From Halobellus clavatus (GTDB taxonomy: Archaea; Halobacteriota; Halobacteria; Halobacteriales; Haloferacaceae): a stretch of DNA of 64,000 nt. Positions 1 to 64,000 of this stretch are shown here, in pieces. The first letter of the stretch is position 1; each line of letters opens with the position of its first letter. The notes under the pieces are model-generated. The model saw nothing but the letters and a program-made list of their open reading frames with translations. It did no database searches and was not told where the DNA came from. The stretch spans positions 186,001 through 250,000 of the forward strand of contig NZ_FNPB01000002.1 in the NCBI RefSeq assembly GCF_900107195.1. Reading direction: 5' to 3'. The position numbers were made by a program, and so were the translations under genes.

Positions 1-17
1 TGAACAAGAATCAGGAG

Positions 18-26
18 TATTTTTAA
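18..26 (+). promoter_or_regulatory. TATA box of pcn
   Basis: The AT-rich box TATTTTTAA is centred about 28 bases before the pcn ATG. This spacing predicts a transcript that starts at or next to the start codon (leaderless), the common arrangement in haloarchaea. Confidence 0.7.
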
Positions 27-50
27 GCCCGCTGTCGTACCTGCGCGCAT

Positions 51-794
51 ATGTTCAAGGCCATCGTGGGCGCGTCTACGCTCCAGGACGCACTCGACTC
101 GGTGAGTGTGCTGGTCGACGAGTGTAAGATCCGGCTGAACGAGGACGAGCTGTCGATTCGCGCGGTCGACCCCGCGAACGTCGGGATGGTGGATCTCTCG
201 CTCGATGCGGCCGCGTTCGAGTCCTACGAGGCCGACGGAGGCGTCATCGGCGTCAACCTCGCGAAGCTCGAAGACTTCGTCGGGATGGCCTCGGGTGACG
301 AACTGGTCGAACTCGAACTCGACGAGGAGACGCGGAAGCTCAACATCCGGATGGACGGCCTCTCCTCGACGCTGGCGCTCATCGATCCCGACTCGATCCG
401 CCAGGAGCCCGACATCCCCGACCTGGACCTCTCCGCAGAGATCGTGCTGGAGGGGGCCCAACTGGACCGCGGGATCAAGGCCGCCGATATGGTCTCAGAT
501 CACGTCCGCCTCCGCGTCGACGCCGCCGACGAAGCCTTTCACATCGAGGCCGAGGGCGACACCGACGACGTGGACTTCGAACTCGACGCCGAGGACCTGA
601 TCGCGCTCACCGCCGGGTCGGCCGATTCGCTGTTTTCGCTCGACTACCTGAAAGATATGAACAAGGCGATCCCGAAAGACGCCGAGGTGACGATCGAACT
701 CGGTGAGGAGTTCCCGGTGAAGATCCACTACGCGGTCGCCGAAGGACAGGGCAACATCACGTACATGCTCGCGCCGCGGATCCAGAGCGAGTAA
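51..794 (+). CDS. pcn: DNA polymerase sliding clamp (PCNA)
   Basis: Homotrimeric ring that tethers replicative DNA polymerases, FEN1, ligase and other PIP-box proteins to DNA. The 247-residue protein has the normal archaeal PCNA length and two-domain pattern: it opens [20 protein letters not shown], has the interdomain region near residues 115-130, and ends in the PIP-pocket strand [12 protein letters not shown]. It is very acidic, as expected for a halophile. The start is fixed by a TATA box 28 bases upstream. It is followed on the other strand by a small zinc protein and then by priL, so it lies in a replication neighbourhood. Confidence 0.97.
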
Positions 795-825
795 CCGTCT
801 CGGCTCACCAGCACCGACCCGAGGC

Positions 826-1422
826 TCACCCGCGGTGGCGATCGATGACGCGCTTTGCCGCCTCGGCCTTCTCCTTCCACCCGTACCCCGACTCGTAGAC
901 GTGGCGCTTCGACTCGACGAGCGCCTCCGGGGAGGACTCCTCGAAGCCGCCGCGAGCCCACGCGCCGCTCTCTTCGAGCCACTCGACCACGTTCGCTTTC
1001 GTCTCCGACCACGAGAGCCCGACCATCTCGTACCACGCGACCATCGCGAACACCGCGTTGTCGTGGCAGCCGGGGACGCTCCCGTTCGTGTATATGGTCC
1101 GCATCGGCTCTCTGGTCGGCTCGGAGACCTGCTCGCGGAACTCGGCGGCGGTCCGAAGCCTGAGGACCTCGTTGCGCTTCGTGACGCGCTCGTCGCGCGT
1201 GAGGCGATCGAGCGCTGCGCGGTGGAGCGCCCCCCACTCGCCATCGACCGCGTCGTAGAGCGCCGTCTCGGCGACCGGACCGGCCGAGAGCTCCGCGATG
1301 ACGTCGGTGTAGGCCTTCTCGACGTCCGGCCAGGGCGTCCCCTCGAACTCGCAGCCGGCGTCGTGGAGGCTGTTCGTGGCCCGGCAGTCGGGACACGGGT
1401 AGTCGAACTGCGGCACAGCCAC
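826..1422 (-). CDS. Zinc-binding conserved haloarchaeal protein with PriCT-like C-terminal region
   Basis: 198 residues from the GTG chosen here (VAVPQFDYPCPDC); the open frame runs further upstream but that part is low-complexity Arg-rich sequence typical of non-coding shadow. The N terminus has a CxxC plus a later Cys (YPCPDC...DAGC), likely a zinc knuckle. The middle looks like a short winged helix. The C-terminal part, from about residue 110, reads SVPGCHDNAVFAMVAWYEM then GLSWSETKANVVEWLEES, which resembles in layout the PriCT_1 helical domain attached to many primases (GxRNxxLF...GLSxxEA...). The gene lies between pcn and priL, on the opposite strand. A role in replication is inference only. 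Confidence 0.8.
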   Translation of the reverse strand: MAVPQFDYPCPDCRATNSLHDAGCEFEGTPWPDVEKAYTDVIAELSAGPVAETALYDAVDGEWGALHRAALDRLTRDERVTKRNEVLRLRTAAEFREQVSEPTREPMRTIYTNGSVPGCHDNAVFAMVAWYEMVGLSWSETKANVVEWLEESGAWARGGFEESSPEALVESKRHVYESGYGWKEKAEAAKRVIDRHRG

Positions 1423-1526
1423 GAGAACGCCGCCTGCGGTCTTAGGTGCCACGGTGTCCCCGCCGTCGCTTCCGGCCGTCACCCTGACCGTCGTGTTTAT
1501 TCGGCGGCGGTCGAAACAGATGGGCG

Positions 1527-2726
1527 ATGCCGATCGATCCGCTCTACGCCCGCTATCCCTTCTTCGACGGGGCGCGTGAGGCCGTTCGCGAGGCGGATCT
1601 CTCCCCGGCGGCACTCATCGCCGAGGACGCGCCCGCCGTCGAGCGCGGCCGCGAGCGGGTCGAACGCGCGCTGATGGAGGGCACCGTCGCGGCCGAGGAG
1701 CCGGGACGCTGGGACCGACGCGAGCAGTTGCTCTCGTATCCGATCGCGCGCATCCTGGTCTCGCTGATCGATACGCCCGCCGCGGTGGACAAGTACGCGA
1801 CGGCGGAGGCGACGACCGCGCGCGAGCGGTTCCGCGCGGACTTCTCGGAACCCGACGAGGGCCCCGCGAGCCGACGGACCGCATCGCTCGAAACGGTCCT
1901 CCGGGAGTTCGACCTCGAAGGAACCGTCCGTCCGGACCGGGGCAACGGGCCGGGCGACCGCCGCGAGCGAACGGGCGCCTCCCGGTCGCCGTCGCACTAC
2001 TGGGTCGCGCTGGGCCCGTATCTCGACTTCGCCGAATCCGACTGGGGGAGTCGTTGGCGGCTCGTCAACCGCGAGGTCGAAGACGGCGAGGTCCGAATCG
2101 CTTCCGATCAACTGTACCGACTCCTCGAGGCCGCCGTCGAGGATCGGGTGGCGGCGGGACTCCCCGTCGAGGTGCGCGGGACCGACGGCGGCGACGCCAT
2201 CGCGGACGCGCTCGACCCGACCGTCGCGGCGCTCAAATCCCTCCTCGACGATCACGACACGGGCGCGCACGCCGGGGACGAAGCGGTCGTCCCGGCGCTG
2301 TTCCCGCCGTGTATGAAAGCGCTGGTCCGCCGGGCCAGAGAAGGCGAGTCGCTGTCGAGCCACGCGGAGTTCTCGCTGGTCTCGTTCCTCGTGGCGTTCG
2401 GGATGGACGACCAGGACGTGGTGACGCTTCTGGACGTCGGCGAGGACAGTCCGGCGGACGACGCTGCCGGGGGATCTCCGAACGAGTCCGCGGCGGACGA
2501 GGACCGCCCGCCCGCCGAGCGGATCCGTGCTCGTGTCGAGTATCTCGCCGATACCGACAGCACCCAGTTCCCACCCCCGTCGTGTACGACGATGCAGTCC
2601 TACGGAATCTGCGTCGATCCCGACGAGCGGTGTGAGACGATCTCACATCCCCTGTCGTACTACACCAGCGCTGTCAGCGAGGCTGGCGACGTCCGGGACT
2701 GGCGGGACGCGGCGAACGGCGACTGA
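1527..2726 (+). CDS. priL: DNA primase large subunit PriL
   Basis: Regulatory, Fe-S-containing subunit of the archaeal/eukaryotic-type primase; works with PriS (not in this window) to make primers. 399 residues. The N-terminal helical domain opens MPIDPLYARYPFFDGAREAV. The C-terminal domain has the conserved layout of the 4Fe-4S site: Cys262 (FPPCMKAL), Cys353 and Cys362 (SCTTMQSYGIC) and Cys369 (RCETISHPLSYY). Between them are Asp/Glu-rich linkers, for example around residues 310-335. The gene lies ~0.7 kb after pcn. A conserved hairpin element starts one base after its stop codon. Confidence 0.95.
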   Translation: MPIDPLYARYPFFDGAREAVREADLSPAALIAEDAPAVERGRERVERALMEGTVAAEEPGRWDRREQLLSYPIARILVSLIDTPAAVDKYATAEATTARERFRADFSEPDEGPASRRTASLETVLREFDLEGTVRPDRGNGPGDRRERTGASRSPSHYWVALGPYLDFAESDWGSRWRLVNREVEDGEVRIASDQLYRLLEAAVEDRVAAGLPVEVRGTDGGDAIADALDPTVAALKSLLDDHDTGAHAGDEAVVPALFPPCMKALVRRAREGESLSSHAEFSLVSFLVAFGMDDQDVVTLLDVGEDSPADDAAGGSPNESAADEDRPPAERIRARVEYLADTDSTQFPPPSCTTMQSYGICVDPDERCETISHPLSYYTSAVSEAGDVRDWRDAANGD

Positions 2727-2727
2727 G

Positions 2728-2806
2728 ACTGATTACTCTCGTCTCTTACCGCCGGGGCGCCGTCAGCGGGGGTGGCGCTCGGCGGTAACACGTGAGAGTA
2801 ATCAGT
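2728..2806. repeat. Dispersed hairpin element, copy 1
   Basis: Long inverted repeat. The outer arms are ACTGATTACTCTC (2728-2740) and its exact complement (2794-2806). The inner arms are TTACCGCCG (2746-2754) and CGGCGGTAA (2780-2788), separated from the outer ones by 5-base bulges, with a GC-rich tip. It begins one base after the priL stop codon and ends 31 bases before the stop of the convergent gene. A second copy (36665-36741) is the reverse complement with paired substitutions. It could act as a bidirectional terminator or be a MITE-like repeat. Confidence 0.85.
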
Positions 2807-2837
2807 ATGAGAGGCGGCACCCCGGGGACGACCGCAG

Positions 2838-3032
2838 TCACTCGCCGAGGTAGACGCCCGCTCCTGCCATCACGAGAATGAAGAGGGCGATCGATCCGAC
2901 GAGGGCGAGCCCCCCGGTGTCCCCGAGGTCGGGCCCGAAGGTGGCACCGATGCCGATGAACACGGCGAAGAAAACGCCGACAGAGACGATAGAGACGACG
3001 ATCTTCCGCCGCATCTCCGCGTCGATATCCAT
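2838..3032 (-). CDS. Small conserved two-helix membrane protein
   Basis: 64 residues from the ATG chosen here (MDIDAEMRRKIVVSIVSVGV). The frame is open further upstream, but MDIDAEM gives a natural start followed directly by a membrane segment. There are two transmembrane segments (about residues 11-32 and 42-61) joined by a short loop FGPDLGDTGG. Similar short proteins are common in haloarchaea as DUF-type proteins of unknown function. It lies downstream of hjc on the same strand with an 82-base gap, and converges with priL across the hairpin element. Confidence 0.75.
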   Translation of the reverse strand: MDIDAEMRRKIVVSIVSVGVFFAVFIGIGATFGPDLGDTGGLALVGSIALFILVMAGAGVYLGE

Positions 3033-3114
3033 ACGTCCGAGTTTCCGTGGCCGTTCTAAAAGCGCTTCGATGCCGATTTCGCGGCCCTCCGGCCGCATCT
3101 CGGTCGCGACGGGA

Positions 3115-3549
3115 TCACGACTCGTCGTCGACGTCGGTCAGACGGGCCTGTTCGGGGCCGCCAACGAACGACTCGAAGGACTCGCCCTCCGCGAGCGCCG
3201 TCTCCTTCTTGACGCGGTAGTTCCCGCCGTCTGTCACGTGCAGGTCGCCGGGGTGGAAGAAGTACCACGACTCGCGGTCGAAGCGGACACCGATACGGGC
3301 CTTTGCGCCGAAGTTCTGCGCGAAGTAGATCAGCGCCTCGACCTCCTCGCCGGTGAGGTAAATCGGTCGCCCGGAGCTGGATTTGGCCTCGATGGCGTAG
3401 AAGATCTCGCCGTTCCCCGCGAGTACGTCCGGCAACTCCCGTTCGGTCGCCGACCCCGACGCGGGCGCACGCATCACCGCGAACCCGGCCTCGTCGAGGC
3501 GATTGACGAGTTCGCGCTCGCGGCGGTCACCTTTCCGATTCGAGGACAT
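3115..3549 (-). CDS. hjc: Holliday junction resolvase Hjc
   Basis: Archaeal structure-specific endonuclease that cuts four-way junctions made by recombination. 144 residues. The PD-(D/E)xK nuclease core is visible: [20 protein letters not shown] with the early Glu, then [13 protein letters not shown] with the Asp, then [10 protein letters not shown] with the E-x-K pair. The tail after about residue 115 is acidic and variable. A TATA-like TTTAAG on the minus strand near 3576 lies about 27 bases before the ATG. It is transcribed divergently from the sulfatase-like gene. Confidence 0.95.
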
Positions 3550-3702
3550 ATACCCCCTCGGAGGGTGAGCGTCTTAAACCGGACGACACCGCGATTCCGC
3601 TCCCGACACGGAAACCCACGGGTATAAATATGAAACCGATCCTTAATTCCATAGACAGCGGACTCCCGGGCAGCCGTCGCCGCGTCGGGATCCCCACACC
3701 AC

Positions 3703-3708
3703 GGAGGG
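3703..3708 (+). promoter_or_regulatory. Shine-Dalgarno site of a leadered gene
   Basis: GGAGGG lies 3 bases before the start codon of the gene at 3712, and candidate TATA boxes (GTATAAATA near 3622-3630; CTTAATT near 3642-3648) lie 65-90 bases upstream. This gene therefore probably has a leader of several tens of bases, unlike most genes in the window. Confidence 0.5.
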
Positions 3709-3711
3709 CCT

Positions 3712-5172
3712 ATGGACGCAGACACTGCGGTCTCGAACGTCGTACTCGTCACGGTCGATTCACTTCGAGCGGACGCGCTCGGCGCGTACGACGCGGCTCG
3801 TCACACGCCCGTCATCGACGGCCTCGCCGACCGGGGCACGGTGTTCGAGCGGGCCTTCGCGACCGGGAACTGGACGCCTTTCTCGTTCCCGTCGATCCTG
3901 GCGTCGCGGCCGGTCTTCGCCGACGCTGGCGAGATTGGCGTCGAGTCGGTCCCGACGCTCGCTGGCGTCCTCTCGGGTGCCGGCGTCTCGACCGGCGGCT
4001 TCAACGCCGCAAACGGCTTTCTGACCTCTCACTGGGGCTACGACGACGGATTCGACGAGTTCGAGCCGTTCGTTGCGAGTGTCGGCGGCAGCATCTACAG
4101 CCGATACCTCGCGACGCACCCGACCGTCGAGGCGTGGATCCAACTCGCCACGTCGCCGTTCCGACGCGTCCGGTCGCGGCTGGCGGGCGACGTCGACGAT
4201 CGTCCGTTTCTGGACACCTCGCGGATGTTCGACGTCGAACACGCCGCCGCGGCGTTCCTCGAAACGGTCGAGGAACCGTTCTTCCTGTGGGTGCACTATA
4301 TGGACACGCACACGCCCTACGTCCCCGCCCCGCGCTACATCCGCGAGGTCTCCGGCAACCGCGTCGGGACCCACCGGATGCTTCACGCCCACACGCGGAC
4401 GGGACTGGGCTGGGAGGTCGGCGAACGCACCCTCTCGGACCTCCGGACGCTCTATCAGGCCGCCGCACGGCAGGTCGACGCCAGCGTCGGCCGCCTGCTC
4501 GACTCGCTCTCGGCGAACGGCTTCGACGACGAGACGGCGATCGTCCTCGCCGGCGACCACGGCGAGGAGTTCCAGGAACACGGCCACCTCGCACACTACC
4601 CGAAACTGTACGACGAACTGATCCGCGTCCCGCTGATCGTCGACGTGCCCGAGACGCCGGGCCGACGGATCGACGGCCAGGTCGGACTCGACGACGTCCC
4701 CCCGACAGTGACCGACCTGCTGGGCGTCGACGCTCCGGACCGCTGGACCGGCACCTCGCTGGCATCCACGGTCAGTGCGGGCGACGCACCGCCGGACGAC
4801 CCCGTGATCTCGGTCACCGTCCGCGGCGAGGACGTGACGGCTCAACCGATCCCCCGGTCGCTGTCTGACGGCGACCTGCTCGTCAGCGTCCGCGACCGCG
4901 ACTGGATCTACATCCGAAACGTCGATGCCGAGACCGAGGAACTGTATCACCGTCCCGACGACCTCGACCAGCAGACGGACCTGACGGCGGGCGATCTCGA
5001 CGCCGACGGTCCGGCCCGCGCGGTGATCGATCGGTTCCGCCCGCTCGTCGACGCCCACGTCGACGTGCTCCGTAGACACGACGGGGCCGCCGACGGTGCG
5101 GCGGCCGACGGGCCCGACGCGGAGATGGACGCGGGACTCGACGCGCGGTTGGAGGCGCTCGGATACAAGTAA
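3712..5172 (+). CDS. Sulfatase / alkaline-phosphatase-superfamily enzyme
   Basis: 486 residues. The N-terminal metal-binding motif VTVDSLRADALGAYD, the middle segment VHYMDTHTPYVPAP and the second metal site LAGDHGEEFQEHGHLAHYPK are typical of sulfatases and related phospho- or phosphoglycerol transferases. The nucleophile region reads ATGNWTPFSFPSILAS. It lacks the CxPxR signature that is converted to formylglycine, so a Thr/Ser-type phosphotransferase-like activity may be more likely than sulfate ester cleavage. No signal peptide is seen. It is followed 2 bases later by a GtrA-type membrane protein, which suggests a joint role in surface glycan or lipid modification. Confidence 0.85.
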   Translation: MDADTAVSNVVLVTVDSLRADALGAYDAARHTPVIDGLADRGTVFERAFATGNWTPFSFPSILASRPVFADAGEIGVESVPTLAGVLSGAGVSTGGFNAANGFLTSHWGYDDGFDEFEPFVASVGGSIYSRYLATHPTVEAWIQLATSPFRRVRSRLAGDVDDRPFLDTSRMFDVEHAAAAFLETVEEPFFLWVHYMDTHTPYVPAPRYIREVSGNRVGTHRMLHAHTRTGLGWEVGERTLSDLRTLYQAAARQVDASVGRLLDSLSANGFDDETAIVLAGDHGEEFQEHGHLAHYPKLYDELIRVPLIVDVPETPGRRIDGQVGLDDVPPTVTDLLGVDAPDRWTGTSLASTVSAGDAPPDDPVISVTVRGEDVTAQPIPRSLSDGDLLVSVRDRDWIYIRNVDAETEELYHRPDDLDQQTDLTAGDLDADGPARAVIDRFRPLVDAHVDVLRRHDGAADGAAADGPDAEMDAGLDARLEALGYK

Positions 5173-5174
5173 CG

Positions 5175-5597
5175 ATGCTCCGGGGCTTTCTCCGCAACCT
5201 CCATAGCGGACCGCTCGCGTTGCAGCTTCGCCGGTTCGTCGTCGTCGGCGCCGCCACCGCGGGCGTGCAGATGCTGTTGCTGTGGCTGTTCGTCGATATC
5301 TCCGGCCTCTACTATCTCGTCGGTGCGCTCTTCTCGATCGAGATTACGATCGTGCTCTCGTACGTCCTCAACAACGCCTGGACGTTCCAGGCGACGCCCA
5401 ACACCGGCGTAGAATTCTTCTACGGGCTGGTGCGGACCAACGTGGTGAGAGGGACCGCGATCCCGATCCAGATCGGCATCCTCTACGGACTCGTAGAGTG
5501 GCTGTCGCTGTTTTATCTGGTCGCGAACGCCGTCGCGATCCTGCTCAGCGGCGTCTACCGCTACGTACTCGACGCGAAGTGGACCTGGGGGCAGTAA
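5175..5597 (+). CDS. GtrA family membrane protein
   Basis: 140 residues with four hydrophobic segments (about 17-38, 44-63, 82-103, 108-128). The N-terminal layout LQLRRFVVVGAATAGVQML and the segment VLSYVLNNAWTF match the GtrA/DPMS family of small four-helix proteins thought to help move polyprenyl-linked sugars across the membrane. It starts 2 bases after the preceding sulfatase-like gene, so the two are probably cotranscribed. The C-terminal KWTWGQ is also typical of this family. Confidence 0.88.
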   Translation: MLRGFLRNLHSGPLALQLRRFVVVGAATAGVQMLLLWLFVDISGLYYLVGALFSIEITIVLSYVLNNAWTFQATPNTGVEFFYGLVRTNVVRGTAIPIQIGILYGLVEWLSLFYLVANAVAILLSGVYRYVLDAKWTWGQ

Positions 5598-5642
5598 GCG
5601 ACGGCCGCGGGCCCGACGGGACACGCGACGGCGGCACCCGGA

Positions 5643-6926
5643 CTACGTGCCGTGGCTCCAGCTATCCATATACTCGGCCTGTGTGTCGGTCAGCGAGTCG
5701 ATCTCGACGCCCTCGGCGTCGAGTTTGATCTCGGCGACCTCGCGGTCGAGTGCGTCGGGGACGTCGTGGACGCCGGCGTCGTACTCCGCGCCGTTCTCGA
5801 GGAGTTCCCGCACGCAGACGGCCTGGATGCCGAACGACTGGTCCATCACTTCGGCGGGGTGACCGAGCGCGACCGGCGCCGCGAGGTTGACCAACCGGCC
5901 CTCGGCGATGACGTTGAGGCGGCGGCCGTCGTCCATCTCGTAGGCCCGGACGCCGTCGCGGGCCTCGTACTCGTCGACCGCGAGGTCCGAGAGCCCGTCG
6001 AGGTCGATCTCGATGTCGAAGTGGCCGGCGTTCGCCAGCAGCACGCCGTCTTTCATCGCCTGGAAGTCCTCGCGGGTGATGACGTCGCGGTTCCCCGTCG
6101 TCGTGATGAACACGTCGCCGACCTCGGCGGCCTCGTTCATCGGCATCACGTCGTAGCCCTCCATATGCGCCTCCAGCGCCCGGCGCGGTTCGACCTCGGT
6201 GACGATGACGTTCGCGTTCTGCCCGGCCGCCTTCTTGGCGACGCCCTGTCCGCAGTACCCGTAGCCCGCGACGACGACGTTCTTGCCCGCGAACGAGAGG
6301 TTCGTCGTCATCGCGATGGTCGCGAGCGAGGACTCGCCCGTACCGTGGACGTTGTCGAAGAGCCGCTTCATCGGCGTGTCGTTGACCGCGAAGACCGGAT
6401 ATTTCAGTTCGCCCTCCTCGTCCATCGCGCGCAGGCGGTGGACGCCCGTCGTGGTCTCCTCGGCGCCGCCGACGATGGTGTCGATGAGTTCGGGGTAGTC
6501 CTCGTGGATGGCGTAGACCATATCCATCCCGTCGTCGACGGTGATCGTCGGCTCGTGGGCGACGACGGCCTCGATGGCGGCGTAGTACGCCTCGTCGTCG
6601 ACGCCGCGCTTGGCGTAGGAGGTGATGTCGTCGTTGGCGTCGAGTGCCGCGCTCACGTCGTCGTGGGTCGAGAGCGGATTACAGCCGGTGATCGCGACCT
6701 CTGCACCGCCGAGCGCCAACAGTTCGACGAGGTTGGCCGTCTTCGCCTCGACGTGCATCGCCATCCCGAGCGTCGCTCCGGCCAGCGGCTGTTCCTCGCG
6801 GAACTGCTGGCGGAGTTCCTGGAGGATCGGCATGTGCTGGAGCGCCCAGTCCATCTTCCGGCGGCCCTCGGTGCGAGCGGCCTCGAGGTCGTCGAGTTGC
6901 TCGCTGATAGGGGGGTACGTGCTCAT
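5643..6926 (-). CDS. ahcY: S-adenosyl/S-inosyl-homocysteine hydrolase
   Basis: NAD-dependent enzyme that splits S-adenosylhomocysteine, or in many archaea its deaminated form S-inosylhomocysteine, into nucleoside and homocysteine. 427 residues from MSTYPPISEQL, chosen because the upstream frame is not conserved-looking. Visible motifs: ITGCNPLSTHDDV, the NAD-binding GYGYCGQGVAKKAAG, and the substrate region FAVNDTPMKRLFDN. The C terminus ends YMDSWSHGT and lacks the KxxHYRY tail of bacterial and eukaryotic enzymes, as in archaeal forms. A deaminase of the SAH/5'-deoxyadenosine type lies 1.2 kb away, so the inosine route is plausible. Confidence 0.92.
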   Translation of the reverse strand: MSTYPPISEQLDDLEAARTEGRRKMDWALQHMPILQELRQQFREEQPLAGATLGMAMHVEAKTANLVELLALGGAEVAITGCNPLSTHDDVSAALDANDDITSYAKRGVDDEAYYAAIEAVVAHEPTITVDDGMDMVYAIHEDYPELIDTIVGGAEETTTGVHRLRAMDEEGELKYPVFAVNDTPMKRLFDNVHGTGESSLATIAMTTNLSFAGKNVVVAGYGYCGQGVAKKAAGQNANVIVTEVEPRRALEAHMEGYDVMPMNEAAEVGDVFITTTGNRDVITREDFQAMKDGVLLANAGHFDIEIDLDGLSDLAVDEYEARDGVRAYEMDDGRRLNVIAEGRLVNLAAPVALGHPAEVMDQSFGIQAVCVRELLENGAEYDAGVHDVPDALDREVAEIKLDAEGVEIDSLTDTQAEYMDSWSHGT

Positions 6927-7052
6927 ACAGTCGATAGCGAGGGCCCGAAGAAAACCCTGCCGAAGCACCCGTCTCGTCTGTCAGAACGCGAGCCGTCTCC
7001 GGCTCGCCCAGCGTTGAACGACCGTCCGCGAGGCTCCCTCCGCTCGTCTCCC

Positions 7053-7124
7053 GGTCTTGGCCTCTGGGTCCCTCCCGGTCTCGGCCCCGGGGTCCCTCTT
7101 GATCTCGCACTCGGCATCACTCCC
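7053..7124. repeat. Three imperfect 24-bp tandem repeats
   Basis: Units at 7053-7076, 7077-7100 and 7101-7124. The first two differ at only a few positions (GGTCTTGGCC... versus GGTCTCGGCC...) and the third is more diverged. The block lies in the non-coding space between ahcY and the divergent HTH gene. Confidence 0.6.
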
Positions 7125-7203
7125 GGGATGTCACCGGAGAACAGTGCGGCCTTCCCTCGGCTGAGCAAGAACTATCATCCTCTGTTCGAACGCACTAGTA
7201 CCG

Positions 7204-7548
7204 ATGTCCACGCCTGATTCCGATCGGCACTCGCCCACTCGCGCGGGTGCGACCCTTCCCCGTTCGGAGGCGCTGACGCTGCTCGCAAACGACACCGGCG
7301 TGCAACTGCTGCGGGCCGCGGGACGACCCGGAACGGCGTGCGAACTCCGAGACCGCTCGGGGGTCCCGCTGTCGACAGTCTACCGCGAGACGAGCAAACT
7401 CGTCGAGGCCGGACTGCTCGAAGAGACTGTCCGCATCGACGCGGAGAACGGGCGGCACACCAGCGTTTACGAACGGGCGGTCGACTCGCTGTCGGTGTCG
7501 ATCACCGACGACGGCGTCGAAGTCCGGGTCGGTTCAGCGAGGCCCTGA
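7204..7548 (+). CDS. Small winged-helix transcriptional regulator
   Basis: 114 residues. A helix-turn-helix region is visible at about 30-75: SEALTLLANDTGVQLLRAAG, then CELRDRSGVPLSTVYRETSK with a typical recognition helix, then LVEAGLLEETVRIDAENGRH. This is the layout of ArsR/MarR-like haloarchaeal regulators. The remaining C-terminal part (YERAVDSLSVSITDDGVEVR) may be a beta wing or a small effector region. No ligand-binding Cys cluster is seen. It is divergent from ahcY and convergent with the DUF192 lipoprotein; its targets are unknown. Confidence 0.8.
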   Translation: MSTPDSDRHSPTRAGATLPRSEALTLLANDTGVQLLRAAGRPGTACELRDRSGVPLSTVYRETSKLVEAGLLEETVRIDAENGRHTSVYERAVDSLSVSITDDGVEVRVGSARP

Positions 7549-7552
7549 CTCC

Positions 7553-8137
7553 TCACTCGGGAAGCGTGAACACCAGCCGGTCTCCCTCGGTAATCCCGCG
7601 CTCGGCCGTCCAGCGGTACCTGACCTCGAGGACGTACTGACCCCGCCCCGGGTAGCGCTGCGCCGCGCCGTCCTCGTCGGGCCCCGGTTCGGGCGCGTGA
7701 TGGATTCGGGTGATCGTGCCTTCCCCGTCGGCGTAGACGATGTCGATCCCGAAGTCCATCCCTCGCATCACGTACGTGTGGTCGCTGACGTTCTCGTAGA
7801 CGAAGAGCATCCCGCGGTCTTCTGGGAGGACCTCGGTGTCGCTGAGGCCGCGGTAACGGAGCGTCCCGGTGTCGGCAATCGCCGCCGTGACCGAGCCGAG
7901 TCGGTCGCCGTCGGGGGCCCGAACCCGAACCTCGGTCGTCTCGTACTCCGCGTGGATTGGGGTTCCGGTGGGCGTCGCTGACGCCGTGTCGGAAGCGTCT
8001 GTCGTCGTCCTCGTGTCCGCGTCGGTCGGCGTGACGGTCCCGCTTCCGGAGTCGGTCTCCCCACCGGCCGTCTCGTTCAGACAGCCGGAGAGCCCCGCGA
8101 CGGTTCCGACAAGCCCGAGGTACGTCCGTCGATCCAT
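7553..8137 (-). CDS. DUF192-family lipoprotein
   Basis: 194 residues. The N terminus MDRRTYLGLVGTVAGLSGC has an Arg pair followed by a hydrophobic stretch and a lipobox (LSGC), so it is probably a Tat/lipid-anchored protein. After a Thr/Asp-rich linker to about residue 60 comes a DUF192 domain: YRGLSDTEVLPEDRGMLFVY, then VMRGMDFGIDIVYADGEGTI, then RGQYVLEV. DUF192 proteins are exported beta-barrel-like domains of unknown function. The stop is 3 bases past the next minus-strand gene's start region (the deaminase stop is at 8141), so the two sit tightly together. Confidence 0.88.
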   Translation of the reverse strand: MDRRTYLGLVGTVAGLSGCLNETAGGETDSGSGTVTPTDADTRTTTDASDTASATPTGTPIHAEYETTEVRVRAPDGDRLGSVTAAIADTGTLRYRGLSDTEVLPEDRGMLFVYENVSDHTYVMRGMDFGIDIVYADGEGTITRIHHAPEPGPDEDGAAQRYPGRGQYVLEVRYRWTAERGITEGDRLVFTLPE

Positions 8138-8140
8138 CGG

Positions 8141-9463
8141 TCACTCCGCGCGGGCGACGAGGTCGACGGCCCGTTTTCTGGCAGTCTCGACGACGCGTTC
8201 GGCATCGAGCGTCAGGACCTCGCGATCCCGCATCAGGACGCGGCCATCACAGACCGTGTGGCGAACGTCCGACCCGCGGACGGCGTAGGCGAGGTGACTC
8301 ACGAGGTCGTGCGCTGGCGCGAGATGGGGGGCGTCGAGATCGACGACCGCGAGGTCGGCGGCCGCACCGGCTTCGATCCGACCGCCCGGGAGCGAGAGCG
8401 CTGTCGCGCCGCCCTGCGTCGCCATCCGGACCGCTTCTGCCGCCGGCACTGCCGCCGCGTCGTCGGCGCCGAGTTTGCCGAGCATCGCGGCGTCGCGGAG
8501 TTCGTCGAAGAGGTCGAGATCGTTGTTCGAGGCGGCGCCGTCGGTGCCGAGTGCGACCGTCACGCCCGCGTCGGCGAGTTGCTGTACCGGGGCGATCCCG
8601 GAGGCGAGTTTCATATTCGACGCGGGGCAGTGGACGACCGCGGTGTCGTGCGCCGCGAGGAGGTCGATCTCGCGCTCGTCGACGTGGACGCCGTGTGCGA
8701 GGAACGTCGACTCCGCGAGGAGACCGACGTCCGCGGCGTACTCCATCGGTCGCTCGCCCCGCTCCTCGACGATCGGATCGACCTCGTCGCGCGTCTCGTT
8801 GGCGTGCGCGTGGATCGGGACGCCGGCGTCGCGCGCGCTCTCGACGGCCTCCCGGAGGAGCGAGTCCTCGACGGTCGTGAGCGAATGCGGCATCACCGCC
8901 GTCCGGACACGGCCGTCGGCCGCCCCGTCGTACTCCCGGGCGACGTCGATGCTCTCTCGCACGTCGGCGCGGGCCTCTGGCTCGTCTTTGCCGACGGTGA
9001 CGACGCCGTGGCCGACCCGCGCGCGCAGGCCCGCCGCCTCGACGGCCTCGACGATCTCTGGAACGTGGAAGTACATATCGCCGAACGCCGTCGTTCCCGA
9101 GCGGATCATCTCGACGATGCCCAACTCGGCGCCGGCGCGGACGTCCGCCGCGGTGAGTTCGGCTTCGGCTGGCCAGATGTCCTCCTGGAGCCACGCGTCC
9201 AGGGGCTTGTCGTCGGCGTAGCCCCGCAGCAGCGTCATCGCCACGTGCGTGTGCGCGTTGACGAGTCCGGGAATCACCAGCCCGCCTGACGCGTCGAGCG
9301 TCGCGTCGGGGCCGTCGCCGGCCACCGGATCGTCGGCCGCAGCGTCCGCACCGACCGCGCGGATCGTTCCTGTCTCGCGGTCGATCAGCACGTCCGCGTC
9401 GACGACGTCGAACGCCGGCGTGAGGACCCGCCCGCCGGCGACCAGAAGCGTGTTCGAAGCCAT
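8141..9463 (-). CDS. Amidohydrolase: SAH / 5'-deoxyadenosine / MTA deaminase-like
   Basis: 440 residues from MASNTLLVAGGRVLTP; the longer open frame upstream lacks protein-like character. It is a metal-dependent deaminase of the TIM-barrel family. Metal ligands are visible in NAHTHVAMTLLRGYADD, HANETRDEVDPI, LAHGVHVDEREIDLLA with VVHCPASNMKLASGIAPV, and LGTDGAASNNDLDLFDELR. In this family the purine ring of S-adenosylhomocysteine, 5'-deoxyadenosine or methylthioadenosine is deaminated to the inosine form. Together with the nearby SAH/SIH hydrolase this points to recycling of S-adenosylmethionine by-products. The exact substrate cannot be told from sequence alone. Confidence 0.88.
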   Translation of the reverse strand: MASNTLLVAGGRVLTPAFDVVDADVLIDRETGTIRAVGADAAADDPVAGDGPDATLDASGGLVIPGLVNAHTHVAMTLLRGYADDKPLDAWLQEDIWPAEAELTAADVRAGAELGIVEMIRSGTTAFGDMYFHVPEIVEAVEAAGLRARVGHGVVTVGKDEPEARADVRESIDVAREYDGAADGRVRTAVMPHSLTTVEDSLLREAVESARDAGVPIHAHANETRDEVDPIVEERGERPMEYAADVGLLAESTFLAHGVHVDEREIDLLAAHDTAVVHCPASNMKLASGIAPVQQLADAGVTVALGTDGAASNNDLDLFDELRDAAMLGKLGADDAAAVPAAEAVRMATQGGATALSLPGGRIEAGAAADLAVVDLDAPHLAPAHDLVSHLAYAVRGSDVRHTVCDGRVLMRDREVLTLDAERVVETARKRAVDLVARAE

Positions 9464-9566
9464 ACGCGCCGTACCGACGGCGGGGGTATGAGCGTGTCGT
9501 CTGCCCGCGAGCGGAGACGCGTCGCCGCCGTGCGCCACAACGACGGTCACAGCGGTTCTCGCAGAA

Positions 9567-9573
9567 CTTAAAC
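9567..9573 (+). promoter_or_regulatory. TATA box of eIF1A gene
   Basis: CTTAAAC is centred 27 bases before the ATG at 9597, which predicts a leaderless transcript. The same box shape precedes the KH-protein gene. Confidence 0.6.
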
Positions 9574-9596
9574 CGGGGCGTGACGAACGCTCGCGT

Positions 9597-9887
9597 ATGA
9601 GCGACGACGAGAACGGGGGGCGACGTGACCTCCGGATGCCCGACGACGACGAGGTGTTCGCCGTCGTTACCAATATGCTCGGAGCGAACCGCGTGAAAGT
9701 CCGGTGCGCCGACGGCGTCGAACGGACCGCACGTATCCCTGGCCGGATGCAAAAACGGATCTGGATCCGCGAGGACGACGTCGTCCTCGTCGAACCGTGG
9801 GACTGGCAGGACGAGAAGGCCGACGTCGTCTGGCGATACGAAAAGTCCGAGGCCGATCAACTCCGCGAGGAAGGACACATCCAGTGA
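9597..9887 (+). CDS. eif1A: Translation initiation factor aIF1A
   Basis: 96 residues. S1/OB-fold factor that helps load initiator tRNA and select the start codon on the small ribosomal subunit. The core reads [36 protein letters not shown] and [20 protein letters not shown], which matches archaeal aIF1A. The N terminus ([19 protein letters not shown]) is a short basic/acidic tail. It is followed on the same strand by the Rio1 kinase and a KH protein, a grouping long known in archaea for translation and ribosome assembly. Confidence 0.96.
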
Positions 9888-9930
9888 TCCGAGTTCGCGG
9901 GGGCATCGTTCGCCGACCGAGGCTGCGTCG

Positions 9931-10872
9931 ATGACTGACTCCGATCCCGACGACTCCGAGGAGTTCGGCTTTCTGGAACCCGAGGAGGCGGCGGGCCCCG
10001 GCGACGAGTGGGAAGAGATCGACGTCAGCGACACCGAAGCCGACCGGATCGCCCGGCAGCGAGACAGGGAGTTCGACCAGTTTCGCAAGCGTCTGAAGGA
10101 CGCCGACCAGTTCAAAGTCGAACAGTCGGTCTTCGACGACGCCACGTTCGCGGCGATCTACAAACTCGTCCAAGACGGTCACGTCGACGCCTTCGGCGGG
10201 CCGATTTCGACTGGCAAAGAAGCGAACGTCTACGAGGCGCTCGGGAACAAAGACGGACACGACCGGGACGTCGCGATCAAGATCTACCGGATCAACGCCT
10301 CGAACTTCCGGCAGATGCGGGAGTACCTCGAGGGCGACCCGCGGTTCGAGGGCCTCGGCAGCGACAAGAAACAGGTCGTCCTGGCGTGGACCCAAAAGGA
10401 GTTCGCGAACCTCACGCGGGCCCGACAGGCCGGTGTGCGGGTGCCGGAACCCATCGCCGTCGAGCGGAACGTCCTCGTGATGGAACTCGTCGGCCTCGTC
10501 GAAGAGCGGGCGCGTCGCCTCGCGGAGGTCGACGTCGAGAACCCCGAGACGGCCTACGAGGTCGTCCGCGAGTACATGCGCCGACTCTACGCGGCGGGAC
10601 TGGTCCACGGCGACCTCTCGGAGTACAATATGATCATCCACGACGGCGAACTCGTCGTGATCGATCTCGGGCAGGCCGTGACGATCCACCACCCCAACGC
10701 CGAGGAGTTCCTCCGGCGCGACTGCCGGAACGTGGCCGGATTCTTCAGCCGGCAGGGCCTCGACCGCGAGTGGCAGGACCTCCACGCGTTCGTCACCGAC
10801 GTCGAACCCGAACCGGGCGGCACCCCCGACGGGCCGGACGGACCGGATCCGACCGGTGACTCGGACGCGTAG
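9931..10872 (+). CDS. rio1: RIO1-type serine/threonine protein kinase
   Basis: 313 residues. Atypical kinase/ATPase needed for late small-subunit maturation. Visible elements: an N-terminal acidic region (1-60), FGGPISTGKEANVYEALG (modified P-loop), VAIKIYRIN (catalytic Lys), the hinge NVLVMELVG, the catalytic loop GLVHGDLSEYNMI and the metal-binding VVIDLGQAV. The last ~30 residues are Pro/Gly/Asp-rich and unstructured. It lies between aIF1A and the KH protein; the KH protein resembles Dim2/Krr1, a known partner step in ribosome assembly (established for eukaryotes and archaea). Confidence 0.95.
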   Translation: MTDSDPDDSEEFGFLEPEEAAGPGDEWEEIDVSDTEADRIARQRDREFDQFRKRLKDADQFKVEQSVFDDATFAAIYKLVQDGHVDAFGGPISTGKEANVYEALGNKDGHDRDVAIKIYRINASNFRQMREYLEGDPRFEGLGSDKKQVVLAWTQKEFANLTRARQAGVRVPEPIAVERNVLVMELVGLVEERARRLAEVDVENPETAYEVVREYMRRLYAAGLVHGDLSEYNMIIHDGELVVIDLGQAVTIHHPNAEEFLRRDCRNVAGFFSRQGLDREWQDLHAFVTDVEPEPGGTPDGPDGPDPTGDSDA

Positions 10873-10904
10873 GCCCGTACCACTCGTGTCCCCGCGAAGG
10901 AACG

Positions 10905-10911
10905 CTTAAAC
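10905..10911 (+). promoter_or_regulatory. TATA box of KH-protein gene
   Basis: CTTAAAC is centred 27 bases before the ATG at 10935. The KH gene therefore has its own promoter although it follows rio1 closely. Confidence 0.6.
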
Positions 10912-10934
10912 CGCTTCGCCGGGTAGCAGGCCGT

Positions 10935-11477
10935 ATGAAACACGTGAAGGTACCGCAGGATCGGATCGGCGTCCTCATCGGTGAGGGCGGTGAGACGATG
11001 CGGGAGATCGAACGTCGCGCGGAGGTGCGGCTCGACATCGACTCCGAGAGCGGAGCGGTCGCGATCGACGACGTCGGCGACCCCGTCTCAGGGATGCTCG
11101 CACCCGACATCGTGCGGGCGATCGGCCGGGGCTTCACGCCCGAATCCGCGCTCTCTCTGCTGGACGACGAGCTCCGGACGTTCGAGCTCGTCGATCTCGA
11201 ATCGCACACCCGGAACAAGAACGACCTCCAGCGACAGAAGGGACGGCTCATCGGCGAAGACGGCCGGACCCGAGAGCTGATGGAAGAGCTCACGGGCGCA
11301 GAAGTCGTCATCAAGGGCACGACGCTCGGCGTGATCGGCCAGCCCGAAGAGGTCGACGCGGTCCGCCGCGCGGTCGGGATGATCCTCGACGGAGCCCCAC
11401 ACGGTGCCGTCTACTCGTTCCTCGAACGGAAACACAACGAACTCACCCGCGGCTTCGACGTCCGACAGTCGGGCTAG
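10935..11477 (+). CDS. KH-domain RNA-binding protein (Dim2/Krr1-like)
   Basis: 180 residues with two KH domains. The first has the GxxG loop in RIGVLIGEGGETMREIE. The second has KGRLIGEDGRTRELMEELTG and VVIKGTTLGVIG. The C-terminal helix region is VYSFLERKHNELTRGFDVRQ. The archaeal homologue of eukaryotic Pno1/Dim2 binds 16S rRNA near the 3' end and interacts functionally with Rio1. It has its own TATA box. In many haloarchaea the next genes are topoisomerase VI; here a DICT protein follows on the other strand. Confidence 0.93.
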   Translation: MKHVKVPQDRIGVLIGEGGETMREIERRAEVRLDIDSESGAVAIDDVGDPVSGMLAPDIVRAIGRGFTPESALSLLDDELRTFELVDLESHTRNKNDLQRQKGRLIGEDGRTRELMEELTGAEVVIKGTTLGVIGQPEEVDAVRRAVGMILDGAPHGAVYSFLERKHNELTRGFDVRQSG

Positions 11478-11494
11478 TTTCACCGAACGCGGAC

Positions 11495-12268
11495 TTACGC
11501 CGAGCCGTACCGCTCGGTCAGATGCCGCCGAACCCGGTCGGCGGCCTCGGTTCCGAGCTTCCAGATGCCGTCCCACTCGTCGTCGTCGTCGGTGACCGCC
11601 ACGAGCGCCGCGCCCTGGGCATCGGCACCGGGCGGAGGCGTGAAGACCACGAACCAGCCGTTTCTGATCTCCGGGACGTCGTCGTTGTGGACGGTCAGCG
11701 ACCGCGGCCGTACCCGGCCGGGGTCGCCGATCCCGTACACGTGAATATCGAGATCGGTGTTCGTCAGGCGCTCGTACGCGCGCTCGGTCCCCCGTTCGTC
11801 GACGATCCGCGAGAGCCGCTGAAAGCCCGTGTGGAGTTCTCCGCTGCCGTACTGAAGCGCCATCGACTCGATGTAACGGGAGATCTCGATGAGGAGGAGT
11901 TTGCCTTTCGTGCCAGCGGGATAGCCGCGAACGTGGAACCGCGTCCCTTCCAGGTGGCGGATGACGTCGGGCGTCCGAACCTCTTCGAGCGGGCGTGAAC
12001 CGGTGACGTAGATGTCGGAGTTGACCGCCAGCACCGAGTCCCGGACATCGGCAAACGGCGATTCGGCGACGATGCTTCCGTCGCGTCGAAGCTGGACGAC
12101 GTCGGCGTCTGAGAGGACCCGGGTCGCCTCGGAGACGGAGATCGGTTGCTCGCCGAACAGCGAGTCGAGCATCTCCGCCACCATTGGGGGTTGTTCACTG
12201 TTAACGATCGATAGCGACGTCTGTTGCCCTCCGGACGCAAACTCCTCGATGAACTCCCGGAGTGCCAT
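11495..12268 (-). CDS. DICT sensory domain-containing protein
   Basis: 257 residues from MALREFIEEFASG; an in-frame ATG at 12295 (MPKVRIETV...) and a GTG at 12301 are alternatives. The pattern fits haloarchaeal DICT-domain proteins: SLSIVNSEQPPMVAEMLDSL, then YIESMALQYGSGELHTGFQR, then YERLTNTDLDIHVYG, a charged strand NGWFVVFTPP, and the closing DEWDGIWKLGTEAADRVRR. DICT is a sensor domain often linked to light or signal proteins; no output domain is present here. The gene has a clear minus-strand TATA box and a perfect palindrome just downstream of it, and is divergent from the thermosome gene. Confidence 0.75.
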   Translation of the reverse strand: MALREFIEEFASGGQQTSLSIVNSEQPPMVAEMLDSLFGEQPISVSEATRVLSDADVVQLRRDGSIVAESPFADVRDSVLAVNSDIYVTGSRPLEEVRTPDVIRHLEGTRFHVRGYPAGTKGKLLLIEISRYIESMALQYGSGELHTGFQRLSRIVDERGTERAYERLTNTDLDIHVYGIGDPGRVRPRSLTVHNDDVPEIRNGWFVVFTPPPGADAQGAALVAVTDDDDEWDGIWKLGTEAADRVRRHLTERYGSA

Positions 12269-12309
12269 CACCGTCTCTATGCGCACTTTAGGCATTAGCA
12301 CTTTGCCAC

Positions 12310-12327
12310 GGTATCACGCCTGATACC
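12310..12327. promoter_or_regulatory. Operator-like palindrome before the DICT gene
   Basis: Perfect inverted repeat GGTATCA-CGCC-TGATACC. It lies between the minus-strand TATA box (12331-12337) and the expected transcription start near 12307, the place where a bound repressor would block initiation. Confidence 0.6.
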
Positions 12328-12330
12328 ACG

Positions 12331-12337
12331 TATAAAA
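12331..12337 (-). promoter_or_regulatory. TATA box of the DICT-domain gene
   Basis: On the minus strand this reads TTTTATA. It predicts a start of transcription near 12307, giving a short leader to the ATG at 12295 or about 39 bases to the preferred ATG at 12268. Confidence 0.65.
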
Positions 12338-12408
12338 CCCAGTAATGTGAGAGAAGTTAACACACATTTTGCCGCCGTAAGCGGGTATCTAGACGCCCAT
12401 AGCGATAC

Positions 12409-12417
12409 TTTTATATA
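12409..12417 (+). promoter_or_regulatory. TATA box of thermosome gene
   Basis: TTTTATATA is centred about 31 bases before the ATG at 12444. It is one of the strongest TATA boxes in the window, as expected for an abundant heat-inducible chaperonin. Confidence 0.75.
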
Positions 12418-12443
12418 GAATCACAAACAATCCTTCGGTGTAC

Positions 12444-14132
12444 ATGAGTCAGCGAATGCAGCAGGGCCAGCCTATGATCATTCTGGGCGAGGACTCCCAG
12501 CGCACACAGGGCAAAGACGCACAGTCGATGAACATCTCGGCGGGGAAAGCCGTCGCCGAATCCGTTCGGACCACGCTCGGTCCGAAAGGGATGGACAAGA
12601 TGCTCGTCGATTCCGGCGGGTCCGTCGTCGTCACGAACGACGGCGTAACCATTCTTAAAGAGATGGACATCGACCACCCGGCGGCGAACATGATCGTCGA
12701 AGTCTCCGAGACCCAGGAGGACGAGGTCGGAGACGGAACGACGACCGCCGTCGTCGTGGCCGGTGAACTCCTCGATCAGGCCGAGGAGCTCATCGAGCAG
12801 GACGTCCACGCCACCACCATCGCGCAGGGATACCGCCAGGCTGCAGAGAAAGCCAAGGAGATCCTCGAGGAGAACGCCATCGAGGTCTCCGAAGAGGACA
12901 CCGAGACGCTCGTCAAGATCGCCGAGACGGCGATGACGGGCAAGGGCGCCGAGTCCTCGAAGGACCTCCTCGCCGAACTCGTCGTCGACGCCGTGCTTGC
13001 GGTCGCCGACGACGACAGCATCGACACCGACAACGTCTCCGTCGAGAAGGTCGTCGGCGGCTCGATCGACAACTCCGAGCTCGTCGAGGGCGTCATCGTG
13101 GACAAAGAGCGCGTCCACGAGAACATGCCCTTCGGTGTCGAGGACGCCAACGTCGCGCTGTTCGACGGCGCGCTGGAAGTCCGCGAGACCGAGATCGACG
13201 CCGAGGTCAACGTCACTGACCCCGACCAGCTTCAGCAGTTCCTCGACCAGGAAGAAGAGCAGCTCAAAGAGATGGTCGACCAGCTCGTCGAGGTCGGTAC
13301 CGACGTCGTCTTCGTCGGTGACGGCATCGACGATATGGCCCAGCACTACCTCGCGAAGGAGGGCATCCTGGCAGTCCGCCGCGCGAAGTCCTCCGACCTG
13401 AAGCGGCTCGCCCGCGCGACCGGCGGCAACGTCGTCGGCTCGCTCGACGACATCGAGGCCGACGACCTCGGCTTCGCCGGCTCCGTCGCCCAGAAGGACA
13501 TCGGCGGCGACGAGCGCATCTTCGTCGAGGACGTCGAGGACGCCAAGTCCGTCACGCTCATCCTCCGCGGTGGCACCGAGCACGTCGTCGACGAACTCGA
13601 GCGCGCCATCGAGGACTCGCTCGGCGTCGTCAAGACGACGCTCGAAGACGGCAAGGTCCTGCCCGGCGGCGGCGCCAGCGAGACCGAACTGTCGATGGAG
13701 CTCGGCGAGTTCGCCAGCTCCGTCGGCGGCCGCGAACAGCTCGCGATCGAAGCGTTCACCGAGGCGCTCGACATCATCCCGCGAACGCTCGCCGAGAATG
13801 CCGGCCTCGACCCCATCGAGTCGCTCGTCAACCTCCGCAAGGAGCACTCCGACGGCGACTTCGGTGCCGGCCTCGACGCCTACACCGGTGAGATCGTCAA
13901 CATGGAGGACGACGGCGTCGTCGAACCCCTCCGCGTGAAGACGCAGGCCATCGAGTCCGCCACCGAGGCGGCCGTGATGATCCTCCGCATCGACGACGTC
14001 ATCGCTGCTGGCGACCTCAAGGGCGGCGGCACCGACGACGGCGGCGACGACGGCGGCGCGCCCGGAGCCGGCGGCCCCGGCGGCGGTATGGGCGGCATGG
14101 GCGGCATGGGCGGTATGGGCGGCGCAATGTAA
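12444..14132 (+). CDS. ths: Thermosome (group II chaperonin) subunit
   Basis: 562 residues from [20 protein letters not shown]; a GTG two codons upstream is an alternative. ATP-driven double-ring chaperonin that folds proteins in the cytoplasm. ATP-site motifs: [46 protein letters not shown] and, near the end, [13 protein letters not shown]. The tail is a Gly/Met-rich repeat ([15 protein letters not shown]) that in thermosomes and GroEL projects into the cavity. A strong TATA box lies upstream, and a short T-run follows at 14205-14208. Which paralogue (A, B or C) it is cannot be told here. Confidence 0.97.
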
Positions 14133-14362
14133 GCGCGGCTCGACACGCCACGCCACCCCTCCCCGACCGCGACGCAGCACCGTCCGCCGACTACCGCGAT
14201 CCGATTTTCTTCGACGGCGAACCGAAACCCGCCAGCGGCATCGCTCAGCGGCGTCGATCGTTCGTCCGGACGATACCACGAGAGTGCAGGACTCGAGAGA
14301 GAAGACAGCGGGAATCGGCCCGTCAGTGGGGCGCGAGTTCAGCGGGAGTCAGCGACCGCGGG

Positions 14363-14527
14363 TCACTCGGTCCGATCGATGTCGATCTGCTCGCGGATGG
14401 CGGCCAGCTCTTCGGAGTCCGCGAGCGCCTCGACCTGCGTCCGGAAGTGCCGCTCGCACAGCCCGACCTTGATCCCGTCCTTCTCCGCGGCGTACGCGGC
14501 GTCCCGGTCGCAGTAGTGGCACTTCAT
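14363..14527 (-). CDS. Small zinc-ribbon protein (DUF6757-like)
   Basis: 54 residues from MKCHYCDRDAAYAAEKDG; the frame opens further upstream but this start places the CxxC at the very N terminus. Cys residues in CHYC and a later LCERHF (C and H) form a probable zinc site. The C-terminal half is a helix (TQVEALADSEELAAIREQ). Such mini-proteins of one zinc knuckle plus helix are common in haloarchaea; their function is unknown. It lies downstream of the PHP phosphoesterase on the same strand with a 65-base gap. Confidence 0.75.
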   Translation of the reverse strand: MKCHYCDRDAAYAAEKDGIKVGLCERHFRTQVEALADSEELAAIREQIDIDRTE

Positions 14528-14592
14528 ACGTGGGTCTTGGTGCTCGACGGGATTTAACTCTGTGCTCCCAGCTATCGGTGCCGAGAACATCC

Positions 14593-15423
14593 TCACCGAT
14601 CCAGCAGCCGCTCGGCGATCGCATCGAACGCCGATTTCGGCGGGCCGTCGACGCCGAGCGTCCGGTCATGTGCGTCGGACCCGCCCGTGCGGAGGAGGTC
14701 GGCGTCGGCCGCACGTTCGTCGATCAGCGCCGTCTCCTCGCGCGCTGCACTCGCCCCGCTGTACGGGTAGTACCGCTCGACGGCATCGAGTTCGCTGGCG
14801 CGATCGAGCGCCCGCTCGGGATCGGGATACCTGAACGGATGCGCCAGCCCGACGAGAGCACAGGCCTCCTGCAGAACCTCGGCGCCCTCCTCGAACGTCG
14901 GGACGTACCGCTCGACGTAGCACGGCCCGTCGTCGCCGATCAGATGCTCGAACGCGCCGTCGTAGTCGTAGGGGGCGTCGCTCTCGGCGATCGCGCGGGC
15001 GATGTTCGGTCGCCCGAGGCCCGCGCGGAGTTCCACGTCGAGGTCGACGTCGAGTCGCGCTTCGACCCGGCGGACGATCGCGGCCCCGCGACGTTTCCGG
15101 TCCGCCTGGATCCGCTCCGTGATCGATCGGAGTTCGTCGGCTGCCTCGACGCCGTAGCCGAGCAGGTCGAGCCGCTGCTCGTCGGTTTCGACGCGGAGTT
15201 CGATCCCCCGGACTACGGTCACGCCGTGGCTGGTCGTCACGGGGGCGTCGAGGTCGGGGTGAATCCTGTCGTGATCCGTGACGGCGACGACGTCGACGCC
15301 GCCCGCCCGTGCCGCCGCCGGCAGTTCGGGAACCGTCAGGACGCCGTCTGAGGCGGTCGTATGGACGTGGAGGTCCGCCGCCGGTCCAGCGTCGTCTGGC
15401 GCGTCGGCTCGGTCAGCACTCAC
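14593..15423 (-). CDS. PHP-domain phosphoesterase
   Basis: 276 residues. The metal-binding PHP motifs are complete: ADLHVHTTASDGVLTVPEL (HxH), VAVTDHDRIHPD, VVRGIELRVETDEQRLDLLG, CALVGLAHPFRYPDP and LRTGGSDAHDR. These proteins include histidinol phosphatase-like and nucleotide phosphodiesterases such as the 3',5'-nucleoside bisphosphate phosphatases. The substrate is not determined. Minus-strand TATA candidate ATAAAA at 15446-15453 lies 26 bases upstream. It is divergent from a DUF5789 gene across an AT-rich spacer. Confidence 0.88.
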   Translation of the reverse strand: MSADRADAPDDAGPAADLHVHTTASDGVLTVPELPAAARAGGVDVVAVTDHDRIHPDLDAPVTTSHGVTVVRGIELRVETDEQRLDLLGYGVEAADELRSITERIQADRKRRGAAIVRRVEARLDVDLDVELRAGLGRPNIARAIAESDAPYDYDGAFEHLIGDDGPCYVERYVPTFEEGAEVLQEACALVGLAHPFRYPDPERALDRASELDAVERYYPYSGASAAREETALIDERAADADLLRTGGSDAHDRTLGVDGPPKSAFDAIAERLLDR

Positions 15424-15445
15424 GGCTGTGCGTCGCCGCTGAACC

Positions 15446-15556
15446 GTTTTATTCCTTGTGTGTCGGTGAAATGCATATTAGTGGCGTAATATTTGATATT
15501 AGGATATATTACGTATTAACCTTCCTCAAATACCATAACAGAAAACCATTAAGAAC
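15446..15556. promoter_or_regulatory. AT-rich divergent promoter region
   Basis: This stretch has unusually low GC compared with the rest of the window. It holds a minus-strand TATA box for the PHP gene (15446-15453), a perfect 8-bp inverted repeat CGTAATAT / ATATTACG (15485-15492 and 15506-15513), and a plus-strand box ATTAAG near 15548-15553, about 30 bases before the DUF5789 start. Confidence 0.6.
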
Positions 15557-15580
15557 CTCCGGCGCTTGCAGTTGGATGTA

Positions 15581-15865
15581 ATGCGCTTGAACCGCACTGG
15601 CGAACTCATCGACGCTCACGAGTTCCCGGCCACGACCGAGGAACTCATCGAGGCGTACGGCGATCAGGTCATCGAACTCCCGAACGGGTCCGCACGCCTC
15701 GGAGACGTACTCGCTCGTGCGGGTTCAGAGACGTACACCGACTCCAAAGACGCCCGGTCGGCACTCCACTGTGGGCTCGGTCACGAGGCTATCGGCCGGC
15801 GATACTACAGCGACCGCGACGCCTACACGACCGGCGAGGACGGCCCTCAGCAGGTCTCCTTCTGA
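15581..15865 (+). CDS. DUF5789 family protein
   Basis: 94 residues from MRLNRTGELIDAHEFPATTE; an upstream ATG is possible but adds only MQLDV. Typical features of this short haloarchaeal family: DAHEFPATTEELIEAYGD, a middle LGDVLARAGSETYTDSKDAR, GHEAIGRRYYSDRDAYTTGE and the closing PQQVSF. Function unknown. A shorter relative lies at 41260-41517 and shares LNR[T/I]G, the DA-x-E-[F/Y]-P segment and the GDVL segment. The promoter lies in a marked AT-rich region. Confidence 0.85.
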   Translation: MRLNRTGELIDAHEFPATTEELIEAYGDQVIELPNGSARLGDVLARAGSETYTDSKDARSALHCGLGHEAIGRRYYSDRDAYTTGEDGPQQVSF

Positions 15866-15889
15866 GGCCGCGCTGGGACTGCGGTCCGA

Positions 15890-15895
15890 TTTTTT
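15890..15895 (+). terminator. T-run terminator
   Basis: Six T residues follow the DUF5789 stop by 24 bases, in a GC-rich context. T-tracts end transcription in archaea. The convergent gene ends just beyond at 15905. Confidence 0.5.
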
Positions 15896-15904
15896 CGACG
15901 CGAA

Positions 15905-16894
15905 TCAGAACGGTAACGACAGGGGGACCGACCCCTTGGTGTAGCCCTCGATCCGTCCCGACGGTCTGAGTCGAAAGACCGCGGCCGGGCGGTGGTGGAC
16001 CTCTGGCTGTTCTGCGACGATCGACTGCCACTCGTCGTCGGGGAACGACGAACAGTCCACGAAGAGGACGACGCCGCCACCGTGTTCCTCTAACTGCCCG
16101 TCGGACTTCGTGGCGGCGGTGTCACGGACGGCGGCGATCGGCGTTCCCGCGCGGCGATCGGTCGTCGGCGTGGGCCGCGTGACTTCGACCAGCACCCCGT
16201 CGCCGTCCTTCTCCGCCCGGTAGTCGATGGCGTGACCGGTCGAGACGTCGATCTCGGGTTCGATCTCGTAGCCCGCCTCGACGAGCAGGTGACCGACGTT
16301 CAACTCGCCCATCGCCGCAGTCATTCGCGTGAGATCGAGGTACTCAGAGGTGCCGAGTTTCCCGGCCATCACCTCCCGCCAGTCGTCGAGTGCGCGGGTC
16401 CGCAGGAACGACTCGTAGAACTCCAGCGATTCCGCTCGCGTCGCGTCGGGGAACCCCGCGGCGTGCTCGTCGAAGAAGTCGCGGGTCGTCTCGCGGCCGT
16501 CTTTCGAGAGAAACACGGGGAGAAAGAACCACGAGAGGTGCGGGTACGGTTCGAGCCACGGACTCTCCTCGTGGAGTTGCGCGGTGAGTTCTCTGGTCGC
16601 CCACCGGGAGATGTCCGCCGGCACGTGTTCGAAGCTGTACTTTTCGGTCCGCCAGAGCGCCTCGGGCGTTTCGGTGTTACCGAGCCAGTAGGCCTCGTCG
16701 TCGTTCCACAGAAACAGCGCGATGTCGCCGTTGTCCATCTCGAACCGTTCGCCGGCGTACCCTTCGGGGGACCGGAACCAGGGGTCGAGACGGGTCGCAC
16801 CCAGATTCCGGTCTAAATCCCGGTAAACCTGGCCGACTACCCGGTCTTCGGTCCAGCGACCGGGGGCGTATCTAAAGCGTAGGGGACGTGCCAC
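15905..16894 (-). CDS. DUF5784 family protein, possible PD-(D/E)xK fold
   Basis: 329 residues, conserved haloarchaeal protein of unknown function. The N-terminal two-thirds is helical and Trp-rich (SRWATRELTAQLHEESPWLE). From about residue 210 the pattern changes: a helix NVGHLLVEAGYEIEPEID, then GHAIDYRAEKDGDGVLVEVT. This looks like the core of PD-(D/E)xK nucleases (helix, then Asp on one strand and E-x-[KT] on the next), followed by a strand GGVVLFVDCSSFP. That fold assignment is my inference. It converges with the DUF5789 gene, and is divergent from DUF5786. Confidence 0.8.
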   Translation of the reverse strand: MARPLRFRYAPGRWTEDRVVGQVYRDLDRNLGATRLDPWFRSPEGYAGERFEMDNGDIALFLWNDDEAYWLGNTETPEALWRTEKYSFEHVPADISRWATRELTAQLHEESPWLEPYPHLSWFFLPVFLSKDGRETTRDFFDEHAAGFPDATRAESLEFYESFLRTRALDDWREVMAGKLGTSEYLDLTRMTAAMGELNVGHLLVEAGYEIEPEIDVSTGHAIDYRAEKDGDGVLVEVTRPTPTTDRRAGTPIAAVRDTAATKSDGQLEEHGGGVVLFVDCSSFPDDEWQSIVAEQPEVHHRPAAVFRLRPSGRIEGYTKGSVPLSLPF

Positions 16895-17010
16895 ACTGAA
16901 TCTAGCGGACGAACCGGTTTATATTGTCGCTTCCGAGATCGAATCACTGCTCTACAGGGGTCGCTCGGCGATACATATATGTGGGTTACACTCTCACGGT
17001 ACATTGTACC

Positions 17011-17181
17011 ATGTCGATGGGCGCATACGACGATGACGAACACGAGCGTCGCGAGCGGAAGAACGGTGCGGTCGATACGGACTTCGACGACGACCGAACG
17101 GTCTACCGCGGATCCGTCGAGTACGACACCGGCGAGTCGACCGAGGCGCTCCTCGACCAGTTTCAAGAAGTCAAAGACTGA
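17011..17181 (+). CDS. DUF5786 family small acidic protein
   Basis: 56 residues from MSMGAYDDDEHERRERKNG; the open frame upstream is excluded because it crosses the promoter (ATACATATAT near 16972-16981). The middle DFDDDRTVYRGSVEYDTGES and the end TEALLDQFQEVKD are typical of the short DUF5786 proteins known from haloarchaea. Very acidic, no cysteine or membrane segment. Function unknown. Confidence 0.82.
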   Translation: MSMGAYDDDEHERRERKNGAVDTDFDDDRTVYRGSVEYDTGESTEALLDQFQEVKD

Positions 17182-17198
17182 CGCGGCCGGCGCGTTTC

Positions 17199-17912
17199 TC
17201 AACGAATGCGGAGCGTCGCCATCGCCGCCACCGAGACGACGGTGACCGCGACGATGTGACCGCCGACAGCGACGAGCAGCACTGGCCGATCGAGGAGGAA
17301 CGGAACCATCGCGAGTTGCGTCAGGCCGAATCCGACGTTCAACGCGTCGAGTCGGCGGAGCCGACGGGCCGTTGCCGGGTCGAACGCGTAGCGCCACGAA
17401 CGCCACAGGGCCACCACCGCACCCCACCACGACGTGCCGATCCGATAGCAGAGGTCCCAGAGGATCAACAGCGTGAGATACACCACCGGCACGGGCGGGT
17501 CGGGGCCGAACAGCCCCGTGAGGAGCGTCGGGTCGGCGGTTCGCGGGTCGAAGATGAACAGGTGTGTCACCAGCGCGACGAACGCGAGGATGCCCAGGAC
17601 GACCTCGATACTCGATCCGAAGAGCAGCCGGCGGTACGGTTCCGGGAGATCGAGTTCCCGGGTCCGGCGACCGAACTGTCGCATCACGCCGCTGCCCGCC
17701 GCGGCGACGACGACGGCGACCGTCCCGGGAAGGACGGCGTCCCAGAGATCGTACACCAGTGCGAGCACGACAATGCCGGTCTGAAAGATCCCCAGTTGCA
17801 CCGCGATCGCCTGTCGGTCCGAGAGTTCGACGCCGGGGATCGCCCCGACGATACTCTCGTACACCCACGTCTCGCCGTACGGTTCGGATCCCCTGAGGTT
17901 CGAGCGGGCCAT
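17199..17912 (-). CDS. Conserved polytopic membrane protein
   Basis: 237 residues, six or more hydrophobic segments (about 35-58, 62-80, 101-124, 140-160, 190-205, 210-232). Unrecognised family. Polar spots include GRRTRELDLPEPYRRLLFG and SWRYAFDPATARRLRRLD in the loops. Its ATG overlaps the stop codon of the upstream SDR gene (TGATG), so the two are translationally coupled and probably act together. It converges with the DUF5786 gene. No transport signature is visible. Confidence 0.75.
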   Translation of the reverse strand: MARSNLRGSEPYGETWVYESIVGAIPGVELSDRQAIAVQLGIFQTGIVVLALVYDLWDAVLPGTVAVVVAAAGSGVMRQFGRRTRELDLPEPYRRLLFGSSIEVVLGILAFVALVTHLFIFDPRTADPTLLTGLFGPDPPVPVVYLTLLILWDLCYRIGTSWWGAVVALWRSWRYAFDPATARRLRRLDALNVGFGLTQLAMVPFLLDRPVLLVAVGGHIVAVTVVSVAAMATLRIR

Positions 17913-18844
17913 CAGCGACCGCCCGTCCGAGCCGTCGACGATTCACTCGATCGAGGCGAGCCGCCGTCGCCGGCGAGCGCCCTGTCGACGGCCTCGTCGA
18001 ACGGCGTCAGGTCCACGTCGATGAGGGATTCGATGCCGTGATCGCGGACGACGACGGGGTTCCGGAGCCCGTCGATCAACGGTCGCGCGACGGCCGTTGG
18101 GACGTCGGTGACGAGGCCGATCCACAGCGACGACAACCGCGTCGACAGCACCGGCACGGGCAGGACGGTCGGGCGCCGCCCACGCCTGGCCCCGACGCGA
18201 AGGAGGATCTCGCGGTAGGTCAAGACGTCCGGTCCGCCGATCTCGTAGGTCTCGTCCGCCGTCTCGGGTACCGAGAGCACGCCGACCAGATACTCGATGG
18301 CGTCGTCGACGAAGATGGGCTGACACTCGGTGTCGACCCATCGCGGCGTCACCATCACCGGCAGGCGCGAGGACAGCTGTCGGATCATCTCGAAGCTGGC
18401 CGACCCGGATCCGATCAGGATCGCCGCTCGGAGGGTCGTGAGGTCGTACGCGCCCGCCTCGAGGATGCGCTCGACCTCGCGGCGCGAGCGGAGGTGTTCT
18501 GAGAGCCGGTCGCGCTCCTCGCCGAGTCCACCCAGGTAGACGACGCGCTCGACGCCGTGGTCGCCGGCCGCCTGCGCGAAGTTCTCGGCGGCCCGGCGGT
18601 CTCGGGCCTCGAAGTCGGCCCCCGAACGCATCGAGTGCACGAGGTAGTACGCCGCCTCGACGTCCAGTGCGGCGTCGAAGCTGCCCGGTTCCAGCAGATC
18701 GCCTTCGACGACCCGGACGCCGTCGGGCGCGTCGTACCCGCCGGCATCGCGGACGAGAGCCGTCACCTCGTGGCCGGCATCGAGAAGCGCGGGGACGAGA
18801 CGGCTACCGACGAAGCCCGTCGCACCCGTTACGAGAACGTCCAT
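17912..18844 (-). CDS. NAD(P)-binding SDR-family protein (NDUFA9/YbjT-like)
   Basis: 310 residues. Rossmann motif at the very N terminus MDVLVTGATGFVGSRLVPAL, then VVEGDLLEPGSF, YLVHSMRSGADFEARDRRAA and ERVVYLGGLGEE. The last replaces the classic YxxxK catalytic motif, which is absent, so this is an atypical extended SDR of the NDUFA9/YbjT kind, possibly binding rather than reducing. The C-terminal half holds YEIGGPDVLTYREILLR. The final ~20 residues are Ser/Arg-rich. Its stop overlaps the start of the membrane-protein gene. Confidence 0.85.
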   Translation of the reverse strand: MDVLVTGATGFVGSRLVPALLDAGHEVTALVRDAGGYDAPDGVRVVEGDLLEPGSFDAALDVEAAYYLVHSMRSGADFEARDRRAAENFAQAAGDHGVERVVYLGGLGEERDRLSEHLRSRREVERILEAGAYDLTTLRAAILIGSGSASFEMIRQLSSRLPVMVTPRWVDTECQPIFVDDAIEYLVGVLSVPETADETYEIGGPDVLTYREILLRVGARRGRRPTVLPVPVLSTRLSSLWIGLVTDVPTAVARPLIDGLRNPVVVRDHGIESLIDVDLTPFDEAVDRALAGDGGSPRSSESSTARTGGR

Positions 18845-18893
18845 AGCGACGAATCGTCCCCGAGGCGGTTAACGGTTCTCGCCTCGGTCGCAC

Positions 18894-19775
18894 TCACTCC
18901 TCGCCGACGGCGTCCCACCCGGGCGTCTCCGGCGCGCCGCGGGCGACCGCTACGTCGTCGGCAGCCGGGGCGTCGTCGACGCGGTCCCCGACGGCACCGG
19001 CGGCGTCGCGCCACTCGGCGAGCACGTGCCCCGCCCACGAGTCAGCGTCGAGCACGTCAGCCGTCGCCTTCGCCGCACGCTCCTCGTCGATCGCGAGCGA
19101 CCCGGGATGCGACCCGGCCGCGACGCCGACGAACGCGGCCCGGTCCGTATCGGTGAGCGCGCCCGCTTCGAGCCGGGCGACGATGCCGGAGAGTTCCTCG
19201 GGCTGGGGGTATGCGAACACCTTCGCACCGATCGCCTGTGGACCGAGCAGCGGCCCGTTGTCCCCCTCCGGTTCGTCGTCGAGGAGGCGGTCGCCGCCGA
19301 ACTCGCGCTCGACGCGCTCGCACTCCGATTCGACGTCGAGATCGAGGTTTCGGCTGGGGTAGGTCGCGCACTCGTCGGGGTACAGATCCCCGCCGTGAAT
19401 CCGACACTGGAGCGTCTCGGGGTCGAGAAAGGCACAGGTGTCGAGCCAGCGTTCCTCGGTCCCGAAGGGGGCCACCGGCTTGGGGGTCTTCCGGAGTCCG
19501 ACGAAGAACGCCGGTCGGCCGTCGATCGCCGCGAGGCGGACGCCGTCGACGACGACGCTGGACGTGTCTTCGTCGACGCGCCAGAGCCGCGGCCTGAGGA
19601 CGTCGCCGAGGCCCCGCTCGACGAACTGTGCGACCTCGTCGCGTGTTAGCGGGACGAAGTTGTAGACGTCGTCGAGGGGGTCGCCGGGCCCGCGATGCTC
19701 GTGGGCCGACGGGGCCTCGGCGATCGGTCGCCAATCGAGACAGCACCCGGCACAGCCCTCGCAGTGTAGTTCCAT
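18894..19775 (-). CDS. YkgJ-type Cys-cluster (Fe-S or zinc) protein
   Basis: 293 residues. The N terminus MELHCEGCAGCCLDWRP has the CxxCxxCC cluster of the YkgJ family; a second group CAFLDPETLQCRIHGGDLYP and the later CATYPSRNLDLD complete it. These are small-domain proteins thought to bind iron-sulfur or zinc, with unknown roles. The last ~100 residues are an Ala/Asp-rich helical extension. It begins 6 bases after the universal-stress gene upstream, so it is in the same leftward unit as the permease. Confidence 0.85.
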   Translation of the reverse strand: MELHCEGCAGCCLDWRPIAEAPSAHEHRGPGDPLDDVYNFVPLTRDEVAQFVERGLGDVLRPRLWRVDEDTSSVVVDGVRLAAIDGRPAFFVGLRKTPKPVAPFGTEERWLDTCAFLDPETLQCRIHGGDLYPDECATYPSRNLDLDVESECERVEREFGGDRLLDDEPEGDNGPLLGPQAIGAKVFAYPQPEELSGIVARLEAGALTDTDRAAFVGVAAGSHPGSLAIDEERAAKATADVLDADSWAGHVLAEWRDAAGAVGDRVDDAPAADDVAVARGAPETPGWDAVGEE

Positions 19776-19781
19776 CGCCGT

Positions 19782-20699
19782 TTACTCCCCCGAACCGTGG
19801 GCCGCCCCCGACGCATCGGCATCAGCCGATGGGTCGTCCGGCTCCGCCTCGGAGGGCGTCCGATCGCGGAGGACGAGCACGGGTGCGACCGCGCCGGTGG
19901 CGATCCGCTCGGCGTCGTCGCCGAGGAGCACACTCACGACCGATCCCGTCCCCTCGCGCATCACGATCACGTCCGCGTCCGCAGAGCGTTCGACGATATC
20001 CCGCACCGGCGTCGCCGTCACCGACGTCTCGGTGGTGACGGTCGCCGAGTCGACCCCCCGTTCACGGAGTTCCTCGGCGGCGCGCTCGACAGCGCGGGCG
20101 GGATCGAAGTCGTCCCCCTCGGCGGTGAGCCCCCAGAGCGTCACACGGTCGTTCTCGCCCTCGATGAGCGTCGTGACCAGATCCGCGAGGCGGTCGTCGT
20201 CGATCGGTTCACGGATCGGGACGAGCACCTCGTCGATGTCGCCGGTCGGATTCGGCAGGAGCACCGCCGTCGCGCCGACCTCCCCGGCGACGCGATCGAT
20301 CGTCTGCTGGCGGCCGTGAGTGAACACGACTCGGGTCTCGGGGTCGCTCCCGGCGTCGCGGAACGCGTCCGCGAGGTCTTCGATGGCTTCACGCGCGCGC
20401 TCCTCGAACTGCAGGCTCGCCTGCTCGGTCGGGGTCTGCTCCGGGAGCTCGTGGTACGCGAGCAGCACCTCCTTGGTGGGCGCCAGGAACTCCACCAGTG
20501 ACTCCGAGACGGTCTCGCCATCCAGGACGGCCAACGGGAGGAGGACCACCGGCGGCTCCCGGATCGCCAGCCCGCCGGCGGTGGCCCGGTCGGGCTCCGG
20601 ATCGGTGCTGCGGTCACGCGCCTCCGTTTCGGTGCTGGTCACCGGGTCCGCGTCGGGACCGGTTTCCGCCTCGTCAGCGGTCGTTCGGTCGTCTGACAT
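19782..20699 (-). CDS. Universal stress protein family, two-domain
   Basis: 305 residues. After an acidic, Thr-rich first ~50 residues come two UspA-like halves: LLPLAVLDGETVSESLVEFL with RVVFTHGRQQTIDRVAGEVG, and VLVPIREPIDDDRLADLVTT with DVIVMREGTGSVVSVLLGDD and ERIATGAVAPVLVL. Usp proteins next to APC permeases are common in haloarchaea and sometimes fused to them. It starts 2 bases after the permease gene, which suggests the Usp part regulates transport. The C-terminal tail is acidic. Confidence 0.88.
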   Translation of the reverse strand: MSDDRTTADEAETGPDADPVTSTETEARDRSTDPEPDRATAGGLAIREPPVVLLPLAVLDGETVSESLVEFLAPTKEVLLAYHELPEQTPTEQASLQFEERAREAIEDLADAFRDAGSDPETRVVFTHGRQQTIDRVAGEVGATAVLLPNPTGDIDEVLVPIREPIDDDRLADLVTTLIEGENDRVTLWGLTAEGDDFDPARAVERAAEELRERGVDSATVTTETSVTATPVRDIVERSADADVIVMREGTGSVVSVLLGDDAERIATGAVAPVLVLRDRTPSEAEPDDPSADADASGAAHGSGE

Positions 20700-20701
20700 C
20701 G

Positions 20702-22144
20702 TTACAGCACTCCCTTGAGTTGCACGTCGTCGGCGTAGTACTTGTACCACCCGGCGGACGCCAGCATAATCGCGATCCCGATGATCTGCGATGTCGGCTG
20801 CATAAACAGAATCAGCCCCGCACTCGATACCGCGCCGAGGCCGGCGACGAGCGGGTACGCCGGGACCCGAAACGCGGGATCGTACCACTCGGGCTCGTCC
20901 CGCCGCATCGCGAAGAGCGCGACGCACATCAGGCTGTACATCACCAGGTGGAGGAACGAGGCGACCTCCGCGAGCACCTCGACTTCGCCGAGCGCGACGA
21001 GGACGAGGACCGGCCCGCCAGCCATCGACAGGGCGACGTGCGGCGTCCCGTACCGGAGGTTCACCCGGCCAGCGATGCCGGGAACGAGCGCGTCCTTGCT
21101 CACCGCGAACACGGCCCGGGAGGTAGAGAGGATCGAGGCGTTAGCGCTCGAAACCGTCGCGAGCAACCCCGCGATGAGGATCGCGATCGCGCCGGCCCGT
21201 CCACCGAAGTTGCGGGCGACTTCGACGATGGCGGTCTCGCCGAACGACGCGAGCGCGGCGCTGCCGAACGCGCTCGTCGCGACGAAGATGGTCGCGACGT
21301 AGAGCACGCCCACGAGTACCACCGAGGCGATCATCGCCAGCGGGAGGTTCCGTCCCGGTCGCTTGATGTCGCCGGCGACGGTCGCGACCTGGGCGAAGCC
21401 GAGATACGACGTGAACACGAGCGCAGCGGTCGTGAACACCGGCGTCGCTCCGAACGGAGCGAACGTCTCGGGCGTGCTGGCGCGGCCGAACACCCCCAGC
21501 GCGTCGAGGCCGCCGTACCCCAGGAAGATGACCAGGATCGTGAGCAACAGTCCGACGACGTAGTTCTGGAGTGCGGCGGCGTTCTCGGTGCCGAAGAGGT
21601 TCAGCGCAGTCAGGAACACGCCGAACAGGAGCGCCAGCGGGACGACGACCGGCACGCCCGCGACGTCGACGCCGGCCTCCGCGAGCACGGCAGCCGCGTA
21701 GTTGCCGAAGCCGACGAGGTAGAACGCGGTCGCGAACACCAGTCCGAGCCAGATGCTGATCCCGACGATGGCTCCAGGGAGCGCGCCGAGTGCGCGAGAG
21801 ATGAAGTAGTACCCGCCGCCGGACTTCGGCATCGCGGTCGCCAACTCGGAGGCGGGGAGCGCGACCAGCAGCGCGATGATCGCTCCGAGCCCGAACGAGA
21901 CGGCCGCGGCCGGCCCGGCCCGTCCGGCCGCGATGCCCGGGAAGACGAAGATGCCCGCCCCGATCATCGTCCCGACCCCGATGGCGATGCCGCCGGTGAG
22001 CCCGATCGTCCGCTCCAGTTCCGTTCCGGTCTCGGTGACGGACGGTTCGTCGGTCCCCTCCGGTGTCGAGACGATGGCCGTCTGTGGCGTCTCCCCCGCC
22101 CGGTTCTCGCCGCTGGCGACGGTCTCCTCGCCCGAAGCTGTCAT
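20702..22144 (-). CDS. APC family amino-acid permease
   Basis: 480 residues, about 12 transmembrane segments. The N-terminal part has the family consensus [19 protein letters not shown] followed by [20 protein letters not shown] and [20 protein letters not shown]. Further helices run to residue 470, and the tail is short. It probably imports an amino acid or related organic cation using an ion gradient. It is the first gene of a leftward run with a universal stress protein and a YkgJ protein. The N-terminal ~35 residues are Thr/Glu-rich and cytoplasmic. Confidence 0.92.
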
Positions 22145-22261
22145 TGTGCGTTACCTTCCCGCCCCCGAGAAGTAGAAACTATGCCAACTCACGATCGAGT
22201 CCCTTTTCGAACGCCGGGACGGTGCCGGAGCACGTTTGTCCCTCCGGGCCCTCGCGCCGAT

Positions 22262-22465
22262 ATGACGAGCGAACCCTGCGAGGCCTGCGGCCGGTCGGTC
22301 CGGATCGCCGGCGGCATCGGCGACTTCTGGTCGTTCGAGACCGACGCCACCGGCGGGATGACGCTCGAACTCGCCGACGGCGGGGAGTACTTCCTATGTC
22401 TCGACTGCATCGACCGCTTACCCGAGGATCGCGACGTGACGAGCGACGACGTCGAGTCGCTGTGA
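22262..22465 (+). CDS. Small zinc-finger protein
   Basis: 67 residues from MTSEPCEACGRSVRIAGGIG; the frame is open far upstream antisense to the permease, which is only a shadow. Two CxxC pairs (CEAC near residue 6 and CLDC near 48) form a probable zinc-binding site, with FWSFETDATGGMTLEL and GGEYFLCLDCIDRLPEDRDV between and after. This is a short haloarchaeal family of unknown function. It lies directly before the XPD-like helicase on the same strand (68-base gap). Confidence 0.78.
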   Translation: MTSEPCEACGRSVRIAGGIGDFWSFETDATGGMTLELADGGEYFLCLDCIDRLPEDRDVTSDDVESL

Positions 22466-22533
22466 GCCGTCCGGTGCCCGCGCCGGTCACTCGGGCCTGA
22501 AGGGTTTTTATCCGAGTACGGCACAGGACCGGT

Positions 22534-24393
22534 GTGGACCCCGATCGGATCCCCGAGTCGTTTCCGGCCCCGAGCTTCCGCGGCGCGCAAGAACAGGCGC
22601 TCGCGGACATCCGCGACGCCTTCGCGGCCGGGAACGACGTGGTTCTCGTCCGCGCACCGACCGGGAGCGGCAAGTCACTCCTCGCGCGGTCGGTCGCCGG
22701 CGCGGCCGCGACCACCGACGAGGTCACGCCCGCCGCGGCGACCGGTGCGTACTACACGACGCCGCAGGTCTCCCAACTCGACGACGTCGCCGCGGATCCG
22801 CTCCTCGACGATCTGAACGTCATCAGGGGCAAGTCGAACTACACCTGCATCCTGAACGGCGAGACCGACACGCCGGTCGACCGCGCGCCGTGCGCCCGGC
22901 AGTCCGGGTTCGACTGCTCGGTCCGCCATCGCTGTCCCTACTTCTCCGACCGCGCGATCGCGTCGAACCGGCGCATCGCCGCGATGACGCTCGCGTACTT
23001 TATGCAGACCGCCGGCTCCGACGTGTTCCGCAAGCGGGACGTCGTGGTGATTGACGAGGCACACGGCCTCGCGGAGTGGGCCGAAATGTACGCAACGGTC
23101 GATCTGGACCCCCGGACGGTCCCCGTCTGGGACGAGGTGGGCGTCCCGGACGTCACGGCCGACAGCGACCCGCTGGAACGGACAGTCCGCTTCGCGGAGA
23201 CGCTCGCAGGGGTCTGTGACCGTGCGAAGGACGAGCTCCTCCGCAACCCGGAACTGACGCCGGAGGAGGCCGCCCGCCGCGATCGCCTCCAGGAACTCCG
23301 CTCGGAGCTCCAGTGGTTCGTTTCGGACTATCGGGACCCCGAGAGTCCGACCACCTGGGTCGTCGACCAGCCCGACGGCGAGGGCAGTGCAATCACGATC
23401 AAGCCGCTGGATCCGGCCAGATACCTCCACCACACGGTCTGGGACCGCGGCAACAAATTCGCGCTGCTCTCGGCGACCATCCTCGACAAGGCCGCGTTCT
23501 GCCGCGGGGTCGGTCTGGACCCCGCGAACGTCGCTCTCGTCGACGTCGAACACACCTTCCCCGTCGAGCACCGCCCGCTGTACGACGTGACCCGGGGAAA
23601 GATGACCTACGACGAGCGCGACGAGACGCTGCCGAAGGTCGCCCGCGCGCTCGTCCGGATTATGGCGAATCACCCCGACGAGAAGGGACTGATCCACTGT
23701 CACTCCTATGCGATCCAGTCCGAACTCCAGACGCGACTCGCCCGGTTCGGCCTCGGCGGTCGCGTCCGCGCCCACGACCGCGAGAACCGCGACGCTGCAC
23801 TCGAATCCTGGAAGGCCACCGACGACCCCGACGTCTTCCTCTCGGTGAAGATGGAGGAGGCGCTCGATCTCGCCGGCGACCGCTGCCGGTGGCAGGTCGT
23901 CTGCAAGGCCCCGTATCTCAACACCAACGACTCACGCGTCGCGCGCCGACTCGAGGAGGGGCAGTGGTCGTGGTACCGACGCGCGGCCCTCCGCACGGTG
24001 ATCCAGGCGTGCGGACGGGTGGTCCGCGCGCCCGACGACTACGGCGCGACGTACCTCGCTGACTCGTCGCTGCTCGACCTCTTCGAGCGGACGCGCGGTG
24101 CGATGCCGGCGTGGTTCCGCGACCAGGTCGACCGACTGTCCACGCCGGACCTCCCGGCGTTCGATCAGGCCGCGCCCGGTGGCCGGACGAACGCGACACG
24201 TTCCGAGCGGCGCGAGCGGCAGCGCGACGACCCGGACTCGAACGCGGGGCGCGGTGACGCGGGGTCGACGTCCCGTTCGGCCTCTCGATCCGGCGGGTCC
24301 GCCCGGTCGTCCGGGGAGCGCTCGCCCGACCGCGAGGGCGGCGACGACAGCGACTCCGACCACCCGTTGTCGGACGTCTGGGGAGAGCGATAG
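22534..24393 (+). CDS. XPD/DinG-like ATP-dependent DNA helicase
   Basis: 619 residues from a GTG start. Superfamily 2 helicase with an Fe-S cluster domain. Walker A: VRAPTGSGKSLLARSVAG. Four cysteines that would bind the cluster are at 105, 120, 128 and 134. DEAH box: VVIDEAHGLAEW. Helicase C-terminal motifs: GLIHCHSYAIQSEL and QACGRVVRAPDDYG. The protein ends in a ~70-residue Ser/Arg/Asp-rich disordered tail (from about residue 550). XPD-like enzymes unwind DNA 5' to 3' in repair. A distinct XPD paralogue may exist elsewhere in the genome. Confidence 0.9.
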   Translation: MDPDRIPESFPAPSFRGAQEQALADIRDAFAAGNDVVLVRAPTGSGKSLLARSVAGAAATTDEVTPAAATGAYYTTPQVSQLDDVAADPLLDDLNVIRGKSNYTCILNGETDTPVDRAPCARQSGFDCSVRHRCPYFSDRAIASNRRIAAMTLAYFMQTAGSDVFRKRDVVVIDEAHGLAEWAEMYATVDLDPRTVPVWDEVGVPDVTADSDPLERTVRFAETLAGVCDRAKDELLRNPELTPEEAARRDRLQELRSELQWFVSDYRDPESPTTWVVDQPDGEGSAITIKPLDPARYLHHTVWDRGNKFALLSATILDKAAFCRGVGLDPANVALVDVEHTFPVEHRPLYDVTRGKMTYDERDETLPKVARALVRIMANHPDEKGLIHCHSYAIQSELQTRLARFGLGGRVRAHDRENRDAALESWKATDDPDVFLSVKMEEALDLAGDRCRWQVVCKAPYLNTNDSRVARRLEEGQWSWYRRAALRTVIQACGRVVRAPDDYGATYLADSSLLDLFERTRGAMPAWFRDQVDRLSTPDLPAFDQAAPGGRTNATRSERRERQRDDPDSNAGRGDAGSTSRSASRSGGSARSSGERSPDREGGDDSDSDHPLSDVWGER

Positions 24394-24439
24394 CCGGAGC
24401 GGCTGCAACACTTACCAGCGTCCCGGTGGTGGCGGGCCT

Positions 24440-24757
24440 CTGCGACAGCGTCCCCGTGATCCACTCGCGTCACTGCTCGTCGGCCTCGACGTCGCCGCCA
24501 GCCTCACGCGACTCACTGGTCGGTTCGGCGTCGCGTTCGCGACCGGGTTGTGCTGGGCCGGCGGCGTACTCACCGTCGCGGCACTCCTCGGCGTCGCGCC
24601 GACGCTGCCGATCACCGACGAACTCCGCCTCGCGCTCGGGGTGCTCGTTCTCGGCACGGGCCTGACGGCGTACGTGGCGGGGACGCTGGCCGTCCTCGAA
24701 CAGACGGTGCCCGATCCGACTCCGACCGATTCGATCCCGGGCGCGGGACAGAACTGA
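24440..24757 (+). CDS. Putative membrane protein lacking a canonical start
   Basis: The frame following the helicase reads like a real membrane protein: LASLLVGLDVAASLTRLTG, then AFATGLCWAGGVLTVAALLG, then LRLALGVLVLGTGLTAYVAG, then a Pro-rich tail. However, no ATG, GTG or TTG precedes the first helix in this frame after the helicase stop. CTG at 24440 is used here for want of better; GTG codons at 24426-24430 are in another frame, so a one-base frameshift or a base-calling error in the ~24430-24460 region would restore a start. About 105 residues, three hydrophobic segments. Confidence 0.4.
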   Translation: MRQRPRDPLASLLVGLDVAASLTRLTGRFGVAFATGLCWAGGVLTVAALLGVAPTLPITDELRLALGVLVLGTGLTAYVAGTLAVLEQTVPDPTPTDSIPGAGQN

Positions 24758-24793
24758 TCACGGCTCGTCGGATCCCCGGTGCTTCGACCAGCC

Positions 24794-24880
24794 TCAGAAC
24801 AGTAACACTGCGCCGTAGGCGACTGACGAGCCGATCATCAGAACGACGAGGATGATAGCGAGGAGCTGCTGACGATCCAT
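24794..24880 (-). CDS. 28-residue single-helix membrane peptide
   Basis: The minus strand encodes MDRQQLLAIILVVLMIGSSV followed by AYGAVLLF and a TGA. One transmembrane helix preceded by a short polar start with an Arg. The codon use is typical of the genome and a stop is in place. The MDRxxLLAIxLVxLMxGSSVAYG pattern recalls short haloarchaeal membrane peptides I have met as unnamed proteins. It is too short for usual gene calling. The spacer upstream (to 25139) contains its probable promoter. Function unknown. Confidence 0.65.
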   Translation of the reverse strand: MDRQQLLAIILVVLMIGSSVAYGAVLLF

Positions 24881-25139
24881 ACATCCGGTAACGACCCCAC
24901 TGATTCAATTCTTTCGTTGGCCGGTGGCCTCCGCACCAGGTGCGGACTGTGGAAGTGCACGAGAATCGCAAGCATTGCGAAACGAATACATAATGAACGT
25001 TAATTTGGGTTCTGCTGTCGGAGTAGAAGACAAGAAAAATTGAAAGTTTGGATCATTTTGGCGGGTATCACTGCAGATATGGGACAGTTTCTCACAGAAT
25101 ATTTAACATCCCTACCAACGTTTGATCAGGTGTCCCGCA
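24881..25139. promoter_or_regulatory. AT-rich divergent intergenic region with two palindromes
   Basis: The spacer between the 28-residue peptide and the gene at 25140 is AT-rich. It holds a perfect inverted repeat CCGCACC-A-GGTGCGG at 24931-24945, a second one TCGCAA-GCA-TTGCGA at 24966-24980, and a plus-strand TATA box ATATTTAAC at 25099-25107. The two palindromes are different, so two binding proteins may act here. I see no gene in it. Confidence 0.5.
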
Positions 25140-25328
25140 ATGTATACCCACGGGCTGAACACGGCGATGACCCTGTACCAGAACGGCACACTGTCCCTCT
25201 CGCAGGCCGCGGCCCACGCGGGTCGCTCGCCGGACGCGTTCGTGACGGCGCTCGAACGCCACGGGATCACGGTTCGTGAGAATCAGTTCCGGTCGGGAAC
25301 CGCCGACGGAGCGACGCACGCGGACTGA
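25140..25328 (+). CDS. Small helix-turn-helix-like haloarchaeal protein
   Basis: 62 residues from MYTHGLNTAMTLYQNGTLSL; the TATA box at 25099-25107 gives a short leader of about 10 bases. The first 45 residues look like a helix-turn-helix: LSLSQAAAHAGRSPDAFVTA, then LERHGITVRENQFRSG. This shape is frequent among short haloarchaeal antitoxin-like or regulator-like proteins. No toxin partner is present beside it; its neighbour is nmd3 on the other strand. Function unknown. Confidence 0.7.
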   Translation: MYTHGLNTAMTLYQNGTLSLSQAAAHAGRSPDAFVTALERHGITVRENQFRSGTADGATHAD

Positions 25329-25349
25329 ACGTCTCGCCCCGACCCCTCG

Positions 25350-26474
25350 TTACTCTGATCCGTCAGTCGCGACTGCGTCCTCGGGAAGCACGTGCAGGCC
25401 CGCTCGACTCTTGAGCACGGGGACCGTCTCGGCCCCACTGTCGACGTACGACGGCCGTGCGATCGTCTTCGACTCGTAGGTCTCGGGGTCGAGGACCTGG
25501 ACCGCGTACTCGTCTTCGATCGTGACGACGGTCGTCTCTTCGGCGTCGTCGACGGTCCCGAGATGGCGCGCATCGGGCGTCTCGCCGTCCTCGAACGACG
25601 CCTCGTAGGGATCACCCGTGGTGAGCGAGACCCCTTTCAGGTTTCCGCGCACGCTCTGGACGAGCACCGGGTCCGCCTCGTCGGGTTCGATAACGTCGCC
25701 CGGCGTGAACTTCGGCAGGCGGACGGCGTACGTGACCCGATAGACCTCGTTGCCGTCGCTGTCCTCGGTCACGAGCGTGGGGTACTCCTCGACGTCGCCG
25801 CCGAGTTCGCGGACGATCCGCTTCGCGATCCCGGCCCCCATCTGGTTCGTCGAGATCTTGATATCGGTGCCGTCGTTCGTTTCGTTGATCTCGGAGATGA
25901 ACGCGTTGCGGTCGCCCGTCGCCTCCCGTTCGGCGATGTACGCCTCGGCGATCTCGACCGCGCGCGACTCCTCATCGCTCGTCGGGGTCCGCTCGTCGGC
26001 GCGGACCTGGACGATGCTGGCGTAGTAGCCGCCGGCGATCCGTCCGCAGCGGTCGCACGTCTGTCGGGAGAGCAAGACCGGGACCGTCACCTGTTCCTCG
26101 CGGTAGGTGTCGCGGACGACGCCGCCGAAGGTGCAGTGCATCCGGATCGTGTTCTCGTCGACCTGTTCGGGCTCGACGCCCCAGCGGACGTCCTCGGCTT
26201 TCAGGTGGACGCCGAGCGCCTCGGTCACCTGTTCGACCGCGATGTCGGTGTAGTCGCGCGCGCCGACGTCCACCCAGCGGTTGCCCTCGTGGACCGCTCC
26301 GCACTGCGAGCAGACGCGTACCTCGATCCGCTCGGGGGCGTCGACGAGGTCGAAGTCCTCGAAGTAACAGTCGTCGCAGAGGACGGCGTCGCGCTCGCGC
26401 GGTTCCCCGGGGAGCGGTTCCTCGCGCTCCGGCACCGGATCCCCACACCGCGGGCAGAAGTCTCCCGAACTCAT
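25350..26474 (-). CDS. nmd3: NMD3 family ribosome-assembly protein
   Basis: 374 residues. Archaeal relative of the eukaryotic large-subunit export adaptor Nmd3, which binds the 50S/60S subunit. Four CxxC zinc pairs are visible in the N-terminal half: FCPRCGDPVPE, LCDDCYFED, VRVCSQCGAVHEGN and TCDRCGRIAGG. The C-terminal domains follow: NDGTDIKISTNQMGAGIAKR and KFTPGDVIEPDEADPVLVQ, which are typical of the family. It is convergent with the small gene at 25140 and divergent from htpX. Confidence 0.93.
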   Translation of the reverse strand: MSSGDFCPRCGDPVPEREEPLPGEPRERDAVLCDDCYFEDFDLVDAPERIEVRVCSQCGAVHEGNRWVDVGARDYTDIAVEQVTEALGVHLKAEDVRWGVEPEQVDENTIRMHCTFGGVVRDTYREEQVTVPVLLSRQTCDRCGRIAGGYYASIVQVRADERTPTSDEESRAVEIAEAYIAEREATGDRNAFISEINETNDGTDIKISTNQMGAGIAKRIVRELGGDVEEYPTLVTEDSDGNEVYRVTYAVRLPKFTPGDVIEPDEADPVLVQSVRGNLKGVSLTTGDPYEASFEDGETPDARHLGTVDDAEETTVVTIEDEYAVQVLDPETYESKTIARPSYVDSGAETVPVLKSRAGLHVLPEDAVATDGSE

Positions 26475-26586
26475 CGACTGTCGTAGACGACCGAGGCGGT
26501 TAAGCGCGACGAAGCGATCACCCGATTCCCCAGGGGCGGCGTCGCGTCTGCAACATCGTTTATACTCGCGAGACCGTAGGCCCGGT

Positions 26587-27456
26587 ATGGAATGGAAACC
26601 CGACTGGGGACTCAGGAGCCGGATGGTCCTGACGATGTTCCTGCTCTTCGCCCTCTACATCGCGTTCGTGGGAGCGCTGTGGTGGACGAACTCGTTCGTC
26701 TTCCTCCCGCTGATGGGCGCGTTTGTTCTCGCACAGTTCTTCTTCAGCGACAAGCTCGCGCTGTACAGTATGGGCGCATCGGAAGTCACAGAAGCGGAGT
26801 ACCCGGAGCTTCACGCGACGATCTCGCGGCTCAGTCAGCAGGCGGACCTGCCGAAGCCGACGGTCGCCGTCGCCGACTCGCGGGTTCCGAACGCCTTCGC
26901 CGCCGGCCGTTCACAGAAGAACGCGACCGTCTGCGTGACGACGGGACTCCTTCGAACGCTCGATCGCGACGAACTCGAGGGAGTCATCGCGCACGAACTC
27001 GCGCACGTGAAGAACCGCGACGTGATGGTGATGACGATCGCCTCGTTCCTCTCGACGGTCGCGTTTATGATCGTCCGGATGGGCTTCTGGTTCGGCGGCG
27101 GTCGCGAGCGGCAGGGCGGGGGCGGCATCATCGTCGCCATCGTCGCCTCGCTGCTCGTCTGGATCATCTCGTTCTTCCTGATCCGGGCGCTCTCGCGGTA
27201 CCGAGAGTTCGCCGCCGACCGGGGCGGTGCGCTCATCACCGGCAAGCCATCCGCGCTGGCGTCGGCGCTGCTCTCGATCGACGGCCGGATGGATCGCGTG
27301 CCGAAAGAGGATCTCCGTGAGCAGTCCGAGATGAACGCGTTCTTCATCGTCCCGCTGAAGAGCGACTTCATCGGGAAGCTGTTCAGCACCCACCCCGCCA
27401 CGGAGACGCGCGTCGAGCGCCTCCGCGAACTGGAACGCGAGATGGAGACCCGCTGA
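26587..27456 (+). CDS. htpX: HtpX-type membrane zinc metalloprotease
   Basis: 289 residues, M48B family. Integral membrane protease that degrades damaged membrane proteins, active site on the cytoplasmic face. Two N-terminal transmembrane segments (about 18-35 and 40-57), then the zinc motif GVIAHELAHVKNRDVMVM (HExxH), two further helices (ASFLSTVAFMIVRMGFWFG and IIVAIVASLLVWIISFFLI), and the distal Glu in YREFAADRGGALITGKPSAL. Its stop codon overlaps the start of pspAB (TGATG), a pairing seen in other archaea. Confidence 0.94.
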   Translation: MEWKPDWGLRSRMVLTMFLLFALYIAFVGALWWTNSFVFLPLMGAFVLAQFFFSDKLALYSMGASEVTEAEYPELHATISRLSQQADLPKPTVAVADSRVPNAFAAGRSQKNATVCVTTGLLRTLDRDELEGVIAHELAHVKNRDVMVMTIASFLSTVAFMIVRMGFWFGGGRERQGGGGIIVAIVASLLVWIISFFLIRALSRYREFAADRGGALITGKPSALASALLSIDGRMDRVPKEDLREQSEMNAFFIVPLKSDFIGKLFSTHPATETRVERLRELEREMETR

Positions 27457-28067
27457 TGGGCCTCTTCGACACGATCCGGGCCGTCTTCGGCACGAGCGCC
27501 GAGGCCGACGCGACCCGTGACGCCGATCCCGAGGACCTCTTCGGGATGAGCACCGCCTACGTCACGATGGAGGCCGACCTCGGATTCCGGTCGATCGACG
27601 CGGCGGCCCTCTGCTTTTCGGGCGTCGACAGCACTGACTTCGAGGCGACCGTCGACGACGTCGAAGCCATCCTCCGCGCCGGCGAGGAGGAGACGGGGAC
27701 CGCGTTCGAGGTCCGCGAGGACGGCCACGGCTGGGAGTGGGTCGTCCTCCGCGACGACGACCCCGAAGACCTCGTCACCTCGGTGCACTTCGCGGCCGAC
27801 GAGTTCGTCGAGCGGGGCTACGGCTCCCGACTGCTCGCGGCCGTGTTCGGCTTCGAGCGGGAGAGCGACGGCGACCGCGCGTACTGGATCTACTCGTTCC
27901 GCCGCGGGGCGTACTACCCCTTCGCGCCCGAGCGTGGCAAAGAGCGGAACCAACAGCTCGAATTCAAACTCGAATCCGTCCTCGACGGCGAACTGACGCT
28001 CGAAGACGACGAGTCCTACTGGTACCCGATGTGGCCCGACCGCAGCGGCGGTCACCCCTGGGAGTGA
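27456..28067 (+). CDS. pspAB: PspA-associated protein PspAB
   Basis: 203 residues. Soluble protein family found beside HtpX and PspA-type stress genes. Recognisable stretches: MGLFDTIRAVFGTSAEADAT, DLFGMSTAYVTMEADLGFRS, DGHGWEWVVLRDDDPEDLVT and FRRGAYYPFAPERGKERNQQ, ending SYWYPMWPDRSGGHPWE. A role in membrane-stress response is inferred from the family and from translational coupling to HtpX. No signal peptide or membrane segment. Confidence 0.85.
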   Translation: MGLFDTIRAVFGTSAEADATRDADPEDLFGMSTAYVTMEADLGFRSIDAAALCFSGVDSTDFEATVDDVEAILRAGEEETGTAFEVREDGHGWEWVVLRDDDPEDLVTSVHFAADEFVERGYGSRLLAAVFGFERESDGDRAYWIYSFRRGAYYPFAPERGKERNQQLEFKLESVLDGELTLEDDESYWYPMWPDRSGGHPWE

Positions 28068-28208
28068 GCGCGCTCGCTCGTGCGCCCACCCTCGAGCGCG
28101 AGCGCCGCAGTCGCTCCTGTGTCCACCCGTATCGCGCCCAACCGAACGCTGAAACGATTCCTTGACTGTTCGCGGCCTATATCCCGGTGGGGGAGGAACG
28201 CTGAACCG

Positions 28209-28880
28209 ATGCCCTCCAACACACAGCGGGCAACCAGACGTCGGTTCGTCGCGTCTGCGGCGGCCACGCTGGGCCTGACTGCGCTTGCCGGGTGTGGCGG
28301 TAGCGGGTCCAGTACCGGTGTTTCTCGATCCTCTCGCGAGGGACCCGGGGCCGACCCACCCGAGGACGCACTGGTCGATCCACCACGCGTCACGCTCCGC
28401 GGCTCCGGGATGGAGCCGAACGTCGTGAGTGAGACGCCGACCGAGACCGCATCGTCGGACGACGACCAGTCGGATCGTGACCGGATCGACGACTGGGCCC
28501 ACTACCTCGTTAGCAACGCCGAGGACGCGTCGGCGCTCACGTTCGCCGACGTCGACGGCGCCGCCGACGCTCGCTCGTTCCTCGACGCGACCGACTTCAG
28601 TTCACAGACCATCTACGTCGAGCGACACCTGGTCGACGAGTGCTTTCGCCAACGGCTCTGCTGGGTCCGCTGGACCGAGAACAACATCGAGACTGACTAC
28701 GCGCGCATCCTTCGCGACGCCGACGTCGCCTGCGAGGCCAACGCCCAGGTAGCAGTGACGTATCTCATTCGACTCCCCGTCACCCTCGAACCCGGGCAGA
28801 TCAACAGCTACAGTTCCGGCAGCGGCGGCGGCCCCTGTCCCCGCCCGGACGACGCGACGCCGGAGGGGAATGCATCGTGA
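28209..28880 (+). CDS. Tat-type lipoprotein of unknown function
   Basis: 223 residues. Twin-arginine signal ATRRRFVASAAATLGLTALA ending in a lipobox (LAGC), so it should be exported folded and lipid-anchored. A Ser/Asp-rich linker runs to about residue 95. The folded part contains cysteines in VDECFRQRLCWVRWTE and DVACEANAQVAVTYLIRLPV. The mature domain is unrecognised. Its stop overlaps the next gene's start region (28877), so both lipoproteins are coupled. Confidence 0.78.
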   Translation: MPSNTQRATRRRFVASAAATLGLTALAGCGGSGSSTGVSRSSREGPGADPPEDALVDPPRVTLRGSGMEPNVVSETPTETASSDDDQSDRDRIDDWAHYLVSNAEDASALTFADVDGAADARSFLDATDFSSQTIYVERHLVDECFRQRLCWVRWTENNIETDYARILRDADVACEANAQVAVTYLIRLPVTLEPGQINSYSSGSGGGPCPRPDDATPEGNAS

Positions 28881-30214
28881 CCCGAACCGATCGCCGCCGG
28901 GGCGTCACCCGTCGGCACCTGCTCGCGCTGTCGGGCGCCGGCGCGCTCGCCGGACTCGCCGGCTGTTCGGGACTCCTCTCGGGACAGCCCGAACAGACCG
29001 TCGACGCCGACGCGCTCACCGAGATGGTGGCCGGAGACGCGCTGACAGTCCCCGAGACGCTCCCGGTCGACATCGAGGCGTCGTTCGTGGCCGAGCAGCG
29101 ATCGATCGCCGAGTCCGACCTCGACCGTATCCCCGCTCCGTTCGACAGCGAGACGATCCCGAACGGCGTGATTCGGGGGCGCTTGAACAACATGTACGAC
29201 TCGGCGACCGACTCGGTCGCCCGGATCGACGAGGCCGAGACGCCGTACGAACGCCTCCAGCGGGCGAACCGCGCGCGAGTCTCGGCGCACGAGGCCCGCG
29301 CGGGGTGGCGCGCAATCGACGACGATCTGACGCTGGCAGCACTCCGGGAGTCGGTCCCGTCCATCGAGGGACGGATCGCCAGCGTCGTACAGCGCTGGTC
29401 ACACGTCGGTGACGACCCCGTCCGCGCGATCGTCGTCCACGAGGCGATCGAGAGCGAGATCCGGGCCGCCCGAAACTGGCTCTCCTCGCGGAACCGCCGG
29501 GAGCGGAGCGATGGGACCGCCCTCGACGTGGCTGACCTCGCCGAGGACCTCGAGCGCGCGCGGACGAGCGTCACGGTCGCGGCCTACGTGTTCGACCGCT
29601 TCCGAGCGGGTCTCGACACGACCACGGAGCAGCGGCCCCGCTTCGAGGCGGCCCGCGAGGAACTCCGGACGCGACTTCGCGACCGACAGGACGCCCTCCC
29701 GCCGAGAGACGTCGACGAGCCGACGTCGCTCGTGGACCGCGATATCGAGGAGACCACGGGCGTGCGAGCGCTCGCCAGTCTGGGAACCGAAGCCAGCTAT
29801 CGAGCCGAGCAACTGACCGAATCCGACGACGACCCCTTCCTCGCGAACGAGGTCGTCGGGGCGGCCGATGCGCTGGTGTACGCCCGGGCGTTCGAGTCGC
29901 TCCGCGAGCGGCTCGAAAACGGGGACGACGTCGCCGTCGAGAGCGTCGACGACGTCTCGGCGCTCCGATCGGACGCGATATCGGCCGTCGAGGACGCACG
30001 GAGTACCGACCGCGGCCACCTACTCGTCAACGAACTGTTGCCACGGTTCGCGAACGAGATCCGGTGGACCGACGAGCGCTTCGCGCGGGAATCAGGCACC
30101 ACAAGCCTCGATTCGGTCGCATACGACGCCGTGGACTACGTCGTCGCGGCCGCGACGTGTCGAGCCGTGCCGCGCGTGAGCGCCGACGTGGCAGGCGTTC
30201 TTCGGGACTCTTAA
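28877..30214 (+). CDS. Helical Tat-type lipoprotein
   Basis: 445 residues. N terminus TRRHLLALSGAGALAGLAGC is a twin-arginine signal with lipobox. The mature protein is almost entirely alpha-helical and rich in Arg, Glu and Ala, with repeated helix-pair segments such as RANRARVSAHEARAGWRAID and DLAEDLERARTSVTVAAYVF. No known domain is recognised. Its layout resembles the Tat protein at 50544-51812 (signal, helices, late segment of the type LLxxxxxxFAxxxxxxxxxF), which suggests distant paralogy. Start overlaps the preceding lipoprotein gene. Confidence 0.78.
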   Translation: MTRTDRRRGVTRRHLLALSGAGALAGLAGCSGLLSGQPEQTVDADALTEMVAGDALTVPETLPVDIEASFVAEQRSIAESDLDRIPAPFDSETIPNGVIRGRLNNMYDSATDSVARIDEAETPYERLQRANRARVSAHEARAGWRAIDDDLTLAALRESVPSIEGRIASVVQRWSHVGDDPVRAIVVHEAIESEIRAARNWLSSRNRRERSDGTALDVADLAEDLERARTSVTVAAYVFDRFRAGLDTTTEQRPRFEAAREELRTRLRDRQDALPPRDVDEPTSLVDRDIEETTGVRALASLGTEASYRAEQLTESDDDPFLANEVVGAADALVYARAFESLRERLENGDDVAVESVDDVSALRSDAISAVEDARSTDRGHLLVNELLPRFANEIRWTDERFARESGTTSLDSVAYDAVDYVVAAATCRAVPRVSADVAGVLRDS

Positions 30215-30230
30215 TCCACCGCTGTCGCGT

Positions 30231-30347
30231 TCAGCAGCCCTCGTCGAGGGCCGTCGCCATCGGCTGTCGCAGTCTGTCGCCCGCGGCTTCCGACAAAAAC
30301 GCTCGGAGCGTCGTGTCGCCCACCACGCCTCCGTGAGCCGTTTTCAC
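30231..30347 (-). CDS. Candidate 38-residue protein (uncertain)
   Basis: A short minus-strand frame from GTG at 30347 to TGA at 30231 encodes a protein-like sequence containing DTTLRAFLSEAAGDRLRQPM and ending ALDEGC. An in-frame GTG at 30353 adds two residues. A minus-strand box CATAAAC near 30371-30377 lies about 27 bases before the start, overlapping the radA promoter. The codons are mostly GC-ending but include TTT, TTG and AGA, so it may be chance. Confidence 0.25.
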   Translation of the reverse strand: MKTAHGGVVGDTTLRAFLSEAAGDRLRQPMATALDEGC

Positions 30348-30369
30348 TTTCACTTTGGTGTTAACGAGG

Positions 30370-30376
30370 GTTTATG
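30370..30376 (+). promoter_or_regulatory. Candidate TATA box of radA
   Basis: GTTTATG centred about 31 bases before the chosen radA start at 30404. It supports the internal ATG (MPEDDLESL) over the upstream ATG at 30374, which lies inside the box. Confidence 0.55.
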
Positions 30377-30403
30377 TGCCAGTGGGGCCCAGAGTCGGAT
30401 ACG

Positions 30404-31435
30404 ATGCCAGAAGACGATCTCGAAAGTCTACCGGGTGTGGGGCCAGCGACAGCGGACAAACTCATCGATGCGGGGTTCGAGAGCTATCAGGCGATCGCCG
30501 TCGCGAGTCCGGGCGAGATGTCAAACACCGCCGACGTCGGTGAGTCGACGGCGGCCGATATCATCAACGCCGCCCGCGACGCCGCCGACATCGGTGGCTT
30601 CGAGACGGGTTCGACCGTCCTCGAACGACGCGAGAAGATCGGGAAGCTCTCCTGGCGGATCGACGAGGTCGACGACCTGCTGGGCGGCGGCATCGAGACG
30701 CAGTCCATCACCGAGGTGTACGGTGAGTTCGGAGCCGGCAAGTCGCAGGTGACCCACCAGATGGCGGTCAACGTGCAACTCCCGCCCGAACACGGCGGGC
30801 TCGGCGGTTCCTGTATCTTCATCGACTCCGAGGACACGTTCCGCCCCGAGCGGATCGACGACATGATCCGCGGGCTCGACGACGAGGTCATCGAGGACCT
30901 GCTCGAACGCCGCGAGATCGAAGGCACTCCCGGCGACGACGAGGCGATGGACGCGCTCCTCGACTCGTTCCTCGAGTACATCCACGTCGCAAAGGCGTTC
31001 AACTCCAACCACCAGATCCTCCTCGCGGAGAAAGCCAAAGAGCTCGCCCGCGACAACGAGGACGCGGAGTTCCCGGTTCGACTCCTCTGTGTCGACTCGC
31101 TCACGGCACACTTCCGCGCGGAGTACGTCGGCCGTGGTGAACTCGCCGAGCGCCAGCAGAAGCTGAACAAGCACCTCCACGACCTGATGCGGATCGGCGA
31201 CCTCTACAACACGGCCGTCCTGGTGACCAATCAGGTCGCCTCCAACCCCGACTCGTACTTCGGCGACCCGACCCAGCCGATCGGCGGCAACATCCTCGGC
31301 CACACCTCGACGTTCCGCATCTACCTCCGGAAGTCGAAGGGCGACAAGCGGATCGTCCGCCTGGTCGACGCGCCGAACCTCGCCGACGGCGAGGCCGTGA
31401 TGCGCGTCCAGGACGGCGGTCTGAAGCCCGAGTAA
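30404..31435 (+). CDS. radA: DNA repair and recombination protein RadA
   Basis: 343 residues from [20 protein letters not shown], the usual haloarchaeal length. Archaeal RecA/Rad51 recombinase that forms filaments on single-stranded DNA and drives strand exchange. N-terminal helix-hairpin-helix domain (residues 1-60), then Walker [16 protein letters not shown], Walker [18 protein letters not shown], the DNA-binding loop region with [20 protein letters not shown], and C-terminal [19 protein letters not shown]. No intein interrupts it. The upstream alternative start is rejected because the TATA box covers it. Confidence 0.96.
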
Positions 31436-31744
31436 GACTTCCGCATTCGGCCGCTATCGATCCCGGAACACCGGATGCTCTCGTTGTGGCACCCGGAGCA
31501 AGCGAACGCCACCCGCTCGATCGCAGCCTCGTCCCCCGTCGCTCTCCCGTCGTGTCCGGTGATGTTGTGACTCGACGTCGGAACTCGACGCTCGAGGCGA
31601 CCCCGTCATCGTGGTCGGGCGACAGAGACCACCGGCGGCCGACAGCGGGCAGTCGCTCACGGGCGCGCAGTCGGTTCTCCGCAGCACGGCGCGCTCACGC
31701 CGAGCGACGCGCCGGAGGGCGCACGTACCGAGACAGCGCGTGGC
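31436..31744. other. 309-base stretch without a convincing gene
   Basis: Between radA and the convergent sufU. Both strands have short open frames of Arg/Ser-rich shadow type. A minus-strand fragment reads VAFACSGCHNESIRCSG but then runs into antisense radA, so it is not called. No repeat, tRNA or clear terminator was recognised here. Confidence 0.5.
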
Positions 31745-32173
31745 TCACTCGGCGTCTTCCTCGGTCGTCGTCTCGTCGAGGTCGATCTCGCCCTCGTGGA
31801 TGGCGGCCCCGTCTTGGGCCACCTGTCGGGCGAGGACGGCACACTTGATCCGCATCGGCGAGATGTCGACGCCGAGCATTCCGGTGATGTCGTCTGTGTC
31901 CATCGAATCGAGTTCCGACAGCGTCATTCCGCGGAGTTCCTCAGAGAGCATACTCGCGGAGGCCTGACTGATCGCACAGCCGTTCCCGGTGAACGTCACG
32001 TACTCGATCGTCTCCTCGTCGTCTTCGAGTTTGACGTTCATCGTGATCGTATCGCCGCAGGAGGGATTCTCCCCGGTGTGTGAGAAGTCCGGCTCCGACA
32101 TCTCGCCCTTGTTCCGGGGGTTCTTGTAGTGATCCAGGATCTGCTGCCGATACATATCCGAGCCCATACCCAT
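31745..32173 (-). CDS. sufU: Fe-S cluster scaffold protein SufU
   Basis: 142 residues from MGMGSDMYRQQILDHYKNPR; an upstream frame is not used. IscU/SufU-type protein that receives sulfur from the cysteine desulfurase. The three ligand cysteines are in ENPSCGDTITMNV, TGNGCAISQASASMLSE and MRIKCAVLARQVAQDGA. The C-terminal tail is acidic (GEIDLDETTTEEDAE). The sufS gene lies 1.3 kb upstream on the same strand with two unrelated-looking genes in between. Confidence 0.93.
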   Translation of the reverse strand: MGMGSDMYRQQILDHYKNPRNKGEMSEPDFSHTGENPSCGDTITMNVKLEDDEETIEYVTFTGNGCAISQASASMLSEELRGMTLSELDSMDTDDITGMLGVDISPMRIKCAVLARQVAQDGAAIHEGEIDLDETTTEEDAE

Positions 32174-32279
32174 AGTTGTCCGAAGTACGGCGGACTGGCG
32201 CAAAAGAGTTCCGCCGACGGGCGGCCGAACGGCCGCCGAACCGGGCGCTCGACGGGTGTGTCCCCCGCGTGGACCCGAC

Positions 32280-32798
32280 TCAGAGTAAGCCGAGCGATCG
32301 CGCGATCCCCGACACCGAGTTGATCACGGTCCACTTTACTGCGTTCCCGGTACCGATGCCGGAGAACCTGATGTCGCCGTCGGCGACGGCGTCACGGAAG
32401 GTGGCCGCGGGGTTGTCGGCGGTGAGCGTCTCGTTGAACGTCTCTCTGTCCGTCGACATCCGCAGCGTCGCATCCGAGCGCGGGCCCTGATCGAGTTCTG
32501 TCATCCGCAACTGGTCGTCCATCCGGAAGGAGAACGTCGCCGTCTCGCCGTCGGCGCCGGTCACGACGAGGTTCACCCGCTCGTTCGACAACTGATCGCC
32601 CGCGATCCCCAGATCGACCTGCGTGATCGACTCGTTGTACGTGGCGACCATCCCGCTGAACTCTCCGTAGGCCTCGTCGGCCCAATCGGGCTGTGACGAT
32701 TGCGCCGACTGTGCGGTCGCGACGCCACTCGTGACCACGAGTATGGCCAGAACGACACCGATCCACCGGAACTGGGCGCTGTACCGCGGCGATTCCAT
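32280..32798 (-). CDS. Secreted SCP2-like protein
   Basis: 172 residues. The N-terminal hydrophobic segment RWIGVVLAILVVTSGVATAQ is a signal peptide (cleavage after AxA). The mature part resembles the SCP2 sterol-carrier fold: RVNLVVTGADGETATFSFRM, then DATLRMSTDRETFNETLTAD, and GDIRFSGIGTGNAVKWTVIN. Such domains bind lipids or hydrophobic ligands; the ligand here is unknown. It sits between mscS and sufU on the same strand. Confidence 0.75.
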   Translation of the reverse strand: MESPRYSAQFRWIGVVLAILVVTSGVATAQSAQSSQPDWADEAYGEFSGMVATYNESITQVDLGIAGDQLSNERVNLVVTGADGETATFSFRMDDQLRMTELDQGPRSDATLRMSTDRETFNETLTADNPAATFRDAVADGDIRFSGIGTGNAVKWTVINSVSGIARSLGLL

Positions 32799-32869
32799 AC
32801 TGAGCAGTAGGGTGACGGTGATATTAAATTAGATGGCGAGTTCCGGTCGCCCTCGACAGACAGGGCGTT

Positions 32870-33439
32870 TCAGCCCGAAGACGCGGTCTCGGTCGTCTCG
32901 AGCTGCGTCCACTTCTTCTCGACGTCGCGGTTCGCGACGACGACGGTGTCTCCCTCGGCGTTCCGGAAGCGCGTCTTCCGGAGTTCGATCGCTTCGACCG
33001 TTCCGGTGACGGGGTCGGACTTCACCTCGTCGCCGGGGTTGAAATCGGGATCGCGGAGCAGATAGACGCCGGCGACGGTGTCGGCGATCATATTCGACAG
33101 CGCGTAGGAGACGCCGAGTGCGACGAACCCGGCGGCGGTCCCGAGACTCGCGGCGATCTCGCCCATCCCGAAGATCTCCAGCAGTGTGAGCGCGACACCG
33201 AACCACAGGAAGACGCTCACGATCGTCACGCCGAGGTCGACGATCAACCGCTGCTCGGCGGGGTAGACGGCACTGAGCGTCCGGCGGATCGCGCGGGTGA
33301 GCAGCCGGATCCCGACGTACGCGAGCGCGAGAAAGACGAGCCCGGTGAGGATCTTCGGCGCAGCCTCCTGCAGGCCGGTCGCAAACTCGGTGAGCGTTCG
33401 CTCGACTGTCTCGACGATGAACCGGACGACAGTGGGCAT
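32870..33439 (-). CDS. Small-conductance mechanosensitive channel (MscS family)
   Basis: 189 residues. Pressure-relief channel. Three transmembrane segments (about 20-48, 60-90 and 95-118); the pore-lining helix contains AASLGTAAGFVALGVSYALS with the Gly/Ala packing pattern of MscS TM3. It is followed by the beta domain NPGDEVKSDPVTGTVEAIEL and GDTVVVANRDVEKKWTQLE. The usual C-terminal alpha/beta vestibule is truncated, so it is a short form. Confidence 0.9.
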   Translation of the reverse strand: MPTVVRFIVETVERTLTEFATGLQEAAPKILTGLVFLALAYVGIRLLTRAIRRTLSAVYPAEQRLIVDLGVTIVSVFLWFGVALTLLEIFGMGEIAASLGTAAGFVALGVSYALSNMIADTVAGVYLLRDPDFNPGDEVKSDPVTGTVEAIELRKTRFRNAEGDTVVVANRDVEKKWTQLETTETASSG

Positions 33440-33510
33440 CGATATCGACCCGTCGCCTGTCAGCCACTAAGAGTTTCGGGAGCGCGAGGCGAACGCGGGG
33501 CGAGGCCGCG

Positions 33511-34788
33511 TCAGGCGAAGAGCTGGCGCGCGTCGTCGACGGCGTCGACGAGCGCGTCGATCTCTGATTTCGTGTTGTAGATGTAGAACGAGGCGCGCGT
33601 CGAGGCGGGCACGCCGAGTTTGTCGTGCAGCGGCTGGGTGCAGTGATCGCCCGCGCGGATGGCGACGCCGTGGTCGTTCAGGATGCTGGAGAGGTCGTGA
33701 GCGTGGACGCCGTCGAGGTTGAACGCGACCAGGCCGCCGCGGTCGTCGCCCGGCGGTCCGTAGATCTCGACGTCGTCGAACTCGCTCAACCGGTCGTAGG
33801 CGTACTCCGCGAGCAGTTCCTCGTGGGACTGCACGTTCGCCATCCCGACCTCCTCGAGGTAGTCGATCGCCGCTTCGAGGGCGATGCCCTGGGCGATGAC
33901 GGGCGTGCCGGCCTCGAACTTCCAGGGGAGGTCCTCCCACGTCGAGTCGTCGTAGGTGACACTCCGGATCATCTCGCCGCCGTAGAGGTACGGTTCCATC
34001 CCCTCCAGCAGGTGCTGTTTCCCGTAGAGGACGCCGATCCCGGTCGGCCCGAGCATCTTGTGGCCCGAGAAGGCGAAGAAGTCGGCGTCGATCTCCCCGA
34101 CGTCGACGGGGCGGGTCGGGACCGACTGCGCGCCGTCGATGAACACGTGGGCGTCGTGGTCGTGTGCCAGATCGGCCAACTCGCCGGCGGGGACGACCGT
34201 CCCGAGCGTGTTCGAGACGTGGACCGCCGAGACCATCGCGGTCGAGTCGTCGATCAGGTCCGCCGCGTGGTCCATATCCAGTCGGCCGTCGTCGTCGACC
34301 CGGATGTACTCGACGCTCGCGCCCGTCTTCTTGGCGATCTGCTGCCAGGTGACGAGCGAGGCGTGGTGTTCCATCTCGGTCAGGACGACGGTGTCGCCGG
34401 GACCGAGTTCCGCGAGGCCCCACGCGTAGGCGACGAGGTTCATCGACTCGGTCGTGTTCTTCGTGAAGATGATCTCCTCGCGCCCGTCGGCGCCGATGAA
34501 CTCCGCGACGCGGTCGTGTGCGTTCTCGTACGCCACGGAGGCCTCCTGGCTCAGGTGATGGATGCCTCGGTGGACGTTGGAGTTGTAGCCGTAGTAGTAG
34601 TCGACGATGGACTCGACGACGGACTCCGGCGTCTGACTGGTCGCCGCGTTGTCGAGATAGACGAGCGGTTGCGTGTCCGCGGAGCCTTCTCCGGGCGTTT
34701 CGATCTCCCCACCGACCATCCGGTCGAGAATCGGGAAGTCCTCCCGAATCGACGCGACGTCGAGCGGCTGCGTTTCCTGAGTTCCCAT
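33511..34788 (-). CDS. sufS: Cysteine desulfurase SufS
   Basis: 425 residues. PLP enzyme that takes sulfur from cysteine to give a persulfide for Fe-S cluster assembly. Motifs: LVYLDNAATSQTPESVV, VHRGIHHLSQEASVAYENAH, the PLP lysine in FFAFSGHKMLGPTGIGVLYG, and the catalytic Cys in IRAGDHCTQPLHDKLGVPA. The first ~45 residues extend beyond the usual start; MGTQETQPLDVASIREDFPI is kept because the upstream sequence has the promoter. The neighbouring sufU supports the assignment. Confidence 0.95.
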   Translation of the reverse strand: MGTQETQPLDVASIREDFPILDRMVGGEIETPGEGSADTQPLVYLDNAATSQTPESVVESIVDYYYGYNSNVHRGIHHLSQEASVAYENAHDRVAEFIGADGREEIIFTKNTTESMNLVAYAWGLAELGPGDTVVLTEMEHHASLVTWQQIAKKTGASVEYIRVDDDGRLDMDHAADLIDDSTAMVSAVHVSNTLGTVVPAGELADLAHDHDAHVFIDGAQSVPTRPVDVGEIDADFFAFSGHKMLGPTGIGVLYGKQHLLEGMEPYLYGGEMIRSVTYDDSTWEDLPWKFEAGTPVIAQGIALEAAIDYLEEVGMANVQSHEELLAEYAYDRLSEFDDVEIYGPPGDDRGGLVAFNLDGVHAHDLSSILNDHGVAIRAGDHCTQPLHDKLGVPASTRASFYIYNTKSEIDALVDAVDDARQLFA

Positions 34789-34888
34789 TACTGCAGTGTA
34801 ACGGCCCCAGGACTAACACGGCTTCGGTCCGCAGGACCAGGCGAAAACAGTCGTCGTTACGTTTCGAGCGTTGCCGGATCGGATCCCG

Positions 34889-35188
34889 TCACATCCACAG
34901 CAACTGCGCGTGGTGAATGCCGTCGACGACGAGGACTCGATCCTCGTCGACGATGCCGGCCTCGACGGCGACCGAGACGGCCCGTTCGCCGACGATGTTG
35001 GCGACGCTGGCGCGAGTGAGGCTATCGATCACGGCCGCTTCGCCGACGTCGTCGGCCGCTTCGCCGCCGTAGAACGTCTCGGTGACTTCGAGCGAGACGT
35101 CGCCTTCGGAGTACGTCTCGCCGAGGCACTCGGAATCACAGACCGAGACGAGCAACCCCTCCGGCGTCTGTCGTTCGCGGAGTAACAT
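34889..35188 (-). CDS. DUF424 family protein
   Basis: 99 residues from MLLRERQTPEGLLVSVCDSE, a short archaeal family of unknown function. Typical segments: CDSECLGETYSEGDVSLEVT, FYGGEAADDVGEAAVIDSLT, ASVANIVGERAVSVAVEAGI and the end GIHHAQLLWM. Its ATG overlaps the stop of the TPR gene (ATGA), so the two are coupled. Its conservation across archaea together with translation genes hints at a role in RNA or translation, but that is inference. Confidence 0.88.
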   Translation of the reverse strand: MLLRERQTPEGLLVSVCDSECLGETYSEGDVSLEVTETFYGGEAADDVGEAAVIDSLTRASVANIVGERAVSVAVEAGIVDEDRVLVVDGIHHAQLLWM

Positions 35189-36027
35189 CACCGCTCCCGC
35201 TGGCGGTCGAGGGGCGAGCCCCCGCCCTGCCGCCCCTGGCCGCCGCCACGCTGCTGCCTGCCGCGCTGTTGACCCTGCTGTCCCTCCTGGCCTTGCTCGA
35301 TCAGTTCCTGTTCGCGCTCCTGACGCAGTTCGTCGGCCTGCTCTTGCGTCTGCTCGGCCTCCTCGTCGCGGCCGAGTTCTTCGAGAGCGCGGGCCTTCTC
35401 TTCGAGCACGTCGGCGGTGCGCATCCCGAGGCGGATGGCGTTGTCGAAGGCGTTGACCGCGTCCTCCTCGAGGCCGCGCTCCCGGAGGAAGAAGCCGCGG
35501 TTGTACCACGCCTGCGGGAAGCGCGGATCGATCTCGACCGCGCGCTCGGCGTGGCGCAGCGCCGCTTCGATCTCGCCGGCGTTCCACAGCGCGTACGCGA
35601 GGTTGGTCTCTGCGGAGGCGGCGTGTTCGGACTCGTCGTCGATTCGGAGCGCCTCGCGGTAGGCCCCGATGGCCTCGTCCCACTCTTCGAGTTCGGCGTG
35701 GGCCGCGCCCTTGTTGACCCGTGCCTCCTGCGCCTCGAGGGAGTCGTCGTCGGCGAACTGCGCGGCGCGCTCGAACGTCTCGGTTGCCGCCTCGAAGCGG
35801 TTGATCTGCATATACGAGAGCCCGACGTCGATGAGTTGTTCGACGTCGACTTCGTCGGAGGCGATGTTTCGCCGGTCGAGTTCGTCGGTGACGACGCGGG
35901 TGTCCACGGGGTCGACCTTCGCCGGGTCGATCTTTAGCTCGGGCGGGTCCAGCGTGAACTCCTCGTAGTCCTCGTCGAATCCCTGGCCCGAGGAGAACTC
36001 GTGGTCGTCGCGCTCGCCGTCTGTCAT
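35188..36027 (-). CDS. Tetratricopeptide-repeat (TPR) protein
   Basis: 279 residues from MTDGERDDHEFSSGQGFDED. After an acidic N terminus come four or more TPR units: LIDVGLSYMQINRFEAATET, ARVNKGAAHAELEEWDEAIG, ETNLAYALWNAGEIEAALRH and QAWYNRGFFLRERGLEEDAV. The last ~45 residues are Gln/Gly/Arg-rich and probably disordered. TPR arrays bind partner proteins; no partner is evident. It is the first gene of a coupled pair with DUF424 and is divergent from thpR. Confidence 0.88.
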   Translation of the reverse strand: MTDGERDDHEFSSGQGFDEDYEEFTLDPPELKIDPAKVDPVDTRVVTDELDRRNIASDEVDVEQLIDVGLSYMQINRFEAATETFERAAQFADDDSLEAQEARVNKGAAHAELEEWDEAIGAYREALRIDDESEHAASAETNLAYALWNAGEIEAALRHAERAVEIDPRFPQAWYNRGFFLRERGLEEDAVNAFDNAIRLGMRTADVLEEKARALEELGRDEEAEQTQEQADELRQEREQELIEQGQEGQQGQQRGRQQRGGGQGRQGGGSPLDRQRER

Positions 36028-36102
36028 ACTGTTGGATTCACGGCCGGGACGGTTAAGCACTACGTCACGACCTTCTTGATCTGCGGTTCCGTACGCGTGC
36101 GT

Positions 36103-36663
36103 ATGCGCCTCTTCGTCAGCATTGACCTCCCGGATCGCCTCGCCGAAGCGGTCGCCGACGCACAGGCGCGGTTCGCCGACGCCGACGGCCTCCGATTCGT
36201 CGCCCCCGAGCAGGCGCACCTGACGCTGTTCTTCCTCGGCGACACGGACCCCGACCGCCTCGACAGCGTGGAGGCGGCGCTCGACCCCGCCGTCGCCGAT
36301 ACCGAGGTGAAGCCGTTCGAACTCCGCGTCGGCGGCTTCGGCGTCTTCCCCGCCCTCGAATACATCAGCGTCGTGTGGGCCGGCGTCCGCGAGGGCAGCG
36401 GCGCGGCGGAGACGACCCGGCTCAACGCCGCCGTCGCGGACGAACTCACCGCGCTGGGCTTCGAGGACGACGAGCACGAGTTCACCCCGCACGTGACGCT
36501 GGCGCGGATGGACGACGCCCGCGGGAAGGGGCTCGTCCAGGACGTCGTCCGCGACACCGATCCCGACATCGGGGCGTTCGAGGCGACCGAGATCCAGCTG
36601 AAAGAGAGCACGCTCACCGACGCCGGACCGGAATACGACACCGTCGCCGCGTTCGAACTCTGA
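36103..36663 (+). CDS. thpR: RNA 2',3'-cyclic phosphodiesterase ThpR
   Basis: 186 residues from MRLFVSIDLPDRLAEAVADA. 2H phosphoesterase; it opens 2',3'-cyclic ends on RNA and can join tRNA halves in vitro. Both catalytic HxTx motifs are present: EQAHLTLFFLG near residue 40 and FTPHVTLARMDD near residue 128. The middle strand FELRVGGFGVFPALEYISVV is typical. A TATA box cannot be placed with confidence. The second copy of the hairpin element begins one base after its stop codon. Confidence 0.93.
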   Translation: MRLFVSIDLPDRLAEAVADAQARFADADGLRFVAPEQAHLTLFFLGDTDPDRLDSVEAALDPAVADTEVKPFELRVGGFGVFPALEYISVVWAGVREGSGAAETTRLNAAVADELTALGFEDDEHEFTPHVTLARMDDARGKGLVQDVVRDTDPDIGAFEATEIQLKESTLTDAGPEYDTVAAFEL

Positions 36664-36664
36664 T

Positions 36665-36741
36665 ACTGGGTACTCTCACTTTCACCGCCAAGCGCTCCCC
36701 CCGTTGACGGTGCCCGGCGGTAAGAGGCGAGAGTACCCAGT
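36665..36741. repeat. Dispersed hairpin element, copy 2
   Basis: Outer arms ACTGGGTACTCTC (36665-36677) and its exact complement (36729-36741); inner arms ACCGCC (36684-36689) and GGCGGT (36716-36721). Read on the minus strand it aligns with copy 1 (2728-2806) over almost its whole length; where copy 1 has GAT/ATC in the stem this copy has GGG/CCC, so pairing is kept. It starts one base after the thpR stop and ends 31 bases before the stop of the convergent transporter gene. Confidence 0.85.
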
Positions 36742-36771
36742 CTGCGTCCACGCCGTCGGCCGCTTCGGGCC

Positions 36772-37704
36772 TCATTCCGTCCCGAACGGGCCGATCCGGT
36801 CGTCGCGCCACCGCCGCAGCTCGGCGCGGAGCGCGCGCCGCTTCACCAGGACGAACCCGACGACGATGATCCCGAACCCGAGGACCGTCTGGCGGGAGAG
36901 TGCCTCGCCGAGCGCGAGCCACCCCGAGACCGCGGCGAAGATCGGAATGACGTACTCTAAGAGGCTCACCTGAATCGGCCCCACCCGACGAAGCAGCCAG
37001 AAGTACAGCGCGAAGCCCCCGGCTCCGGCGACGACCGCGAGGTAGGCCAGTGACGCGACGGCGGTCGGCGTCCAGACCGGATCGGCGAGCGACTCCGTGG
37101 GGAGCGCGGCGCTCGTCGCGTGGAGCGTGACCGCGCCGACGAGCATCATCCACGCCTGCTCGGAGACGGTCGGCATCGTCGTCGGTGCGTCGTGGGTCCC
37201 GACCGCACCGACAGCGAACGTGATGGCCGACCCGAGGACGAGCGCTACCCCGCGGAGGTCGGCGGCTGCCAGGTTCGACGGATCGGGGTTCGCGATGGTG
37301 ACGACGCCGGCGAACCCGAGGCCGACGCCCAGGAGGCCGACCGGGGAGAGCCGCTCTGCCGACGTGGATAGACGGACGAGCGCGGGCGTGAGCACCGGGA
37401 TCAACCCCAGGAGGACGGCGGCGACCGCGCTGGTGACGTACTGCTGGCCGGCGAAGAGGAACGCGTGGTGGACGCCGACGAGTAAGACGCCGCCCGTCAG
37501 GATCGGCCGCCACTCGGGGCCCGTCGGTCGGAGCCGCTCGCCGCGCCACAGCGCCAGTCCGAGGAGGACGGCGGCCGCGACGTCGAAGCGATAGGCTGCG
37601 AAGAGGACCGGCGGGATCCACGCCAGGCCCGCTTTCGTCACCATAAACGCGGTCCCCCAGAGTGCGGCGACGAGGAGGAACGCGGCGACCGTGCGGGTAT
37701 CCAT
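36772..37704 (-). CDS. EamA-type (DMT) transporter
   Basis: 310 residues from [20 protein letters not shown]. Ten transmembrane segments in two EamA repeats, the layout of drug/metabolite transporters. Typical motifs: [20 protein letters not shown] in the first helix, [20 protein letters not shown] in repeat one and [20 protein letters not shown] in repeat two. The C terminus is short and Arg-rich, facing the cytoplasm. Substrate unknown. It converges with thpR across the hairpin element. Confidence 0.88.
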
Positions 37705-37812
37705 TGCTGCCGAGGAGGCGGTCGCCCGTGTTGAATCACTCGAAACGCACCCGGGTTGCGGCCGCGTCCGCACCTGTCAGGGACTGACGCGGCCGCGGCG
37801 TCGAAGGAACAA

Positions 37813-37821
37813 GATTTTATG
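37813..37821 (+). promoter_or_regulatory. TATA box of the rpl39e cluster
   Basis: GATTTTATG is centred 30 bases before the ATG of rpl39e and should drive the ribosomal protein/aIF6 cluster. Confidence 0.6.
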
Positions 37822-37846
37822 CGGTCCGGGGGTAGAAGCGGGCACT

Positions 37847-37999
37847 ATGGGTAAGAAATCGAAGGCCAAGAAGAAGCGCCTCGGCAAACTGGAGCGACAG
37901 AACTCGCGCGTTCCGGCCTGGGTGATGATGAAGACGGATATGGAAGTGACGCGGAACCCCAAGCGCCGCAACTGGCGGCGAAGTGACACGGACGAGTAA
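37847..37999 (+). CDS. rpl39e: 50S ribosomal protein L39e
   Basis: 50 residues, very basic for this genome: [40 protein letters not shown] and [10 protein letters not shown]39e sits in the large-subunit exit tunnel. The length and sequence match archaeal L39e. It is followed 2 bases later by rpl31e and then eif6, the typical archaeal order, so the genes form one unit. Confidence 0.95.
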
Positions 38000-38001
38000 G
38001 G

Positions 38002-38280
38002 ATGAGCGCAAGCGACTTCGAAGAGCGCGTCATCACGGTTCCGCTCCGGGACGTCAAGGCCGTCCCCGCCCACGAACAGGCGGGACGCGCGATGTCTCTG
38101 ATCCGCGAGCACCTCGCACAGCACTTCAAGGTGGACGAAGACGCCGTTCGTCTGGACCCCGCGATCAACGAGACCGTGTGGGCGAAGGGCAGCCAGAAGC
38201 CCCCGAGCAAGCTTCGCGTTCGCGCCGCCCGATTCGACGAGGACGGCGAGTCCATCGTCGAGGCGGAGCCGGCCGAATAG
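38002..38280 (+). CDS. rpl31e: 50S ribosomal protein L31e
   Basis: 92 residues, large-subunit protein near the tunnel exit. [20 protein letters not shown], then [20 protein letters not shown] and [20 protein letters not shown] match L31e. It starts 2 bases after rpl39e and the next gene begins 1 base after its stop. The acidic C terminus ([10 protein letters not shown]) is a halophilic adaptation. Confidence 0.96.
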
Positions 38281-38281
38281 C

Positions 38282-38947
38282 GTGCTCCGCGCCTCCTTCG
38301 CCGGGTCGCCGTACGTCGGAGTTTTCGCCCGCGCGACGGACCACGTCCTCATCGTACGTTCAGACGCCGACGACGACGTCGTCGACGCGATGGCCGAGGA
38401 ACTTGCGGTCCCGGCAGTGGCGACGACTGTCGGCGGTTCCGGGACCGTCGGCGCACTCGCAGCCGGCAACGAGAACGGGATCCTGCTGACCAGCCAGGCG
38501 ACAGAGCGTGAGAAGGAGGCGATCGAATCGGCGGCGGACCTCCCCGTGGCCGAGCTTCCGGGGACGATCAACGCCGCGGGGAACGTCGTCCTCGCGAACG
38601 ACTACGGGGCCTACGTTCACCCCGACCTCTCCGAGGACGCCGTCGCGGCCGTCGAGTCGACGCTCGACGTCCCCGCGGAGTACGGCCAACTCGCGGACGT
38701 CCAGACCGTGGGCACGGCCGCCGTCGTGACCAACGAGGGCGCGCTGTGTCACCCCAAGTCCAGAGAGCCCGAACTGGAGGCGCTGGAAGACCACCTCGAC
38801 GTGCGCGCCGACATCGGGACAGTCAACTACGGCGCGCCGCTCGTCGGCTCCGGCCTCGTCGGCAACTCCTCCGGCTACGTCGCCGGTGAGGACACGACCG
38901 GGCCGGAGCTGAGCCGGATCGAGGACGCGCTCGGCTATCTGGACTGA
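38282..38947 (+). CDS. eif6: Translation initiation factor aIF6
   Basis: 221 residues from a GTG start. Anti-association factor that binds the large ribosomal subunit and is released late in maturation. The five-fold beta/alpha propeller repeat is visible: [60 protein letters not shown] and [20 protein letters not shown]. It follows rpl31e directly, in the conserved archaeal cluster. Confidence 0.95.
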
Positions 38948-39064
38948 GGGCTCCGCGAGGCTATTCTGTCGAGCCCCTTGAGAGCCGCTCTCGCGCCGTA
39001 TTCCGCGCCGGATTCTGCGGTCCGAGTAGGAAGATACTTCCCGTTCGCTCGGGTATCAGAGAGT

Positions 39065-39256
39065 ATGAGTCAATTCGCAGTGAGCGGCCGGTTCCAGAGC
39101 CGCGACGGGTTCAGCGAGTTCAGCACGACCGTGGAGGCCCCCAACGAGGACGTCGCCACCGAGCGCGTCTACACCGACATCGGGAGCCAGCACGGCCTGA
39201 AGCGAACCCAGATCGAGATCGACGACGTCGCCGCAGCAGCGGAGGCCACAGCATGA
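39065..39256 (+). CDS. rplX: 50S ribosomal protein L18Ae (LX)
   Basis: 63 residues from MSQFAVSGRFQSRDGFSEFS; the longer open frame upstream is excluded since the family starts here. Motifs VEAPNEDVATERVYTDIGSQ and HGLKRTQIEIDDV match LX. Its last bases overlap the pfdA start (ATGA), so pfdA is translationally coupled to it. Confidence 0.93.
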   Translation: MSQFAVSGRFQSRDGFSEFSTTVEAPNEDVATERVYTDIGSQHGLKRTQIEIDDVAAAAEATA

Positions 39257-39729
39257 TGGGCGGCGGTGGCGGCGGTGGCGGCCAGCAGCAACTACAGCAG
39301 CTCTCCCAAGAACTGCAGGCGATCGACGAAGAGATCGAGGCGCTGCAGTCCGACGTCGAAGACCTCCAGACCGAGCAGACCGAGATCGACGAGGCCATCG
39401 AGGCGATCCAGACGCTCGAGAGCGGATCGACCGTGCAGGTGCCGCTCGGCGGCGGCGCGTACGTCCGCGCAGAGGTTCAGGACATCGACGAGATCATCGT
39501 CGGGCTCGGCGCCGATTTCGCGGCCGAGCAGTCCGCTGAGGACGCCGTCGCGGCGCTGGAGACGAAGCGCGACGCGCTCGACGACCGCATCGAGGAGGTC
39601 CGCGAGGACATCGACGAACTCGAAGACGAGAGTTCCGAACTCGAACAGCAGGCCCAGCAGATGCAGCAGCAGATGCAGCAACAGCAGATGCAGCAGATGC
39701 AGCAGATGCAGGGCGACGAAGACGAGTAA
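39253..39729 (+). CDS. pfdA: Prefoldin alpha subunit
   Basis: 158 residues. Jellyfish-shaped co-chaperone that hands unfolded proteins to the thermosome. N-terminal Gly-rich MMGGGGGGGGQQQLQQLSQE, first coiled coil to about residue 55 (ELQAIDEEIEALQSDVEDLQ), beta hairpins GSTVQVPLGGGAYVRAEV and DEIIVGLGADFAAEQSAEDA, second coiled coil, then a Gln/Met-rich tail of repeats. The tail may be variable in length. Coupled to rplX by a 4-base overlap. Confidence 0.95.
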   Translation: MMGGGGGGGGQQQLQQLSQELQAIDEEIEALQSDVEDLQTEQTEIDEAIEAIQTLESGSTVQVPLGGGAYVRAEVQDIDEIIVGLGADFAAEQSAEDAVAALETKRDALDDRIEEVREDIDELEDESSELEQQAQQMQQQMQQQQMQQMQQMQGDEDE

Positions 39730-39770
39730 CGTCGGCGAACGCGATTTGCGCTACGACTGACGGGACCGAC

Positions 39771-39807
39771 CGCTATCGGCGCTGCACGCCCGTTCCCGCC
39801 GGTAGCG
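39771..39807 (+). terminator. Hairpin between pfdA and ftsY
   Basis: CGCTATCGGCG (39771-39781) pairs with CGCCGGTAGCG (39797-39807), 11 bp with one U-G pair, loop of 15. It could be a weak terminator or RNA-stability element; no T-run follows. Confidence 0.4.
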
Positions 39808-39831
39808 ACCACCCACCAGCGGCAGACCACT

Positions 39832-41094
39832 ATGTTCGACGGACTGAAGAACAAACTCAATAGTTTCCGCGAGGACGTCGAGGAGACCGCCGAAGAGAAG
39901 GAAGCCGCCGAGTCGGAGACACCGTCGGACCACGACGCCTCTGACGAATCGGCGTCCGATGCGGCCGACGCCCCGGAATCGACCGAGAGCGACGCGGCCG
40001 CGTCGAGTGACGCTGGCGACGCGTCGGGCGACCCCGACGACGCCGGGCACCCCGACGAGGCCGCCCCGTCTGCGGCTGCGGACCCCTCCGAGAGCGACGC
40101 ATCCGGCGCCGATGAGGACGCAGCGCCACCGACGGCCGGAGACGGCCTCGCGGCCGACGAGGCGGCGGCCGCGCTCGAAGAAGAGACCGACGAAGAGAGC
40201 GGTCCGAGCCGACTGCAGCGCGCCGCGGCGTTCGCCACGGGGAAGGTCATCATCGAGGAAGACGACCTCGAAGACCCGCTGTGGAACCTCGAGATGGCGC
40301 TCCTCGAGAGCGACGTCGAGATGAACGTCGCCGAGGAGATCCTCGACACCGTCCGCGAGAAGATGGTGGGCGAGACCCGGGCACAGGTCCAGACCACGGG
40401 CGAACTCGCCGAGAGCGCGTTGCACGACGCGCTCTACGACGTCATCAGCGTGGGTCAGTTCGACTTCGAAGAGCGCATCGCCGACGCCGAGAAGCCGGTC
40501 ACGATCGTATTCACCGGGGTCAACGGCGTCGGAAAGACCACGAGCATCGCGAAGATGGCACGCTATTTCGAGGCGCGAGACCGCTCTGTCGTCCTCGCGA
40601 ACGGTGACACCTACCGCGCCGGCGCGAACGAACAACTCCAGAAGCACGCCGACAACCTCGATCAGAAGCTCATCTCACACGAGCAGGGCGGCGACCCTGC
40701 CGCGGTCCTGTACGACGCCGTCGAGTACGCCGAGGCCAACGACATCGACGTCGTCCTCGGCGATACGGCTGGTCGGCTCCACACCTCGAACGACCTGATG
40801 GCCCAGCTGGAGAAGATCGACCGCGTCGTCGATCCCGATATGACGCTGTTCGTCGACGAGGCCGTCGCCGGGCAGGACGCCGTCGAGCGGGCGAAGCAGT
40901 TCAACGACGCCGCCGAGATCGACGGCGCGGTCCTGACGAAGGCCGACGCCGACTCCAACGGCGGCGCAGCCATCTCGATCGCGTACGTCACGGGCAAGCC
41001 CATCCTCTTTCTCGGCACCGGGCAGGGCTACGACGACCTCGAACGCTTCGACCCCGATCGGATGGTCGATCGGCTCGTCGGCGGCGACGAGTAG
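39832..41094 (+). CDS. ftsY: Signal recognition particle receptor FtsY
   Basis: 420 residues. SRP receptor GTPase at the membrane that accepts ribosome-nascent chain complexes. A long acidic N-terminal region (about 30-135, rich in Asp, Ala, Ser) is followed by the N domain and the G domain: FTGVNGVGKTTSIAKMARYF (G1), VVLGDTAGRLHTSNDLMAQL (G3 region), VLTKADADSNGGAAISIAYV (G4) and FLGTGQGYDDLERFDPDRMV. It ends with an imperfect 30-bp tandem repeat starting at its stop codon. ffh follows after two genes. Confidence 0.95.
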   Translation: MFDGLKNKLNSFREDVEETAEEKEAAESETPSDHDASDESASDAADAPESTESDAAASSDAGDASGDPDDAGHPDEAAPSAAADPSESDASGADEDAAPPTAGDGLAADEAAAALEEETDEESGPSRLQRAAAFATGKVIIEEDDLEDPLWNLEMALLESDVEMNVAEEILDTVREKMVGETRAQVQTTGELAESALHDALYDVISVGQFDFEERIADAEKPVTIVFTGVNGVGKTTSIAKMARYFEARDRSVVLANGDTYRAGANEQLQKHADNLDQKLISHEQGGDPAAVLYDAVEYAEANDIDVVLGDTAGRLHTSNDLMAQLEKIDRVVDPDMTLFVDEAVAGQDAVERAKQFNDAAEIDGAVLTKADADSNGGAAISIAYVTGKPILFLGTGQGYDDLERFDPDRMVDRLVGGDE

Positions 41095-41239
41095 CCGTCC
41101 CATCGGACCTCCGACCCTGAACCGTCCTCTCGTTGGGTCGCTGAGTGTGAGCCGTCCTCCCGTCGGGTCGCTGAGTGGCAATCGCTCTCTCGTCGGATCT
41201 CCGACGGTGAGTCGTCGTCTCGTCGACCCTCCGGTTACG
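41094..41239. repeat. Degenerate 30-bp tandem repeat after ftsY
   Basis: Five units of about 30 bases: 41094-41120 (partial), 41121-41150, 41151-41180, 41181-41210, 41211-41239. The common core is roughly xCCGTCCTCxCGTCGGxTCxCTGAGTG. The first unit begins at the last base of the ftsY stop codon. Antisense to it, a frame encodes a repeated SDPTxGRLTL peptide, but this continues through antisense ftsY and is not called. Confidence 0.7.
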
Positions 41240-41259
41240 CGTCGCTGTCGGCTGTCCGA

Positions 41260-41517
41260 CTAGGCGTCGCCGTCCGACTGGAACGGCTCGCCGACTGCCG
41301 ATCTGGGGAGGAGACTCAGGAATTCCAGTTCGAGGTCGTCGCGCGAGGTGAATCGGTCGGTGGCCGATCGTTCGAGTACGTCGCCGACGCTGACCGATCC
41401 CTCAGCGAGGCGCACCGTCACGTCACCGCACTCGCCAGCGGCCCGCCGCGGCGAGAGCGGGTACTCGAGTGCGTCGAAGACGGTGCCGATCCGGTTGAGT
41501 TTGATCGATTCTGTCAC
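41260..41517 (-). CDS. Short DUF5789-like protein
   Basis: 85 residues from a GTG start. KLNRIGTVFDALEYPLSPRR, then VRLAEGSVSVGDVLERSATD and RFTSRDDLELEFLSLLPRSA, the layout of the DUF5789 family also present at 15581-15865. It lacks the C-terminal YYSDRD part of that relative. A clear TATA region (minus strand, AATAAATATATA near 41540-41551) lies about 28 bases upstream. It sits between ftsY and the LysE gene, on the opposite strand. Confidence 0.7.
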   Translation of the reverse strand: MTESIKLNRIGTVFDALEYPLSPRRAAGECGDVTVRLAEGSVSVGDVLERSATDRFTSRDDLELEFLSLLPRSAVGEPFQSDGDA

Positions 41518-41539
41518 GCTACTCGTACGCCGCCAACAA

Positions 41540-41551
41540 TAATAAATATAT
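41540..41551 (-). promoter_or_regulatory. TATA region of the DUF5789-like gene
   Basis: AATAAATATATA on the plus strand gives a strong minus-strand TATA box, centred about 28 bases before the GTG start at 41517. The AT-rich character resembles that of the DUF5789 promoter at 15446-15556. Confidence 0.6.
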
Positions 41552-41602
41552 ATGATAATTTCTGGCGGCTCACCGGAAGCGGGAGCGCGGAGCCAGCGGC
41601 CG

Positions 41603-42226
41603 TCACTCGACCGCGAGCGCCAGGCCGAGCGTGATCATCGCGCCGCCGCCGACCCAACTCAACCGGGAGGTTGTGGTCGAGGCGGTGAGCAGCGAGCCCA
41701 CGCGCCCCGAGGCGACCGCGACGATGCCCAGATACGCCGCCGTCAGGGTGGCGTACGTCGCGCCGAGGACGAGCATCCGACTCGTGGCACCGGGGGCCGA
41801 CCCCGCGAACCCCGGGAGAAACGCGAGGAAGAACAGCGCCACCTTCGGGTTCAGGACGTTGACCAGGACGCCCCGCCGGAAACTCCCTGTGGCGTCCGCG
41901 GTCGGCCCGTCGGCGTCGGCGGCGTCGCCGAATTCGTCGTTCCGGATCGCCTGTACGCCGAGGGAGGCGAGGTAGACCGCGCCGGCGTACTTCACGACGC
42001 GGTAGGCGGCCGGCGCGGCACGGAGCAGCGCGGCGAGGCCGAGCGTCGCCGCGGCCGTATGGAGGAGCACGCCCGTCGCGATCCCGAACGCCGAGCGGAC
42101 GCCGGCGTCGCGGCTCTGGATCCCCCGCGCGAGGACGTACATCGTGTCTGGACCGGGCGTGAGAATGAGCGCGACGGCGGCCGCACAGAACGCGAGGTAG
42201 GTGGCGGGGCCCGGAAGGAGCGCCAT
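41603..42226 (-). CDS. LysE/RhtB family translocator
   Basis: 207 residues from MALLPGPATYLAFCAAAVAL; the longer frame continuing upstream is antisense to ffh and is rejected. Six transmembrane segments. Family motif ILTPGPDTMYVLARGIQSRD in the first loop, then RRGVLVNVLNPKVALFFLAF and ATSRMLVLGATYATLTAAYL. These exporters remove excess amino acids such as lysine, homoserine or threonine. Substrate unknown. Confidence 0.9.
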   Translation of the reverse strand: MALLPGPATYLAFCAAAVALILTPGPDTMYVLARGIQSRDAGVRSAFGIATGVLLHTAAATLGLAALLRAAPAAYRVVKYAGAVYLASLGVQAIRNDEFGDAADADGPTADATGSFRRGVLVNVLNPKVALFFLAFLPGFAGSAPGATSRMLVLGATYATLTAAYLGIVAVASGRVGSLLTASTTTSRLSWVGGGAMITLGLALAVE

Positions 42227-42289
42227 CACGAGTGCGTCGGCGGCCCCGCAGAAAAAGCCTTTACACGGCCGGTGGCGTAGAGACGGGTA

Positions 42290-43699
42290 ATGGTACTCGA
42301 TAATCTCGGGAGTTCCCTCCGCAGCAGCCTGGATACACTGCAGGGGAAGTCCCGCCTCGACGAGGAGGACGTCGAGGAGATCGTCAAGGAGATCCAGCGG
42401 TCGCTGCTCTCTGCCGACGTCGACGTGAATCTCGTGATGGACCTCTCCTCGTCGATCGAAGAGCGTGCGATCGAGGAGGAACCGCCCGCGGGGACGTCCG
42501 CCCGGGACCACGTCCTCAAGATCGTCTACGAGGAACTGGTCGATCTCGTCGGAGAGTCGACAGAACTGCCGCTTGAGTCGCAGACGATCCTGCTCGCTGG
42601 GCTCCAGGGCTCGGGGAAGACCACGAGCGCCGCCAAGATGGCGTGGTGGTTCTCGAAGAAGGGGCTCCGCCCCGCCGTCATCCAGACGGACACCTTCCGC
42701 CCTGGCGCGTACGACCAGGCCAAACAGATGTGCGAGCGCGCGGAAGTCGAATTCTACGGCGATCCCGACGAGTCCGACCCGGTCAGGATCGCCCGCGACG
42801 GCCTCGAAGCCACCGAGGAGGCCGACGTCCACATCGTCGACACCGCCGGTCGTCACGCGCTGGAGGACGACCTGATCGCGGAGATCGAAGAGATCGAAGC
42901 CGTCGCCGAGCCGGATCGATCGCTCCTGGTCCTCGACGCCGCGATCGGCCAGGGCGCGAAGGAGCAGGCCCGCGAGTTCGACGAGGCGATCGGCATCGGC
43001 GGCGTCGTCGTCACCAAACTCGACGGGACGGCGAAGGGCGGCGGGGCGCTGTCCGCCGTCAACGAGACCGGCTCCTCGATCGCCTTCCTCGGGACGGGTG
43101 AGACCGTCCAGGACATCGAGCGCTTCGAGCCCAACGGCTTCATCTCCCGGCTCCTGGGGATGGGCGACCTCAAACAGCTCTCCGAGCGCGTCGAGCGCGC
43201 GATGGCCGAAACCCAGGAGGAAGAAGACGACTGGGACCCCGAGGACATCATGGAGGGATCGTTCACCCTCAAAGATATGCAGAAGCAGATGGAGGCGATG
43301 AACCGGATGGGGCCGCTCGATCAGGTCCTCGATATGATCCCGGGACTCGGCGGCGGTTTCAAGGACGAACTCCCGGACGACGCGATGGACGTCACGCAGG
43401 ATCGGATGCGCGCCTTCGACGTCATTATGGACTCGATGACTGACGACGAACTGGAGAACCCCCGCTCGATCGGGGCCTCCCGCGTCCGCCGCATCGCCCG
43501 CGGTTCGGGCAAGGACGAAGAGACCGTCCAGGAACTCCTCCAGCAGCACAAGATGATGGAGCAGACCATCCAGCAGTTCCAGGGGATGGGCGACGGCGAT
43601 ATGCAGCGGATGATGAAGAAGCTCCAGAACCAGGGCGGCGGTGGCGGCGGAATGGGCGGTCTCGGCGGCGGCGGTGGCGGCCTCGGCCCCTTCGGATAA
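42290..43699 (+). CDS. ffh: Signal recognition particle 54 kDa protein
   Basis: 469 residues. SRP GTPase that binds signal peptides and SRP RNA. N domain at 1-90, G domain: [20 protein letters not shown] (G1), [40 protein letters not shown] (G3), [20 protein letters not shown] (G4). The Met-rich M domain (about 330-440) contains [15 protein letters not shown] and the SRP-RNA binding [15 protein letters not shown]. The tail is Gly-rich ([16 protein letters not shown]). TATA box CTTTACA at 42259-42265 lies about 28 bases upstream. Confidence 0.96.
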
Positions 43700-43736
43700 C
43701 GGGCCGTGACTCTGCGGTCGTCCACGACACGTCCGA

Positions 43737-43741
43737 TTTTT
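43737..43741 (+). terminator. T-run after ffh
   Basis: Five T residues 38 bases after the ffh stop, a plausible termination site just before the next gene at 43767. Confidence 0.4.
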
Positions 43742-43766
43742 CACCCCCGCGTTCGTCCCCAGTCGT

Positions 43767-44348
43767 ATGACCGTCCGGGACGCGGCTCGCGACGCCTACC
43801 GCGAGGCCCTCCCAGCACTCGCCGCGAGCCTCGTCGGCGGTCTGTTCGCGGGCGTCGTGCTCAGCGGAATGCGCGCGGAACTGCGCGCGGTTCCCGGACT
43901 TCTCGTTCTCGTCCCCGCGCTGTTGGCGACCCGGGGTAACGTCTATGGCTCGCTCGGCGCACGGATCTCGACCGCCCTGCACCAGGGGCTCATCGAACCC
44001 CGCATCCGCGGCGGCGACGAGCGCCTCCGCGCGGCGGTGGCAGCGGCGCTTGCCAACGGACTGCTCGTGTCGTCGTTTGCGGCGATCGCGGCATTCGCCA
44101 TCCTCACGGTCTTCGGTGGTTCCGTCGCGCCGCTTCCCGTCCTCGTCGCGACTGCGCTTCTCTCCGGTCTCCTCTCCGGCATCGCGCTCGCCGGCGTCGT
44201 CGTCACCGCCGTGTTCGCCGGCTATCGTCGCGGGCGCGACCCCGACACGCTCGTGGGGCCGCTCGTGACGACGACGGGGGACCTCTTCGGAATGCTGTTT
44301 CTCCTCGTGGCTGTCAGGCTCGTCCTGTTCGTCGTCGGGGTGATCTGA
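43767..44348 (+). CDS. MgtE/SLC41 magnesium transporter, first half
   Basis: 193 residues, five predicted transmembrane segments. Corresponds to one half of the MgtE membrane domain: LLVLVPALLATRGNVYGSLG then ARISTALHQGLIEPRIRGGD, and LVGPLVTTTGDLFGMLFLLV with the TTTGD motif of the ion path. MgtE exports or imports magnesium or cobalt. The soluble N and CBS domains of bacterial MgtE are missing. The second half follows without any spacer, so the pair probably forms one heterodimeric pore. Confidence 0.9.
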   Translation: MTVRDAARDAYREALPALAASLVGGLFAGVVLSGMRAELRAVPGLLVLVPALLATRGNVYGSLGARISTALHQGLIEPRIRGGDERLRAAVAAALANGLLVSSFAAIAAFAILTVFGGSVAPLPVLVATALLSGLLSGIALAGVVVTAVFAGYRRGRDPDTLVGPLVTTTGDLFGMLFLLVAVRLVLFVVGVI

Positions 44349-44906
44349 GTGGCGACCGACTGGACCGTCCGGGCGATCACGCGCGCGATGCTCCCCGTGC
44401 TCCTCGTGTTGACGATGGTCGAGATCGGCAGCGGACTCGTCCTCGGCAGCTTCGAGGCGCAGCTGCTCCAGTACCCGACTCTGCTGGCGCTCGTGCCGGT
44501 CACGATCGGGACGGCCGGCAATCTGGGAAGCATCCTCGCCGCGCGGCTCTCGACGGCGTTTCACCTCGGGACGCTCTCGTTCGACCCGCGCGACGAGAAC
44601 CTCGCGGGTAACGCGGTCGCGACGCTCGCGCTCGCGGTCTCGATCTTCCCCGTCGTCGGCGGCGGCGCGTGGGGACTCACCGCGATCGTGAGCGGGGTCC
44701 AGCTGGCACCGGGCACGGTCGTCGCGATCTCGCTCATCTCGGGGATCGCACTGGCGATCCTGGCGATTACGGTGACTGTGGCGGTGACGTACGTCGCCTA
44801 CCAGTTCCAACTCGACCCGGACGACGTGGTCATTCCGGTGGTCACCAACACCTGCGACGTGCTGGGGATCGTCGTGCTCTTCGCGACCGTCCAGTTGGTG
44901 TTGTGA
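44349..44906 (+). CDS. MgtE/SLC41 magnesium transporter, second half
   Basis: 185 residues from a GTG start immediately after the stop of the previous gene. Same fold as its neighbour: LLALVPVTIGTAGNLGSILA then ARLSTAFHLGTLSFDPRDEN, and DDVVIPVVTNTCDVLGIVVL with the NTCD motif corresponding to the TTGD region. Five transmembrane segments. In bacteria both halves are one chain; here they are two separate chains, expected to pair. Confidence 0.9.
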   Translation: MATDWTVRAITRAMLPVLLVLTMVEIGSGLVLGSFEAQLLQYPTLLALVPVTIGTAGNLGSILAARLSTAFHLGTLSFDPRDENLAGNAVATLALAVSIFPVVGGGAWGLTAIVSGVQLAPGTVVAISLISGIALAILAITVTVAVTYVAYQFQLDPDDVVIPVVTNTCDVLGIVVLFATVQLVL

Positions 44907-44983
44907 ACCGACGGGCGACCCCGCGGGGGATCGGAAACTGCAGAATCGACGCCGATTAGTCGGCCGAGAACCGAGTACTGCGC

Positions 44984-46018
44984 GTGCAACCTGGAGCGCT
45001 CGTCGACACCGCCTGGCCCGTCCTCGTCGAGGTTGCGCCGCGAGTCGCCCGCATCGCGGTCTTCATCGGGGCGGGCGTCTTCCTCGCGAACATCGCCGTC
45101 GGCTTCGGCCTCGTCGAGAAGATCGCCGGCTTCTCGAAGTACCTCACCCGTCCGGCGAACCTCCCGGACGAGGTCGGGACCGCGATCGTCACGACCGCGG
45201 CGTCGACGACGGCGGGCTACGGGATGCTCGCGGACTTCCGCGAGTCCGGCCGGTTGACCGACGCCGAGACGCTGATCGCCGTCACGATGAACACGTTCTT
45301 CGGCTTCGTCCAGCACATCTTCACGTTCTACGCACCGGTGCTGATCCCGATTCTGGGGCTCGAAGTCGGCCTCCTCTACGTCGGCGCGCGTGCGGCGATC
45401 GCGCTCGGCATCACCGTCGCGGGTGTCCTCGCCGGCGCGGTGCTGCTCTCTCGGGGATCGGCGACCGACCGGTCCGAGGACGCCGCCGTCGACGGCGGCG
45501 TCGAGGCGACCGACGGCGGCCCCGAACAGCCGGTCACAGCGCCCGACACCGACGACGGCGACGACTCTCCTGCGGCCGTCGTCCGCACCGCCGCCGAGAA
45601 GACGTGGCCGAAACTCACGCGGATCGTCCCGCGGCTCGCCATCATCTACGTCCTGGTGACACTCCTGGTTCGGACGCAGGACCTCCGTGCGGTCACGGGC
45701 GTCGCGGAGCCGCTGACGGCGCTGCTCGGCCTCCCCGGTGCGTCGCTGCCGGTCGTCGCCGTGTTCGCGTTCGACACCACCGCCGGCGCGGCCACCATCG
45801 CGCCGATGATCGGGCCGACGTTCACGCCGCGGACCGCGGTCGCGACGATGCTCCTCGGCGGGATCATCTCCTTCGCCGTGTCGACGTTCAAGCGCTCGAT
45901 CCCGTTCCAGTACGGCATCTGGGGGCCGACCTTCGGTTCGAAGGTCATCGCGGTGAACACGGCGCTGAAAGTCGTCTTCATCGCCGCGGCGCTGGCCGTG
46001 CTGCTCGCGCCCATCTGA
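44984..46018 (+). CDS. Gate-domain (nucleoside-recognition) membrane protein
   Basis: 344 residues from a GTG start. Six to eight transmembrane segments arranged as two gate-like halves: VARIAVFIGAGVFLANIAVG with LPDEVGTAIVTTAASTTAGY and MLADFRESGRLTDAETLIAV in the first, and ALLGLPGASLPVVAVFAFDT with GIISFAVSTFKRSIPFQYGI in the second. A charged loop of ~50 residues (Asp/Glu-rich, about 165-215) separates them. The family includes SpmA-like and nucleoside-transporter-related proteins; the real substrate is not known. Confidence 0.75.
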   Translation: MQPGALVDTAWPVLVEVAPRVARIAVFIGAGVFLANIAVGFGLVEKIAGFSKYLTRPANLPDEVGTAIVTTAASTTAGYGMLADFRESGRLTDAETLIAVTMNTFFGFVQHIFTFYAPVLIPILGLEVGLLYVGARAAIALGITVAGVLAGAVLLSRGSATDRSEDAAVDGGVEATDGGPEQPVTAPDTDDGDDSPAAVVRTAAEKTWPKLTRIVPRLAIIYVLVTLLVRTQDLRAVTGVAEPLTALLGLPGASLPVVAVFAFDTTAGAATIAPMIGPTFTPRTAVATMLLGGIISFAVSTFKRSIPFQYGIWGPTFGSKVIAVNTALKVVFIAAALAVLLAPI

Positions 46019-46068
46019 ACGCGGCGGACCGAGCGCGTCCACAAGTAGTCAGGACTGCTGTCCAGCGT

Positions 46069-46128
46069 CGTCGAGTCTCACGGGGAATCGATGAGTCTCA
46101 TCCAGGATCGGCGAGCCTCACTCTGAGT
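46069..46128. repeat. Three 20-bp tandem units at the 3' end of UPF0201
   Basis: Units CGTCGAGTCTCACGGGGAAT (46069-46088), CGATGAGTCTCATCCAGGAT (46089-46108) and CGGCGAGCCTCACTCTGAGT (46109-46128). The last unit contains the stop codon of the UPF0201 gene (TCA on the plus strand, 46118-46120), so the gene's end seems to have been duplicated downstream and then diverged. Confidence 0.6.
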
Positions 46129-46537
46129 CGTCGATATCGATCGGCGTTCCGTCCTCCGTCGGCGGCGCGACGTGGTCGATGTAGGACTCCACGTCGGGTT
46201 CGTGGACGGTGACGTGGACCTCGATGTCGCCGAGTTCGTCGGGGTTCCCGACGGCGAAGTTGATCGTGCCTTTGAACGCCGCCTGTTTCTTCAGCGCGAA
46301 GGAGAAGCCCTCAGCGTCGGCGCGCTTGCCGAACTCGCGGCGCGCGGTGTCGAGGATCTCCTGTTCGTGCAACCGCTCGGAGAACCGTTCGAGCGAGTGC
46401 GTCGTCCCGACGAGCGCCGTCTCCTGGCGTTCGAACTCGACGTTCGGGAAGAGGTTCCGGACGGCATCCTCGACGCGGGCGGTGACCTCGGTGTCGCGCA
46501 CCGGGGCGACGACCCGGGCGTCGATGCGGTAGATCAC
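46118..46537 (-). CDS. UPF0201 RNA-binding-like protein
   Basis: 139 residues from a GTG start (VIYRIDARVVAPVRDTEVTA). Archaeal UPF0201 proteins have an RNA-binding-like alpha/beta fold related to ribosomal protein L5-type domains; their role is not settled. Typical segments: RVEDAVRNLFPNVEFE, TTHSLERFSERLHEQEILDT, ARREFGKRADAEGFSFALKK and AAFKGTINFAVGNPDELGDI. The GTGA overlap with the preceding UPF0200 gene shows they are translated together. The 3' end is duplicated (see repeat). Confidence 0.88.
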   Translation of the reverse strand: MIYRIDARVVAPVRDTEVTARVEDAVRNLFPNVEFERQETALVGTTHSLERFSERLHEQEILDTARREFGKRADAEGFSFALKKQAAFKGTINFAVGNPDELGDIEVHVTVHEPDVESYIDHVAPPTEDGTPIDIDDSE

Positions 46538-47175
46538 GCCGAATCACCGGCCGTCGAACCGAGTGTGGGGTCGTCTCTGGCGTCGGCGGCCTCGATAGCG
46601 ACGTCGACGTGGTCGTCCCCGGCGACGTCCGCGAGGTCGCCGTCGAGGACCGCACGGATCCGATCGCGGAACGCCGCCAGCGTATCGGTGTTCCGAATCA
46701 CCACGTCCGCGCGGTCCATCACCTCGCCCATCCCGAAGCCGAGTTCGCGCTCCTCGCGGTGGCGGAGCGCTTCGCGGTCGAGGTCGGAGTCGTCGCGGGC
46801 GCGGTCGAGCAGGCGCTCGGCCCGGATCTCGAACGGTGCTTCGATGCTCACGAGCAGGAAGTCCTCGCCGAACGCCTCGCGGAAGCGGTCGAGTTCGACG
46901 TCCGAGCGGAGGCCGTCGACGAGGACTGCGTCGCGACGTTCCAGTTCGGATTCGATCAGTGGCAGCGACCGCTCGGCGATCGCTGCGGGACCGTCCTCCT
47001 CGCGGAGCGTCCGCGCCATCTCGCCGTGGTGTTCGGCGGGATCGAAGCCGCGCTCGCGACAGGCCTCGCGAATCACGTCGCCCATCGTGACGACCGGAAC
47101 GTCGGCTTCACGAGCGACGGCGGCGGCCTCGCCCTTGCCGCTCCCGGGCAGTCCGACGGTGCCGATGACCTTCAT
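46534..47175 (-). CDS. UPF0200 dephospho-CoA-kinase-like ATPase
   Basis: 213 residues from MKVIGTVGLPGSGKGEAAAV; the longer upstream frame overlaps the tRNA and is rejected. P-loop kinase-fold protein with Walker A GLPGSGKGEAAAVAREADV, lid-like GFDPAEHHGEMARTLREEDG, VLVDGLRSDVELDRFREAFG and ERLLDRARDDSDLDREALRH. In archaea such proteins have been proposed as the missing dephospho-CoA kinase. Coupled to the UPF0201 gene by GTGA. Confidence 0.9.
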   Translation of the reverse strand: MKVIGTVGLPGSGKGEAAAVAREADVPVVTMGDVIREACRERGFDPAEHHGEMARTLREEDGPAAIAERSLPLIESELERRDAVLVDGLRSDVELDRFREAFGEDFLLVSIEAPFEIRAERLLDRARDDSDLDREALRHREERELGFGMGEVMDRADVVIRNTDTLAAFRDRIRAVLDGDLADVAGDDHVDVAIEAADARDDPTLGSTAGDSA

Positions 47176-47274
47176 TACGCGCCAATTCACGGCACCCGAC
47201 CTTACGCGTTCCGCTCGCTCGCAACGACGACAACCCACATTCCTTTTTACCGACGACCGACTGGTTTTCGACGA

Positions 47275-47348
47275 GGGCGCGTAGCTCAGTCGGACAGAGC
47301 GTCGGACTTCTAATCCGATGGTCGCGGGTTCGAATCCCGTCGCGCTCG
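47275..47348 (+). tRNA. tRNA-Arg (anticodon UCU)
   Basis: 74 bases. Acceptor stem GGGCGCG pairs with CGCGCTC (one G-U pair), D-arm AGCTCAG...GAGC, anticodon stem-loop CGGACTTCTAATCCG with TCT in the loop, T-arm GCGGGTTCGAATCCCGT, discriminator G. The CCA end is not encoded and there is no intron. The last 16 bases occur again 69 bases downstream. Confidence 0.95.
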
Positions 47349-47389
47349 TTCGGCCTTCGGCCTCACTCGCGCGACGACCTCCCGAGCGC

Positions 47390-47416
47390 TTCGCTCTCGG
47401 GAGTCCCGTCGCGCTC
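47390..47416. repeat. Duplicate of the tRNA-Arg 3' end
   Basis: TCCCGTCGCGCTC (47404-47416) is identical to the tRNA 3' end at 47335-47347; with the three bases before it the match is 15 of 16. Between the copies lies a hairpin CTCCCGAG/CTCGGGAG. Such duplications mark integration sites of plasmids and viruses; here no element remains between them. Confidence 0.6.
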
Positions 47417-47493
47417 AAAACGTCCCGCCGTCCAAATGCACCGCGCTGCGAGCGCTGTCGGATGGTCCCCCAGCAGTGGCGCGAATCCTACCA

Positions 47494-47504
47494 AAAAATT
47501 ATGT
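47494..47504 (+). promoter_or_regulatory. TATA box of the Rieske-protein gene
   Basis: AAAAAATTATG centred about 28 bases before the ATG at 47527. Confidence 0.6.
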
Positions 47505-47526
47505 CACCATCGGTGAGAGTACGGCT

Positions 47527-47892
47527 ATGGCCTCACACGCTGTCATCAGTGCCGAAGAGCTCCCGCCCGGCGACCACCTCGTCGTGGAGTTAGAGGGCAA
47601 AGAGATCGGAGTCTACAACGTCGACGGGGAGTACTACGCGTACACGAACTGGTGTGCTCACCAGAGCGGACCGGTCTGTGAGGGGCCGACCTCTGGATTC
47701 CTGGAAGCCGAGTTCGATCGAGAGGAGATGGAGACGAAGACGGAGTACGTTCGGGAGGGCGAGATCGTCGCGTGCCCGTGGCACGGGTGGGAGTTCGATC
47801 TCGTGACCGGTGAGTGCCACTCCAAGCCGGGTGTACAACTCATCTCTCACGACGTCGACGTCGACGACGGGGAGCTCGTCGTCACCGTCTGA
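47527..47892 (+). CDS. Rieske [2Fe-2S] protein
   Basis: 121 residues from MASHAVISAEELPPGDHLVV; the open frame upstream contains the promoter. Rieske cluster ligands: CAHQSGPVC (first CxH) and ACPWHGWEFDLVTGECHSK (second CxxH). The ~50-residue stretch between them is longer than usual (charged insert FLEAEFDREEMETKTEYVRE). It has no signal peptide and no membrane anchor, so it is a soluble electron carrier, possibly for the adjacent amidohydrolase-family enzyme or an unlinked oxygenase. Confidence 0.92.
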   Translation: MASHAVISAEELPPGDHLVVELEGKEIGVYNVDGEYYAYTNWCAHQSGPVCEGPTSGFLEAEFDREEMETKTEYVREGEIVACPWHGWEFDLVTGECHSKPGVQLISHDVDVDDGELVVTV

Positions 47893-47915
47893 GGGCCCGC
47901 CGCCGTCCGCGCTCC

Positions 47916-47929
47916 TGCCACACGTGGCA
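47916..47929. promoter_or_regulatory. Palindrome upstream of the amidohydrolase TATA box
   Basis: TGCCAC-AC-GTGGCA, a perfect inverted repeat 13 bases before the TATA box CTTATTA (47942-47948). Its position suits an activator or a repressor that covers the BRE. Confidence 0.45.
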
Positions 47930-47941
47930 AGCGGCTGAATA

Positions 47942-47948
47942 CTTATTA
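47942..47948 (+). promoter_or_regulatory. TATA box of the amidohydrolase gene
   Basis: CTTATTA centred 28 bases before the ATG at 47973; the gene therefore has its own promoter despite lying just 80 bases after the Rieske gene. Confidence 0.6.
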
Positions 47949-47972
47949 CGCACGGCCTGGACCACACGAGGT

Positions 47973-49103
47973 ATGGGAACGACCCCCACGTCATCCGGCG
48001 AAGCACCGATGCAGGACCTCGTCGTCGTCGACACCGACGTGCACGTCCCCGAGCACCACCCCGACATCGCGGAGAAGGTGGCCGAGAAGATGGAGATGCC
48101 GTACAGCCACCTGCTCGACCCGAACAAGGGGACCGGCGGCTACGGATTCCCCTCGACTGGAAGCCACAGCGAGGTCCCGGACACGCTCTCTGTCTTCGGT
48201 GGCCGCGACGATGTATCGAGTAACGTGACCGATACCGAGGCGTACATCGACGAACCGCTCTTCGAGGGCTTCGGGGTCGACTACCCGATCATCAATATGC
48301 AGCCGATGTGGGACGTCTACCCGGACACCGAGCAGATCGTCCAGCAGATGCCGGCGGCCAACGACGTCCTCGTCGAGGAGTTCATGGACGCGAGCGACGA
48401 GTACTTCGGGCTGATCGGTCTCCAGACTCGCGACCCGGAGGCAGCGGCCGCGGAGATCGACCGCCTCGGCGACCACGACCAGCTCGTCGGCGTGTTCATC
48501 CATCCGGGCGGGCAGGAACGCGGGCTCGGGGAGTCGCGGTACGATCCGATCTGGGCCGCCGCCGAGGATCACGGACTCCCGGTCGTCTTCCACACGACGG
48601 CCACCGGGCATATGTGGGATATGGCGGGGATCTATCGGTCGATGTCGATTATGCCCGAGGTTCACACGCTCAGCCATCCGTTCGCGATGATGTGGGTCGT
48701 GACGAGCCTCATCGCCAACGGCACGCCGGCGAAGTTCCCGGACCTGGAATTCGTGATTCTGGAATCCGGTATCGGGTGGGTGCCGTACCTGATGTCGCGC
48801 CTCAACCGGGAGTACAGTACGTGGCGGAGCCAGGTCCCGCTCTTAGAGAAGATGCCGGAAGACTACATCCGCGATCAGTTCTACTTCGGGACGCAACCGC
48901 TCGGTGAGTTCAACGACCGGTCACAGATGGCCGATATGATCGATCTCCTCGGACCCGAGAGCATTATGTTCTCGACGGATCACCCCCACTACGACTTCGA
49001 CAACCCCGAGTCGATCCGGGCGTTCTTCAGTCACCTCTCCGAGGCGGACCAGCGTGCGGTCTTCGGGGAGAACGCCATCGAGGTGTTCGACCTCCCCGTC
49101 TGA
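47973..49103 (+). CDS. Amidohydrolase-family (amidohydro_2) enzyme
   Basis: 376 residues from MGTTPTSSGEAPMQDLVVVD. TIM-barrel metal enzyme of the ACMSD/2,3-dihydroxybenzoate-decarboxylase group: VDTDVHVPEHHPD (metal-binding DxH), VGVFIHPGGQERG, LPVVFHTTATGHMWDMAGIY, VHTLSHPFAMMWVVTSLIAN, VILESGIGWVPYLMSRLNRE and IMFSTDHPHYDFDNPESIRA (the catalytic Asp near the end). Members decarboxylate or hydrolyse aromatic or keto acids; the substrate here is not known. The Rieske gene upstream suggests an aromatic or carboxylic-acid catabolic setting. Confidence 0.85.
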   Translation: MGTTPTSSGEAPMQDLVVVDTDVHVPEHHPDIAEKVAEKMEMPYSHLLDPNKGTGGYGFPSTGSHSEVPDTLSVFGGRDDVSSNVTDTEAYIDEPLFEGFGVDYPIINMQPMWDVYPDTEQIVQQMPAANDVLVEEFMDASDEYFGLIGLQTRDPEAAAAEIDRLGDHDQLVGVFIHPGGQERGLGESRYDPIWAAAEDHGLPVVFHTTATGHMWDMAGIYRSMSIMPEVHTLSHPFAMMWVVTSLIANGTPAKFPDLEFVILESGIGWVPYLMSRLNREYSTWRSQVPLLEKMPEDYIRDQFYFGTQPLGEFNDRSQMADMIDLLGPESIMFSTDHPHYDFDNPESIRAFFSHLSEADQRAVFGENAIEVFDLPV

Positions 49104-49123
49104 TCCCGACGGGCGCGACGTCC

Positions 49124-49438
49124 TCACTCGGCCGCCTGCGCGATCCGTTCGCGGAAGGTTTCGGCGTCGACGTGGTACCGCGTGTTCCCGTTTTCGTCGC
49201 GCGACCGGTCGACGGTGAAGGCACGTTCGCCGTCCACCCGGACCTCCCAGTCGTCGGGATACTGCACGTTCATCCCGATGAGCCTGATCACACAGTCGTG
49301 CTCTGACTCCAACGCCGACACCACCTCGTGAACGTACGTTCCGTTCTCGAACCGCGACGGCTCGTAGGACGGAAGGTCCATCTGGTCCCGCTCGCGCTCG
49401 TTTCTGACCCACCAGTCGGGCTTCGGATCGCCGTCCAT
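49124..49438 (-). CDS. Conserved hypothetical protein
   Basis: 104 residues, soluble, unrecognised. MDGDPKPDWWVRNERERDQM at the N terminus, then YEPSRFENGTYVHEVVSALE, CVIRLIGMNVQYPDDWEVRV and YHVDAETFRERIAQAAE. An alpha/beta pattern is visible but no known motif. A minus-strand TATA-like ATATAC (near 49463-49470) lies about 29 bases upstream, so the gene is probably real. It converges with the amidohydrolase gene and is divergent from mdh. Confidence 0.72.
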   Translation of the reverse strand: MDGDPKPDWWVRNERERDQMDLPSYEPSRFENGTYVHEVVSALESEHDCVIRLIGMNVQYPDDWEVRVDGERAFTVDRSRDENGNTRYHVDAETFRERIAQAAE

Positions 49439-49568
49439 AGTCGGTCCTACGGACGGGCGGCGCTTGTATATTGGCCGGAGCGCGCGGCGGGCTGACTCGC
49501 CTTCCGGCCGCGACCGACCGTTCTACGGTCCCCAGCCGAGGGCGGCCGTCTGAGTCCGGTCCCGAAGC

Positions 49569-49576
49569 GTTTAATC
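49569..49576 (+). promoter_or_regulatory. TATA box of mdh
   Basis: GTTTAATC is centred about 30 bases before the mdh ATG at 49603. Confidence 0.6.
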
Positions 49577-49602
49577 GCTCGTGGGGGCATCTACGAGTCG
49601 AT

Positions 49603-50517
49603 ATGACGAAAGTCAGCATCGTCGGTGCCGCCGGGACGGTCGGCGCCGCCGCCGGGTACAACCTCGCGCTCCGTGACGTGGTGGACGAACTCGTCTTCGT
49701 CGACATCCCAGACAAGGAGGACGAGACGGTCGGACAGGCCGCAGACACGAACCACGGGATCGCCTACGACTCGAACACCGAGGTCGTCCAGGGGACCTAC
49801 GAGGACACCGCGGGCTCGGACGTCGTCGTCATCACCGCCGGGATCCCTCGTCAGCCCGGGCAGACGCGGATCGACCTCGCGGGCGACAACGCGCCGATTA
49901 TGGCCGACATCGGAGCCTCGCTCGCCGAGCACAACGACGACTTCGTCTCGGTGACGACCTCGAACCCCGTCGATCTGCTGAACCGGCACCTCTATGAGTC
50001 CGGTGAGCGCGACCGTCACAAGGTGATCGGCTTCGGCGGCCGACTGGACTCCGCGCGGTTCCGCTACGTGCTCAGCCAGCGCTTCGACGCGCCCGTGCAG
50101 AACGTGGAAGCGACGATCCTCGGTGAACACGGCGACGCGCAGGTCCCGGTCTTCTCGAAGGTGCGCGTCGACGGCGCGGATCCCGCGTTCTCCGCCGACG
50201 AGCGCGAGGAGATTCTCGGCGATCTCCAGGAGTCCGCGATGGACGTCATCGAACGGAAGGGCGCGACCCAGTGGGGCCCGGCGACCGGCGTCGCCCACAC
50301 GGTCGAGGCCATCCTCCGCGACACCGGCGAGGTCCTGCCCGGGTCGATCGTCCTCGACGGGGAGTACGGCTACGAGGACACTGCCTTCGGCGTGCCGGTC
50401 AAACTCGGGTCTGACGGCGTCGAGGAGGTCGTCGAGTGGGGTCTCGACGACTACGAGGTGGAGCTGATGGACGACGCGGCCGAGAAACTCGCCGAGCAGT
50501 ACGACGAAATCGCCTGA
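49603..50517 (+). CDS. mdh: Malate dehydrogenase (LDH-like)
   Basis: 304 residues from [20 protein letters not shown], the length of the well-studied haloarchaeal LDH-like MDH. Uses NAD(H) to interconvert malate and oxaloacetate in the TCA cycle. Motifs: [36 protein letters not shown] with the catalytic and substrate-binding Arg residues, [32 protein letters not shown], and the catalytic His in [17 protein letters not shown]. The surface is very acidic, as in salt-adapted MDH. Confidence 0.96.
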
Positions 50518-50543
50518 GCGCGGCGCCGTGTCGGACCTGCGTC

Positions 50544-51812
50544 TCACTCGGTCACGACGGCCGCAACCGAGGGTATCGCGTCGATGACACCGGCCGCGAT
50601 GCCGTATGCCGCCAGCGCGTGCGCCCGCGGCCAGTTGTCGAGGATGGTCGTCTCCGTGAGGTAGCCGTCGCCCTTCGAGAGGTAGTACGCGGCCGACCGC
50701 AGGAGCCACTGCTCGAAATCAGTGCCCGTGGCGGCGATCTGATAGGCACCGTCGACGGCCCGGCGCTTCACGTCGAGTAGCAGCGACCGCGGTACAGACG
50801 AGCGGCCGTCGAGGCGCTCGACTGCCGCCTTCCCAGTGGGGAAGCCGCGGAACGCTGCGAGCGCGGTCGCGAGCGTGGTCGTCTCCAGGCCGGCCAACCC
50901 GTCCCGTCGAGCCCACTGTGCGTCGTCGAGCGAGTCCTCGCCCGGTGCGAGGGTCAGGAGTCGGTTCCAGGCGGTGTCTCGCGGCGTCGTTTCCGCCCGA
51001 CGTCGCGCGTCGTACCACTCCTCGTCGTGAGCAGTCTCCGCCACGCGCGACCGGTACGTCTCGCGGGCAGCCGCGAGGTCGACCCGGACCGGCATCGACT
51101 GGCGCGCCTGGAAGGTCCGGTAGAACTGACGGGCGTCGTCGAGGTGGCGGACGGAGCGCTCGTGGTCGACGACGGCCTGGGACAGCGCCCGCTCGCGGAC
51201 GCGTTCCGGGTTCTCGTCGAGTTCGGACCGGTCGACGCGAGCGTTCCCGCCGGCGATCATCGCGACGTGCAGTCGGCGCTCGATCAGGTCGATCCACACC
51301 ATCGCCTCGGCGGCCGCATCGCTCTCGTAGTCGAGCGCGGTGCGGAGGTCCTCGAGACCGGACGCCGGTCCCGTCTGTGCGGGGCCATCGGGCCCGATCG
51401 AGACGTCGTCGAGCGCGGCAGCCGCGCCCCCGAGCGCCAGCGCGACGTATCTGACGTGATACCGGGCTTCGCTGATCGTGTCGAACGACGGTGGATGCGA
51501 TTCCTCGAGGAACGCTTCGGCGTCGGCGATGCTCCCCTGGACGCCGAAGAACCGATCGCCGTCCAGGGACCCGGCTGCACGGGCCTCTTCGACGACCGGC
51601 TTCGCCCGTGTCGTGAGTTCCCGGAGATGTTCGATCGCCGAGTTTCGGTGTGCAGGGCTGACGAGGGCGACGTCTTGGTACGACACGCCGTCGGGGTACG
51701 GGACCGCCGAGGGGCCGGCCGCGGCAACCGCTCCGACACCGAGGAGTCCGGCGACGCCGACGGCACCTCCGGTCCGGAGAAGGGCACGGCGGGAGAGAGA
51801 GGGACCAGTCAC
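50544..51812 (-). CDS. Helical exported protein with twin-arginine signal
   Basis: 422 residues from a GTG start (TGPSLSRRALLRTGGAVGVA), which has an RR pair followed by a hydrophobic stretch and Ala-rich cleavage region, but no lipobox. The mature part is nearly all helical: ALVSPAHRNSAIEHLRELTT, ARYHVRYVALALGGAAAALD, MVWIDLIERRLHVAMIAGGN and HLDDARQFYRTFQARQSMPV. No known domain. It resembles in general build the Tat lipoprotein at 28877-30214. Converges with mdh. Confidence 0.75.
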   Translation of the reverse strand: MTGPSLSRRALLRTGGAVGVAGLLGVGAVAAAGPSAVPYPDGVSYQDVALVSPAHRNSAIEHLRELTTRAKPVVEEARAAGSLDGDRFFGVQGSIADAEAFLEESHPPSFDTISEARYHVRYVALALGGAAAALDDVSIGPDGPAQTGPASGLEDLRTALDYESDAAAEAMVWIDLIERRLHVAMIAGGNARVDRSELDENPERVRERALSQAVVDHERSVRHLDDARQFYRTFQARQSMPVRVDLAAARETYRSRVAETAHDEEWYDARRRAETTPRDTAWNRLLTLAPGEDSLDDAQWARRDGLAGLETTTLATALAAFRGFPTGKAAVERLDGRSSVPRSLLLDVKRRAVDGAYQIAATGTDFEQWLLRSAAYYLSKGDGYLTETTILDNWPRAHALAAYGIAAGVIDAIPSVAAVVTE

Positions 51813-51880
51813 GGGAGCGTCTTCGGAAATGAGCCAGATACGTCTTGTCCTAATTGCGGTCGGGGATGGCCCTCGCGACT

Positions 51881-52279
51881 TTACGCGCGCGCCGGTTGCA
51901 GTTCGGAGACGTAGGAGGCCAGATCGGTCGTCGTGACCATCCCGATGACGGCGCCTCCGTCGTCGACGACGGGGACGTGGTGGATTCCGTGCTCGATCAT
52001 CGATTCGGCGACCTGTGCGATCGGGACCTGTGCGGTCGTCGTCACCGCGGTGTCGGACATATACTCCGAGACCGGCGTCTGGTCTTTCGGCCGTCGCTCG
52101 GCGACGATCCGCACGAAGTCGGTGTTCGTGAGGATGCCCACGAGGTGGCCGTCGTCGACCACGACGACAGAACCGATCTCCTCGTCGAGCATCTTCTTCG
52201 CGGCGTCTTCGACCAGCGTGTCCGGAGTGACGGTCTGCACCGGCGAGGACATCACGCGTGCAACGAAAATATCGTCCAT
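51881..52279 (-). CDS. Two-CBS-domain protein
   Basis: 132 residues from MDDIFVARVMSSPVQTVTPD. Two CBS repeats: DTLVEDAAKKMLDEEIGSVV with VVDDGHLVGILTNTDFVRIV, and AQVPIAQVAESMIEHGIHHV with VVDDGGAVIGMVTTTDLASY. Stand-alone CBS pairs bind adenine nucleotides and act as energy sensors for partner enzymes or channels. The partner is not indicated by the neighbours. TATA-like sequence on the minus strand lies near 52301-52309. Confidence 0.9.
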   Translation of the reverse strand: MDDIFVARVMSSPVQTVTPDTLVEDAAKKMLDEEIGSVVVVDDGHLVGILTNTDFVRIVAERRPKDQTPVSEYMSDTAVTTTAQVPIAQVAESMIEHGIHHVPVVDDGGAVIGMVTTTDLASYVSELQPARA

Positions 52280-52516
52280 ACCACCACATACCCGATCAAC
52301 GACTATTAAGGATTCTGCAGGCGGCGATTCCGTCGGGGTCGCCCGATCGACGCGAGCGTTTATGTCCGATCGGGGGACCAACACCTCCGTGACGTAAGCG
52401 ACACCCCGCGTCGGGCCGCGGTCGTTCGGCACGCCGGCGCGGGATGCGACTCGGAGGGCCGGTGCCGACTGCTCGCCTGCACTGAGCAACTGCGTCTTCC
52501 TGCTCCAAAATCGGCT

Positions 52517-52584
52517 CGACCGTCCGCTCACAACCGTTCCTCGACCGGTCCGGCCGATCGCTCACAACCGCTCCCGGATCGTTT
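52517..52584. repeat. Direct duplication at the 3' end of uvrC
   Basis: Two 34-bp units (52517-52550 and 52551-52584) with 25 of 34 identical bases; both contain CGCTCACAACCG. The second unit contains the uvrC stop codon (TCA at 52562-52564) and its last codons, so the end of uvrC appears to have been copied downstream. Confidence 0.6.
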
Positions 52585-54295
52585 CGGCCGTTCGCTCGCC
52601 CACGCCCGGCACGTCGATCAGGTCTGCCGTGGAGGCCGCACGAACGTTCTCGACGCTCCCGAACCGACGGAGCAGCGCTTCCCGTGTCTGTTCGCCGACG
52701 CCCGGCACGTCTTCGAGAACCGTGCTCACCTCGTCGCGGAGCGTCTGGTGGTACTGGACGGCGAAGCGGTGCGCCTCGTCGCGGACGCGCTGGAGGACGT
52801 GCAGTCCGGGGTGGTCGTCGTCCCAGTCGTGGACGCCGTCGGGCGTGACGACTAGCTCCTGCTCCTTCGCGAGCGCCACCGCCGGCACGTCCCAGCCAGT
52901 TTCGGCGAGCGCGTCGGTCGCCGCACCGAGTTGTCCCTCGCCGCCGTCGATGAGCAAGAGGTCCGGGTCGGGGCGGTCGTCGCGCCCGTCGATCGCTCGC
53001 TCGGCCCGCCAGCGGACGAGGTCACGCATCCGCGCGTAGTCGTCGTTGCCGTCGGTGAGTCGCTTCCGGCGGTACGCCGACTTCTCTGCGGAGCCGTCGA
53101 CGAAGCAGACGTCGCTGCCGACGACGGCCTTCCCCTGCGCGTGGCTCACGTCGAAGCCCTCGATCCTGGAGACCGAATCCACCCCCAGTCCGTCGGCGAG
53201 TGCCCCCAACTCGTCGCCGCGGTCGGGGCCGCTTCGGGCGTTCTTGAGCGCGAGGTCGACGAGCTTCGCTTCTCGACCCGCCCCGGGAACGCGAACGTCG
53301 ACGCCCTCGGCGTTCAGCCACGCTGTCACGTCCGCGTCGTCGGGGCGCTCCGAGCAGAGAACCGTGTCCGGGAGGTCGCGCTCGGCGTAGAACTGCGTGA
53401 GAAACGCCGTGAGGACGGCTGCAGAGCGTTCGCCGCCGTCCGGGGCGTCGAGCCGGTGCCGAGAGCGGTCGACAAGCTGTCCGCGCTCGCTGTGGAGCCT
53501 GGCAACGGTCGCGGTGTCCCCCTCGACGGCCACACCGAGCACGTCCACGGCGCGCTCGTCGGACTGCGTCGCGACCGCCTCCTCGCCCTCACCGTGAAAC
53601 GATTCGACCGCGTCGAGTCGGTCCCGCAGGTTCGCCGCTCGCTCGAACTCCTCGGCCTCGGCAGCGGCCGCCATCTCACGGCGAAGCGGATCCGCCAGGA
53701 CGCCCGTCTCGCCCTCGAAGAACCGGACGACTGACTGCACGTCGTCCCGGTAGGCGTCGGCGCCGATCTCACCGGTACACGGGGCGCTGCAGAGCCCCAT
53801 CTCGTAGTCGAGACAGGGCCGGTCTCGGCCGGCGTACTTGTGATCCGAGCAGCCGCGGAGTCCGTAGGTCTCCCTGAGTGCCTTCACGGCGGTCTCGACG
53901 CGCCCTTTGTCGGTGAAGGGGCCGAAGACCGTCGCCCCGGGCTCTGGGTCCCGCGTCACCTCGATTCGGGGGACGGCGTGATCGGTGAGTTGCACCAGCG
54001 GATAGGACTTGTCGTCCTTCAATCGGACGTTGTACCGGGGCTGGTGGCGCTTGATCAGGTTTGCCTCGAGTAGCAGCGCCTGGGTCTCTGTGTCCGTGAC
54101 GGCGACGTCGATCGACCGCGCGCGGTCGACCATCTGGCGGATCCGTTCGCCGCGCGGATCGGCGTACGACCGCACGCGGTCGCGGAGGTCCACGGCCTTG
54201 CCGACGTAGAGGACGTCCTCACCGTCGAGGAACTGATAGACACCGGGATCGGTCGGCAACGCCGCGGCGCGATCGCGGAGGTCGCTGCGCTCCAT
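52562..54295 (-). CDS. uvrC: Excinuclease ABC subunit C
   Basis: 577 residues from [20 protein letters not shown]. Dual-incision nuclease of bacterial-type nucleotide excision repair; haloarchaea obtained uvrABC by transfer. N-terminal GIY-YIG nuclease: [20 protein letters not shown] with the catalytic residues, then a zinc/Cys segment [20 protein letters not shown] and [21 protein letters not shown] domain [20 protein letters not shown], the RNase-H-like endonuclease ([20 protein letters not shown] and [20 protein letters not shown]), and C-terminal helix-hairpin-helix repeats ([20 protein letters not shown]). The 3' end is duplicated downstream. Confidence 0.95.
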
Positions 54296-54409
54296 CGCTC
54301 CAGCGTAGCGGCGCGAACGGCTTGAGCGTGACGCGACGGGCCGGGCGGCAGCCCCCTCGCCGACTGCGCGAGACGGCAGGTACAAACCGCGCCTTGACGA
54401 TCATCCCGT

Positions 54410-54703
54410 ATGGACGAAGACGAGAACCGGAGTCACGACGACCCCGTCCGCTGTTGGCTCGTCGAACGGACGTACACGGATCGCGGACTCGTCGATATGG
54501 TGTACGCGACGCCCGACGGCTCGGCCGTCCGGCGGAAGCAGATCTCGACGACCATTATGCGCCAGCGCGGGACCGAAGCGACGGCCGCCGTCACCGTCGA
54601 CGCCGACGACCTCGAACCGGTCGGCGATCAGGACACGCGCGAGCGGTACGCGACGGAGGTCGAGCGGATGCGCGAACAGCACGGCCCCGACGAAGAGGTC
54701 TGA
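54410..54703 (+). CDS. Conserved small haloarchaeal protein
   Basis: 97 residues, soluble and acidic. NRSHDDPVRCWLVERTYTDR, then GLVDMVYATPDGSAVRRKQI, STTIMRQRGTEATAAVTVDA and the Glu-rich tail QDTRERYATEVERMREQHGP. No domain recognised. The opening VRCWLVERTYTDRGLVDMVY looks familiar as a short haloarchaeal DUF. It has a single Cys and no membrane segment. It is divergent from uvrC and followed by an ABC exporter gene pair. Confidence 0.75.
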   Translation: MDEDENRSHDDPVRCWLVERTYTDRGLVDMVYATPDGSAVRRKQISTTIMRQRGTEATAAVTVDADDLEPVGDQDTRERYATEVERMREQHGPDEEV

Positions 54704-54772
54704 CCCGCGATCGCCCCGAACCGCCGTCGAACGGCGGCAGACCGATTTCAGACCTGATTTTCGCACCAAACG

Positions 54773-54779
54773 CTTTAAC
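54773..54779 (+). promoter_or_regulatory. TATA box of the ABC exporter
   Basis: CTTTAAC is centred 27 bases before the ATG at 54803 and should drive both ABC genes. Confidence 0.6.
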
Positions 54780-54802
54780 AGCAAACCTGACAATCCTCGC
54801 CT

Positions 54803-55963
54803 ATGGCTGCTATCGAACTCGACGGGGTGACGAAACGGTTCGACGACGTCACCGCCGTCTCGGACCTCTCGCTGACGGTCGAGGATGGAGAGGTCTTCGG
54901 CTTTCTCGGCCCTAACGGCGCCGGGAAGTCGACCACGATCAATCTCCTTCTCGACTTTGTCCGCCCGACGACGGGTACTGTGACGGTCCTCGGACACGAC
55001 GCGCGCGAAGAGAGCGTCGCGGTCCGCGAACGGACCGGCGTCCTCCCGGAGGGATTCGACGTGTACGATCGGCTGACGGGTCGTGCGCACGTCGAATTCG
55101 CGATCGATTCGAAAGAGGTGGACGTCGACCCCGACGACGTCTTGGACCGCGTCGGCCTCGCGGACGCGGCCGACAGACAAGCCGGTGGCTACTCGAAGGG
55201 GATGCGACAGCGCCTCGCGCTCGCGATGGCACTGGTCGGCGACCCCGACCTCCTCGTCCTCGACGAGCCCTCCTCGGGACTGGATCCCGCCGGCGCGAAG
55301 GAGATGCGCGAGATCGTCCTCGAAGAGGCCGAGCGCGGCACGACCGTCTTCTTCTCGAGTCACATCCTCGAACAGGTCGAAGCCGTCTGCGACCGCGTCG
55401 GCATCCTCCGCGAGGGTGAACTGGTCGCGGTCGACTCTATCGCGGGGCTCCGCGAGGCGTCGGACGCAGACGCCACGCTCAGCGTCGCCGTCGGCGATCC
55501 CGTCGACGACGACGTGCTCGAATCGGTGCGCGCACTCGACGGGGTTCAGCGCGTCGAGCGCAGTACCGAGGGCGGTCTCCGCGTCGGCTGCGACAGCGAC
55601 GCCAAGACCCGGGTCGTGACCGCGCTGGAGGACAACGGCGTCACTGTCACAGACTTCACGACCGACGAGGCGTCGCTCGAAGACCTGTTCCTCGCGTACA
55701 CCGAAGGCGAGCGTGACGAACCGACAGACGCCGACGCGTCGGTCGCGGCGGACGACGGAGAGGCGGACGCCGACACGACCGCCAGTCGCGACTCGACTGC
55801 GACCAGCGATCCGGCCGCCGACAGCGGAGAGACCGCTGACAGCGATACCGCCGCCGGCGCTGAAGACGCGGACGCCGATTCGGCCGCCGACGAATCCGAC
55901 GGTGACGAGACCGACGCGCCGGACGCCGGAGACGAGGCCATCGAAGAGGAGGTACAGCGATGA
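54803..55963 (+). CDS. ABC transporter ATP-binding protein
   Basis: 386 residues. Drug- or polymer-export type ATPase. Walker A GFLGPNGAGKSTTINLLLDF, ABC signature AGGYSKGMRQRLALAMALVG, Walker B LLVLDEPSSGLDPAGAKEMR, and the switch His in STVFFSSHILEQVEAVCDRV (written as ...SSHIL...). After the C-terminal domain typical of such exporters (to about 300) comes an unusual ~85-residue Asp/Ala/Thr/Ser-rich tail, probably disordered and highly acidic. Its stop overlaps the permease start. Confidence 0.93.
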   Translation: MAAIELDGVTKRFDDVTAVSDLSLTVEDGEVFGFLGPNGAGKSTTINLLLDFVRPTTGTVTVLGHDAREESVAVRERTGVLPEGFDVYDRLTGRAHVEFAIDSKEVDVDPDDVLDRVGLADAADRQAGGYSKGMRQRLALAMALVGDPDLLVLDEPSSGLDPAGAKEMREIVLEEAERGTTVFFSSHILEQVEAVCDRVGILREGELVAVDSIAGLREASDADATLSVAVGDPVDDDVLESVRALDGVQRVERSTEGGLRVGCDSDAKTRVVTALEDNGVTVTDFTTDEASLEDLFLAYTEGERDEPTDADASVAADDGEADADTTASRDSTATSDPAADSGETADSDTAAGAEDADADSAADESDGDETDAPDAGDEAIEEEVQR

Positions 55964-56877
55964 GCTGGCAGGCCGTCGCCCGCAAGGAGTTCCGCGACGC
56001 GATCCGCTCGCGATGGCTCCACGGATCGACGCTGTTCTTCGCCCTTTTCCTCGGTGGGGCCTCCGCGCTGTTCTTCGGCGTCCTGCTCGGGCCCGAGAGC
56101 CGCCAGGTGTCGAACCTCTTCGGCTTCTTCGCGAGCCTGGGAGTGTTCAGCTTCTCGTTCCCCGGGCTGCTCGCACTCGTCCTCGGCTTCATCGCGCTCT
56201 CGACCTCCTACGGATCGATCACCGAAGAGCGCGAGACGGGCTCGGTGAAGCTCCTGCTGTCGCTGCCGAACTCGCGGCTCGACGTGATGATCGGGAAGTT
56301 GCTCGGCCGCTCGGCGGTCGTCGTCGCCGCGCTCTTGGTCGGCTTCCTCGCGACGTTCGTCATTCTCGTCGCGACGGGGTCGCGCCTCGAACTCGGCTCG
56401 TTCGTCCCCCAGGTCGCGCTCACGGCGCTCTTGGGTGCCGCGTTCGTCTCCGTCGGGTTGAGTCTCTCCGCGCTCGCGGACTCGAACCGCGAGGCGACGC
56501 TCGCGACGATGGGACTGTACCTCGTCTTCGCGATCCTCTGGGGTTCGATCGCCGAGGGGATCCCGAAGCTCATCAACTACGCCGCCGAGCAAGTCGGGAT
56601 GAGCGTCGCCGAACTCACGCGGGTGAAGATCGGTGTCTTCCTGAAGTACCTGAACCCGCTGAAGACCTACGAGACGCTGGCGGCACAGTTGTACTACGGT
56701 CCCGCCCAGGCGCGCCTCGTCAGCACGACGTTCGGTGAGCGGACGATCCTCGCGCCCGTGCTGGAGGGATCGCCGCCGTTCTACTTCACGGGGTGGTTCC
56801 TCTTTCTCGTCCTCCTGGCGTGGATCGTGCTCCCCGCGGCGGTCGGCTACTGGTCGTTCGAGCGCGCCGACCTCTGA
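55960..56877 (+). CDS. ABC transporter permease
   Basis: 305 residues, six predicted membrane segments, of the ABC-2 export permease type: MSWQAVARKEFRDAIRSRWL with the elbow-like N-terminal helix, FIALSTSYGSITEERETGSV with the conserved ERE, KLLLSLPNSRLDVMIGKLLG, and late helices up to VLPAAVGYWSFERADL. Coupled to the ATPase by ATGA. The ERETG motif region is typical of NosY- or bacteriocin-exporter-like permeases; the cargo cannot be told. Confidence 0.9.
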   Translation: MSWQAVARKEFRDAIRSRWLHGSTLFFALFLGGASALFFGVLLGPESRQVSNLFGFFASLGVFSFSFPGLLALVLGFIALSTSYGSITEERETGSVKLLLSLPNSRLDVMIGKLLGRSAVVVAALLVGFLATFVILVATGSRLELGSFVPQVALTALLGAAFVSVGLSLSALADSNREATLATMGLYLVFAILWGSIAEGIPKLINYAAEQVGMSVAELTRVKIGVFLKYLNPLKTYETLAAQLYYGPAQARLVSTTFGERTILAPVLEGSPPFYFTGWFLFLVLLAWIVLPAAVGYWSFERADL

Positions 56878-56886
56878 TCGGCCGCG

Positions 56887-57129
56887 TCAATCCGCGCCCG
56901 TACTCGGAGCGCTCCCCCAACTTCCGAGCCACGTCAACACGGCCGCCAGCGCCACGACGGCACCCGACACGCCGGCGAGTGCGAAGATCGGGCCGTCCTG
57001 GTAGCCCGAAGTCATATATCCGGTATCGGCGAGGGCGACGAGGCCGACGCCGAGCAGGAAGACGATGGCCAGTAACAGGCGGCGGATCGAGCGGAGCAGT
57101 GCGGTCGTCTCGGCGGTCTCGGAGGGCAC
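56887..57129 (-). CDS. Small two-helix membrane protein
   Basis: 80 residues, two transmembrane segments (about 17-36 and 48-68): LRSIRRLLLAIVFLLGVGLV and GPIFALAGVSGAVVALAAVL. The N terminus is polar with an Arg pair, and the C terminus is short and Ser/Thr-rich. Unrecognised family. It converges with the ABC permease (9-base gap) and lies 75 bases upstream of ligA on the same strand orientation (ligA stop at 57205). Confidence 0.75.
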   Translation of the reverse strand: MPSETAETTALLRSIRRLLLAIVFLLGVGLVALADTGYMTSGYQDGPIFALAGVSGAVVALAAVLTWLGSWGSAPSTGAD

Positions 57130-57204
57130 GGTCCCGCTTCGTGCACCGGCCGTAAGAATCCACGCTCGTCGCTTGTCGTGGAGTGATATCGATCCGCCCC
57201 GGTC

Positions 57205-60707
<3,503 letters not shown>

Positions 60708-60765
60708 GCGGCCGATGAGCGGTCACCGACCGCACTGATTCTGCGGCAAACGGCGTCTGGGACGG

Positions 60766-61332
60766 TCAGCCCTCCGACGACAGTTCCGTCGTCACCGTCG
60801 CCGGGTTCCCTTGCACGACCACGCCCTCGGGGACGTCGCTCGTCACGACCGCGCCCGACCCGACGACGCTGTCGTCCCCGACAGAGACGCCGGGGTTGAG
60901 TACCGCTTGTCCGCCGATCCAGACGTTATCGCCGACAGTGACCGGCTCACCGTACTCTAAGCCGTCGGCCCGCTGCGCCGGGTCCAGCGGGTGGGTCGCG
61001 GTGTAGATGTGGACGCCCGGACCGAGCAGGCAGTCATCGCCGATCGTCACCGGGCACACGTCCAGGACGACGCAGTCGACGTTCGCGTAGCACGCGTCCC
61101 CGACGTGGATGTTGTCACCGTAGTCGCAGCGGAACGGCGGTTCGATGCGACACTCCTCGCCGACTGTTCCGAGGAGTTCCTCGAGCAGTTCCCGTCGGCG
61201 GTTCGTCTCGGTTGCCGCCGTCCGGTTGTACTCCTCCGTGAGCGCCCGCGCCTCGTTCCGGGCGGCGACCAGGTCGGGGTCGTCGGCGTCGTACAACTCG
61301 CCACGGAGCATCTTCTCGCGCTCGGTGTGCAT
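60766..61332 (-). CDS. Hexapeptide-repeat O-acetyltransferase (maltose/galactoside type)
   Basis: 188 residues from MHTEREKMLRGELYDADDPD, which is the usual N-terminal start of maltose/galactoside acetyltransferases. Left-handed beta-helix repeats: VGEECRIEPPFRCDYGDNIH, VGDACYANVDCVVLDVCPVT, IGDDCLLGPGVHIYTATHPL and VGDNVWIGGQAVLNPGVSVG. These trimeric enzymes acetylate a hydroxyl of sugars or related acceptors using acetyl-CoA. The acceptor is not known. Divergent from the sulfhydrylase gene. Confidence 0.88.
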   Translation of the reverse strand: MHTEREKMLRGELYDADDPDLVAARNEARALTEEYNRTAATETNRRRELLEELLGTVGEECRIEPPFRCDYGDNIHVGDACYANVDCVVLDVCPVTIGDDCLLGPGVHIYTATHPLDPAQRADGLEYGEPVTVGDNVWIGGQAVLNPGVSVGDDSVVGSGAVVTSDVPEGVVVQGNPATVTTELSSEG

Positions 61333-61431
61333 ACGCGCTGCCCCGTCCCGGAGCCCGATAGCTGTTTTGCGAGTCCGTGTCGTGGCCGTGACAGCTGGGG
61401 CCGACCCGCACGCGCTCCGGGCGTAACCGAC

Positions 61432-61440
61432 GGTTATAAG
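61432..61440 (+). promoter_or_regulatory. TATA box of the methionine-pathway pair
   Basis: GGTTATAAG at 61432-61440 is followed by an AT-rich stretch (TATGCATAATATACATA, 61454-61470) just before the ATG at 61472. The predicted start near 61464 gives a leader of about 8 bases, and the AT-rich block lies inside the initiation region. Confidence 0.55.
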
Positions 61441-61471
61441 CCTACAAGAGAATATGCATAATATACATAGT

Positions 61472-62824
61472 ATGGTCGATGGGCTCCACACCCGGAGTCT
61501 CCACGCCGGTCAAGAACCGGACGAGACGACGGGCGCTCGCGCGCCGCCGATCTATCAGACCACCTCCTACGCCTTCGAGGACGCCGATCACGCCGCGGAC
61601 CTCTACGCGCTGGAGGCCGACGGCGACGTCTACTCGCGGATCTCGAACCCGACGACGCGGATGCTCGAAGAGCGACTCGCGGCGCTGGAGGGCGGTGTCG
61701 CCGCGGTCGCGACCGCCTCGGGGATGGCCGCGCTCGACTCGGCGACGAGCATCCTCGCGAGTGCGGGCGACAACGTCGTCGCCGCCGCCGATATGTACGG
61801 CGGGACCGCGACGTATCTGACCAAGATGGCGACGCGCCGCGGCGTCGACGTCCGGGTCGTGGACACGCTCGACTACGAGGCCTTCGCCGACGAGATCGAC
61901 GAGAACACCGCCTTCGTTCACGTCGAGACGATCGCCAACCCGTCGCTCAAGACGCCCGACTTCGAGCGCCTCGCCGACGTGGCGCACGCCGCGGCCGCCC
62001 CGTTGTTCGTCGACAACACGTTCGCGACGCCGTACCTCTGCCGGCCGATCGAACACGGCGCGGACCTCGTCTGGGAGTCGACGACGAAGTGGATCCACGG
62101 TTCGGGGACGACCGTCGGCGGCATCCTGGTCGACGGCGGGACGTTCCCCTGGCAACACGCCGACTACGACGAACTCTCCGGCGAGAACCCCGCGTTCGGG
62201 ATCGACTTCGTCGAGCGGTACGGCGCGGCGGCCTTCGCCAACGCGGTCCGTCAGCGCGCGCTCCGGACGCTCGGCAATCAGCAGTCGCCGTTCGACGCCT
62301 GGCAGACGCTCCAGGGGCTGGAGACGCTTCCGCTCCGAATGCAGCGGCACTGCGAGAACGCCCGCACGGTCGCCGAGTTCCTCCGCGATCACGAGGACGT
62401 CGCGTGGGTCTCGTATCCCGGATTCGAATCGCATCCGACTCACGAGAACGCGACGCGGTATCTCGGTTCGGACGAGACCGGAGCGAGCCCCGGAGAGCGC
62501 GATTCGCCGACGTACGGCGGGATGGTCACGTTCGGCCTCGACGCCGGTTTCGAGGCGGCCAAGCGGACCTGCGAGGAGACCGAACTCGCCTCCTTCCTCG
62601 CGAACATCGGTGACGCGAAGACGCTCGTGATCCACCCCGCGTCGACGACACACGCCCAGTTGAGCGAGGCCGAACAGCGCGCCGCGGGCCTCAGTCCCGA
62701 GATGCTCCGCCTCTCGGTGGGGATCGAGGACGCGGCCGACGTCGTCGCAGACCTCGACCGCGCGATCCGATCGGCGACCCAAAGCGTTTCGGGCGGGAGT
62801 GCGAACTCGGGGGAGAACGAATGA
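61472..62824 (+). CDS. O-acetylhomoserine sulfhydrylase / Cys-Met metabolism PLP enzyme
   Basis: 450 residues from [20 protein letters not shown]. Gamma-family PLP enzyme. [20 protein letters not shown], then [40 protein letters not shown], the PLP lysine in [20 protein letters not shown] and [20 protein letters not shown] near the end. In this family O-acetylhomoserine reacts with sulfide (to homocysteine) or methanethiol (to methionine). The following gene metX makes its substrate, and the two overlap by ATGA, so they form one methionine-pathway operon. Confidence 0.93.
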
Positions 62825-64000
62825 AAACCGACAGCGGAACCGTCGAACTCGGACGGTTCGACTTCGCGTCCGGCGACGAGATCGAGGCCCTCGAGGTCGC
62901 CTACGAGTCGTACGGCGAGTTCGACGGCGACAATGCCGTACTCGTCTGTCACGCGCTCACCGGGAGCCAGAACGTCGCGGGCTATGGGTCTGAGACCACC
63001 GGACAGGCCCGCGCGTGGTGGAACGACATCGTCGGTCCCGGGAAGGCGATCGACACCAACGACTACTACGTCGTCTGCGCGAACGTCCCGGGGTCGTGCT
63101 ACGGCACGACGGGGCCGGCCTCCGAGGATCCGACGGGCGAGGTGTACGGCACCGACTTCCCGCCCGTGACCGTCGCCGACTGGACGCGTGCGCAGCGCCT
63201 GCTTCTCGACGAACTCGGCGTCGGACGGCTGCACGCGGTCGTCGGCGGGAGCGTCGGCGGCATGAACGTCCTCGACTGGGCGAAGCGTTACCCCGACGAC
63301 GCCCGCTACGTCGTCTCCGTGGCGGCCGCCGCGCGACTGGACGCGCAGTGTCTCGCGCTCGACGCCATCGCCCGGCGCGCGATCACGACCGATCCGGACT
63401 GGAGCGGCGGCGAGTACTACGACACGGCGGCGACGCCGACGGACGGCCTCGCGCTCGCGAGACAGATCGGCCACGTGATGTACCTCTCGAAGTCCTCGAT
63501 GGAGGGCAAATTCGGCCGACGCGCCGCCGGCCGCGACGCCCGCCGGGACTCCTTCCCGTCGGATCCAGCGGCCGCGTACTTCCCGTACCGCGACGTGGAG
63601 TCGTACCTCGATTACCAAGCCGAGAAGTTCGTCGATCGCTTCGATCCCAACTCGTATCTGTATCTCACCCGCGCGATGGACGATTACGACCTCGCGGAGG
63701 GCTACGAGGACGACGCCCGCGCGCTCGCCGCCTTCGAGGGCGAGGCGCTGTTGCTCTCGTTCACCGGCGACTGGCACTTCACGACCGAGCAGTCCGAAGC
63801 CGTCGCCGACGCGTTCCGCGAGAACGACACGCCGGTCGCACACCACGTCATCGAGTCGGATCACGGCCACGACGCCTTCCTCGTCGAACCGGAGAAGGTC
63901 GGCCCGCCGCTTCGAGACTTCCTCGACGCCGGCATCGAGGGGCGCGCCGTCCACGACACCGACGCCGGCGATACGGAGACCGGCGGCGACTTCGCGCCCG
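62821..64000 (+). CDS. metX: Homoserine O-acetyltransferase, partial (cut by window end)
   Basis: 393 codons are present; the 3' end lies beyond the window. Alpha/beta hydrolase that uses acetyl-CoA to make O-acetylhomoserine, the substrate of the preceding gene. [20 protein letters not shown], the oxyanion region [40 protein letters not shown], the nucleophile elbow [20 protein letters not shown] (Ser in GGSVGG) and the catalytic His in [20 protein letters not shown] are all visible. The start overlaps the stop of the sulfhydrylase gene. The C-terminal part after [14 protein letters not shown] appears to be an acidic extension. Confidence 0.93.

Follow-up and report, generated by a model that had tools for sequence, protein, structure and literature searches.

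Hairpins abutting stop codons in Halobellus clavatus as probable copies of a palindromic, non-autonomous mobile element

Two alignable hairpins of about 80 bp, each placed behind a gene, were found in a 64 000-nucleotide stretch of Halobellus clavatus DNA (the window). Their stems differ by paired changes, and the locus therefore raises the question of whether such hairpins are kept in place by the host as terminators or RNA elements, or have arrived as mobile DNA. We consider them to be copies of a non-autonomous palindromic mobile element, a miniature inverted-repeat transposable element (MITE), inserted with a 3-bp duplication, presumably by a transposase acting in trans (probability about 0.9).

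The two hairpins and their relatives

The two stretches were aligned together with their flanks, giving a mean column identity of 83%. Both copies were paired as the first-pass annotation had claimed, and the outer-stem change that it had described (ATT/AAT versus GGG/CCC) was borne out. Folding was compared with dinucleotide shuffles. With RNA parameters z was −7.4 and −6.2 for copies 1 and 2 (0 of 200 shuffles were as good) and with DNA parameters −7.4 and −5.7; on either strand both copies out-fold shuffled sequence by far. The preceding genes, named as priL and thpR from sequence, were matched by Pfam to the DNA primase large subunit and to a LigT-like 2'-5' RNA ligase/phosphoesterase, respectively. 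The copies had been placed one base past the stop codon; this proved wrong, since the unit is slightly longer and abuts the TGA directly (Table 1).

Table 1. Features of the two element copies in the window
Feature	Position	Strand	Basis
priL TGA stop, left copy of the 3-bp target duplication of copy 1	2724..2726	+	412-codon open frame ends here; Pfam DNA_primase_lrg
Family-1 palindromic element, copy 1, 81 bp	2727..2807	+	Edges from about 75 copies compared; fold
Copy 1 left outer arm, GACTGATTACTCTCG	2727..2741	+	Alignment and fold
Copy 1 right outer arm, GAGAGTAATCAGTA	2794..2807	+	Alignment and fold
TGA, right copy of the copy 1 target duplication	2808..2810	+	Flank comparison
TGA stop of thpR-like gene, left copy of the copy 2 target duplication	36661..36663	+	Pfam LigT_PEase / 2_5_RNA_ligase2
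Family-1 element, copy 2, 79 bp; internal orientation opposite to copy 1	36664..36742	-	Copy comparison; fold
TGC, right copy of the copy 2 target duplication, one base decayed from TGA	36743..36745	+	Flank comparison

The window holds no third copy, as had been noted. The proposed search of the whole genome and of relatives was run; it yielded about 20 copies of this family (family 1) in the same genome (3.75 Mb, 30 contigs), six of them 99–100% identical at unrelated loci; other Halobellus genomes hold as many as about 55. Family 1 was found in eight of 17 genomes of the genus in a first search and in nine in a second, each with its own subfamily; beyond the genus its copies are merely sporadic. 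The unit is 78–81 bp long (80 bp in 73 of 96 copies), has the form 5'-TAnTGnnTACTCTC...GAGAGTAnnCAnTA-3' and lacks coding capacity. Its outer 14 bp form terminal inverted repeats with 0–1 mismatches in 74 of the 96 copies, and its asymmetric internal loop (RTCTC opposite AAAGT) is conserved across genomes. Many copies sit between convergent genes. Both copies in the window lie about 31 bases from the convergent stop, which was rejected as a rule: over about 60 copies this distance varied between 7 and more than 300 bases. Three half copies in one genome (L217, L221 and L227 in G002) were considered as the ends of an insertion sequence and rejected; they are truncated elements.

Target duplication and decay of pairing

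Otherwise identical family-1 copies can have TGA/TGA flanks at one locus and TCA/TCA flanks at another, giving the arrangement TSA-[TAnTGnnTACTCTC ... GAGAGTAnnCAnTA]-TSA; the flanks therefore belong to the target. The 3-bp TSA duplication was intact in 69 of 96 distinct copies and missing in about a quarter, as expected for old ones. A filled site in a related genome (G005, L146) reads GCGGAC-TGA-[81 bp]-TGA-AAAGGG. The orthologous site of H. clavatus itself is empty and carries a single TGA (GCGGAC-TGA-AACGAG), with flanks 84% and 87% identical to the filled one. The priL locus is syntenic in the genus, and elsewhere no family-1 element is present there. The target duplications show that the hairpin arrived by insertion. 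A MITE-like repeat favouring gene ends had been one of the options offered by the first-pass annotation, and it was shown by the multi-copy subfamilies, the target-site duplications and the empty orthologous site.

In the logo of the joined sites (n = 91), G(-3) had a value of 0.66, C(-1) 0.79, G(+3) 0.68 and C(+5) 0.59 around the TGA. The consensus is the palindrome GNCTSAGNC, in which the preference reaches into the non-coding side. Such a palindromic target, duplicated over a constant length, is characteristic of a transposase with a 3-nt staggered cut.

The paired stem changes were examined by randomisation. Six outer-stem pairs were changed on both sides among the copies of the H. clavatus genome (n = 17), giving 20 cells against a shuffle mean of 7.8 (0 of 500 as high); this is the signal that the first-pass annotation had picked up. 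Within subfamilies, broken pairs outnumbered two-sided changes: 22 versus 0 in G002, 50 versus 11 in G006 and 174 versus 8 in family 2 (described below). Most stem changes within subfamilies being unpaired, pairing is kept in copies that are still moving and not after insertion. Of the earlier claim of selection for structure, the co-change of paired bases stood between subfamilies and failed within them: the paired differences distinguish lineages that spread one after another, each with matching arms, and do not reflect maintenance of an RNA at the individual sites.

Elements with mixed arms also exist, for example L022 and a G002 copy with a TAATG left arm and a TAGTG-type right arm, and they fit recognition of the arms as DNA. 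The orientation of family-1 copies relative to the TCA/TGA duplication was biased 34:17 (p = 0.024), which is unexplained if both arms are equal. Together with the conserved asymmetric internal loop, this bias hints against such DNA-arm recognition.

The insertion process is probably as follows. The element is a head-to-head palindrome of about 80 bp, made of two arms of about 37 bp with a small loop between them. A transposase supplied in trans, presumably of the DDE type, would cut within GNCTSAGNC, staggered by 3 nt across TSA (a TNA target), and joining of the element into the staggered cut would produce the 3-bp duplication. A copy with two matching arms could then multiply and found a new subfamily, which would give rise to the paired, seemingly compensatory differences between copies. 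Inserted copies decay.

Further families and the search for a mobiliser

Further families were found that have the same size and TA ends as family 1, the same duplication in the same target and the same hairpin fold, but a different sequence: family 2, with its diverged relative family 3, and family 4. A blind scan for inverted repeats of 40–150 bp with equal TSA flanks, in which families 3 and 4 surfaced, returned the 78–80 bp families and a single other match. Family 2 (TACTGTCGGACAG...CTGTCCGACAGTA) is 79 bp long (24 of 32 copies), with a TSA or sometimes TAA duplication, intact as TSA in 22 of 32. By end-motif count it has about 12 copies in H. clavatus and about 75 in G002, where one (L130 1748-1826) occupies the priL intergenic region in place of family 1, at the stop of the convergent gene. 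In family 3 (G007, L158 1642-1719), both arms of the outer stem differ from those of its relative family 2, the change being from ACAG/CTGT to CTATA/TATAG. Family 4 (TAGGGATTATCGTAA...; for example L202 7616-7693, L210, L216, L220 and L225 in G002) is 78 bp long in 25 of 26 copies; 25 copies lie in 1.56 Mb of G002, and it is widespread in a second genus of the same taxonomic family (L396-L412). All families fold end to end: an outer stem of 14–16 bp leads through an internal loop to an inner stem closed by a small loop.

Several family-2 loci were recorded in their own right. Copies of this family are often at stop codons, and four of those in H. clavatus (which include L162 1504-1582) are 100% identical. 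A recent H. clavatus copy (L294 1501-1585, contig C25) has mismatched flanks (left TGA, right TCA); recombination between two copies is possible. In G002, a second palindrome (ATAGTAGCGTTTGCAA...TTGCAAACGCTACTAT), which may itself be a small mobile element, interrupts one family-2 copy (L222 2082-2243).

The PF01609 loci of G000, G002, G003 and G006 yielded neither an autonomous element nor a transposase with matching ends; a profile search for the PF13586 transposase gave no matches, and no longer element with such terminal inverted repeats and a TNA duplication was found in 1.56 Mb of G002. An IS5-family insertion sequence in G006 (L180 1441-2384, NF033579 transposase) was rejected as a partner, its apparent TCA duplication being part of 9-bp CTCTCAGAC repeats on both sides. 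What looked like long elements bounded by family-2 or family-4 ends were spans between two separate short copies. Viral contigs gave no match for family 1 and 22 single matches to the family-2 end, by estimate about chance for a 16-mer. A 3-bp TNA duplication is typical of the IS1031 group of the IS5 family, and an IS5/IS1031-like mobiliser is a guess by analogy with this duplication. The likeness lies in its length and form; the group differs in that no such element with TA ends was found and the ends of the PF01609 elements here are different. Recognition may instead be by some unusual enzyme. The families of unrelated sequence (1; 2 with 3; 4) could be a single class defined by structure and length, having in common only the 77–80 bp full-length hairpin, the TA ends and the TNA/GNCTSAGNC target, a reading that we regard as unlikely. 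If it were true, one enzyme would recognize a folded hairpin of fixed size and not a sequence.

Stop codons and relation to known elements

Among the family-1 copies with an intact duplication, an open frame of at least 80 codons ended at the duplicated TGA in 55 of 69, and all ten of the genes tested there belonged to real Pfam families. In most family-1 copies, those behind priL and thpR included, the TGA that is duplicated serves as the stop codon of the gene, so that insertion leaves the protein unchanged. By the same criterion, with genes called by a heuristic based on codon usage, 57% of non-coding CTSAG sites qualified, which sets the expectation; family 1 is modestly enriched (p = 6e-5), and family 2 (12 of 22) shows no excess. 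The counts in the 1.56 Mb of G002 were 9/10, 18/32 and 15/25 for families 1, 2 and 4, again with no excess for the latter two. TGA ends 254 of 399 called genes in 464 kb of the H. clavatus genome, and such stops account for about a third of the non-coding CTSAG words. GNC-TGA is a very frequent ending of haloarchaeal genes, which would make the TGA stop the commonest harmless target, restored by the duplication, and insertions within genes would be lost by selection. The stop-codon bias appears to stem largely from the target word and from this loss of harmful insertions, family 1 alone exceeding the target-word expectation.

The family-1 figures, in the whole set and in G002, would also be obtained if the machinery actively sought stop codons beyond the target word, for instance via translation or mRNA 3' ends. 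This is very unlikely: families 2 and 4 show no excess, the palindromic target logo spans the non-coding side as well, the family-1 excess could come from the loss of harmful promoter or operon insertions, and the expectation rests on those heuristic gene calls. Targeting of stop codons as such had been entertained and was weakened by the 57% null.

A bidirectional terminator or 3'-end processing hairpin maintained by the host at convergent gene ends would explain a strong hairpin on both strands right after a stop codon and the many copies between convergent genes. It is nevertheless extremely unlikely, as neither foot carries a T-tract (flanks read by eye), relatives lack copies at the same intergenic region, pairing decays inside subfamilies, families 2 and 4 frequently sit away from stops and the target duplications denote arrival by insertion. 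The small-RNA option of the first-pass annotation, like the terminator, gained no positive support: conservation in situ was not seen, and Rfam 15 gave only sub-threshold hairpin matches (best 20.7 against a gathering threshold of 197 bits). Transposition in a folded single-stranded form by a Y1 (HUH) transposase, as in REP/BIME elements with RAYT or in PATEs derived from IS200/IS605, would suit the full-length imperfect hairpin and the conserved asymmetric loop of family 1 but is hardly tenable, because Y1 elements make no target duplication and adjoin a fixed tetranucleotide, whereas the flanks here co-vary as TGA/TGA or TCA/TCA, and the single TGA of the empty site strongly disfavours it.

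A non-autonomous mobile element remains the preferred reading, and the Halobellus elements resemble MITEs in being short and non-coding, in their terminal inverted repeats and fixed-length duplication, and in dispersed copies that have spread recently in near-identical bursts to gene-poor locations. They are unlike MITEs in being wholly inverted repeat without a unique core and in forming unrelated families of 77–80 bp, and no parent transposon was found. MITE-like behaviour and form are claimed here, not descent from a named transposon. REPs, like these elements, are extragenic palindromes near gene ends; they owe their spread to RAYT Y1 transposases, and no target duplication is made. The SMR-A and SMR-B elements of Haloquadratum walsbyi are about 80–110 bp long (HqIRS41, 80 bp), with inverted repeats unlike those of known transposons and a marked target preference; as described, they duplicate no target sequence and insert into other mobile elements (PMC3119063). 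They share with the Halobellus elements a haloarchaeal host, similar size, inverted repeats matching no known transposon and target preference; the 3-bp duplication and the use of ordinary gene ends as targets set the latter apart, a distinction drawn from the published descriptions of the SMRs (HqIRS40-43, 55). PATEs and other IS605-type elements are likewise haloarchaeal and non-coding with palindromic ends, and differ in lacking terminal inverted repeats and target duplication (PMC3119063). Literature searches yielded no description of the Halobellus elements. These full-palindrome MITEs are a new group, shared by Halobellus and relatives within its taxonomic family; its details are new and its kind is known.

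That families of unrelated sequence keep one length and one fold poses a puzzle of element recognition, which is the part most worth following up. Hairpins after stop codons that show compensatory changes should be treated with caution, as they can be mobile DNA and not regulatory RNAs or terminators. Selfish DNA can spread harmlessly in these archaea, where the target word is the commonest gene ending and the duplication rebuilds the stop codon.
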